DNA of 44,973 bases from Acidobacteriota bacterium (GTDB taxonomy: Bacteria > Acidobacteriota > Thermoanaerobaculia > Multivoradales > Multivoraceae). The notes below the pieces were generated by a model. It was not told the origin of the DNA, searched no databases, and was given only the letters and a program-made list of their open reading frames with translations. The stretch is taken from contig JAGWAG010000024.1 in NCBI GenBank assembly GCA_021296535.1, positions 1-44,973 of the forward strand. Reading direction: 5' to 3'. Shown here piece after piece: positions 1-44,973 of the stretch; position 1 is the first letter of the stretch, and every line of letters starts with the position of its first letter. The translations under genes and the position numbers were made by a program.

Positions 1-1090
1 TGCGGGCCCAGCCGCGCTCCTCGTCGGTGTACTTCATGTCGATCAGGGCTTTGAAGTTGCTATGCGAGATCTCGGACAGCGTGTCGTTGGGCAGCAGGTT
101 GTGGATGCCGCCGAGGAACTCGATCTCCAGCTCCGTCTCCGTCGCGTGGGCGGCGCCCTCGGCCACGAGGACCAGCCGGTCGTAGATGGAGCGCGCGATG
201 TCGATGTCCGGGTGGCGCACGTAGTAGTACGCCTCGGCGAAGGCCGGCACGACGTTCGGGGCGTCGCCGCCGGCGGTGATCACGTGGTGGATGCGCGTGC
301 GGTCGGGCGTGTGCTCCCGCAGCAACTCGGCGCCGTAGTTGAGGATCGCCACCGCGTCGAGTGCGGACCGGCCCGCCTCGGGCGACGCGGCAGCGTGAGC
401 GCTGCGGCCCCGGTAACGGAACTTGGCCGCCACACGGGCGAGGTTCGTCGGATCTCCGGCGGAGTTCACGTCGCCCGGATGCCAGTGGAGGACGGCATCC
501 ACGTCGTCGAACAGTCCGGCCCGAGCCATGAATGCCTTGGCGCCGCCACCCTCCTCGGCGGGCGTTCCGAAGAGCCGCACCGTGCCCCGGATCGCGCCGC
601 TACGGATGCCGTCGGCTACCGCAAGCGCCGCGCCGACGGAACCGGCGCCGAACAGATGGTGTCCGCAGGCATGGCCCCAGTCGGGTCCCTCGCGCGGCGA
701 GCGCGTGGGAACCGCTTCCTGGGACAGCCCCGGCAAAGCGTCGAACTCGGCGAGGATCGCGATGATCGGACCTCCCGAGCCGTAGGACGCGACGAAGCTC
801 GTCGGGATGCCGGCGACCCCGCGCTCAACGCTGAAGCCCTCCTCCTCGACGATCGAGGCGAGCAGGGCCGAGGACTTCGTCTCCTGGTATCCGGGCTCGG
901 CCCAGTCCCAGACCTTGCGCGCCGCGTCCCAGAGCAGGTCGGCCCGCGACGCGACTGCGGCTTCCAGTCCTGTCTTCTCCGCAACGTCGCCAGCCGCACC
1001 GGGCGCAACGCTGACCAACAGCGCGGAAATCGCTACGACGAACGCGCACCGGGAACGCCGGCGCCCCCACAAGCCAACGCTCCTACGCAT
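1..1090 (-). CDS. M20 family amidohydrolase/peptidase (AbgB-like), signal peptide, 3' end truncated by window edge
   Basis: Reverse-strand translation from ATG at 1090: MRRSVGLWGRRRSRCAFVVAISALLVSVAPGAAGD...ILAEFDALPGLSQEAVPTRSPREGPDWGHACGHHLFGAGSVGAALAVADGI...GTPAEEGGGAKAFMARAGLFDDVDAVLHWHPGDVN...; the EFDALPG, GHACGHH and GTPAEEGGGAK motifs are typical of M20 amidohydrolases. Absent from the ORF track because no stop lies in the window. Confidence 0.9.
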   Translation of the reverse strand, partial: MRRSVGLWGRRRSRCAFVVAISALLVSVAPGAAGDVAEKTGLEAAVASRADLLWDAARKVWDWAEPGYQETKSSALLASIVEEEGFSVERGVAGIPTSFVASYGSGGPIIAILAEFDALPGLSQEAVPTRSPREGPDWGHACGHHLFGAGSVGAALAVADGIRSGAIRGTVRLFGTPAEEGGGAKAFMARAGLFDDVDAVLHWHPGDVNSAGDPTNLARVAAKFRYRGRSAHAAASPEAGRSALDAVAILNYGAELLREHTPDRTRIHHVITAGGDAPNVVPAFAEAYYYVRHPDIDIARSIYDRLVLVAEGAAHATETELEIEFLGGIHNLLPNDTLSEISHSNFKALIDMKYTDEERGWAR

Positions 1091-2186
1091 CGAACACGAT
1101 GACCTGCCGCGCCACCTCGCCGCTCTTCAGGTTCTGCAGCGCCTCGTTGATCTGAGAGAACCCGACGCGGTCAGAGATCAGCTCGTCGAGCTTCAGCTTG
1201 CCGGCCAGGTAGAAGTCGACCAGTCGCGGCATGTCGATCCGGAATCGGTTCGAACCCATCACGCAGCCCTGGATGCACTTCGCCTGGAGCATTTCGTGAC
1301 CGGGAATCTCGATGTTCTCGCCAAACGGCACCATGCCGATCACGGTCGCGGTGCCGCCGGGACGCAGCATCGCCCAGGCCTGCTCGGCGGTCACCTTGAG
1401 GCCGATCGCCTCGAAGGCGTACTGGACGCCGCCGCCGGTCAGTTCGAGCACCTGCTCCACCGGGTCACCGGCCGACGCGTCCACCGTGTCCGTCGCGCCG
1501 AACTGCTTCGCCAGTTCCAGCTTCGAAGCCACCCGGTCGACCGCGATAACCCGTCCCGCGCCAGCGAGGTCGGCGCCGTTGATCGTCGACAGGCCGATGC
1601 CGCCGCAACCGATCACCACGACCGTCGAGCCCGGCTCCACCTGGGCCGTCCGGAACGCCGCGCCGACACCCGTCGTTACCGCGCAACCGATGACCGCCGC
1701 CCGGTCGAGCGGCATGTCCTCGCGGACCTTCACGACCGCGTTCTCGTGGACCAGCATCTGCTCGGCGAACGAGGCGAGGTCCGCGAACTGGGAGATCGGG
1801 CGCGGGCCGCCGCCATTGCTGGCCGGCAGCGCCAGTCGCGGCTCCTCTGTTCTCGGCCGCCGGGTCGCCCGCTTGTCGCAGAGCGTCGGCTCGCCGCTCA
1901 TGCAGTACTCGCAGTAGCCGCAGAACACGGACAGACAGGTGATCACGTGGTCGCCCGGCTTGACGTAGCGGACCTCCGAACCGACCTGCTCGACGATCCC
2001 GGCCGCCTCGTGGCCAAGGATCGCGGGCGTTCGGATCGGCCACAGCCCGTCCACGAAGTGCAGATCGCTGTGGCAGACGCCGACCACCGAGCTCCTGATC
2101 AGGATCTCGTGCGGTTCCGGTTTGCTGATCACGACATCGGTGATCTCGAGCGGTTGCCCGACCTCGTGGAATACGGCTGCCTTCAT
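1083..2186 (-). CDS. Zn-dependent alcohol dehydrogenase (MDR superfamily)
   Basis: 367 aa; GVCHSDLHFVDG, GHEAAGIVEQVG, structural-zinc cysteines CGYCEYCMSGEPTLC, Rossmann VVVIGCGGIGLSTINGA. Confidence 0.93.
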   Translation of the reverse strand: MKAAVFHEVGQPLEITDVVISKPEPHEILIRSSVVGVCHSDLHFVDGLWPIRTPAILGHEAAGIVEQVGSEVRYVKPGDHVITCLSVFCGYCEYCMSGEPTLCDKRATRRPRTEEPRLALPASNGGGPRPISQFADLASFAEQMLVHENAVVKVREDMPLDRAAVIGCAVTTGVGAAFRTAQVEPGSTVVVIGCGGIGLSTINGADLAGAGRVIAVDRVASKLELAKQFGATDTVDASAGDPVEQVLELTGGGVQYAFEAIGLKVTAEQAWAMLRPGGTATVIGMVPFGENIEIPGHEMLQAKCIQGCVMGSNRFRIDMPRLVDFYLAGKLKLDELISDRVGFSQINEALQNLKSGEVARQVIVFDA

Positions 2187-2333
2187 GTCTGGAACCCCTC
2201 CTGAATCCGGTGCGGACCCGCGCGTAGCCGCCGGCCCGGCAAGGATCGGCAGGCTATCAGCGGTCCGCCAGCCGTTCGTCCCGCCTCAGCGAACGCGGGA
2301 GCCCCAACGCGCCAGCGATATGCTGCCGCGGCA

Positions 2334-4235
2334 ATGAGACGGCCGATTTTGATCGTCAGCGCCTTGGCCCTTGCCCTCGCCGTGGCGGCTGCGGAAGCGC
2401 AGCGCACGGTCAAACCGGTCCTGCACGGCCGCCATTGGGTGGCGGTGACAGGCAAACCGCTCGCCGCCACGGCCGGCGCCCTGATCTTCGGCCGCGGCGG
2501 CAACGCGGTCGACGCGACGTGCGCCATGCTCGCCGCGACCTCGACGATGTGGGACACCCTGGGCTGGGGCGGCGAGACGCAGGCCTTGATCTTCGACCCG
2601 CACACGCGGGAAGTGATCGGAATCAACGCACTCGGGGTGGCCCCTACTGGCGCCACGGTCGACTTCTACCGCGACCAGGGCCATTTCTACCCGCCGGAGT
2701 ACGGTCCGCTCGCGGCGGTGACGCCGGGCACCCCGGGCGGCCTGATCGTGATGCTCTCCCACTACGGAACGATGAGCCTCGCCGAGGTGCTCGAACCCGC
2801 GATCCAGATGGCGGACGGCTACCCGATCGAGCGAGCGCAGGCCGACAACATGGAACGCCGCAAGGAGATGCTCCAGCAGTGGCCGGATTCGGCGCGGGTG
2901 TTCCTGCCCCACCTGTCGTCGACCGGGGAGGGCGACGGGCGCGCCGCCCCGCGCGCCGGCGAGATCTTCCGCCAGCCGGACCTTCTCGACACCTTGCGCA
3001 AGCTCGTCGACGCGGAAGCCGCCGCCCTCAAGCAGGGCAAGACGCGCGAGCAGGCCCTGGCCGCCGCCTACGACCGCTTCTACCGCGGCGACATCGCCGA
3101 AGAGTTCGTCCGTGGGTCGGAGGAACTGGGCGGGCTCGTGACGATGGCCGACCTCGACCGCTGGCAGGTCCACATCGAGGAACCGGTGCGCACGAACTAC
3201 CGCGGCGTCGACGTCTACAAGCTGACGTCCTGGGTGCAAGGACCCGTCATGCTTCAGGCACTGAACATCCTGGAGAACGCCGATCTGAGGCGAATGGGCT
3301 ACAACTCGGCCCGGTACATCCACACCCTCTACCAGGCGATGAACCTCGCCTTCGCCGACCGCGACTTCTACTACGGCGACCCCTACTACCCGCCCGAGGA
3401 GCCGCTGGAAGGCCTGCTGTCGAAGACTTACGCCCGCGCCCGCTACGAGTCGATCGACTGGGAACACAACGACGAGAACGCCCGTCCCGGCGATCCCTAC
3501 CGGTTCCAGGAGGGTGAGAATCCGTTCCTCGACCTGCTGGAGCAATGGACGCCCATCCCGCCCGCGGCCGACGCCGAGGGCGACCAGGGCTTCCAGCAGG
3601 CGTCGGCCGGCCGACCGCCGCTACCGCGAATGACCTACGACGAGGCCTTCACCGCAGGCACGACCTCGATCCAGGCCGCCGACGCCGACGGCTGGGTCGT
3701 GTCGGTCACCCCCAGCGGCGCCTGGATCCCCGCGGTCATCGCGGGGCGCACCGGCATCGGGATGAGCCAGCGGATGCAGAGCTTCGTGCTCGACCCGGGG
3801 CTCAACCCCTACAACCTGCCGGAACCCGGCAAGCGTCCCCGCGCGACGCTGACCCCGGGCATGGCGCTCCTGGACGGTTCGCCCTACCTGTCCTTCGCGG
3901 TCCAGGGCGGCGACACGCAGGACCAGAACCTGCTCCAGTTCTTTCTCAACGTGGTCGAGTTCGGCATGAACGTTCAGGAAGCCGTCGAAGCGGCGAACAT
4001 CACCAGCCACCAGATGCAGAGTTCCTTCGGCGCGCACGAGTCCCGGCCCGGAGACCTCGACGTCCGCCGGGACGTACCTCCCTGGGTGCGGCAGGAACTC
4101 CGCGACATGGGCTACCGTGTCCGCACGCTCGACCGCACCTCCGGACCGATCACAGCAATCTGGTTCGACCGCGAGAACGGCACGATGTGGGGCGGCGCCA
4201 GCGATTTTGGCGAGGACTACGGCATCGCGTGGTAA
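2334..4235 (+). CDS. Gamma-glutamyltransferase / acylase-like Ntn hydrolase (YwrD-type)
   Basis: 633 aa with N-terminal signal; GGNAVDATCAMLAATSTMWDTLGWGGE; predicted autoprocessing Thr in AGTTSIQAADADGWVVSVTPSGAW; PGKRPRATLTPGMALLDGSPYLSFAVQGGDTQDQNLLQ. Confidence 0.9.
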   Translation: MRRPILIVSALALALAVAAAEAQRTVKPVLHGRHWVAVTGKPLAATAGALIFGRGGNAVDATCAMLAATSTMWDTLGWGGETQALIFDPHTREVIGINALGVAPTGATVDFYRDQGHFYPPEYGPLAAVTPGTPGGLIVMLSHYGTMSLAEVLEPAIQMADGYPIERAQADNMERRKEMLQQWPDSARVFLPHLSSTGEGDGRAAPRAGEIFRQPDLLDTLRKLVDAEAAALKQGKTREQALAAAYDRFYRGDIAEEFVRGSEELGGLVTMADLDRWQVHIEEPVRTNYRGVDVYKLTSWVQGPVMLQALNILENADLRRMGYNSARYIHTLYQAMNLAFADRDFYYGDPYYPPEEPLEGLLSKTYARARYESIDWEHNDENARPGDPYRFQEGENPFLDLLEQWTPIPPAADAEGDQGFQQASAGRPPLPRMTYDEAFTAGTTSIQAADADGWVVSVTPSGAWIPAVIAGRTGIGMSQRMQSFVLDPGLNPYNLPEPGKRPRATLTPGMALLDGSPYLSFAVQGGDTQDQNLLQFFLNVVEFGMNVQEAVEAANITSHQMQSSFGAHESRPGDLDVRRDVPPWVRQELRDMGYRVRTLDRTSGPITAIWFDRENGTMWGGASDFGEDYGIAW

Positions 4236-4304
4236 CTCCCATCGCAGAGGGACAACCAGGCCACCGCGTATGATCCTTCGGCCCTTCGACTCAGGAGACG
4301 ACCC

Positions 4305-7300
4305 GTGAAACGACTACTCGGCCCAGCATCCCTCGCCCTCGCCTTTCTCGCCGCCTGTGGCGTCCCGGGCGACGGTCCGCCCGCCGGTACCGCCGATGTC
4401 GTCGACATCCCCTACACCAAGTACGTCCTCGACAACGGACTGCGCCTGATCGTCCACGAGGACCACAAGGCGCCGATCGTGGCCGTCAACGTCTGGTACG
4501 ACGTCGGCGCCGGCGACGAGAAACCCGGCAAGACCGGCTTCGCGCACCTGTTCGAGCACTTGATGTTCAACGGCAGCGAGCACTTCAACGACGACTACTT
4601 CAAGCCCTTCGACCGGGTCGGCGCCACCGGCATGAACGGGACGACGAACCAGGACCGGACGAACTACTTTCAGGTCGTGCCGACGACTGCGCTCGACATG
4701 GCGCTGTGGATGGAATCCGACCGGATGGGGCACATGCGGGCGGCCGTCGATCAGGCACGGCTCGACGAGCAGCGCGGCGTCGTCCAGAACGAGAAGCGAC
4801 AGGGCGAGAACCAGCCCTACGGCAAGGTCTTCCTGACGATCTTCGAGAACACGTATCCGGACGGCCACCCCTACGACCACTCGACGATCGGCTCGATGGA
4901 GGACCTGAACGCGGCCTCGCTCGCGGACGTGCATGAGTGGTTCGACACCTGGTACGGCGCGGCGAACGCGGTCCTGGTGGTCGCCGGCGACGTCGAGGCC
5001 GAGGACGTGAAGGCGCGGGTCGAGAAGTACTTCGGCCACATCCCCTCCGGGCCGCCTCTGATCAAGACCGACGTCCAGCTCGCGCGCCGCAGCGAACCGA
5101 GCCGGATCATCCTCCAGGACCGGGTTCCGCAGGCCCGGGTCTACAAGGTCTGGAACGTCGCCACGGTGAAGGACGAATCCGTCGATCACCTCTCCCTGGC
5201 CAGCGACGTCCTGAGCGTTGGCAAGAGCTCCCGCCTCTACCGGCGGATGGTCTACGACGACCAGATCGCGACGGACGTCGGGGCATTCGTCCTGGCACGC
5301 GAGTTCGGCAGCATGTTCCTCGTCTTCGCCACCGCCCAGCCGGGACAGGACCTGGCCGAGGTGGAAGCGGTGCTCGAAGAGGAACTCCAGGCCTTCCTCG
5401 CCTCGGGGCCGACGGCGGAAGAACTCGCGCGCGCCCAGGCCAGCCAGCGGGCGAGCTTCATTCGCGGCGTCGAGCGGATCGGCGGCTTCGGCGGCAAGTC
5501 CGACGTGCTCGCCGCGAGCGAGGTCTATCTCGGCAGCCCGGACGGCCACGTGCAGCAGCAGGAGAACCTCCTGACCGCGACCATCTCCGACGTCCACAAC
5601 GCGGCGGTCGAGTGGCTCGACGACGGCGTCCTGACCGTCGAGGTAAGGCCCTACGCCACCTACACAACGATGGACAGCACCCTCGACCGCTCCTCCGGCC
5701 CGCCCGAGGTCACCGAGTTCCCCCAGGCCAGCTTCCCCGCGCGTGAAACCGCGGAACTCGGCAACGGCCTGAAGGTGATCCTGGCACAGCGCGACGCGGT
5801 ACCCGTCGTCAACTTCACCCTGCTGCTCGACGCCGGTTACGCCTCGGACCAGTTCGCCCTCCCCGGCACCGCCCGGATGGCGATGGCGATGCTCGATGAG
5901 GGGACGACATCGCGCGACGCCCTCCAGATCTCGGACGCGCTCGACACCCTGGGCGCGACGCTCGGGGCTGGCTCGAACCTCGACGCCTCGAGCGTCTCGA
6001 TGAGCGCCCTGGTGGAGAACCTGGACGAATCGCTCGACCTGTTCGCCGACGTCGTCCTGAACCCCTCCTTCCCCGAGGCCGAGTTCGATCGCCTGAAACA
6101 GCAGCAGCTCGCCGGGATTGGCCGTGAGAAGGTCCAGCCGGTGTCCATGGCCCAGCGTGTCCTGCCGCGCATCCTCTACGGTGAGGGCCACGCCTACAGC
6201 AATCCCCTGACCGGATCGGGGACCGAGCAGTCGGTGAGTGAACTCAGCCTCGACTCCCTGAGCTCCTTCCACGACACCTGGTTCAAGCCGAACAACGCGA
6301 CGCTCGTCGTCGTCGGCGACATCGCGATGGCCGACCTGCTCCCGGCGATCGAATCCCGCTTCGCGAGCTGGGAGGCGGGCGACGTACCGGCCAAGAACCT
6401 GGCCGAGGTCCCCGCGCAGCCCGAGACGGTCGTCTACCTGATCGACCGGCCCGATTCCGCGCAGTCGATCATCTTCGCCGGCCAGGTAGCGCCCCCGAAG
6501 GGCGATCCCCGGAACCTCCACATCGAAGCGATGAACGACATGTTGGGCGGCGGCTTCACCTCGCGGATCAACCTGAACCTGCGCGAGGACAAGGGCTGGT
6601 CGTACGGCGCCCGGGCGATCCTCCTCGATGCCGCCGGCCAGCGGCCCTACTACGCCTTCGCACCGGTCCAGACGGACCGGACCGCCGAGTCGATGGCCGA
6701 GATCGACAAGGAGATCCGGGGCATCCGCAGCGGCGGCAGCAGGCCGGCAACCGCGGACGAACTGGCCAAGGTGACGGACCAGAACACGCTGACCCTGCCC
6801 GGGCGCTGGGAGACGAACGGCGCGGTGATGGCGAGCCTCATCGAGATGACCCGCTTCAACCTGCCGGACGACTACTGGGACACCTTCGCCGACAACGTGC
6901 GGGGCGTAGGCCTCTCCGATGTCAGCGCCGAGGCGGACCGCGTGCTCCAGCCGGACAACCTGGTCTGGATCGTGGTCGGCGACCGCGTCCGGATCGAGGA
7001 GAAGATCAGAGCGCTGGGCTTAGGTGAGATGAGGTTCCTCGACGCGGACGGGAATCCGGTGGAGGGTCGCCTTCCGGCCAGCGGAGGGTTCGGCGGGCCC
7101 CGGCGAATTCGACCGTTCGGCAATCCTCGGACGCCGTACGTAGCAAGGAAAACCGGGGGGCGTCCGCGATCTCGACCAGGCCATGCCGCGTCGACGACGC
7201 GAACAGCCGTTCCTGCTCGTCGAGCCGCAGAGAATCGGGATCCAGGCTGTCGATGCGGCCGTTGTTCAGGTCGGCGACCACCTCCCCGCTGCCGCCCGCG

Positions 7301-7379
7301 GCGTCCTCCCGCATCTGAATCGCGATCAGGGGCGTCGTCTCGCACTCCAGGTAGCACTTGTCCCACCAGCCGTCGTTGA
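4305..7379 (+). CDS. Tandem M16 family zinc metallopeptidase; last ~100 aa probably read-through
   Basis: GTG start, lipobox-like N-terminus, HXXEH motif GFAHLFEHLMFNGSEH, two M16 domains (GLKVILAQRDAVPVVNFTLLLDAG opens the second). Recognisable homology ends about residue 920 (...GLGEMRFLDADGNPVEG, ~nt 7064); the rest is Arg/Pro-rich and antisense to the next gene. Confidence 0.88.
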   Translation: MKRLLGPASLALAFLAACGVPGDGPPAGTADVVDIPYTKYVLDNGLRLIVHEDHKAPIVAVNVWYDVGAGDEKPGKTGFAHLFEHLMFNGSEHFNDDYFKPFDRVGATGMNGTTNQDRTNYFQVVPTTALDMALWMESDRMGHMRAAVDQARLDEQRGVVQNEKRQGENQPYGKVFLTIFENTYPDGHPYDHSTIGSMEDLNAASLADVHEWFDTWYGAANAVLVVAGDVEAEDVKARVEKYFGHIPSGPPLIKTDVQLARRSEPSRIILQDRVPQARVYKVWNVATVKDESVDHLSLASDVLSVGKSSRLYRRMVYDDQIATDVGAFVLAREFGSMFLVFATAQPGQDLAEVEAVLEEELQAFLASGPTAEELARAQASQRASFIRGVERIGGFGGKSDVLAASEVYLGSPDGHVQQQENLLTATISDVHNAAVEWLDDGVLTVEVRPYATYTTMDSTLDRSSGPPEVTEFPQASFPARETAELGNGLKVILAQRDAVPVVNFTLLLDAGYASDQFALPGTARMAMAMLDEGTTSRDALQISDALDTLGATLGAGSNLDASSVSMSALVENLDESLDLFADVVLNPSFPEAEFDRLKQQQLAGIGREKVQPVSMAQRVLPRILYGEGHAYSNPLTGSGTEQSVSELSLDSLSSFHDTWFKPNNATLVVVGDIAMADLLPAIESRFASWEAGDVPAKNLAEVPAQPETVVYLIDRPDSAQSIIFAGQVAPPKGDPRNLHIEAMNDMLGGGFTSRINLNLREDKGWSYGARAILLDAAGQRPYYAFAPVQTDRTAESMAEIDKEIRGIRSGGSRPATADELAKVTDQNTLTLPGRWETNGAVMASLIEMTRFNLPDDYWDTFADNVRGVGLSDVSAEADRVLQPDNLVWIVVGDRVRIEEKIRALGLGEMRFLDADGNPVEGRLPASGGFGGPRRIRPFGNPRTPYVARKTGGRPRSRPGHAASTTRTAVPARRAAENRDPGCRCGRCSGRRPPPRCRPRRPPASESRSGASSRTPGSTCPTSRR

Positions 7380-7791
7380 CCCGGTACTCCACAAAGTAGA
7401 CGTCGAGCGCCGGCTCGTACCCGATGTGCTGCACGAAGAACCGGCGGATGCGGTCGGCCACCGAGCGGCCCTTCCAGACCCAGCGCCGGTCGGCGTCTAC
7501 CGCGATCGGCGGATAGTGGAACGACATCAGCGCGTCGTCGAAGGCACGGCCGGCGGCCACTGCGCGCGCCAGCGGAACCGGGAAGTACGTGCCGCGCTCA
7601 AGCCGGTCGAGGCGGCTCGGCAGTTCCTCGGCGACGACTGCGATGACAGCGGGCTCCACCGCCGCCTCCGAGTCGGACAGTGCCTGCCGGTCAACCGGCG
7701 CCAGCGGATTGCGGAACCGCGCCTTGTGGGAGAGGAAGATCGAGATTCCGCGCGGCCACAACCGCTCGCAGGCGCGAACCAGGTCGTCCAT
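7006..7791 (-). CDS. Uncharacterised protein (possibly DUF1285-like), immediately downstream of the RND pump gene
   Basis: Likely start MDDLVRACERLWPRG at 7791, ~25 nt after the RND stop; ...FHYPPIAVDADRRWVWKGRSVADRIRRFFVQHIGYEPALDVYFVEYRVNDGWWDKCYLECETTPLIAIQM has native-looking composition. The C-terminus overlaps the M16 ORF antisense. Confidence 0.6.
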   Translation of the reverse strand: MDDLVRACERLWPRGISIFLSHKARFRNPLAPVDRQALSDSEAAVEPAVIAVVAEELPSRLDRLERGTYFPVPLARAVAAGRAFDDALMSFHYPPIAVDADRRWVWKGRSVADRIRRFFVQHIGYEPALDVYFVEYRVNDGWWDKCYLECETTPLIAIQMREDAAGGSGEVVADLNNGRIDSLDPDSLRLDEQERLFASSTRHGLVEIADAPRFSLLRTASEDCRTVEFAGARRTLRWPEGDPPPDSRPRRGTSSHLSPAL

Positions 7792-7816
7792 GGTCTGGGG
7801 TCTCGTGGCCCCGGCT

Positions 7817-10800
7817 CTACCTGCCTCCAGGCTGCGGCAGCGCTTCCGGCTCCCCCGACTGCGAGCCGAACACCATCCAGCGCAGACCACGCTTGAGATC
7901 GTCCACCATCATGTAGGTGCAGGGCACCAGAATCAGGGCAATGCCGGTCACGAACAGCACTCCGAAGCCCAGGCTGAGCGCCATCGGCACCAGCCACTGG
8001 GCCTGGTTCGAACGCTCAAGGATGATCGGCATCAGGCCGAAGAAGGTCGTGAGCGAGGTCAGGATGACCGGCCTGACGCGGCGGGTCACGCCACCCACCA
8101 CGGCGTCGATCAGGCTTCGCCCTTCAGCCCGCAACTGGTTCACCGCATCGATCAGGACCAGCGAGTCGTTGACCACCACGCCGGAGAGCGCCACCAGGCC
8201 GAAGATGCTGAGGAAACTCAGGTCGTAACCCATGATCAGGTGGCCGACGACCGCCCCGAACATGCCGAAGGGCACGGCCGACAGGACAACGAGGGGCTGC
8301 AGATAGCTGCGGAAGGCGATCGCCATCAGGGCGTACATGGCGAGCATGGCGATGACGAGATTCCCGCTCAGCGAAGCCACCGCTTCGGCCTGAGCCTCCT
8401 GCTCGCCGCTGAAGTTGAAGGTCAGCCCGGGCGTGTCGGCCACGACCTCCGGCAGGATGGTCCGGGCCAGGGCGGCGCGAATATCGTTGCCCGTGGTGGC
8501 CGTCGGATCGATGTCGGCCGTGACGGTGACGGTGCGGCGGCCATCGACGCGAAGGATTTCGGTGAACGATCTCCCCGGCCGCACGTACGCCGCCTGGTGA
8601 AGAGGAATCTCGCCGCCGCCCGGAGTGCGAATCAGCAGATTCTCGATCGCGTGGACCGAGTCCCGCTCCTCCCGCGGCAAACGGACATAGACACGCAGTT
8701 CGTCGCGGCCCCGCTGCTGGCGGCTGGCTTCGGCGCCGAAGAAGGCGCCGCGGACCTGGGCCGCCAGGGCTCGCTCCGTCAGCCCCAGCCCCTTCGCGGC
8801 AGGCTTGAGCACGAGGTCGAGTTGCGGCTTGCCGACCTTGAAGCCGTCATCGACGTCGAACACGCCGTTGTACGTCCCCAGCGACGCGGCGACTCGGGCC
8901 GCGGCAGCCTCGAGCGGGGGGGTCTGCGTGTGCTCGAGCTGGACCGAGACCTTGGCCCCTGCCGAGGGACCGTCGTTGAAGTCGAAAGACAACCGGTCGA
9001 CGCCCGAGACCTCGCCGACCTGATCGCGCCAGCGGGCCGTGAACTCCGCCGAGCCGAACTCGCGCTCCGCGTCCGGCACGAGGTGGACCGTCACGACGCC
9101 GACGTGCCCGCCGGTCACGGCGAAGCCCTGACCGGGGCCGAATGCGCCGGTGTCCGCGGTGCCGATCTTCGCCTCGATGCCCCTGAAGACGGTGTCCGGA
9201 ATCGTGCCGTCGCGCCCTGGCCGCATCCGCCCCTCCGCCAGGAGTTCGACGCCGACCTCCTCCGCGGCCCGGGTCACCCGTCGCGCAATCTCGCGAGTAT
9301 CCGCGACCGGCGCCCCGAACGGCAGTTCGATCACGCCGTTCGCGAACTCGCCCTCTATCCGAGGGAAGAAGTTGAACTTGATGTGCCCTCCCGCAACCAC
9401 GCTGACCGCAATGACCAGCGCCGAAAACATGACGGCCACCGTCAGGTAACGGTCGCGGACCAGCCGCCGGACGATGGGCGGAACCTGCCCCGCGATCACT
9501 CGCTCGACCCATTCCGAGAAACGGAGCTGGAGTGCGCCCAACTTCTTGAACGGATTGAGCGAACGCCTCCTCCCTTTCCGGCCTCGCAGCCTGGTCCGTC
9601 CCACATGCCGCAGGTGAGCCGGAAGGATGAACACCGACTCGATCAGGGACAGCAGCAGGACGGGGATGACGATGAACGGGATGTTGCGGAAGAACTTGCC
9701 GGTGATCCCTGGAACCAGGGCCAGCGGGATGAAGGCGATGATCGTCGTGATGACAGCGAAGGTGACCGGCACCAGCACCTCGCGGGTACCGACGATCGCG
9801 GCCTCGAGCCGGTTGTCGCCGCGGCGGTGGTAGAAGATCGCCTCGCCGACGACGACCGCGTCGTCCACCGCGATCCCCAGCACCAGGATGAACGCGAAGA
9901 GCGAGATCATGTTGAGCGACACGCCGAGCATCGGTATGAGGAAGAACGAGCCGCAGAATGAGATCGCGATGCCCAGGCTGACCCAGAAGGCGACCGCCGG
10001 GCGCAGGAAAATGCCCAGCACGGTGACCACCAGCAGCAGTCCGATCAGGCCGTTCTTTCCGAGAATCGACAGCCGGTCGCGGTAGTCCTCCGACTCGTCG
10101 TTCACGATCGCGATTCCCACCGAGTCCGGCAACGTGCCCTGGCGGCGCTCGACCAGGTCGTAGACCGCGGACGAAACCTGGAGCGGCACCTCCTCGCCCA
10201 CGCGGTAGACCTGCAGGTCAATCGCCGGCTGCCCGTTGTAGTACAGCTCCTCGTCCGTCTCCCGGAAGCCGTCGACAACGGTGGCAACGTCGCGCAGGCG
10301 GACCCGAGTGCCGTCGGCCCGGGCGATCAGCGTGATGTCCCTGAACTCCTCGCCGAAGTCGCGCCGTTCGGTCGTGCGGACCAGCACTTCCCCGCCAGAC
10401 GTCTTGACCGCTCCGCCCGGGAGATCGATCGAGGCGGCGCGCACGGCGGTTGAGATCTGCGGCAGCGTAAGGCCGTAGCGCCGCAGGTTGTCCGACGGTA
10501 CCTCGACGCTGATCTCGGGCGGCGGAATACCTGTCTTCTCCACCAGAGTGATCCGCTCGTCCGAGAGCAGCTCGCTCCGGAGCTCCTCCGCGAGACGGTC
10601 AAGCGACTTCAGGTCCACATCCCCGTGGACCAGCAGCGACAGCACCTGTCTGCGGTTCGTCACCAGGGAAATGACCGGACGCTCGGCGTCCTGCGGGAAG
10701 GAGGTGATCCGGTCGACCGTGCTCTTGATGTCGTTGTACGTCCGATCCGGGTTCGCGCTGGTGAGGAGTTCCGCCATCACCGTGCCGACGCCCTCGACCG

Positions 10801-11089
10801 AGATCGAGTTGATCTTCTTGATGCCGTCGAGGCTGCTGATCTCGTCCTCGATCGAGAGGACGACTCCCTCCTCGACCTCCTGGGGGGACGCCCCCGGGTA
10901 GGCGACCACGACGGTCACCATGTCCATCTCGATCTCGGGGAAGACCTCCCGCTTGACCCCCAGAGCGAAGAGGATGCCGCCGATCACGAGGACGAACATC
11001 AACAGGTTCGCCGCGACCGGATGCGCAGCCATCCACCCGATCGGCCCCTTCTTGTCGACGGGACCGTGGTCGTGGGACATAAGGCTCAT
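7817..11089 (-). CDS. RND efflux transporter, inner-membrane subunit (AcrB/HAE1-like)
   Basis: 1090 aa; N-terminal PVAANLLMFVLVIGGILFALGVKREVFPEIEMDMVTV, proton-relay LGIAVDDAVVVGE, duplicated TM halves. Confidence 0.97.
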   Translation of the reverse strand: MSLMSHDHGPVDKKGPIGWMAAHPVAANLLMFVLVIGGILFALGVKREVFPEIEMDMVTVVVAYPGASPQEVEEGVVLSIEDEISSLDGIKKINSISVEGVGTVMAELLTSANPDRTYNDIKSTVDRITSFPQDAERPVISLVTNRRQVLSLLVHGDVDLKSLDRLAEELRSELLSDERITLVEKTGIPPPEISVEVPSDNLRRYGLTLPQISTAVRAASIDLPGGAVKTSGGEVLVRTTERRDFGEEFRDITLIARADGTRVRLRDVATVVDGFRETDEELYYNGQPAIDLQVYRVGEEVPLQVSSAVYDLVERRQGTLPDSVGIAIVNDESEDYRDRLSILGKNGLIGLLLVVTVLGIFLRPAVAFWVSLGIAISFCGSFFLIPMLGVSLNMISLFAFILVLGIAVDDAVVVGEAIFYHRRGDNRLEAAIVGTREVLVPVTFAVITTIIAFIPLALVPGITGKFFRNIPFIVIPVLLLSLIESVFILPAHLRHVGRTRLRGRKGRRRSLNPFKKLGALQLRFSEWVERVIAGQVPPIVRRLVRDRYLTVAVMFSALVIAVSVVAGGHIKFNFFPRIEGEFANGVIELPFGAPVADTREIARRVTRAAEEVGVELLAEGRMRPGRDGTIPDTVFRGIEAKIGTADTGAFGPGQGFAVTGGHVGVVTVHLVPDAEREFGSAEFTARWRDQVGEVSGVDRLSFDFNDGPSAGAKVSVQLEHTQTPPLEAAAARVAASLGTYNGVFDVDDGFKVGKPQLDLVLKPAAKGLGLTERALAAQVRGAFFGAEASRQQRGRDELRVYVRLPREERDSVHAIENLLIRTPGGGEIPLHQAAYVRPGRSFTEILRVDGRRTVTVTADIDPTATTGNDIRAALARTILPEVVADTPGLTFNFSGEQEAQAEAVASLSGNLVIAMLAMYALMAIAFRSYLQPLVVLSAVPFGMFGAVVGHLIMGYDLSFLSIFGLVALSGVVVNDSLVLIDAVNQLRAEGRSLIDAVVGGVTRRVRPVILTSLTTFFGLMPIILERSNQAQWLVPMALSLGFGVLFVTGIALILVPCTYMMVDDLKRGLRWMVFGSQSGEPEALPQPGGR

Positions 11090-12348
11090 GGCGCGACACC
11101 TCCGGCTCCACTACCCCACGCGGAGACATCCCAGCGAGTCGCCGCGGACAGGAACTCCGAGGCAGCCGGCGGTGAGGCATCGCCGACCCGGCGCAGCTTC
11201 ATTCCTTCAATCGGGGTCGCGAGCCGACTCGTGACGACCAGTTCCGTGTCGTTCAGACCGCTGTCGATGCACACGCTGTCCTCGAAGCGCCAAGCGACCT
11301 CGACAGGCCGCATTTCCAGTCGTTCCCCACTGTACATCCAGAGTCGGTTCCCCTCTTTCAGCCAGTCACGGGGCACCTCAAACAGGTCACGGACCGCGGC
11401 GCCCTCGAGCATCAGATCGACGTAGCTGTCCAGGAGCAGCAATCCGCGACGCCCGGCACCGGCGGCCCCACGCTCCAGTCCCAGCGGATCCGCGACCTCG
11501 ACGAGCACCCGGGCCATCCGGCCGGCGGTGTCGAGATCGCCGAGAAGACGGACGATACGGCCCGACAGGACATCGTCGTTTTCCGGATCGAGCCGTACCA
11601 GAGCACGCGAGCCAAGGGCCGCGCCGTGCAGTCCCGGCACTCTCAGTTGATCGAGTTCGTCGGTGCGGACCGCCGCGCGCACCCAGAAGGCATCCGTGCC
11701 TGCCAACGTCACGGTCTGACTCTGCGGCGTCACTATCTGTCCGACCTCGATCGACTCCGCGAGCACCACCGCGTTGAAGGGACTGCGGACGACCGTGCGC
11801 TCCAGGTCCAGTCTCGCCCGCGCGAGGTTGGCACGAGCGGTCTGAACCGCAGACAGCCGCGAGCGGAGCTGAGGTTCGCGCAGCGCCAGCGACGCTTCCA
11901 TCTGCTCCGCGTCCAGCTCGTCCTGGAACAGCTCCCACTCCCGCTCGGCGACCCGGCCCCGGCCCTGTTCGAGTTCCATCTGGGCCGCGGCCTCGGCGAC
12001 CGCGGCGGTCGCCCTGGCCACCGCCAGCTTGAAGTCGGCATCCTCGATGGCGAAGATCAGGTCACCTTCCCGGAGGATGGTCCCTGGAGCCAGGTCTGGC
12101 GCAACCACATCGATGCGGCCGCTGACCTGAGGCTGCACCACGACCCGCTGTGCCGGCACGACCGTGCCCTGCGCCTCGACGTCGATACGCCGCGGAAGAC
12201 GCCTCACTTCGGCGACTTCGACCAACACGCCCGAGTCGTCGGGTGGGACCTGTACCGCCTCCGGGCGGGCACGCATGATCGCCATCGCGACCATCACCCC
12301 CACAGCCAATATGAGCACGACAAGTCCAAGCCGGGCAAGGGTGGCCAT
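11086..12348 (-). CDS. RND periplasmic adaptor (membrane fusion protein)
   Basis: 420 aa; VEAQGTVVPAQRVVVQPQVSGRIDVVAPDLAPGTILREGDLIFAIED; ATGA overlap with the RND gene. Confidence 0.95.
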   Translation of the reverse strand: MATLARLGLVVLILAVGVMVAMAIMRARPEAVQVPPDDSGVLVEVAEVRRLPRRIDVEAQGTVVPAQRVVVQPQVSGRIDVVAPDLAPGTILREGDLIFAIEDADFKLAVARATAAVAEAAAQMELEQGRGRVAEREWELFQDELDAEQMEASLALREPQLRSRLSAVQTARANLARARLDLERTVVRSPFNAVVLAESIEVGQIVTPQSQTVTLAGTDAFWVRAAVRTDELDQLRVPGLHGAALGSRALVRLDPENDDVLSGRIVRLLGDLDTAGRMARVLVEVADPLGLERGAAGAGRRGLLLLDSYVDLMLEGAAVRDLFEVPRDWLKEGNRLWMYSGERLEMRPVEVAWRFEDSVCIDSGLNDTELVVTSRLATPIEGMKLRRVGDASPPAASEFLSAATRWDVSAWGSGAGGVAP

Positions 12349-13859
12349 CAGAACGCTCCCTGGGTGTCCATCGACTGCGGACCGGCCGCCAGTTGAGCCG
12401 CGAGCCGCTCAACGGACGTACCCGGCGCAAAGCCGAGCGCCCGGCAGAGCTGTAACCGGCTCCCGAGTTGCTGGCGTCGGGCGTCGATCAAGGCCTGCTC
12501 GAGGCCCTGCTGCGACAGCAGCGCGGTCAACACGTTCAGGTAGTCGGTGGCGCCCTCGCGGTAGGACTCGCTGGTCAGCATGAGCACCCGGCGCGCTTCC
12601 GACAGACGCTCCTGGAGGTTCGCCACCAGTTCGCGGGTGCTCCGGCCCATCGCAAGTGCCGTCTGCACCTCGCCGACCGCGGCCACCACCGACTGCGCAT
12701 ACGCGTAGAGACTCTCTTCCGCCGCCGCGTATGCCTGGTCGATGCGAGCTCGCCGTCCGCCGGCGCCGTAGAGCGCCTGCGATCCGCTGCCGCCGATCTG
12801 CCGCACCAGATCATCCAGTACGTCCACGACGTCCAGTGCCCGCCCGGTGACCAGGGCGGTCAGCGACAGCGAGGGCAGCCACTCCTTGACTGCGGCTGCC
12901 GCCCGCCGGTCCGCCGCCTCGACCCGCCTGCGAGCCGCCTGCAAGTCCGGCCGCCGCTCCAGCAACGCGGCCGGAAGACCGAGTTCGGGCTGTTGGGCCG
13001 CCTCCAGCAGTGGGCCCAGGCCAGATGCCTCGTCCGGAGTCAAGCGCTCCGCACTGCCCAGGAGCGTCGCGAGTTGGAACTCAAGCGACTCCAGTCGACC
13101 GCGCGCGAGTTCGATCTGACCCTGCAGGCTCAGCAACTGCTCTCGCTGACGACCGATGTCCTGGGCAGGGCCCAACCCCTGACCGAACCGCAACTGGGTG
13201 AGCTCCAGAAACCTCTCGGAGGTCTGCTGCTGACTTTCCAGAAGCGCAATCAGCTCCCGTTCCGCGACGACGCCGAACCAGGCTTCCGCCAGCACCGAGG
13301 ACAGGCTGATGGCCAGCGAACGCAGATCCTGAACGCTAGCCTCGGCATCGAGCAGGGCCGCCACTTCCCGATTCCGCAACCGGCCCCAAAGATCGATCTC
13401 GAAGCTGGCCGCAAGGCTGGAGTCCCAAGCCGCCCCGGCGAGCAGGAACTGGTTCACGATCCCGGTGCTCGGGAACGTGAGGTCGTTGCCGGTGAGCGAA
13501 GCGTCGAGACGCGGCATCAGGTAGGCGCCGCTCTCCCGGGCGCGGGCGTCGGCCGCCTCGACCCGGCTCCAGGCGGCCTGGAGATCGAAGCTCTGACCGG
13601 CCAGGCGGTCCTGCAGTTCCAGAAGGGTCTGGTCGCCCAGGGCGCCGCAGGCGCCGGGCGCTTCGACGACGGTCCCCCCGTCGATGCCGCGATCGAACTC
13701 GGCGGGCGGCGTCGCCACATCCGGAACGCGCTCGAGCACGCTGGCATGCGCGCAGCCGAGCAGCGCCACCGCGACGGCCGCCGGCAGCAGCGCAAACGCG
13801 CCGGATCGCCCGGAACACAGGCCCCGAACTCGACGGACCGAATCAGGTGAAGGGAGCAT
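12348..13859 (-). CDS. RND outer-membrane factor (OprM/TolC-type lipoprotein)
   Basis: Start set at MLPSPDSVRRVRG (13859), lipobox LLGC; duplicated OMF repeats (GAYLMPRLDASLTGN; ATLLGSAERLTPDEA). Stop overlaps the adaptor start (TGATG). Confidence 0.92.
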   Translation of the reverse strand: MLPSPDSVRRVRGLCSGRSGAFALLPAAVAVALLGCAHASVLERVPDVATPPAEFDRGIDGGTVVEAPGACGALGDQTLLELQDRLAGQSFDLQAAWSRVEAADARARESGAYLMPRLDASLTGNDLTFPSTGIVNQFLLAGAAWDSSLAASFEIDLWGRLRNREVAALLDAEASVQDLRSLAISLSSVLAEAWFGVVAERELIALLESQQQTSERFLELTQLRFGQGLGPAQDIGRQREQLLSLQGQIELARGRLESLEFQLATLLGSAERLTPDEASGLGPLLEAAQQPELGLPAALLERRPDLQAARRRVEAADRRAAAAVKEWLPSLSLTALVTGRALDVVDVLDDLVRQIGGSGSQALYGAGGRRARIDQAYAAAEESLYAYAQSVVAAVGEVQTALAMGRSTRELVANLQERLSEARRVLMLTSESYREGATDYLNVLTALLSQQGLEQALIDARRQQLGSRLQLCRALGFAPGTSVERLAAQLAAGPQSMDTQGAF

Positions 13860-14055
13860 GGAAGCGAAGGGCGGGAGGACCGCGTTGATCGCGCGAGCAC
13901 GCCGTGCAGTGGCCCACACCGTCTCGGACGGCCTGTGCATGTTCTTTGTTTCCATCGACACGCGCTTCCACAGACAGGCGACTCTAGCCAATCAGCCGCC
14001 GGGAACCTGGCCGGCAACCATCAGATACGGGATTTCGCGCCGGGAGTTCAGCCGG

Positions 14056-16296
14056 TCAGCGCCCGGCCCGGCTCAGGACCAGCGCAAGTGCGTCGTCGAC
14101 ACGCAGACACCAGCCCGGCTCGACCACCGTGATGCTGTGGCGCTCCTGTACGAGGCATGGACCTGTCTGCTCGAAGCCGGGAGCGAGGTCTTCACGCAGC
14201 AGGAGTTCGGCGGCCCTCCAACCGTCGAACCAGGCCCGGCGGCTCCTGGTGCCCGGCTCCTGTGTTCGCTCCTCCGCGCCCCTCGCCAGGCGCCCAGCGG
14301 TCGGGGCGGTGGACGCCAGCACCCGAATCGACTCGACCTCGATCGGGTGCTCCGGGGGCGGATAGCCGTAGACCGCCCGATAGCGTTCGGCAAACAGCGT
14401 CGCGATGGCTCCGGTCGAGCGGGACTCCGCTGCCGAGTCCGGCTCGACTTCCAACGCCGTCTCCTGGCCCTGCAACCGCAGCCGCACGATCCGGCGACGC
14501 ACGGCGGCGCCCTCCAGGTTGGCACCCCGTTCGCTTACGAGCGCTGCCAGGGCGCCCTGCTCCAGTTCCTCGACCAGCGGTCCTAGCGCAACGACCTCCA
14601 GGGGGTCCAGCACCTGGCGGTGCGCGAATCGCTCCAGCACCGCGTGGCCCAGCCCGACCGCGCTCAAGAGCGACGTATCGACCGGCACGATCACCGTGCG
14701 CATGCCCAGCTCGGTCGCGATGGCGCAGGCGTGCTGACCGCCCGCGCCGCCGAAACTGACGAGGGCGTAGTCCGTCGGGTCGTACCCGCGAGAGATGGAG
14801 ATGCGCCGGATCGCGTCCGCCATCCGTTCGTTGGCGACCTGCAGGAAGCCCCCGAGCAGTTCCTCCTCCGTACCTGCCAGACCGGCCAGCACCTCCGCCG
14901 ACCGGCGTTCGGCAGCGGCCACGTCGATGGGCAGGCCGAAGGCCGCCGGGTCGATCCGACCGAGCAGCAGGTTGACGTCCGTGATGGTCAGTGGCCCGCC
15001 GGCGCCGTAACAGGCCGGTCCGGGGCGCGCTCCGGCGCTCTCGGGCCCGACCTTGAGCTGGCCGTGATCGACGCCGCAGATCGAGCCACCGCCCGCCGCC
15101 ACCGTCTCGATCGCCAGTGCCGGCGCCACCACGGTCGCGTCGCCGACGCGGAACTCGAAGTTGTACTCGAAGTCGCCGTCGTAGCGGGAGACGTCGGTGC
15201 TCGTGCCGCCCATGTCGAAGCCGATCACCCGTTCTGTGCCGCTCGCCCGACCGGCCGCCGCCGCACCCACCACGCCGCCGGCCGGGCCTGACAGGAGACT
15301 GTCCTTCGGCCGGTAGCTCGAGAAGCTCGCCAGACCGCCGGCGCTCGTCATGACCCGCGGCGCGACGCGGCCGTCTTCCGCCGCCGGGCCTCCCGAAAGC
15401 GCGGCGCCCGTGGTCTCGAGGTAGCCGCCGACAGCGCGTCCCAGGTAGGCGTCGACGACCGCCGTGTGCGCCCGCGGCACGATCTTGATCAGGGGCGCCA
15501 GTTCCGCCGAACACGAGACGGTCTCGAAACCGGCCTCGCGCAGAATGCCCGCCGCGCGCTGTTCGTGCGCCGGATTCCGGTAGCTGTGCATCAGAGCCAC
15601 CGCGGCGGCCCGAAAGCCCTCGACGGCGAGCGCCCGCGCAGCCTTCATCAGTCCCTCCTCGTCGAGAGGCAACAACTCGCGACCCTCCGCGTCGAGGCGG
15701 CCGCCGACCTCGACCGCACGCTCGTACAGAGGCGCGGGGCGCTCGATGTTGAGCGCGAAGATGTCCGGTCGCGCCTGGTCTCCGATCAGCAGCAGATCGG
15801 CAAAGCCCTCGGTGACGAACAGCACCGTCCGCGAACCGGCCCTCTCGAGCAGGGCGTTCGTACCCCGGGTCGTCGCAAGCCGGAGATCGCAGGCCGGCAG
15901 CGGCTCGCCCAGCCCGGTTGCGGTCGCGATGCGGGCAGCGAGGATGGGTGCGTTCTCGGGCGAGACGAGCTCCGCGACCAGGTCACGCTCGAAACGTCCG
16001 GTCTTTCCGTTGCCGCTGCCCTCCGCCAGCCGGCAGGAACCGTCCGCCGACCACTCCTCCACGCGGGCCGGAGCACCGCCGGCAAGCGGCGCCAGATCGT
16101 AGCCCTCGAAGAAGCGGTCGGGAAGATCGAACGGGGTCTCGAGGCGCAAGCCGTCCACGCTGTCCGAAACGACCGTCGCGCGTACCGCGCCGGAACTCAG
16201 GACCTTGATGCACTGAACGGCGCCGGCCGGATCGATCGCCACGCAGTCGGTGAACGTACCGCCGGTGTCGATCCAGAGCTGCCAGAGGGGCGGCAC
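14056..16296 (-). CDS. Hydantoinase/oxoprolinase A-type subunit (HyuA-like)
   Basis: 746 aa; LWIDTGGTFTDCVAIDPAG, LATTRGTNALLERAG, VIGFDMGGTSTDVSRYDG, GGGSICGVDHGQLKVGPESAGARPGPACYG. Confidence 0.94.
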   Translation of the reverse strand: MPPLWQLWIDTGGTFTDCVAIDPAGAVQCIKVLSSGAVRATVVSDSVDGLRLETPFDLPDRFFEGYDLAPLAGGAPARVEEWSADGSCRLAEGSGNGKTGRFERDLVAELVSPENAPILAARIATATGLGEPLPACDLRLATTRGTNALLERAGSRTVLFVTEGFADLLLIGDQARPDIFALNIERPAPLYERAVEVGGRLDAEGRELLPLDEEGLMKAARALAVEGFRAAAVALMHSYRNPAHEQRAAGILREAGFETVSCSAELAPLIKIVPRAHTAVVDAYLGRAVGGYLETTGAALSGGPAAEDGRVAPRVMTSAGGLASFSSYRPKDSLLSGPAGGVVGAAAAGRASGTERVIGFDMGGTSTDVSRYDGDFEYNFEFRVGDATVVAPALAIETVAAGGGSICGVDHGQLKVGPESAGARPGPACYGAGGPLTITDVNLLLGRIDPAAFGLPIDVAAAERRSAEVLAGLAGTEEELLGGFLQVANERMADAIRRISISRGYDPTDYALVSFGGAGGQHACAIATELGMRTVIVPVDTSLLSAVGLGHAVLERFAHRQVLDPLEVVALGPLVEELEQGALAALVSERGANLEGAAVRRRIVRLRLQGQETALEVEPDSAAESRSTGAIATLFAERYRAVYGYPPPEHPIEVESIRVLASTAPTAGRLARGAEERTQEPGTRSRRAWFDGWRAAELLLREDLAPGFEQTGPCLVQERHSITVVEPGWCLRVDDALALVLSRAGR

Positions 16297-16328
16297 GCCA
16301 GAATCCGTAAGCGAACGGCTAGCGGCGC

Positions 16329-17480
16329 TCAGGCGCCCGCCAGCAGCCGGGCCAGCCGATCGATCCGCTGGTCGCCATCGGGCTGCAGCCGCTGCGCGCG
16401 GCGAAGGAGCTTCTCGGCCGCCCGCCGCTCGCCCCGGCGGAGCAGCACTTCGCCCAGTGCGGCAGCCGGCGCTGCCTCGTCGGGCCCAAGCCGCCGTGCC
16501 CGGTTGTAGAAGCGCTCCGCCTCGTCGAGGCGACCGTAGCGCAGGCTCAGATCACCCAGGGCGATATACGTGAACGGGTTGCGGTTGCGAGTCGTTGCCG
16601 CCAGACGGAGCAACTCCTCGGACTCGTCGGTCCGCCCGTTGATCCGCAGCAGCACCGCCAGGTTGGCGAGCGCGGAACCGCCGCGCGGGTCGATCTCGAG
16701 CGCCCGCCGGTAACTCGCCTCGGCCGCCTCGGCGCGTCCGTTCCGCCGCTGCGAGACGCCCAGGTTGACCCAGGCGGAGGTGAGTTCGGGATCGATCCGG
16801 ACCGCGTCCTCCAGCCAGGCCACCGCCTCATCGAGGTGCCCCGCGCGCAGCGCCTCGGCGCCGCGGTTCGAGTAGAAGAGCGCCGTGGCCGTCAGGTCGC
16901 TGATCGGATTGACGCGCCAACCATCGTCTTCCTGACGCTGCCCGAAGTCGATGACCCGCATCGTGTGCCGCGGCCCGAACCCCACGGCGACATGATCGGA
17001 CACGACGATCAGGTCCCCCGAGCGTTCGAAGTTCTCCACGTGAGCAACCTCGACGAAGTATGCCGGCAGGTCCAGCTCCCGCGCCATGCCGACGAACATC
17101 TGCGTGAAGGCGAGGCAGTTCGCCGTCCGGTTCTCGAACACCTCTACCGCTGAGCCCGTGTGTCCCGTTTCGTACTCCACTCCAAGCAGCGCCGTGTCCA
17201 TCACGACCTCGACCAGACGGTCGAGGCGCCTCTCGCGCAGCGTCTCGGAGGCCGAGTCGCGAGCCCACGCCACCATCTCCTCATTCAGAGCGAAGGGCAC
17301 CACAACGCGGCTGACACCACGCCGCTCCAGCTCTCTCTGAAGCGCGCTCTCGCCGGTTTCTCGCACACCGGTCGAAGTGCATCCCAGAGCCAGCGCGGCG
17401 AGAAGCGCCGCCGCAGCCGGATAGTTCCGCCGGCAGTACTCGACCCGCGGTTCGATGTCGCCCGTCGTCACAGCGGTCAC
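16329..17480 (-). CDS. TPR-repeat lipoprotein with transglutaminase-like core
   Basis: 383 aa; lipobox LALGC; Cys/His/Asp arrangement in TANCLAFTQMFVGMARELDLPAYFVEV...SDHVAVGFG...MRVIDFG; then about five TPR units (AWVNLGVSQRRNGRAEAAEASYRRALEIDP). Confidence 0.85.
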   Translation of the reverse strand: MTAVTTGDIEPRVEYCRRNYPAAAALLAALALGCTSTGVRETGESALQRELERRGVSRVVVPFALNEEMVAWARDSASETLRERRLDRLVEVVMDTALLGVEYETGHTGSAVEVFENRTANCLAFTQMFVGMARELDLPAYFVEVAHVENFERSGDLIVVSDHVAVGFGPRHTMRVIDFGQRQEDDGWRVNPISDLTATALFYSNRGAEALRAGHLDEAVAWLEDAVRIDPELTSAWVNLGVSQRRNGRAEAAEASYRRALEIDPRGGSALANLAVLLRINGRTDESEELLRLAATTRNRNPFTYIALGDLSLRYGRLDEAERFYNRARRLGPDEAAPAAALGEVLLRRGERRAAEKLLRRAQRLQPDGDQRIDRLARLLAGA

Positions 17481-17609
17481 ACCTCCATCGGCACCCGTAC
17501 CATCCTAGCGCCGTCACACCGCAACCGGTCTCGCGACCGTACGATTCCCGGAGGGGTGAATGGTCTCCGGCCTCCCTCCGGAACAGCTACCGAAGGCCGT
17601 GGCGGAGGT

Positions 17610-18185
17610 TCAGGAGTCGGCGGGTCGCGCCTTGAGCACGCGCCGCCGCAGGAGCCGGGCACTGACGACGGCGACCAGGAGCAGGACGGCGGCCAGGGCG
17701 AACACGGGCATCGTGATCGCCAGCAGTGACAGGCCGGCCGCCGATCCGGCCTCTCCGGTGGATACGACGGGGTTGCCGATGCCCGCCGTCATCATCGTCG
17801 AGGCGCCGCGCAGCAGCGTCGTCCCCGTCTGGACCACCGCCGCCGCCGTGCCGCCCGCCACCGCGGCCAGCGCCCAACCAACGAGCGGCGTCGCGGTCTC
17901 GATGTTCGCCGCCGCGACGACGATCCCCGCGGTGACGGCCGCCGGCATCGCGGCCACGTCGAGAATGTTGTCGAGCCAGGGGATGTAGTAAGCGCCGACT
18001 TCACAAACCGCCGCGACCCCCAGGGCGAGGAGGGCTGGAGTCCCCGCCATCCATTCGAAGCCCTCGGCCAGGTCGAGGGCGCCGGCACGGGCCGACACGC
18101 CCATGACCAGGACGGGCAGAAAGACACGGAACCCGCACGCCGCCGCCAGACCGACCCCCAGACCCACGCTGAGCAGTATCTCCAT
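17610..18185 (-). CDS. DUF4126 family membrane protein
   Basis: 191 aa; GLAAACGFRVFLPVLVMGVSARAG...YYIPWLDNILDVAAMPAAVTAGIV...ASTMMTAGIGNPVVSTGE. Confidence 0.85.
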   Translation of the reverse strand: MEILLSVGLGVGLAAACGFRVFLPVLVMGVSARAGALDLAEGFEWMAGTPALLALGVAAVCEVGAYYIPWLDNILDVAAMPAAVTAGIVVAAANIETATPLVGWALAAVAGGTAAAVVQTGTTLLRGASTMMTAGIGNPVVSTGEAGSAAGLSLLAITMPVFALAAVLLLVAVVSARLLRRRVLKARPADS

Positions 18186-18205
18186 CGCCTACCTCCTGCC
18201 AGAGA

Positions 18206-19879
18206 CTACGTCCCCCGGCGGCGCCAGGTTTCCGTGAGCCAGCGGTGGAGCGCCCGCGCCTCGGGAACCCCGAGCAGGTGCGCCGCCACCAGATAGGTCA
18301 CCGCGAAGCCAAGCACGGGGACCAGACCGGCGATCCACGTCGGCCCTCGCCGCCCAGGGGACGAGGCACAGGACCGCGAGGGGCAGATGCCGCCCCCAGG
18401 CCCTCCACGGCCTCACCAATGCACTCCGGCGCCGCAGTCCGCGAAGCAGAAGAGCCAGTTCGAACCAGCTGCCGACCGCAGAGCCCAGAGCCAGCCCTAC
18501 GGCGCCCAGACGCAGGCCATCCGGCGCCTCCGCGACCGCTGGCCCCAACCAGCCGGGCAACCGCACGTCTGCCACGGGGACGCGATCGAGAATCGTCATC
18601 AGCCCCGCACCGAGTCCTGCCGCGATCACAAGGCGTACCAAGACGATCCGTGCAGGCCTCCGCGTATCGCCGAACGAAAAGAACACGCTCTGCAGCAGCC
18701 GCGAGGCACTCGACGCCAGCAGGCCCAACGAGTACGCAGCCAGCACCAGGAACACGAGCCAGTTGTCCTCGAGATCGAAGGAACCGCGTCGATACACGGC
18801 GCCGACGATCCCCATGCCCAATGCCAGGTAGCCAACCAGCGTCGGCGCGCCGCAGCCCGTTCGGCGCGGTACGCCGCCGCCTTCGACCGCTCCTCCTCGT
18901 TCCCGTCGAGCCGCGACAACTCCGGCAGTTCGACGGCCGCGACCGAAACGCCGAACAGCGAGATGGGTAGCAGGTACAACCGCTGGCTCCAGTTCATAAC
19001 GGCAACCGCTCCCCCGGCGAGGAGAGAGGCCAGAAGGCCGTCGACCCAGGCCCCGAGCTGACCGGCGCCTCGGCCGGCGATCGCTGGCCAGAGCCGCCTC
19101 AGGGTCTTCTGCACGCCCGGTGCCCGCAGGCTGAACGATGGGCGCAGCCCACGCGTTACGCGCAACACCGACGGCAACTGCACCGCGAACTGCAACAAAC
19201 CGCCGACCAGGCCGCCCCAGCAGACGGCGAGCACGAGCGACTCGATCCTCTCGGCATGGCCATCGAAGGTCCGCGCCGCAACGAACCAGACGGCGCCGAT
19301 CACGCTTGCATTCCAGAAACACGGCGCGAGGTACGGGAGCAGGAAGCGCCGATGGCTGTTCAAGATCCCGAGGCACCAGGCCGACAGCGTGATCACCGCC
19401 GCCATCGGGAAGCAGATGCGGACCGCCGTCGTGGTCAGGGCCAGCCGGTCGACCGTCGCCGTCCCTGCCGCCACGGCCTCGGCGTCACCAGCGAAGCCGG
19501 CGAAGAACAGCCTGACCAGCCATGGGGCCAGAAGCACGCCGAGGAGACTGAGAGCCGCCATGACCGCAAACAACAGTCCGAAGACGGCGCCCGCCAGACC
19601 GCCGGCATCGCGCCGCCGGCCCTCAGCCACCAACCGGCTGTAGACCGGAATGAAGGACGCAGAAAGCGCCTGGTCTCCGAGCAGGTTCTGGAGCGCGTTA
19701 GGTGCGCGGAACGCTGCGGTGACGACATCCCCCAGGGCGCTGACTCCCGCGAGACTTGCGATCACGGCCTCTCGGACCAGTCCCAGCACGCGACTGGCCA
19801 ACATGCCCGCTCCCACGCGCACCGCGCCGCCGGACGCGCGCGGCGTCCCTTCACTGCCGGCGGGCGCCGCCTGCGTCAA
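18206..19879 (-). pseudogene. murJ: Lipid II flippase MurJ, reading frame broken at two places (~18865 and ~18350)
   Basis: N-terminal ORF 18626..19879: MLASRVLGLVREAVIASLAGVSALGDVVTAAFRAPNALQNLLGDQALSASFIPVYSRL. Middle in another frame: APTLVGYLALGMGIVGAVYRRGSFDLEDNWLVFLVLAAYSLGLLASSASRLLQSVFFSFGDTRRPARIV. C-terminus in a third: PTWIAGLVPVLGFAVTYLVAAHLLGVPEARALHRWLTETWRRRGT*. Could be sequencing/assembly error rather than a true pseudogene. Confidence 0.88.
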
Positions 19880-21411
19880 TCCGAGAGGTTGACGACGACC
19901 CGGTCGCCCCGTCGCTCGACCGTCGCGGCGATGTCGGAGGCCGTGAGATCGAGCACGACGTGCAGGTTCCTGGTCGCCCCGCGGCCGTGAACTCCGGTGC
20001 GAACGCCGCGCAGCCTGGGGCCCCTGACCGCGCTCGCGTCGTAGCCCTGCCGCACCCCGATCAACCGGACGACCAATCGCGGCGGCGATTCGAGCGGCAT
20101 GATGTGGTGTCGCTGGAAGGGAGCGTTGCCGACGATCTCGATCACGGTCCGGTCACCCGCCGTCGACGCGGTGATCGAACGCAGAGCGGTCGCGTTGGCA
20201 GGCGGCGGTGCCGGTGGCGCCGGCGGTCGGCGAGCGGCGGCGGGCTCGGCGGCAGGCGCCGGCCTGGTCTCGACCTCCACGGCGGCCGGCACCGGCGCGG
20301 GCCGCTCGGCCGCAACCGGCCCGGCGTCCTGTGTCGCGGCCACACGAACGGGTTCATCCGCTTCGCCCTCGGCTGGAGCCTCCGGGTCGGCGGCCGGTTC
20401 CTCGATGGCCACCGGCAACGGACTTGCCGTCGACGACTCCGCCGCGCCCGCCGGAGGCGTCTCGGCGCCCGCCCGGGGCGTCGAGATCTCGAAGCTGGGA
20501 GCTTCAGCCGGCGCAGCCTCTTCGGCCGGGGCGCCACCCAGTCCGACCAGGTTCATCAGCGGTCCCCGGAAAGCAATCAGGGCAACGAGAAGTACGGCCC
20601 CGCCGACCGCCGGCCACAGCCAGGGACGAGCCGTCGACTCCGGCTTCATCCAGTCCTCGTCGTCTTTCGCGAGGTCGCCGAACAGTTCCGCATGGGTGGG
20701 CTCGACTTCACCGGCCCCGGCCGCGTCTTCCCCGGCCAGGGGTTGATCGATCGACGGCGAGTCGTCACCGACGGGTCCGCGGGCCGGTTCGGGGGGCGAT
20801 TCGGCAGGCTCCTCCGCCGGAACGGGTTCCGCGTCGACGATCTCCGCCGGTTCGACCGCGTCCGTCGCTTCCGCCTCGACGATCTCCACCGGTTCGATCG
20901 CATCGGGCGCTTGTGTCGGGGCCTCATCCTCGACCGCTTCGGCCCCGGCCTCGGCTTCGACGTCACGGGTTGCCGCTTCCTGGACCTCGACCTCCTCCGC
21001 TTCGGGCGCGGCAGCCGGCGGAATCACGTCGCTCTCCCCCTGCGGCTCCGAGAACAGCAACGCCAGGCGCTCCTCGCCCGGGGGCTCGACGCGGCTGAAC
21101 CGCATCCCCATCCCGGCGGGCTGATCGGCGCCGCCGGCCTCGGGACGTACCCAGACCACGGTCGCCTCGCCCTCGACGTCTGCCGGCTCATCGTCCGACC
21201 CGAGCTGCAGCACGAAGTGCGCGGAAGTGCCGACCGGCATCGGCGTCGGCGTCGACACGAACATGCCGCCGGTCGCGATGTCCCGCGTCAAACCGGAGAG
21301 TTCGCCGTCCTGCCCGGACGCAGTGAGACGAACGACCACTTCGCGCAGCAAACGGCGCGACTCGCGGAAGCGGAAACTCTGACTGGCCGGTGACATAGGG
21401 CAAATCCCCAA
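19876..21411 (-). CDS. PilZ domain - long acidic Ala/Pro/Glu linker - single TM - AMIN domain protein
   Basis: 511 aa; N-term RRLLREVVVRL...LSGLTRDIATGGMFVSTPTPMPVGTSAHFVLQLG...EGEATVVWVRPEAGGADQPAGMGMRF (PilZ); TM PWLWPAVGGAVLLVALIAF; C-term ALRSITASTAGDRTVIEIVGNAPFQRHHIMPLESPPRLVVRLIGVRQGYDASAVRG...VVLDLTASDIAATVERRGDRVVVNLSD (AMIN). Confidence 0.8.
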   Translation of the reverse strand: MGICPMSPASQSFRFRESRRLLREVVVRLTASGQDGELSGLTRDIATGGMFVSTPTPMPVGTSAHFVLQLGSDDEPADVEGEATVVWVRPEAGGADQPAGMGMRFSRVEPPGEERLALLFSEPQGESDVIPPAAAPEAEEVEVQEAATRDVEAEAGAEAVEDEAPTQAPDAIEPVEIVEAEATDAVEPAEIVDAEPVPAEEPAESPPEPARGPVGDDSPSIDQPLAGEDAAGAGEVEPTHAELFGDLAKDDEDWMKPESTARPWLWPAVGGAVLLVALIAFRGPLMNLVGLGGAPAEEAAPAEAPSFEISTPRAGAETPPAGAAESSTASPLPVAIEEPAADPEAPAEGEADEPVRVAATQDAGPVAAERPAPVPAAVEVETRPAPAAEPAAARRPPAPPAPPPANATALRSITASTAGDRTVIEIVGNAPFQRHHIMPLESPPRLVVRLIGVRQGYDASAVRGPRLRGVRTGVHGRGATRNLHVVLDLTASDIAATVERRGDRVVVNLSD

Positions 21412-21454
21412 AAGGGGCGATGAGAGGCCGATACTACCCGCTCAGGACACGGCT

Positions 21455-21564
21455 CGCATGGAACAAGTTCGTGCTCGCTGCTTCGCAGCATCGCGCTCGA
21501 TGCGGACCAGAAGGTCCGCGCACCCAGAGAACGGGCCTCTACCGCAACCTGGCTGTTCCATGCG
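21455..21564. repeat. Compact multi-hairpin element bounded by an 11-bp inverted repeat (CGCATGGAACA...TGTTCCATGCG)
   Basis: Outer arms 21455-21465/21554-21564; internal hairpins GCTGC-TTC-GCAGC (21477-21489), GCATCG-CGCT-CGATGC (21488-21503), GCGGACC-AGAA-GGTCCGC (21502-21519). Confidence 0.8.
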
Positions 21565-21568
21565 CGTC

Positions 21569-21590
21569 AGCGCTGCGCGCGCGCAGCGCT
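21569..21590. repeat. 22-bp perfect palindrome AGCGCTGCGCGCGCGCAGCGCT
   Basis: Read directly; between the DAHP synthase stop and the hairpin element. Confidence 0.85.
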
Positions 21591-21595
21591 TGCTG

Positions 21596-22910
21596 CTAGG
21601 TCGAGGACCCCTTGCGCGCGACGAGCAGGGCCATCTCGAGGGCCTGCTCGTAGTTCAGCCTCGGGTCGACCTGCGAGCGGTAGGACCGCCGGAGCCCCTG
21701 CTCGTCGAGACCCCGGGCACCGCCGACACACTCCGTCACGTCTTCGCCGGTCAGTTCGAAATGGACACCGCCAAGGATCGTGCCGTTCGCCGCATGGAGA
21801 TCGAAAGCCTGCTCGAGTTCCGACAGGATGTCGCTGAACGCCCTGGTCTTCATCCCTTCCCGGGTGCCCTTCGTGTTGCCGTGCATCGGATCGCAAATCC
21901 AGAGCACGGGCTTGCCGGTCGCGGACACGGCCCGCAGGATCGGAGGCAACTCCTCTCCGATCCTCTCCGCGCCACAGCGGTGGATGAGCGAGAGCCGGCC
22001 CTCTTCGCCATCGGGATTCAGCACGTCGACGAGGTGGGCGATGTCGGCCGCCTTCATCCCGGTCCCCACCTTCATGCCGAGGGGATTGCGAATGCCGCGG
22101 GCGTACTCGATGTGAGCCGATCCCCGGTACGCGGTGCGGAGACCAACCCAGGGCAGGTGGGTCGAGAGGTTGTACCAGCCCTCCCGTCGCGGCACCGTCC
22201 GGGTCTGCGCCTGCTCATACACCAGGTGCAAGGCCTCGTGACTCGTGTAGAAGTCGACGCGGTCGATCTGCCCTACGTCGACGCCGGAGAGCGTCTCCAT
22301 GAACTTGAGTGACTCACCGATCGACTCGACCCGGCGCTGGTACTCGGCCGCGTTCCGTGAGTGGCTGACGAAGTCCAGATTCCAGTACTCGGGATGGTGG
22401 AGATCGGCGAAGCCGCCATCGATCAGACCGCGGATGAAGTTCAGGGTCAGAGCGGAGCGCTGGTAGCCGCGGAGGAGATTCAGCGGATCCGGTTCCCTCG
22501 CTTCCGAGATCGCCCCGGTACGAGGGCAGGGTCTCTCCGGCCCGGGTCTCCATGTCCGCCGAGCGGGGCTTCGCGTACTGGCCGGCGAACCGTCCGACGC
22601 GGGTCACCCGCTTCTTCAGGCTGTGGGTCAGCACCAGGCTCATCTGCAGGAGGATCTTGAGCTTCGCGGTGATCGAGTCGGACGTGCACTCGGCGAAGCT
22701 CTCGGCGCAGTCGCCCCCCTGGAGAACGAAGCGCTCGCCCCGCGCCGCAGAGGCCAACTGTCCCCTCAGGGTCTCGACCTCCCAGGAGGTCACCAGTGGC
22801 GGCAGGACGGCGAGCCGGGCCGCAACGGCCTCCACCGCCTCCGGATCGCCGTAGGTGGGCTGCTGGCGCACGTCGGCGCTCTGCCAGGAAGTCGGGCTCC
22901 AAGTGTCCAT
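21596..22910 (-). pseudogene. Class II (plant-type) DAHP synthase, frame broken near 22506-22519
   Basis: N-term frame: FVLQGGDCAESFAECTSDSITAKLKILLQMSLVLTHSLKKRVTRVGRFAGQYAKPRSADMETRAGETLPSYRGD. C-term frame: AISEAREPDPLNLLRGYQRSALTLNFIRGLIDGGFADLHHPEYWNLDFVSHSRNAAEYQRRVESIGESLKFMETLSG...DFYTSHEALHLVYEQ...CDPMHGNTKGTREG...GGVHFELTGEDVTECVGGA. Confidence 0.9.
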
Positions 22911-22930
22911 AAAGGGCGACGGAGTCTACT

Positions 22931-23704
22931 TCAACCGTCCTCGATCTGGAGGTACCGCCGCAGCCAGCGGGTGCCCAGGTAGAAGGGCAGCGTGTCCACG
23001 GCCGCCGCCGTGAACTTGAACACGTACGCCGTGCCGATGAACACCCACAACTGAGGCCAGATCGGCTCACCGCCCTCGACCGGGATGGCGCCGGCGGCGA
23101 AGTGGGTGATCGTGATCACGGAGAACGAGTCGACGAACTGGCTGACCACCGTCGAGCCGTTGTTGCGCAGCCACAGGTGGCGGCCCTTCGTGAGTCGCTT
23201 CCAGAAGTGGAACACGTAGACGTCGCACAACTGGGCGCTCAGGTAGGCGATCATCGAGGCCGCGATCACTCCCAGGGTCATCGTCCGGATCTCGAAGAAG
23301 ATCGGCAACCGTCCGTCGGGCCCTGGCACCGGCGAGTCGAAACCCGGCAGGGCGCCGCCCAGCCACAGCACGAGGGCGAGCCAGATGTTGACGAGGAAGC
23401 CGACCCAGACGAGGAAGTTGGCCCGCTTGCGCCCGTAGATCTCGGAAATGAAGTCGGTACAGAGGAACGTCAACGGATACGGCAGCACGCCGATCGCCAG
23501 CGGCATCGGAATTCGCATGCCGAACACGGTGAAGCTCAGATCGAGGAAGCGGGTCACTCCCAGGATGTTGAGCATCGTCATCGAGCCCAGAAACAGTCCC
23601 GCGAGAATGAGGAACACGCGCTCACGGCGCGCGTGCAGCACGCTCGCCTCGATCGGGTGAAGGTCAGCCGGGCGCTGCTCCGGCGAGCGAGCGGCTTCGC
23701 TCAC
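22931..23704 (-). CDS. Queuosine precursor transporter YhhQ/VUT family
   Basis: GTG start (VSEAARSPEQRP); ISEIYGRKRANFLVWVGFLVNI, DVYVFHFWKRLTKGRHLWLRNNGSTVVSQFVDSFSVITITHF. Confidence 0.9.
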   Translation of the reverse strand: MSEAARSPEQRPADLHPIEASVLHARRERVFLILAGLFLGSMTMLNILGVTRFLDLSFTVFGMRIPMPLAIGVLPYPLTFLCTDFISEIYGRKRANFLVWVGFLVNIWLALVLWLGGALPGFDSPVPGPDGRLPIFFEIRTMTLGVIAASMIAYLSAQLCDVYVFHFWKRLTKGRHLWLRNNGSTVVSQFVDSFSVITITHFAAGAIPVEGGEPIWPQLWVFIGTAYVFKFTAAAVDTLPFYLGTRWLRRYLQIEDG

Positions 23705-24165
23705 CCGGAGACTCTCCGGGCGTCGTTCCTCGCCCGGCGCTTGGCGGCGATGAAATCCGCGTGCGGAACGTGAAGGAGCCCGGCGATCTTGCGGATCAGG
23801 AACTCCTCCTGTGCCTCCAGCACCCGATCGGCGAAGGCGACCCGCCACAGCTCCTCGAGCAACCGGCCCTTGCGCTCCGCGTCGAACGACTCGTGAATGA
23901 GGCGGGTGAACTCGTAGAGACAAACCGTCCCCTCGGTCTCCTCCTCGGCCAGCGCCACGAGTTCCGCCGTTTCCTGCTCTGTCAGACCCAACTGGCGCCG
24001 TACCGCCGCCAGCACTTCCGCCTTCTCCGCTTCAGCGGCATCGAAGTCGGCGCGCATCACTTCAACCATCAGCGCCGCGGCCGCCAGGCGCAGACGGGCA
24101 TCCGGGTCGCCCTCCCGCTCCGGGTCGATCCGTTCGCCAAAGAAGCTGCGGATGCGTTCCAGCAC
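23701..24165 (-). CDS. TerB-family (tellurite resistance-like) protein
   Basis: 154 aa; LRLAAAALMVEVMRADFDAAEAEKAEVLAAVRRQLGLTEQETAELVALAEEE...LLEELWRVAFADRVLEAQEEFLIRKIAGLLHVPHADFIAAKRRA. Confidence 0.88.
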   Translation of the reverse strand: MLERIRSFFGERIDPEREGDPDARLRLAAAALMVEVMRADFDAAEAEKAEVLAAVRRQLGLTEQETAELVALAEEETEGTVCLYEFTRLIHESFDAERKGRLLEELWRVAFADRVLEAQEEFLIRKIAGLLHVPHADFIAAKRRARNDARRVSG

Positions 24166-24182
24166 GTCCCTTCAACTCCAGG

Positions 24183-25187
24183 CTAGGCGTCTTCCCGGCC
24201 CAGGCGCCGCCACGCCGCCTGGCGGCGGAGTTCCTTGGCCCGGGCCGCAACGCCGGCGACCGACGTGGCACGCTTCCAGGCCGCCGCCGCCGCCTCGTCC
24301 ACCAGCTCCCAGTGCGCCGCATGCGCCTCGCGTACATGCGCCGTGGCGCGACCAAGCCCCGCCACCCCCAGGTGGGCGGCCGGCTCGTCCAGCGGGCCGA
24401 AGGCCAGAGTCTCGGCGGTCGCGAGCAGCAGAAGCAGGTCTTCCACCGCCGACGACGGCCAGCCCGACCTTCGCGCCAGCGCCAGGTTGTAGGCCGTCAT
24501 CGCGGCGCCGATGTAGAGGTCCTCGATCGTCCGGAAGGGCTTGACGGCATCCGCGTAGCCGTCGCCCCGAAGCAGCTCCGCCGCCGCCACCGGCACCTCG
24601 TTCAGATCGACCACGGCGTGCCGCACCTCGGGGTTCGCGGTCACCCGCCCGCCAAGGTCCATGGGAGCCATTTCGATTCCCTGCCGGTCACTGGGCACGG
24701 ACAACGCCCGTAACTGGTCGCGGTCGCCTTCACGGCCCACCGAGGCGATGAGCAGCAGCGCGGCCGCCGACGGCGCCAGAGTCGCCCACCTCTTCTGGCC
24801 ACTGAGGCGGAAACCGCCATCCGGCAGCACGACGAGGGACGACCGGATCGCGCGCGGGTGCGCCCCGCCCTCCTCGCTGGCACAGAACGCGACGATGCCG
24901 CCCTCCGGCATCAGGTGCAGCCCGCCGCATTCCCAGGCCAGACGGCGGATCGCCCCCTGGTGTCCGGCCACCATCGCCCAGGCCGGCCGATCGGCCACGA
25001 AGCCGCCGAGCAGACCGTGGCCGAAGTGGGCCTGCCCGTCGGGCTCGGCATCGCCCGGCGCCTGCCTGCTCCAGGAGGCCAGCACCCGGTCGCTGAACGC
25101 CCTGTACCAACCGGCCGGCTCGTCGCCGGCCACAAGCGGTTCCGGCGCGGCGGAAAGCAGATGGCTCAGCGCCGGTCCGAGGGTCAC
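24183..25187 (-). CDS. Acyl-CoA dehydrogenase-like protein (atypical)
   Basis: GTG start proposed at 25187 (VTLGPALSHLLSAAPEP), 335 codons; CASEEGGAHPRAIRSSLVVLPDGGFRLSGQKRWATLAPSAAALLLIASVG and C-terminal helical domain. Confidence 0.75.
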   Translation of the reverse strand: MTLGPALSHLLSAAPEPLVAGDEPAGWYRAFSDRVLASWSRQAPGDAEPDGQAHFGHGLLGGFVADRPAWAMVAGHQGAIRRLAWECGGLHLMPEGGIVAFCASEEGGAHPRAIRSSLVVLPDGGFRLSGQKRWATLAPSAAALLLIASVGREGDRDQLRALSVPSDRQGIEMAPMDLGGRVTANPEVRHAVVDLNEVPVAAAELLRGDGYADAVKPFRTIEDLYIGAAMTAYNLALARRSGWPSSAVEDLLLLLATAETLAFGPLDEPAAHLGVAGLGRATAHVREAHAAHWELVDEAAAAAWKRATSVAGVAARAKELRRQAAWRRLGREDA

Positions 25188-25309
25188 GGGCCGCTCCCGG
25201 CAGACGCTCCCGCCAGCGGCAAGACTCGAATAAGCTCGACCGCCCAGGGGCAACGAGGACTCGACCCTCCGTCGTCCACGGTCAACTCCACGAAGTACAT
25301 CGGCAGCAG

Positions 25310-26617
25310 ATGATAGAGGAAGTCGCATCCCCTGCCGCCGCTGTCGGTGTCCCCGAAACGCCCGGCTTCCGGCGCGTGCCGCGAACCGGCGTGATCTACG
25401 TGATGCACCGCGCCGCGGCCGCCGGCCACGGGCGCGACGGCCGGACCTGGTACAACCTCGGCCAGGGCTCGCCGGAGGTCGGCTCCCTGCCCGGAGCGCC
25501 GCCGCGCCGCGACCAGCTCCACATCGACCCGCGCCGCCAGACCTACGCGCCCGTCGACGGAATCGACGAGTTACGGGACCGCGTCGCCGAGCTGTACAAC
25601 TTCCTCTACCGCCGCAACCGGCGTTCCCAGTACGCCCGGGAGAACGTGAGCATCGCCCCGGGCGGCCGTCCGGCGATGACCCGTATCGCGGCCGCGATGG
25701 GCGAGATGAACCTGGGGCACTTCATCCCCGACTACACGGCCTACGAGGAACTTCTCAGCGCGTTCAAGGGGTTCATCCCGATCCCCATCCTGCTCGACGC
25801 CGCCCACGGCTATACGGCCGCGCGCAAGCTGCTCCGGAAGGAGATCGTCGGCCGCGGCCTGTCCGCGCTCTGGTGCAGCAATCCCTGCAACCCCACCGGT
25901 CAACTCGTCGAGGGCGAGGCGCTGGCCGAGTGGGTGGAGGTCTCCCGCGACAACGTCTGCACCTTCATCCTGGACGAGTTCTACAGCCACTACATCTACA
26001 CGCCGGCGCCGGACAACTGCAGCGAAATCGCCGACAGCGCCAGGATGGTCTCCGCGGCGGCCTACGTGGACGACGTGAACAGCGACCCGATCATCCTTGT
26101 CGACGGTCTGACCAAGAACTGGCGCTATCCCGGTTGGCGCGTATCCTGGATCGTCGGCCCACGGACCGTAATCGACCGGGTGACGAGCGCCGGCTCCTTT
26201 CTGGACGGTGGCGGCAACCACCCCTTCCAGGAGGCCGCCGTACCCCTTCTCGAGCCGGAGCTCGTTCTACAGGAGACACGGGCCATCCAGACCGAGTTCA
26301 CGCGCAAGCGACGCTTTCTCGTCGACCGGCTCCGGGGCCTGGGTATCGAGGTCGAGCACGAGCCGCAGGGCGCCTTCTACGTCTGGGGCAACCTCGCGGG
26401 TCTGCCGGCGCCGCTCAACGACGGCATCGAGTTCTTCAAGGCCCTGCTCCAGGTCCAGGTGATCACCGTCCCCGGCGTGTTCTTCGACGTGAACCCCGGC
26501 CAGCGGCGCCGCAACGCCCGCTACCACAGCTACTGCCGGCTCAGCTTCGGCCCCTCGATGGAGACCCTGGAGCGGGGCACGGAGCGGATCGAGAAGCTGA
26601 TCCGCGCCCGCTCGTAG
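25310..26617 (+). CDS. Pyridoxal phosphate-dependent aminotransferase class I/II
   Basis: 435 aa; APGGRPAMTRIAAAMGE, CSNPCNPTGQLVEGEALAEWV, PLP-lysine VDGLTKNWRYPGWRVSW. Confidence 0.9.
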   Translation: MIEEVASPAAAVGVPETPGFRRVPRTGVIYVMHRAAAAGHGRDGRTWYNLGQGSPEVGSLPGAPPRRDQLHIDPRRQTYAPVDGIDELRDRVAELYNFLYRRNRRSQYARENVSIAPGGRPAMTRIAAAMGEMNLGHFIPDYTAYEELLSAFKGFIPIPILLDAAHGYTAARKLLRKEIVGRGLSALWCSNPCNPTGQLVEGEALAEWVEVSRDNVCTFILDEFYSHYIYTPAPDNCSEIADSARMVSAAAYVDDVNSDPIILVDGLTKNWRYPGWRVSWIVGPRTVIDRVTSAGSFLDGGGNHPFQEAAVPLLEPELVLQETRAIQTEFTRKRRFLVDRLRGLGIEVEHEPQGAFYVWGNLAGLPAPLNDGIEFFKALLQVQVITVPGVFFDVNPGQRRRNARYHSYCRLSFGPSMETLERGTERIEKLIRARS

Positions 26618-26626
26618 CGGGACGCC

Positions 26627-27643
26627 TTAGGCGAAACCGACCAGCCGCCGGATCTCCGCCGCCTTCGGTTCGGCCACCGCCCGCGCACGCTGCGCGCCGA
26701 TGGCCAGCAACCGATCCAACTCGTCGGGGGCCGCCATCAGTTCCTCGTACCGTTGCCGGATCGGCGCGACGACCTCGATCACGGCCTCCGCGACTCCCTT
26801 CTTCAGATCGCCGTAGCCGCGAGCGCCGGCGAAGTCGGCGAGGACCTCCTCGCGAGCGCGGTCGGTGATCGCCCGGTAGATCATCAACAGGTTGTTCACG
26901 CCGGCCCGCTCCGGATCGTCGCTGAACTCGATCTCACGCCCCGAGTCGGTGACCGCGCGCTTGAGCGACCGCCTGATCTCGTCGTCCGAATCGGTGAGGC
27001 GAACCGCGTGACCCCGACCCGCCGTCTCACTCTTCGACATCTTCGCCGTCGGGTCGTCGAGCGCCATCACCCGCGCTCCGGCAGTCGGAATCACCGCCTC
27101 GGGGAGAACGAACGTGTCGCCGTAGAGGTGGTTGAAGCGGCCCGCGATGTCCCGAGCCAGCTCGACGTGCTGCTTCTGGTCCTCTCCCACCGGCACCTCG
27201 TCCGCGTCGTACAGCAGGATGTCGGCGGCCTGGAGAATCGGGTAGGTGAACAGCCCGACGCCGATGCGCTCCCTGCCGCCCTGGCGCTCCGACTTGGACT
27301 TGAACTGCGTCATCCGCTCCAGCCAGCCGATCGGCGTCGCACAACCCAGAACCCAGGCGGCCTCGGCGTGAGCGCGAACATGGCTCTGCACGAACAGTGT
27401 CGTGCGTTCCGGATCGATGCCGCAGGCAAACAGCATCGCCGTCAATTCGCGCGTGCCGGCGCGCAGGGTCTCCGGATCCTGGCGCACCGTGATCGCATGG
27501 AGATCGACGACGCAGATGAAGTTCTCCCGATCGTCCTGGCGGGCTGCCCAGTGCTTCACCGCTCCAAGGTAGTTCCCCAGGTGCAGCACGCCGGACGGTT
27601 GGATGCCGGAAAAGACCCGGCGCCTGCCTCTACCACTCTTCAC
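26627..27643 (-). CDS. trpS: Tryptophanyl-tRNA synthetase
   Basis: GTG start at 27643; RRRVFSGIQPSGVLHLGNYLGAVKHW (HIGH-like), PVGEDQKQHVELARDIAGRFN, DPTAKMSKSE (KMSKS). The 858-aa ORF in the track is an artefactual upstream extension. Confidence 0.96.
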   Translation of the reverse strand: MKSGRGRRRVFSGIQPSGVLHLGNYLGAVKHWAARQDDRENFICVVDLHAITVRQDPETLRAGTRELTAMLFACGIDPERTTLFVQSHVRAHAEAAWVLGCATPIGWLERMTQFKSKSERQGGRERIGVGLFTYPILQAADILLYDADEVPVGEDQKQHVELARDIAGRFNHLYGDTFVLPEAVIPTAGARVMALDDPTAKMSKSETAGRGHAVRLTDSDDEIRRSLKRAVTDSGREIEFSDDPERAGVNNLLMIYRAITDRAREEVLADFAGARGYGDLKKGVAEAVIEVVAPIRQRYEELMAAPDELDRLLAIGAQRARAVAEPKAAEIRRLVGFA

Positions 27644-29145
27644 GTTCGGACAGTTGCCGGCTGCTCTGCCGGCCGGAGCAGGGTCCAGCCGACGCAGACG
27701 GCATAGTTCAGAAGCAGGCCCCAGACGCCGGCGGCTACGCCCCAGGGACTGCGCGTCGCCCACAGGCCGGCCACCACTCCGCACCAGATGACCAACGTGA
27801 GCAACGTGCCCAGCACGATCCCGGCGAGCACTGCCGAGGCCGGCATCCGGCGCCAGTAGACGCCGAGCATGAACACCGGCGACAACTGAACCATGAACTC
27901 GAGCTTGAGCTTGATCAGCAGCCAGATCGAACTCTCCGTCTCCAGAGACACCCAGGCCATCACGATCAGGATCGCCATCACGCCCCAGGCGAACGTCTTG
28001 CCGACGATCAGCATCTCGCGGGCACTGGCCTCGCGTCGCATGTAGCTCTTGTAGATGTCCTTGGTGAACATCGAGCCGATGGACAGCAGCGCCGAATCGG
28101 CGGTCGACATGATCGCCGCCACGACCGCCGCGAACACCATGACGATGAGCCAGTACATCACGGGAGAGCGGTCGATCAGACCGCCCAGCACGTAGATCGT
28201 GACCTTGTCGCTCTCGAGTTCGGAGAGGCCCGGGAAGCGGCTCAACGCGATGAAGCCGATCAGGAAAGCGAGCAGGGTCGTGCCCAGGGGCATGAAGGAC
28301 ATCGCGGCCAGCGAACGTCGCAGGCTGCGCTCGCCCTTGGCGGCGAAGATCCTCTGCACCGCGTGCGGGTAGAGAGCGACCCCGAGGCCGAGCATCAGCA
28401 GCGTGCTGACCCAGGACCGCAGGCCTTCCGCGTCCGGGCTCTCGAGCTTGACGGGGGCGGTGGCACGAACGCCCTCCGCAGCCGCCGCGAGACCACCATC
28501 CGCGGTGACGAGGGTGTACAGGATGACGGCACACCCGCACAGGAGCAGCGTTCCCTGCACCGCGTCGGTCCAGGCAACGGCTCTCATTCCTCCGAGCGAT
28601 TCGTAGATCAGCATCACGCCGACCAGCAGCAGCACGCCCTGCATGAAGGTCATCCGGCCGCCGCTGATCGCCTCCACGCCGTGCCCCATCGCGACCAACT
28701 GTTCGAGCACGTAGTTCGCCAGCCCCCAGCACAGAAGCGCGACGCACAGGATACGGAGCGGGTGGGATCCGAAGCGGTGATAGACGAAGTCTGTAGGCGT
28801 GATGTAGCCGAAACGCCGGGCAAGGTGAAACAGCCGCGGCGCGTAGATCATGAACACCGTGATGACCAGGATCATGAAGGTGATGCTGACGATGTAGGTC
28901 GTCCCCTGCTGGTACGACCGGCCGGCGAAACCAAGCAGGGTGTTGCCGCTGTACTGGGTCGCGAACAGGGTCAGGAAGAGGACGGCGAAGCCGAACGTCG
29001 AACCCCCGAGGTAGAAGTCGCGCAGCGAGCGCTCCTTCTGCTTCAACCGTCCGAGCAGCCCCAGGCCGAGCATGATCACCAGGTAGCCGCCAAGCACCGC
29101 CAGCGCGCCGGGGCCGAACGTCACCTCCGGAACGGAGGAGTTCAC
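27640..29145 (-). CDS. Sodium:solute symporter (SSS family)
   Basis: GTG start; LGLLGRLKQKERSLRDFYLGGSTFGFAVLFLTLFATQYSGNTLLGFAGRSYQQG; FAAVVAAIMSTADSALLSIGSMFTKDIYK. Confidence 0.93.
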   Translation of the reverse strand: MNSSVPEVTFGPGALAVLGGYLVIMLGLGLLGRLKQKERSLRDFYLGGSTFGFAVLFLTLFATQYSGNTLLGFAGRSYQQGTTYIVSITFMILVITVFMIYAPRLFHLARRFGYITPTDFVYHRFGSHPLRILCVALLCWGLANYVLEQLVAMGHGVEAISGGRMTFMQGVLLLVGVMLIYESLGGMRAVAWTDAVQGTLLLCGCAVILYTLVTADGGLAAAAEGVRATAPVKLESPDAEGLRSWVSTLLMLGLGVALYPHAVQRIFAAKGERSLRRSLAAMSFMPLGTTLLAFLIGFIALSRFPGLSELESDKVTIYVLGGLIDRSPVMYWLIVMVFAAVVAAIMSTADSALLSIGSMFTKDIYKSYMRREASAREMLIVGKTFAWGVMAILIVMAWVSLETESSIWLLIKLKLEFMVQLSPVFMLGVYWRRMPASAVLAGIVLGTLLTLVIWCGVVAGLWATRSPWGVAAGVWGLLLNYAVCVGWTLLRPAEQPATVRT

Positions 29146-29483
29146 GTTGCGTCCTTCTCGTCCGCGACAGTTCCCCCATCCCGCGCCTCACTGCCGGCCT
29201 CATCGGAACCGTCCCGCCACAGCCTCAGCGAAGCAAAGGCCGTCACCCCGGCCAGGGCCAGACCGCAGAGGATCGTGATCCAGGTCCACACCGGCAGGCC
29301 ACCGGCGAGCCGGTCGCCGACCGACGGCGGCAGGTACCAGGGAACACTGACGATGAGGATCACCACCACCGCCGGCAGGAACCAGCGGTGGCGCAGAGGC
29401 TCGTCCGCTGGCCGAACCGCGGCCCAGAAGACCTCCGGATCGCGCTCGTCCCTGTACTCCGACAGTCGCTTGTTGTCAGTCAC
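29142..29483 (-). CDS. Small two-TM membrane protein, probable companion of the SSS symporter
   Basis: GTG start VTDNKRLSEYRDERDPEVFWAAVRPADEPLRHRWFLPAVVVILIVSVPWYLPPSVGDRLAGGLPVWTWITILCGLALAGVTAFASLRLWRD; GTGA overlap with the symporter. Confidence 0.7.
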   Translation of the reverse strand: MTDNKRLSEYRDERDPEVFWAAVRPADEPLRHRWFLPAVVVILIVSVPWYLPPSVGDRLAGGLPVWTWITILCGLALAGVTAFASLRLWRDGSDEAGSEARDGGTVADEKDAT

Positions 29484-29592
29484 CGGGGGCGCATTATGCC
29501 CCACCGGCGCCGGGCGCGTGGTACTCTTGCGGCTCTCGCCCCCGCCCGCTTCCCTCCCAGGAAGCACGTGAGCCCCGGGGCGCACCAACGCT

Positions 29593-30777
29593 GTGAGCGC
29601 CCTTCGACAGTCGGGACCGACCCCCTGGACGGCCGCCGTAGCGGTACTGGCCTTCGGTTGCGCAGGATGCACCGTGTCCGGGCCGGCGGCCGACCAGACC
29701 AACCAGGAACAGCAGAACTTGAATCAAACAAGCAGCCAGGAGGCCGAGACACCGAACTGGGCTCTGGCCATCCACGGCGGCGCGGGCAGCGCGAATCGCG
29801 ACACGACCGACGCGGAGGGCTACCGGCAGGCCCTGCGGGCCGCACTTGCACTTGGAGCCGAGCAGTTGGCCGCCGGCGAAGCGAGTGTTCAGGTGGTCGA
29901 GAACGTCGTCTCGGCGCTCGAGGACGACGAACGATTCAACGCCGGCCGCGGCTCCGTCTTCACGTCCATCGGAACCCACGAGATGGATGCCGCGATCATG
30001 GACGGACGCACGCTCGCCTGCGGCGCGGTGGCCGCCGTGAAGAACGTCCGCAACCCGATCAAACTCGCGCGCCGCGTGATGGAGGACACGCCGCACGTTC
30101 TGATCAGCGGTCCCGGAGCGGACGACTTCGCCGTCATCTCCGGAGTAGAACGACGACCGCAGGCCTACTTCAACACCGAACGTCAGTTGCAGCGCTTTCG
30201 GGAACTCCGGGCGCAAAGACGCGCCGACGAACAAAGTGGCGGTGACGCCGTCACGAACGCCCTGGGCGACTACACCGGGAACGCCGGCGCGCCCGACAGT
30301 CTGGGCGGCGCCTCTCATCTCGGCACCGTCGGCGCCGTGGCGATGGACCGCTATGGCAACCTGGCGGCCGCGACGTCGACCGGTGGCACGATGCTGAAGC
30401 GCATCGGCCGCGTCGGCGACGTACCGGTAATCGGCGCCGGCACCTACGCCAACAACGCCACCGCGGCCATCTCCTGCACCGGCCGGGGCGAGGAGTTCAT
30501 CCGTCACGCCGTGGCCCACGACGTTTCGGCGCTGATCTCGTACGGCGGCCTCTCGCTCGCGGAGGCCGTCCACCAGGTGATCCGAGAGAAGCTCCAGCCG
30601 GGCGACGGCGGCCTGATCGCGGTCAGCCCGGACGGCACGATCGTCATGGAGTTCAACACGAACGCGATGTTCAGGGGCGCGGCGAACTCCCTGGGGCGAT
30701 TCGACGTCGGCATCTGGGACGAACTGCAGAGCCGGCGGGCGGCGCCCGCACAGGCCACGCCAGGCACCGGGCAGTAG
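29593..30777 (+). CDS. Isoaspartyl peptidase / L-asparaginase type III (Ntn hydrolase), lipoprotein-like signal
   Basis: GTG start; LAIHGGAGS; catalytic Thr region HLGTVGAVAMDRYGNLAAATSTGGTMLKRIGRVGDVPVIGAGTYANN; SCTGRGEEFIR. Confidence 0.93.
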   Translation: MSALRQSGPTPWTAAVAVLAFGCAGCTVSGPAADQTNQEQQNLNQTSSQEAETPNWALAIHGGAGSANRDTTDAEGYRQALRAALALGAEQLAAGEASVQVVENVVSALEDDERFNAGRGSVFTSIGTHEMDAAIMDGRTLACGAVAAVKNVRNPIKLARRVMEDTPHVLISGPGADDFAVISGVERRPQAYFNTERQLQRFRELRAQRRADEQSGGDAVTNALGDYTGNAGAPDSLGGASHLGTVGAVAMDRYGNLAAATSTGGTMLKRIGRVGDVPVIGAGTYANNATAAISCTGRGEEFIRHAVAHDVSALISYGGLSLAEAVHQVIREKLQPGDGGLIAVSPDGTIVMEFNTNAMFRGAANSLGRFDVGIWDELQSRRAAPAQATPGTGQ

Positions 30778-30826
30778 ACCGCAAGTGGCCGGGTGCGCCC
30801 GGCCACGGCGGCTATCATCGCCGCCC

Positions 30827-32740
30827 GTGAGCACTCTCTACGAACGGACGCTGCGCCGCGCCGGCACCGACCCGGAGGGATTCTGGGCCGAGGCTGCCGA
30901 ACAGATTTCCTGGGTCAAACGCTGGGACAGCGTGCTCGACGACTCGAACCCGCCCTTCCATCGCTGGTTCGCCGGAGCGCAGGTGAACACCTGCTACAAC
31001 GCGGTCGACCGCCACGTCGAGGCTGGTCGCGGGCAGCAGCCGGCGTTGATCTACGACAGTCCGGTCACCGGTACGACGGCCACGCTGACCTACGCCGATC
31101 TGCAGGACCAGACGGCCCGACTGGCCGGCGTCCTCAGGAATCTCGGCGTCCGGAAGGGCGACCGGGTGCTGATCTACATGCCGATGATCCCGGAGGCCGC
31201 GGTCGCCATGCTGGCCTGCGCTCGAATCGGCGCCGTCCACTCGGTCGTGTTCGGCGGTTTCGCGGCCAGGGAACTCGCGACCCGGATCGACGACGCGTTG
31301 CCCCGGGTCGTTCTGACGGCCTCGTGCGGCATCGAGATCGCCCGGATCATCGACTACAAGCCGTTGCTCGACGACGCGATCGCCCGGTCGGCCCACAAGC
31401 CGGCCGCCACCGTGCTGCTTCAGCGGCCGCAACACAGCGCCACCCTCGGCCCCGGCGATCACGACTGGCACGAGGCGATGGCCGCCGCCCAACCCGCCGA
31501 TTGCGTCCCGGTTCAGGCCACCGACCCCCTGTACATCCTGTACACGTCCGGCACGACAGGTATCCCCAAAGGCGTCGTGCGCGACAACGGCGGGCACCTC
31601 GTGGCCCTCGACTGGAGCATGAAGAACGTCTACGGCACAGCGCCCGGCGAGGTCTACTGGGCCGCGTCGGACATCGGCTGGGTTGTCGGCCACTCCTACA
31701 TCGTCTACGCGCCCCTGATTCATGGCTGCACGACGGTGCTCTACGAGGGCAAACCGGTCGGGACGCCGAACGCCGGCGCCTTCTGGCGCGTCATATCCGA
31801 CCACGGTGTCTCCGCGCTCTTCACCGCGCCGACCGCGTTCCGCGCGATCAAGCGTGAGGATCCCCACGGCGACCTGATCCGCCAGTTCGATCTGAGCTCC
31901 CTTCGGACCCTCTTCCTGGCCGGCGAGCGAGCCGATCCGGACACGGTCCGATGGGCCGAGGAGAAGCTCGGCGTACCGGTCATCGATCACTGGTGGCAAA
32001 CGGAAACGGGCTGGCCGATCGTCGCCAACTGCGTTGGCCTCGGAGCGCTGCCGGTCAAACACGGCTCCCCCACCAAGGTCGTCCCCGGCTACGACGTGCG
32101 GATTCTCGAACACGAGGGCGGCTCAGCCGGCGGCAGTCGCGAACTGCCGGCCGGCGAAACCGGCGCCATCGCGCTGCGTCTTCCCCTGCCGCCCGGCTGC
32201 CTGCCGACCCTGTGGAAGAACGATGGCGGCTACATCGACTCCTATCTCTCGGAGTTCGACGGCTACTACCAGACGGGCGACGCCGGGTTCGTCGACGAGG
32301 ACGGCTACCTCTACATCATGAGCCGCACGGACGACCTGATCAACGTCGCCGGGCACCGCCTGTCCACGGGCGGCATGGAGGAGATCCTCGCGTCCCACCC
32401 GGATGTCGCCGAGTGCGCCGTGATCGGCATCGCCGACTCCCTCAAGGGGCAGGTCCCTCTGGGCCTCGTCGTCCTCTACGCTGGTTCCGGCCGCACCGAG
32501 GCCGAGATCGTGCCGGAGCTCGTCCAGACGGTGCGTGACCAGCTTGGGCCGGTCGCCTCGTTCAAGATCGCGGCGGTCGTCGATCGCCTGCCCAAGACCC
32601 GCTCCGGCAAGGTCCTGCGAGGCACGATGCGGCGGATCGCGGACGGCGAGCCGTACACCGTGCCGGCCACGATCGACGACCACGCAATTCTCGACGAAAT
32701 CGAGAAGACCCTCGCGGAGTTGGGCCTACCCAGGCTGTAG
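30827..32740 (+). CDS. prpE: Propionyl-/acetyl-CoA synthetase (PrpE-like)
   Basis: GTG start at 30827, 638 codons; YTSGTTGIPKGVVRDNGGH, SVVFGGFAARELATRIDDA, WWQTETGWPI, SRTDDLINVAGHRLSTGGMEEI, KTRSGKVLRGTMR. Confidence 0.92.
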   Translation: MSTLYERTLRRAGTDPEGFWAEAAEQISWVKRWDSVLDDSNPPFHRWFAGAQVNTCYNAVDRHVEAGRGQQPALIYDSPVTGTTATLTYADLQDQTARLAGVLRNLGVRKGDRVLIYMPMIPEAAVAMLACARIGAVHSVVFGGFAARELATRIDDALPRVVLTASCGIEIARIIDYKPLLDDAIARSAHKPAATVLLQRPQHSATLGPGDHDWHEAMAAAQPADCVPVQATDPLYILYTSGTTGIPKGVVRDNGGHLVALDWSMKNVYGTAPGEVYWAASDIGWVVGHSYIVYAPLIHGCTTVLYEGKPVGTPNAGAFWRVISDHGVSALFTAPTAFRAIKREDPHGDLIRQFDLSSLRTLFLAGERADPDTVRWAEEKLGVPVIDHWWQTETGWPIVANCVGLGALPVKHGSPTKVVPGYDVRILEHEGGSAGGSRELPAGETGAIALRLPLPPGCLPTLWKNDGGYIDSYLSEFDGYYQTGDAGFVDEDGYLYIMSRTDDLINVAGHRLSTGGMEEILASHPDVAECAVIGIADSLKGQVPLGLVVLYAGSGRTEAEIVPELVQTVRDQLGPVASFKIAAVVDRLPKTRSGKVLRGTMRRIADGEPYTVPATIDDHAILDEIEKTLAELGLPRL

Positions 32741-32795
32741 GGACCCGTGCGAGACCGCGCACCGGGGTGGGCGCCCCGTGTATCCACACCAGGAG

Positions 32796-32812
32796 TCCGC
32801 AGAATCTGCGGA
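32796..32812. repeat. 17-nt palindrome TCCGCAGA-A-TCTGCGGA downstream of prpE
   Basis: Two 8-bp complementary arms around one base, ~56 nt after the prpE stop; followed by another CTGCGGA. Confidence 0.8.
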
Positions 32813-32880
32813 AAACCCTGCGGAGAAGCACCATACTCAGACCTTGTAAGTTCTTTGTTCTCAGCGATTTACGTGCGCTC

Positions 32881-32898
32881 CGCACCGGATCCGGTGCG
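32881..32898. promoter_or_regulatory. 18-bp perfect palindrome CGCACCGGATCCGGTGCG, candidate regulatory site
   Basis: Self-complementary 18-mer in the prpE/fadF-like intergenic region. Confidence 0.6.
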
Positions 32899-33000
32899 TC
32901 AAGGTGGAACGCTGTAAGTTATTCATGAGCAAGAAGTTAAGACGACCAATCCGCTGACCGGAATTGCCGGATACTTCGACTCGGCGGTACAGTCCCAGCC

Positions 33001-35082
33001 ATGGACCCAACCCAGGCAACACGCGAGGTCTTCTGGAACATCCAGTACACGTGGTTGGTGTACGTCCTGATGGTTCCCACCCTGGCCGTCTTCGGCTGGG
33101 GCTTCTGGCTCAAGATCCGTCGTTGGCGCGCCGGTCAGCCGGCCGTCCGGTTCGACCGGCTCGGCGAGCGGTTCCAGCTCTTCCTCCGGAACGCCGTCGG
33201 ACAGGGCCGCACGATCAAGAGCCGCTACGCCGGCCTCTTCCACAGCCTCGTCTACACCGGCTTCATCGTCCTGTTCCTGGCGACCACCGTCGTGGCGATC
33301 CACCACGACACGCCCCTCCACATCATGAAGGGGCACTTCTACCTGATCTTCCAGTCCCTGATCGTCGACATCTTCGGCCTGTTCGTGCTCGTGGGCGCCG
33401 CCCTGGCCGCGGTGCGCCGCTGGGTGTCGAAACCGGCGAAGCTGGTCTACACCGACGAGGCGAGCTGGATCCTGGTCTCCATCTTCGTCATGGCCCTGAC
33501 CGGCTTCATCGTCGAAGGCTGGCGAATCGCGGTGACCGACGATGTCTGGGCCGCCTGGTCGCCGGTCGGCAACCTGTTCGCGCGCGCCTCGGACCCGTTG
33601 ATGAGCGACGCGGCGATGCAGACGGGTCACGTCGTCATCTGGTGGTTCCATCTCCTGGTCGCCTTCGGCTTCATCGCCTGGGTGCCCTTCAGCAAGATGT
33701 CGCACGTTTTCACGGCGCCGCTCAACATCTTCACCGCCAACCTCGACGGCTACGGCGGATCACTCAAGGCGATCGACTTCGAGACCGCGGAGCGCTTCGG
33801 CATCAACCACCTCGGCGACTTCACCTGGAAGGACCTCCTCGACTTCGACGCCTGCACGGAGTGCGGCCGCTGTACCGATGTCTGCCCGGCGAACACCGTC
33901 GGCAAGAGCCTGTCGCCGCGCGACATCATCCTCGACCTGCAGGCCCTGATGCACGAGCGCGGCGACAGCGTCCTGGCGAACGGCAACGGCAACGGCAGTG
34001 GAAACGGCGACGCCGCACTGCTGCCGATCATCGATCAGAAGACCGCCGTATCGCCCGAGGCGCTGTTCTCCTGCACGACCTGCGCCGCCTGCATGGAGGC
34101 CTGCCCGGTCCACATCGAGCAGTTGCCCAAGATTGTCGACGCCCGCCGCTACCTGGTCATGGAAGAGGCCGAGTTCCCGGAAGGCATGATGGACATGATG
34201 AACTCCCTCGAGTCGCGCCAGCATCCCTTCGCGGGCACCCAATTCAGCCGCGTCGACTGGACCGAGGGGCTCGACATCGACGTGATGGCCGACATGGACG
34301 ACCCGGCCGAGGCGGAGGTCCTGATGTGGGTCGGCTGCGGCGGCGCCCTCGTCGAGCGCAACCGGAACACCGTCCGCGCCACCGCGAAGCTGCTGAAGAA
34401 GGCCGGCGTCAAGTTCGCGATCCTCGGCCGCGAGGAATCCTGCAGCGGCGACCCGGCCCGCCGCGTCGGCAACGAGTTCCTGTTCGAGATGCTTGCCAAG
34501 GGCAACGTCGAGACCCTGGATCGCTACGGCGTGCGCAAGGTCGTCACCTCCTGTCCGCACTGCTTCAACTCGTTCAGGAACGAGTACCCGCAGTTCGGCG
34601 GCAGCTACGAGGTGTACCACCACACCCAGTTCCTCGATCAGCTCGTCGGCTCGGGGAAGCTGCCGGCGAATGGCCCGGGTGCGCAGGCAGGCAACGGCGA
34701 GACGATCACGTTCCACGACCCCTGCTACCTCGGCCGCCACAACGGCGAGTACGACGCTCCGCGCAACCTGCTGGCGCAGGTCGGCGGCGCCCGGCAGGTC
34801 GAGATGCACCGCAGCCGGAACACGAGCTTCTGCTGCGGCGGCGGCGGCGGCATGGCTTTCGTCGACGAGCCGCCCGATCAGCGGGTCAACCAGGAGCGCG
34901 CCCAGGAGGCGGTCGACACCGGTGCGGATGTCGTCGCGGTGGGCTGTCCGTTCTGCGCCACCATGCTCGACGACGGCGTGAACGCCCGTCGCGGCGAGCG
35001 CGACGTCAAGGTCAAGGACGTCGCGGAACTGCTCTGGGATGCGGTCGGTGAAACGGAGGAGACCGGCGAAGCGGCCTCGTAG
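33001..35082 (+). CDS. Membrane Fe-S oxidoreductase (FadF/EMO-like: NarI-like TM domain, two 4Fe-4S motifs, two CCG domains)
   Basis: 693 aa; CTECGRCTDVCPANTVGK, CTTCAACMEACPVHIEQL, TSCPHCFNSFRNEYPQFG, HDPCYLGRHNGEYDAPRNLL, CCGGGGGMAF; N-terminal TM segments; located next to etfBA. Confidence 0.93.
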   Translation: MDPTQATREVFWNIQYTWLVYVLMVPTLAVFGWGFWLKIRRWRAGQPAVRFDRLGERFQLFLRNAVGQGRTIKSRYAGLFHSLVYTGFIVLFLATTVVAIHHDTPLHIMKGHFYLIFQSLIVDIFGLFVLVGAALAAVRRWVSKPAKLVYTDEASWILVSIFVMALTGFIVEGWRIAVTDDVWAAWSPVGNLFARASDPLMSDAAMQTGHVVIWWFHLLVAFGFIAWVPFSKMSHVFTAPLNIFTANLDGYGGSLKAIDFETAERFGINHLGDFTWKDLLDFDACTECGRCTDVCPANTVGKSLSPRDIILDLQALMHERGDSVLANGNGNGSGNGDAALLPIIDQKTAVSPEALFSCTTCAACMEACPVHIEQLPKIVDARRYLVMEEAEFPEGMMDMMNSLESRQHPFAGTQFSRVDWTEGLDIDVMADMDDPAEAEVLMWVGCGGALVERNRNTVRATAKLLKKAGVKFAILGREESCSGDPARRVGNEFLFEMLAKGNVETLDRYGVRKVVTSCPHCFNSFRNEYPQFGGSYEVYHHTQFLDQLVGSGKLPANGPGAQAGNGETITFHDPCYLGRHNGEYDAPRNLLAQVGGARQVEMHRSRNTSFCCGGGGGMAFVDEPPDQRVNQERAQEAVDTGADVVAVGCPFCATMLDDGVNARRGERDVKVKDVAELLWDAVGETEETGEAAS

Positions 35083-35131
35083 CGGGCGCGAACGGGCGCC
35101 GATGGGACCGCGTTCCCGACCCGTTGCCAAC

Positions 35132-35149
35132 CTACCGGGCGGTCGGTAG
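35132..35149. promoter_or_regulatory. Candidate TetR operator, perfect 6-bp inverted repeat: CTACCG-GGCGGT-CGGTAG
   Basis: Read directly from sequence; starts ~50 bp upstream of the TetR ATG; resembles TACCGACCGGTCGGTA-type operators of several TetR regulators. Confidence 0.65.
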
Positions 35150-35182
35150 ACTGGGCGGCAGCCCCCTTCGGGACTCGATCCG

Positions 35183-35839
35183 ATGACAGCTCTGGACAGC
35201 GCCCTGCACGCGACCGGCCGCACCGCGACCGGTGAAGCCGACCCGGACCGCCGGGCCGAGATCTACCGCAACGCGGCGCGCATCTTCCACCGCAAGGGGT
35301 ACCACGCCACCTCGATCAACGACATCGCGGCCGCCGTGGGACTGACCAAGGCCGGGCTCTACTACTACATCAAGGGCAAGCAGGATCTGCTGTTCGCGAT
35401 CATGAGCTTCGCGATGGACCAGCTCGACGCGCAGGTCATCGAACCGGCGCGCCGCGAGCAGGAACCGCAGGCCCGTCTGGAGGCGATCGTCTCCCGCCAC
35501 GCGCGCCTGATCACCCAGGACTCGTCGGCGCTGACCATCCTGGTCAACGAACTCGAGGGGCTGCTGCCCGATGACCGTGCCGACATCATCGGCAGGCAGC
35601 GGGACTACGTCGAGTTCATCGCCGACACCCTCGCTGCCCTGCGCGACGAGGGCAAGGTCCTCGGCCTCGACCCGACGATTGGCGCCTTCAGTCTCGTCGG
35701 CATGATCCTCTGGATCTCGCGCTGGTACCGGGCGGACGGGCGGCTCGACGCGGATGAGGTGGTGGCGGAAGTGACGCGGATGGCGGTTGCGGCCGTCTTG
35801 AATCGGAACGCCGAACAGGCGGAGGACCCCGACGAGTAA
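35183..35839 (+). CDS. TetR family transcriptional regulator
   Basis: 218 aa; AARIFHRKGYHATSINDIAAAVGLTKAGLYYYIKGKQDLLFAI HTH; between the ETF oxidoreductase and etfBA. Confidence 0.93.
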   Translation: MTALDSALHATGRTATGEADPDRRAEIYRNAARIFHRKGYHATSINDIAAAVGLTKAGLYYYIKGKQDLLFAIMSFAMDQLDAQVIEPARREQEPQARLEAIVSRHARLITQDSSALTILVNELEGLLPDDRADIIGRQRDYVEFIADTLAALRDEGKVLGLDPTIGAFSLVGMILWISRWYRADGRLDADEVVAEVTRMAVAAVLNRNAEQAEDPDE

Positions 35840-35907
35840 GGGCTGCGGCCCAACAGGAAAGTGGCGAAGGACAACAAGGCCTCGCCCACAGCGAAGGAGA
35901 ATCGAGA

Positions 35908-36729
35908 ATGAGAGTGCTTGTCTGCCTGAAGCAGATCCTCGACCCGGACGTTCCGGCCCGGGACTTCGAGATCGACCCGGCGGCCAAGGCGGCCAAACGC
36001 GGCGGCGCGAACCTGGTGACGAACATCTTCTGCGAGAACGCGATCGAGACCGCGCTCCAGTTCCGGGAGGCTGCCGGCGACGTCAAGGTCACCGCGCTCT
36101 GCTACGGAGAGTCTTCGGCTGAGGACTGCCTGCGCAAGGCGATGGCAATGACGGTCGACGAAGCGTGCCTCGTGGAACGCGAGGGCAACACGAATCCCGA
36201 CGCCGCGGCCGTGGGGCAGGTGCTGGCGGCTGCCATCTCGCGCCTCGAGCAGGACGGCGGCCCGTTCGACGCTGTGCTCGTCGGCCGAGAATCGGGCGAC
36301 TGGGGCACCGGTCAGACGGGCGGCGTACTGGCCGAAGAACTCGGCCGTCCCGCGCTCGGCTTCGTCGAGAGCCTGAGTCCCGGCAACGGCGGCATCACAC
36401 TCCGTCGCCAGACCGACGTCGGCATCGAGGTCGCGGAAGCCGAACCCCCGTTCGTCGTCACGATCACGAACAACGAGGACAACGTGCCGCGCATCCCGAA
36501 GACACGCGACGTGATGATGTCCTACCGCAAGCCGCTCCAGAAGGTGAGCCTGGCCGACCTCGGACTGGACGGCGACGAGATCCGGAACGGCTTCTCTAGC
36601 TTCGAAGTCGAGGAGATTTTCGTGCCGACGGATGAAGTCGATTGCGAACTCGCCGAGGGCGACACGCTGGACGAACGGGTCGATCAACTGGCGCGGAAGA
36701 TCCACGAAGTCGTGGCCTCGATCGGCTGA
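35908..36729 (+). CDS. etfB: Electron transfer flavoprotein beta subunit
   Basis: MRVLVCLKQILDPDVPARDFEIDP...ALCYGESSAEDCLRKAMAMTVDEACLV...GRESGDWGTGQTGGVLAEELG; directly precedes etfA. Confidence 0.94.
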   Translation: MRVLVCLKQILDPDVPARDFEIDPAAKAAKRGGANLVTNIFCENAIETALQFREAAGDVKVTALCYGESSAEDCLRKAMAMTVDEACLVEREGNTNPDAAAVGQVLAAAISRLEQDGGPFDAVLVGRESGDWGTGQTGGVLAEELGRPALGFVESLSPGNGGITLRRQTDVGIEVAEAEPPFVVTITNNEDNVPRIPKTRDVMMSYRKPLQKVSLADLGLDGDEIRNGFSSFEVEEIFVPTDEVDCELAEGDTLDERVDQLARKIHEVVASIG

Positions 36730-36773
36730 CGCGGAGCAGGAACCCCCGGTAGAGACGGCAGAAGGAGAGAAGG

Positions 36774-37745
36774 ATGGCGAACGTTGCAGTCTGTGTTCTG
36801 GGAAGTTTCGGCTACGACCGCGCCGCGCAGGGCGCCGTCGGCGCCGGGCGCGCCCTTGCCGCAAGCGTTGGCGGCGAGGTCCATGTGCTGGTCATCGGCC
36901 CCGCCGACGAGGAAGCGGTCGCCGCGATGGCGGCCGTTGCCGACCGCGTCGTGCTTGGCGCCAACCAGGAGCTGCGGGACGTCCAGCCCGAGCAGGCCCT
37001 GCAGGCAGCCGAGCAGCTCCACGCCGCGGGAAGCGGGGACTACGTCGCCGTGCTGCTGAGCAACGACACCTACAGCCAGGAGATCGCGCCCCGGCTCGCC
37101 CACCGACTCGGCGGCAGTTCGATGGCCGACGCGGCAGCAATCCGCATGGACGGCGACCACCTGCTGGCCCAGCGCACCGCCTACGGCGGCAAGGCGATCT
37201 CGATCTACCGGCTGAAGAAGAGCCCGGCGGTCGTCTGGCTGCGGGCGCGCGGCTTCGAACCGGCCCCCGAACAGCCGTCATCTGGCGATGTGACACCGGT
37301 CGACCTGAACCTCGACCCGCCACGCATCCGGATCGTCGGCCGCGAAGTGGCCGCCCAGGAAGGCGTCCGGCTCGAGGACGCTCCGGTCATCGTCTCCGGC
37401 GGCCGCGGACTCGGCGGTCCCGAACCCTTCCAGGAACTCAAGAAGCTCGCCGACACGATCGGCGCCGAGCAGGGCGCCTCACGCGCCGCCTGCGACGCCG
37501 GGTGGGTGCCCCCGAACTGGCAGGTCGGCCAGACCGGCAAGAAGGTCGCCCCCGAGCTCTACATCGCGATCGCGATCTCCGGCGCCAGCCAGCACCTCCT
37601 CGGCATGGGCGACAGCAAGGTCGTTGCCGCGATCAACACGGACGCCGACGCGCCGATCTTCAAGCACTGCAGCTTCGGAATCGTCGAGGACTACAAGGCG
37701 GTCGTCCCGCTGTTGACCGAGAAGCTCGCGGCGCTGTCGGGGTAA
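36774..37745 (+). CDS. etfA: Electron transfer flavoprotein alpha subunit
   Basis: SGGRGLGG...[74 protein letters not shown] (FAD-binding domain). Confidence 0.96.
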
Positions 37746-37840
37746 AGTCTTGTGAACGCTGACGATACGCTCGCATCCGTCTAGTCGCCCGAGTCACACC
37801 GAGCGCTCGTAAGGGAACCACCAGGCAAAGGACCTGACGC

Positions 37841-39415
37841 TTGCACCGAACCTCCTGCTGCTGTGCTCTGGCCCTGGTCGCCCTTCCTTTCGGATCGGCC
37901 CGTGCGTCAGGGCCAGCCGACTTCCCGGGAAACAGCGGAACCGAGCAGCAAGTAGAGGAAGCGGTCCTTGGCGGTTTCGCGCGCGGGATGCTGCTTGGCG
38001 CGACGGACACGGTCGTGCGACGGTTCAAGGCGACGCCGGACCGAAACCGCGTGAAGATGAAGTCGCTCGACCGCTGCGAAGCCAGGCGCCTGAGCCGCAT
38101 CGACGTAGAGCGCATCGATCTGGAGAGAGGCCGGGCAGCGGGTCACGAGGTGTGCGGAACACCCGACATGGACTTCGACTTCGCGACGGACAGTTTCGAG
38201 TTCGTCCGCAAGGTGGAGCCGCTCGACGACGAACGCCCAACCGGAAAGCTGGCGCTCTGGGGGGCAGGCGTTCGTCGGTCCTTCCGCGGACGAACGGGCG
38301 GGAACACGTACACGGTCGCGCCTGAGGTGCCCTTCGTTGGCGTGGACTACACCGCCGGGCGTCTCATGTTCGGGACCGCCGTGTCCTGGTTCGACGCCAC
38401 CGGGCGCTACCGGCTCGCGAACGCGGGCAGCGGCGCCGTGCGTCTCGACCTGGGCGGGGTCTACCCCTACGCCCGCTATGCATCGGGTTGCCGCGGGCCG
38501 TCCCGGAAGTCGTGCCGGACAGAGCTCTGGGCAGTGGGCGCCATGGGCCAGGGCGATCTCGTTCGAGGCACGGACGCAACGGCGGGAGCGCCTCCGTCCT
38601 CGGATGCACGGATGCGGCTTGGCCTCGCCGGCTTCCGCCAGCAGGTGGCGAAAGCCGGGTCACTCGAGTTCGCCCTGCGCGGCGACATCGGCTCCGCCGT
38701 CATCGAAGGCGGCGAACACCTCGGCCGATCTACCGGGGACGCCAGTCTCGGCGGCGACGCGAGCAGGGGACGCATCGGTGTCGAGGGCTCCCTGACCCGC
38801 AAGGTCGGCGCGGTGGTCTTCCGCCCCTTCACCCAGGTCGCCCAACGCTATGACGGCGGCTCCTCGACGAGCGGAACCGGGACGGAACTCGCCGGCGGCC
38901 TGGAACTGATCTCCGCCGACGGTCGGCTACGGGTCCAGGCCACCGGCAGGACTCTGGTCACCCAGGGCCTGGCCCGCTACGAGGAAGAGAGCGTGGGCGC
39001 CACGATCGAGCTTCGCCGAGGGACTGTCGTTGCTGGTCGCCCAGCAGTTTGGCGGCGCGGCGACGCGTGCGAACGCCCTGTGGCGCTCCGACGCTCCCCG
39101 GTGGATCGGAATGTCTCCCGATGCGCTCGCAACAGCCTCTGCTCGCATGGATCCCGGAGCGTCGCACACCCGGGCCGAAGTCGCATGGGGAGTGGGATTC
39201 GGCGCATCGTTGGTTACGCCCTTCGCGCAGGCCACGGCCAAGTCGGCGACCGGGCAGGAACACCTTCGTCTCGGCGTCCGCCACTCGATGCGAAAGGGAT
39301 CGCCCCACCGGGTGAACCTGGAGGTCACAGCCGAGCGTCCGCAGGTCACTCTGAGCAGTGACTTCGCGGAGTACAGGCTCGGCGTCGCCGGTCAGGTCCG
39401 CTTCACGATCGGCTG
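37841..39415 (+). pseudogene. Outer-membrane beta-barrel (autotransporter-like) protein, frame broken near 39025
   Basis: TTG start, signal MHRTSCCCALALVALPFGSARA; alternating strands (GRLMFGTAVSWFDATGRYRL...). The first frame becomes native-unlike after ATIELRRGT; the adjacent frame continues LSLLVAQQFGGAATRANALWRSDAPRW...SHTRAEVAWGVGFGASLVTPFAQATAKS...YRLGVAGQVRFTIG*. Confidence 0.75.
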
Positions 39416-39442
39416 ACCGGATCGCTGACCCTCACGATGGCC

Positions 39443-39524
39443 CGCCGAGACCGTCACGATCGCCCGCCGACGATCACCTGGTGCGCCGAGACCGTCACGA
39501 TCGCCCGCCGACGATCACCTGGTG
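39443..39524. repeat. Perfect 41-bp tandem duplication (2 copies) overlapping the 3' end of argG
   Basis: CGCCGAGACCGTCACGATCGCCCGCCGACGATCACCTGGTG at 39443-39483 and 39484-39524; a degenerate partial third copy lies just upstream. Confidence 0.97.
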
Positions 39525-40723
39525 CGCCTTGAGCCGTAGCGCATTCAGGCGGATGAAGCCTCGGGCGTCCGTCTGGTCGTAGCCGCCTTCGACGTCCATC
39601 GAGGACAGGTTCTGGTCGTAGAGCGAACTCGGCGACTCGCGGCCGAGGATCGTCACATTGCCCTTGTAGAGCCGCAGGTGGACTGTGCCGTCGATGATCC
39701 GCTCGGCCTGGAGGAAGGCGGCGCGGATGAACTCCATCTCGGGCGCGAACCAGAAGCCGTTGTAGATCAGCTCGGCGAACTTGGGCGACAGGCCGTCGCG
39801 CAGGCGCTGCACCTCCCGGTCCATCGCGACGCCCTCGAGGTCGCGCAGCGCATGGTGGAGGATCGTGCCGCCGGGCGTCTCGTACACGCCGCGTGACTTG
39901 ATGCCGACGAACCGGTTCTCGACTATGTCGATCCGGCCGATCCCGTTGCTGCCGCCGAGGTCGTTCAGGTACTCGAACAACGTCAGGGCATCCGTGTGCT
40001 CGACGCCCGCGGTCCGGTTTCGCACCCGCACCGGGCGCGCGTCCTTGAATTCGACCTCGATGTCGGTCGGCTCGTCCGGCGCGTCGAGCGGAGAAACCGT
40101 GAGCGAGAACATGTCCTCGGTCGGCGTCTGCATCGGGTCTTCCAGCAGGCCGGCCTCATAGCTCTTGTGCATCAAGTTCTCGTCCATGCTGTACGGCTTC
40201 TCGGACGAGGCCTCGATCGGGATGCCCTGTTCCTCGGCGTAGTTCAGAAGATCGGTGCGGCCCCGGAACCGGCGCAGGAACTCCGCGTCCTTCCAGGGCG
40301 CGTAGACCTCGATCTGCGGCGCCAGGGCGGCGTAGCCGAACTCGAACCGGACCTGGTCGTTGCCCTTGCCGGTCGCGCCGTGGGAGAGGACGTCGGCGCC
40401 CTCGCGGATCGCGATCTCGGCCTGGCGGCGCGCGATGAGAGGCCGCGCCAGGGCGGTGCCAAGCAGGTAGCGGTTCTCGTAGACCGCGTTGCCCGCGATC
40501 GCCGGGTAGATGAAGTCCGTCACGAACTCGCGCCGGACATCCTCGACGTAGACCTTCGTGGCCCCGATCGCCTCCGCGCGGCGGGCCTGGGCGTCGAAGT
40601 CCTCGCGCTGACCACGACGTCGAAACCACGTTCCTGCAGGGTGCGCAGGATGACGGACGTGTCGAGGCCGCCGCTGTAGGCGAGTACGGCTTTCTTCTTC
40701 GGAATGACTGGCTTGCTCGGCAT
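39495..40723 (-). pseudogene. argG: Argininosuccinate synthase, frame broken near 40608-40618
   Basis: N-term frame [38 protein letters not shown]-term frame [63 protein letters not shown]...[19 protein letters not shown]. The expected conserved ...FTADVGQ segment is missing. Confidence 0.92.
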
Positions 40724-40866
40724 GGCTGGTTGGACCTCCCTCGGGTCCGGAGACCGCTCCGGGCCGGCGGGAGACTATCCGCCCAGCGGCCCGCGGTGAA
40801 ACTCGGTCACGGGCGGCCGCCGCCCCCGGCCACCGCTCGAGAAGGAGAGAGCCGGTGTCGCGGCCG

Positions 40867-42345
40867 TCAGTCCTCGTGGACAGGATCGGCTGGAAGCAGG
40901 CCCACCGTGCCGCTCCGCCATAGCCGCCAGCGCACGCGAAACGCCAGGAAGATCGCCACGAAGACCAGCCCGAAGGTCAGGCCCCACCACACGCCGCTCG
41001 GGCCAAGCCCCCTGTTGAAGGTCAGCCAGGCGCCGGCCGGCATGCCAATGACCCAGTAGCCCACGAGCGCGACGCCCGCCGGGAACCGCGTGTCGGCAGC
41101 ACCCCGCAGTACGCCGGCGGCGGCCACCTGGAGGCCATCGGCGACCTGGAACAGGCCGGCTATCGGAATCAGCGCGGCGGCCGAGATGATCACGCCCGGC
41201 ACGTCGCTGAACAGGCGCGCCAGGAGGTGCGGCAGGGAGAAGAAGACGAGGCCGAAAGCGATCATCACCCCGGCGCCAAGGCCGAGGCAGACCAGGGCCG
41301 AGCGACGGGCCCCCGCCGGATCACGACGCCCGATCGCGTTGCCGACGCGAGTGGTCGCCGCGCCCGCGAAGCCGAGGGGCACCATGAAGGAGATCGAGGC
41401 GAGACTGATCGCCACCTGATGGCCGCTGAGCTCCGCCTCTCCCAAACGGCCGATGAGCACGGCGGCGAAGCTGAACACGGTGACCTCGAGCGACACCTGA
41501 ATCGCGATCGGCACCCCCACGATCAGGAAGGGACGCAGCGCGGTCGCACGCAACCAGGACCATCGCCATCCACCGAGGTAAGGGCGCAGGTGACGCCATC
41601 CGAACGCCGCGACGACGATCAGCATCACCCAGCGGGATCCCGAGGTGGCGAAGGCCGAGCCCCGCACGCCGAGCGCCGGAAATCCCAGGTTGCCGAAGAT
41701 CAGCGCCCAGTTCGCAAACACGTTGAACACATTGGCGACGCCGATTGCAACCAGGGCCGGCCGCACGATGCTCATCGCCTGAAGGGTCTGCCGCAGGCAC
41801 ATGAAGAGCAGGAAGGCGACGACGCCGGGGCCGATGCCCCGAAGGTAGGCGGACGCCGGCTGGATGATCGCCTCCGGTTGACCCGTGAGCGGCAACACCC
41901 GATCCAGCCCGAGCACGATCAGCGTGGCGGGCACCGCCAGCAGAACCGCCATCCCCAGGCCCCGGCAGAGCACCCTGCTGATCTGCCGATGGTCGCCGGC
42001 CCCGAACGCCTGCGCCGCCATCGGATCGATCGCCAGCAGGATGCCGATGAAGGACCAGATCACCGCGATGCTGAGCGCGTTGCCGATCGAACCGGCCGCC
42101 AGATCGACCTCGGAGACCCGGCCCAGCATCATCGTGTCCACGGCGCCCATCAGGACCATGCCGACCTGCACCAGGATGACCGGCGTCGCCAGGCGCAACA
42201 CCGCCCGTAACTCCGTTCGCACGTCCGCGGACGGACGTGCGATCCGGGTCGCGCGTGACGCGTTCCTCGTCACGAGGGTTCCGTTCGCACGGGTGAACCG
42301 CCGGCCGCTGCAATCGCGCTCTTCAAGGGACGGTATTGTAGGCAT
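40867..42345 (-). CDS. MATE family efflux transporter (start codon uncertain)
   Basis: [61 protein letters not shown]; ~12 TM. Confidence 0.93.
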
Positions 42346-42367
42346 CGCTCACACCCCGAGATCGATC

Positions 42368-43348
42368 TTGCTCAGCTACATCCTTCGCCGGCTTTCCACC
42401 GGACTGGTCACCCTGTTCGGTATCTCGGTCATCTCGTTCTTCATCATCCAGCTCGTCCCGGGCGACCCGGCGCAACTCCAGACCTCCCAGATCGCCGACG
42501 CCGCGGTCTCGGAGCGCGTCTACCAGCAGTTGCGGGAGCTCTACGGCCTCGACAAGCCGATCCCGGTCCAGTACGCGAACTGGGTCGGCAAACTCGTCCA
42601 GGGCGACCTCGGCTCGTCCTTCCACGACGGAAGGAGAGTGTCCGCGAAGATCGGTGAGGCCTTGTGGCCGACCCTGTCCGTCGCGCTCCTCTCCTTCATG
42701 CTGACCCTGATCATCTCGACGCCGGTCGGGATCTACAGCGCCCTCCGGCAGGGGGGCGGTTTCGATCGTTCCGTCAGCACCGGCCTCTACATGCTCTATT
42801 CCGTGCCGAACTACGTAGCCGGCATGCTTCTCATCCTCTACTTGGGCGTGAAGTGGGACCTGCTCCCCTTCCGCGGCATGCGCTCGGACGGTTTCGACGA
42901 CATGACGATGCTCGGCCAGATGTGGGATCTGGCCCAGCACTACGTCCTGATCACGTTCTGCTTCACCTTCGGCAACCTGGCCTACTACTCCCGCTTCATC
43001 CGCCAGAACCTGCTCGAGGTCGTGCGGCAGGACTATGTCCGCACCGCCCGCGCGAAGGGCCTCGGCGAGCGCAGCGTCGTCCTCAAGCACGCCTTCACGA
43101 ACAGCTTGATCCCGCTGATCTCGCTGATCGGCCTGACCTTCCCCTTCGTGCTCAGCGGCAGCGTGATCCTCGAGTACATGTTCAACTGGCCGGGGCTTGG
43201 CAGGTTGTACTTCGAGTCCGTGCTGCAGCGGGACTACCCGACGATCATGGCGCTCAACTTCATCACCGCCCTGCTCGTCCTCGGCATCACCTTCATCGCC
43301 GACCTGACCTACGGCCTGGTCGACCCCCGGATCAGCTATGAGAAGTGA
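42368..43348 (+). CDS. ABC-type oligopeptide transporter permease (DppB/OppB-like)
   Basis: TTG start proposed; LLSYILRRLSTGLVTLFGISVISFFIIQLVPGDPAQ; EAA motif VVRQDYVRTARAKGLGERSVVLKHAFTNSLIPLI. Confidence 0.9.
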   Translation: MLSYILRRLSTGLVTLFGISVISFFIIQLVPGDPAQLQTSQIADAAVSERVYQQLRELYGLDKPIPVQYANWVGKLVQGDLGSSFHDGRRVSAKIGEALWPTLSVALLSFMLTLIISTPVGIYSALRQGGGFDRSVSTGLYMLYSVPNYVAGMLLILYLGVKWDLLPFRGMRSDGFDDMTMLGQMWDLAQHYVLITFCFTFGNLAYYSRFIRQNLLEVVRQDYVRTARAKGLGERSVVLKHAFTNSLIPLISLIGLTFPFVLSGSVILEYMFNWPGLGRLYFESVLQRDYPTIMALNFITALLVLGITFIADLTYGLVDPRISYEK

Positions 43349-43350
43349 CG

Positions 43351-44418
43351 ATGAGCGCTGAAGCGACGACAAGCGGCGAGCCGGCGCGCTCGTACTGGCA
43401 CATCACCTGGCGTCGCTTCCGCAGGCACCGCCTCGGCATGGTCGGACTGTGCGTCGTCGCGGCGCTGTTCCTCGTCTCCTTCCTTTCCCCGATGCTGGCC
43501 AACGAGCAGCCGATCCTCTGCCGCTTCGACGGCAGCTTCTACTACCCGGCGGTAATCGACCTGATTCACCAGGTACCGGGAAGCAAGCTGATCATCAAGA
43601 AGAAGCGGCCCTACCGCCTCGCGACCTTCGACTTCAAGCGCGAGTTCGACCCGGACCGCGGCGACTGGGCGCTCTGGACGCCGATGCGCTACGGACCACG
43701 TGAGATCGCCGCCGAACCCCTGGCCGGCCCGTCCAGGCGCCACTGGCTGGGGACCGACCAGTCCGGGCGCGACGTGCTGTCGCGCATGGTCCACGGCACC
43801 GTCGTGTCGATGAAGGTCGGCTTCCTGTCGATGGGCATCGCCGTCATCCTCGGCCTCGTGCTGGGCTGCATCGCCGGCTACGCCGGCGGCATCGCCGACC
43901 TCGTCATCTCGCGCTTCATCGAGGTCGTCATGTGCTTTCCGCCGTTCTTCCTGATCCTCGCCGTCCTGGCCTGGTTCCCGCCCAGCATCGAGAACGTGAT
44001 GATCGTGATCGGACTGACCCGCTGGGTCGGCATCGCGCGCTTCGCACGCGGCGAGATTCTGCGCATCCGCGAGACGGACTACGCGCTTGCCGCCCGCTCG
44101 CTGGGCGTCCGGCCGGCCCAGCTCGTGCTCCGCCACCTGCTGCCCAACGCCCTGGCGCCCGTGCTCGTCAGCGTCACCTTCGGCATCGCCGTTTCCATCC
44201 TGATCGAGGCCGGGCTTTCCTGGCTGGGCTTCGGGGTTCAGCCGCCGGATCCGTCCTGGGGAACGATCCTGCGCTCCGGCTACGAGAACCTGTTCACCGC
44301 CGGCCACATGATCCCGCCCGCCTGCGTCGCGATCTTCCTCGCCGTGCTGAGCTTCAACCTGGTCGGCGATACGCTGAGGGACGTGATCGACCCGCGGCTT
44401 CAGGCGGAGCGCGCTTGA
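43351..44418 (+). CDS. ABC-type oligopeptide transporter permease (DppC/YejE-like)
   Basis: WLGTDQSGRDVLSRMVHGTVVSMKVGF; EAA motif RETDYALAARSLGVRPAQLVLRHLLPNALAPVLV; long periplasmic insertion. Alternative GTG start at 43345. Confidence 0.9.
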   Translation: MSAEATTSGEPARSYWHITWRRFRRHRLGMVGLCVVAALFLVSFLSPMLANEQPILCRFDGSFYYPAVIDLIHQVPGSKLIIKKKRPYRLATFDFKREFDPDRGDWALWTPMRYGPREIAAEPLAGPSRRHWLGTDQSGRDVLSRMVHGTVVSMKVGFLSMGIAVILGLVLGCIAGYAGGIADLVISRFIEVVMCFPPFFLILAVLAWFPPSIENVMIVIGLTRWVGIARFARGEILRIRETDYALAARSLGVRPAQLVLRHLLPNALAPVLVSVTFGIAVSILIEAGLSWLGFGVQPPDPSWGTILRSGYENLFTAGHMIPPACVAIFLAVLSFNLVGDTLRDVIDPRLQAERA

Positions 44419-44457
44419 GGTGGGGCTGGTAGCGTTCGATCAAGGAGGTAGGCAGCG

Positions 44458-44973
44458 ATGAGCCAGCCCGAGCAGTTGCACAGCCTCTCCCTCGACTACG
44501 TCGAAGCCCTCCTGGCCCAGTACCGCCGCGACCCGGCGTCCCTCGACGAGCAGTGGCGGCACTACTTCGACTCCCTGGCCGCGGCCGGGGAACTCGACGA
44601 TGGAGCCCTGGAGCCTTCGCTCGAGCCGCCGGCGCTGTTCGGCGGCAACGGGGCGACCACAGCTGCGGTCTCCGCCCCGCCGGCGGCCCCTGCCGCTTCC
44701 CCGGCAACGCCCGAGCCGGCCCGGGCAACCGAAGCCCCCCGAACCACGACGCCGACCCTGACGGGCGACGTCGAACTCCAGCGCCGGGTCGACGACATGA
44801 TCCGCAACTATCGGATCCGTGGCCATCTCTTCGCGGACATCAACCCGCTCCGCAATCCACCGGTGCTCCCGGAGGAACTGGAACTCGAGGGCCTGGGCAT
44901 CAAGGAAAGCGACCTCGACCGCACCGTGTCCACCGCCGGCATCCCCGGCGCCGACACGGCGACGGTGCGCGAA
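44458..44973 (+). CDS. sucA: 2-oxoglutarate dehydrogenase E1 component, N-terminal part (cut by window edge)
   Basis: ATG after AAGGAGG; MSQPEQLHSLSLDYVEALLAQYRRDPASLDEQWRHYFDSLA...GDVELQRRVDDMIRNYRIRGHLFADINPLRNPP. Absent from the ORF track because no stop lies in the window. Confidence 0.93.
   Translation, partial: MSQPEQLHSLSLDYVEALLAQYRRDPASLDEQWRHYFDSLAAAGELDDGALEPSLEPPALFGGNGATTAAVSAPPAAPAASPATPEPARATEAPRTTTPTLTGDVELQRRVDDMIRNYRIRGHLFADINPLRNPPVLPEELELEGLGIKESDLDRTVSTAGIPGADTATVRE

Follow-up and report, generated by a model that had tools for sequence, protein, structure and literature searches.

The design in which a cytoplasmic PilZ domain is joined through one transmembrane (TM) helix to a periplasmic domain, as predicted for the protein described here, is known from Pseudomonas Alg44. 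The periplasmic part of Alg44 is membrane-fusion-protein-like, serves alginate export, and contains no AMIN domain. In Myxococcus xanthus, PilQ is directed to new poles by its AMIN domains, which bind peptidoglycan at the septum and the poles (PMC10653833). Another M. xanthus protein, PixB, has two PilZ domains that both lack the Ser of the second c-di-GMP motif; it retains RxxxR and was found to bind c-di-GMP in vitro, the binding not being assigned to either of the two domains (PMC8316039). In the same organism, a burst of c-di-GMP has been proposed to localise an unknown landmark, possibly a peptidoglycan-binding protein (PMC11255338, discussion).

We analysed a stretch of 44,973 nucleotides (the window) from a 3.76 Mb draft genome of an Acidobacteriota bacterium, in which an earlier sequence-only reading had proposed a PilZ-linker-TM-AMIN fusion and had known of no characterised protein of this kind. 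In the open-licence papers searched, none was found either: no PilZ-AMIN protein was described, nor was a gene pair of an amidase and a MamK-like actin. Our strongest claim is thus that the domains are known, while their combination and gene neighbourhood are new, i.e., undescribed in the literature searched.

Gene Model and Evidence of a Maintained Protein

The PilZ-TM-AMIN gene lies on the minus strand, which the earlier reading had not named. The open reading frame reported there (19876-21411, 511 aa) is real and intact, but its TTG at 21411 results from mechanical extension. The ATG at 21394-21396 (MSPASQSFRFRESRR...) is instead the start common to 21/21 aligned orthologues, so the gene runs from the ATG at 21396 to the TGA at 19876 and encodes 506 aa. 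The features of the locus are collected in Table 1.

Table 1. Features of the PilZ-TM-AMIN locus and its neighbours (window coordinates).
Feature	Coordinates	Strand	Remarks
Class-II DAHP synthase	21596..23091	(-)	Upstream neighbour, conserved in family
PilZ-TM-AMIN gene	19876..21396	(-)	506 aa; conserved ATG at 21394-21396
PilZ domain, residues ~1-118	21043..21396	(-)	Pfam; NCBIfam TIGR02266 below cut-off; AF2 fold
R-box RxxxR = RESRR, residues 11-15	21352..21366	(-)	Intact, invariant in genus
D-I-A-T-G-G, residues 39-44	21265..21282	(-)	Canonical [D/N]xSxxG with Ser to Ala
Acidic Ala/Glu/Pro linker 1, ~140 aa	20623..21042	(-)	Before TM, variable length
Single TM helix	20554..20616	(-)	Conserved juxtamembrane motif before helix (ELFGDLA..DDxDWM..ES)
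Ala/Pro/Glu linker 2, ~116 aa	20200..20547	(-)	After TM, presumed periplasmic
AMIN domain, residues 404-506	19879..20187	(-)	Genus profile, AF2, Foldseek
TTGA overlap	19876..19879	(-)	TGA stop of PilZ-TM-AMIN gene and proposed TTG start of murJ
murJ (lipid II flippase)	18209..19879	(-)	Downstream of and overlapping PilZ-TM-AMIN gene
DUF4126 protein	17610..18185	(-)	Downstream of murJ

The opposite strand also carries a long open reading frame (545 aa). Rough pairwise estimates of dN/dS (NG86) against two more distant members of the genus were 0.19 for the PilZ codons, 0.24-0.29 for those of AMIN, and higher (0.25-0.5) for the linkers. The low values in the two domains (~0.19-0.29) therefore point to a maintained protein and not to a chance frame of a GC-rich genome; judged by sequence comparison, constrained codons together with a domain order held in nine families are beyond chance. 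When the gene was compared with its L004 counterpart, dS was ~0.08 from PilZ to the TM segment, whereas linker 2 and AMIN gave values of 0.68 and 0.33, respectively. This patchy divergence suggests recombination inside the gene.

Domain Architecture and Predicted Topology

A Pfam search with the whole protein matched PF07238 at 1.3e-11 over residues ~10-110 (45.2 bits, cut-off 22.5). The closest NCBIfam model was TIGR02266 (1.1e-15), the 57.6 bits being below its curated cut-off of 68.7. An AF2 model of this part (pLDDT 73, with a disordered N-terminus) had PilZ structures, several of them in complex with c-di-GMP, as best structural matches, and by sequence, the closest solved proteins were type IV fimbriae PilZ proteins of Xanthomonas. 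On profile and model evidence, the identity of the PilZ domain, which the sequence-only reading had called PilZ-like, is certain.

The C-terminal AMIN domain called by that reading was not detected by Pfam in the whole window protein, and single orthologue domains of the genus did not reach the curated cut-off of PF11741 (0.011-0.06); order-level members reached up to 3.4e-5. The call is carried by other evidence. A genus profile (A1; 14 members, last ~105 residues) matched the AMIN domain of M. xanthus PilQ (3jc8) at 3.3e-5, the match spanning residues 207-289. Modelled with AF2, the domain reached a pLDDT of 86.5, and in Foldseek, the only PDB matches below 1e-3 were E. coli AmiC (4BIN, TMq 0.75) and PilQ (3jc8, TMq 0.76). 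An order-wide profile (A2), unlike A1, gave no significant PDB match, so the assignment is drawn from A1, from individual order-level members, and from structure; on these grounds we regard AMIN as established by profile and predicted fold. A Phage-tail_3 match in 8/14 of the AMIN domains (best 0.0022) was rejected because the fold is that of AMIN. No Amidase_3 domain was found by Pfam in the PilZ-TM-AMIN protein.

Between the two domains, one hydrophobic segment stands out at residues ~263-286, with a 19-residue Kyte-Doolittle score of 1.99 (next best elsewhere, 0.82), in agreement with the single TM helix claimed earlier. The single ~200-aa linker of that claim proved to be two Ala/Pro/Glu-rich linkers, ~140 aa before and ~116 aa after the helix, whose lengths differ greatly among orthologues. 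Because the protein has one TM helix and lacks a hydrophobic segment at its N-terminus, the PilZ domain is assigned to the inside by elimination. The expected topology, PilZ in the cytoplasm and AMIN in the periplasm, is thereby supported at the level of prediction. Overall, the proposed PilZ-linker-TM-AMIN order is upheld by domain calls made both by profile and by structure.

Ligand Motifs and c-di-GMP Inventory of the Genus

The second ligand motif of the window protein had been correctly read as DIATGG, a departure from [D/N]xSxxG. Throughout the genus it is DIA[TIV]GG, the Ala being fixed in 21/21 members. The Ser is kept by sister genera g2 (DISMEG) and g3 (DLSMEG) and by most of the order; since g2 and g3 retain DxSxxG, the Ala is particular to the window's genus. 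Several members of families f3 and f13 have lost the R-box. As judged from the motif, the Ser-to-Ala change could weaken c-di-GMP binding, and the earlier warning that ligand binding may be altered or lost was a fair caution. It does not, however, imply loss: PixB, without that Ser, still binds c-di-GMP.

The genus was surveyed for PilZ, GGDEF, and EAL domains. Each of the 21 genomes had one PilZ match, at a threshold that may miss divergent PilZ domains, and this match was the PilZ-TM-AMIN gene. Each also had exactly one GGDEF protein, with the GGDEF motif intact in both proteins read (from the window's genome and G018). No EAL domain was found in the 21 genomes searched. Receptors of c-di-GMP of other kinds may also be present.

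Distribution

The PilZ-TM-AMIN architecture was found in 21/21 genomes of the genus and in each of the order's nine families, and outside the order in class families f10 and f13. The genus AMIN profile had matches in 61/72 genomes of the order, and with order-level profiles, nearly every non-PilQ open reading frame that matched AMIN and had enough sequence carried an N-terminal PilZ domain. The profile survey covered Acidobacteriota; beyond the class, matches at 1e-12 were PilQ-sized open reading frames only (297 genomes of the phylum, with up to 15 first-look candidates per genome scored). A scan of all GTDB genomes with the window protein as query, which finds close relatives only, gave named relatives that are Acidobacteriota MAGs, labelled mostly Thermoanaerobaculia and Holophagales. 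At three loci of family f4 (L085, L095, and L101), two tandem PilZ-TM-AMIN genes adjoin an FAD-linked oxidase gene.

The murJ Neighbourhood in the Window's Family

The gene order DAHP synthase, PilZ-AMIN, murJ, DUF4126, TPR was found in every genus member that had data, as well as in g2 and g3, murJ being adjacent in 21/21 genus members and in both sister genera. The TTGA overlap with the murJ start, as first read, is correct and conserved: the junction GAT-TGA was identical in 17/17 junctions printed (the window and 16 genus members). It uses GAT, though these genes prefer GAC, and this agrees with a constrained TTG start for murJ. In the window, the murJ sequence falls into three pieces in two frames, with breaks near 18848-18881 and near 18347, and is one open reading frame in relatives; the split may reflect either assembly or sequencing errors or a broken gene. 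The class-II DAHP synthase is likewise split here, over three frames, and whole in relatives, a sign of indel errors in the contig.

From the adjacency, the sequence-only reading had suggested a link with peptidoglycan assembly. The adjacency is fixed in the window's family, whereas no murJ adjoined the gene at the loci of other families, which have an amidase and a MamK-like actin as recurrent neighbours; murJ linkage was rejected as a general rule. In a tree of PilZ plus AMIN, the murJ-linked copies form one clade (94/94), which lies inside a supported group with actin-linked copies of families f9, f2, and f10 (96/85), the backbone of the tree being weakly supported. Thus, the murJ linkage can be one rearrangement in one lineage.

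Linkage to an Amidase and a MamK-Like Actin

In families f2, f5, f7, f8, f9, and f10, the PilZ-TM-AMIN gene adjoins, on the same strand, genes for an Amidase_3 protein and a MamK-like actin (15 genomes). Two further genomes (L169 and L170) show the same linkage with the contig end inside the PilZ gene, and at L092 the three genes overlap or abut. These neighbours of ~340 aa had at one stage been taken for PilT/PilU, which was wrong. The linked amidase is an N-acetylmuramoyl-L-alanine amidase that is membrane-anchored: intact copies have one N-terminal hydrophobic segment each. Pfam found Amidase_3 only, with AMIN absent, in 5/5 amidases scanned. The linked actin scored 330-393 bits against NF040964 (MamK), far over MreB (~80 bits); the MamK cut-off of 400 bits was reached in 0/71 genomes of the order (best 392.9).

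The amidase-actin pair is class-wide: wherever an examined MamK-like locus had usable flanks, within the class or beyond it, the two genes were adjacent. In f13, the MamK-like actin was not found in the three genomes searched, although PilZ-AMIN was present; in f12, f14, and f16, the actin and the amidase were present, and no PilZ-AMIN match was found. These patterns indicate that the parts are separable, and the f13 members without a MamK-like match that the actin is not required in every case. At L207 (f17), a separate AMIN open reading frame follows the actin gene.

In the window's family, the PilZ-TM-AMIN gene is not beside the amidase-actin pair. The window's genome has such a pair on contig C92 (L151, 2860-5439), apart from the PilZ-AMIN gene. 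The same contig encodes an HlyD-type membrane-fusion protein whose C-terminal domain is AMIN (L003), and contig C152 (L002, 923-1768) encodes a 281-aa exported-looking protein in which AMIN is at the N-terminus and the tail is rich in Ala and Pro. A DUF4126 gene precedes the amidase-actin pair at three loci of family f6 (L159, L160, and L167); in the window's family, it is the second gene downstream of PilZ-AMIN, with murJ in between. Judging from gene order, DUF4126 is a possible further part of the module.

Discussion

The link from cytoplasmic signalling to the wall, which was the central idea of the sequence-only reading, is supported by the domains, by the architecture, and by the amidase and actin neighbours. 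These neighbours strengthen the link to the wall and change its focus, with wall cleavage and positioning in place of lipid II flipping. The protein probably carries an internal signal to a wall-remodelling site. More specifically, we favour, tentatively, a single-pass inner-membrane adaptor of the c-di-GMP type that places or gates wall remodelling. The N-terminal PilZ domain would read c-di-GMP, or a c-di-GMP-dependent partner, in the cytoplasm, and the C-terminal AMIN domain, on a long flexible tether in the periplasm, would hold peptidoglycan at particular sites (the septum or the poles), where remodelling would then be placed or gated, with control presumed to run in this direction. In families with the amidase-actin pair, an amidase without an AMIN domain of its own would receive the AMIN function in trans from the adaptor and would cut the wall where the adaptor sits; through putative contacts with the actin or the amidase, the adaptor would join filament, signal, and amidase. 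By analogy, the arrangement resembles an AmiC divided between two proteins, the amidase lacking AMIN and the AMIN adaptor, and equipped with a signalling input. A wider form of this proposal is possible, though we hold it with more doubt: a c-di-GMP-gated wall-remodelling module of Acidobacteriota that consists of the cytoplasmic MamK-like actin, the membrane-anchored amidase, and the PilZ-TM-AMIN adaptor giving AMIN in trans, the adaptor of the genus being the sole PilZ output of a one-GGDEF circuit.

The fixed Ala raises another explanation, that the PilZ domain of the genus no longer binds c-di-GMP and serves protein-protein interaction, which would make the protein a constitutive scaffold between cytoplasm and wall. 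The loss of the Ser in all 21 genus members fits such a scaffold, as do order members that lack the RxxxR box altogether with the domain order still kept, and 3dsg (XC1028), a nearest solved Xanthomonas PilZ protein, is described as having trivial c-di-GMP binding. We nevertheless consider it rather unlikely, given that the RxxxR box is unbroken and identical throughout the genus, that PixB shows binding without the same Ser (PMC8316039), and that, at the threshold used, PilZ-TM-AMIN is the one PilZ protein of a genus that keeps exactly one intact GGDEF.

Two other roles would tie the protein to different machinery. As a co-translated partner of MurJ, it would couple lipid II flipping to signalling; the conserved overlap and the unbroken adjacency in the genus, g2, and g3 speak for this, but loci of other families show no murJ beside the gene, and the single murJ-linked clade, possibly one rearrangement, makes the role quite improbable. 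Very improbable is a localiser of a type IV pilus or type II secretion machine, a role suggested by AMIN in PilQ and by PilZ with PilB/FimX. Both domains are known from type IV pili, the polar placement of M. xanthus PilQ uses AMIN (PMC10653833), and each genus genome has one full-length T2SSE ATPase. Against it, most genus members lack a second, PilT-like ATPase, AMIN searches of the window's genome returned no PilQ-sized secretin, and no pilus gene was recognised beside the gene in the loci studied (~20 neighbours annotated with Pfam or NCBIfam).

If the adaptor role is correct, the PilZ-TM-AMIN protein would be a plausible form, in one polypeptide, of the c-di-GMP-placed landmark proposed for M. 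xanthus. Through the linkage to the amidase and the actin, a single small group of genes would connect a second messenger with the cytoskeleton and with hydrolysis of the wall; the linkage also suggests that MamK-like actins have a role outside magnetosomes.

Comparison with Known Systems

Each of the known systems shares a part of the arrangement described here. E. coli AmiC, whose AMIN fold is among the best structural matches and which works with a peptidoglycan amidase, is an exported protein that unites AMIN and Amidase_3; in the present case, AMIN belongs to a membrane protein whose PilZ domain is predicted to be cytoplasmic, and the linked amidases, without AMIN, are encoded by a separate gene. 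The AMIN domain of M. xanthus PilQ is matched both by profile and by fold, but in the present protein the secretin is absent, the protein is a predicted single-pass inner-membrane one, and PilZ is added. TIGR02266, the PilZ-like paralogue domain of Myxococcus and the best NCBIfam match to the PilZ part, is a domain model without TM or AMIN, and the window's PilZ domain falls under its cut-off. PixB is alike in keeping RxxxR, in missing the second-motif Ser, and in binding c-di-GMP in vitro (PMC8316039); it differs in having two PilZ domains and an acetyltransferase domain, and in the absence of AMIN. The PilZ domain of Alg44 is among the fold matches to the window's PilZ model. Finally, the linked actin resembles the magnetosome actin MamK far more than it does MreB, but it stays below the MamK cut-off in all 71 genomes of the order and is linked to an amidase.
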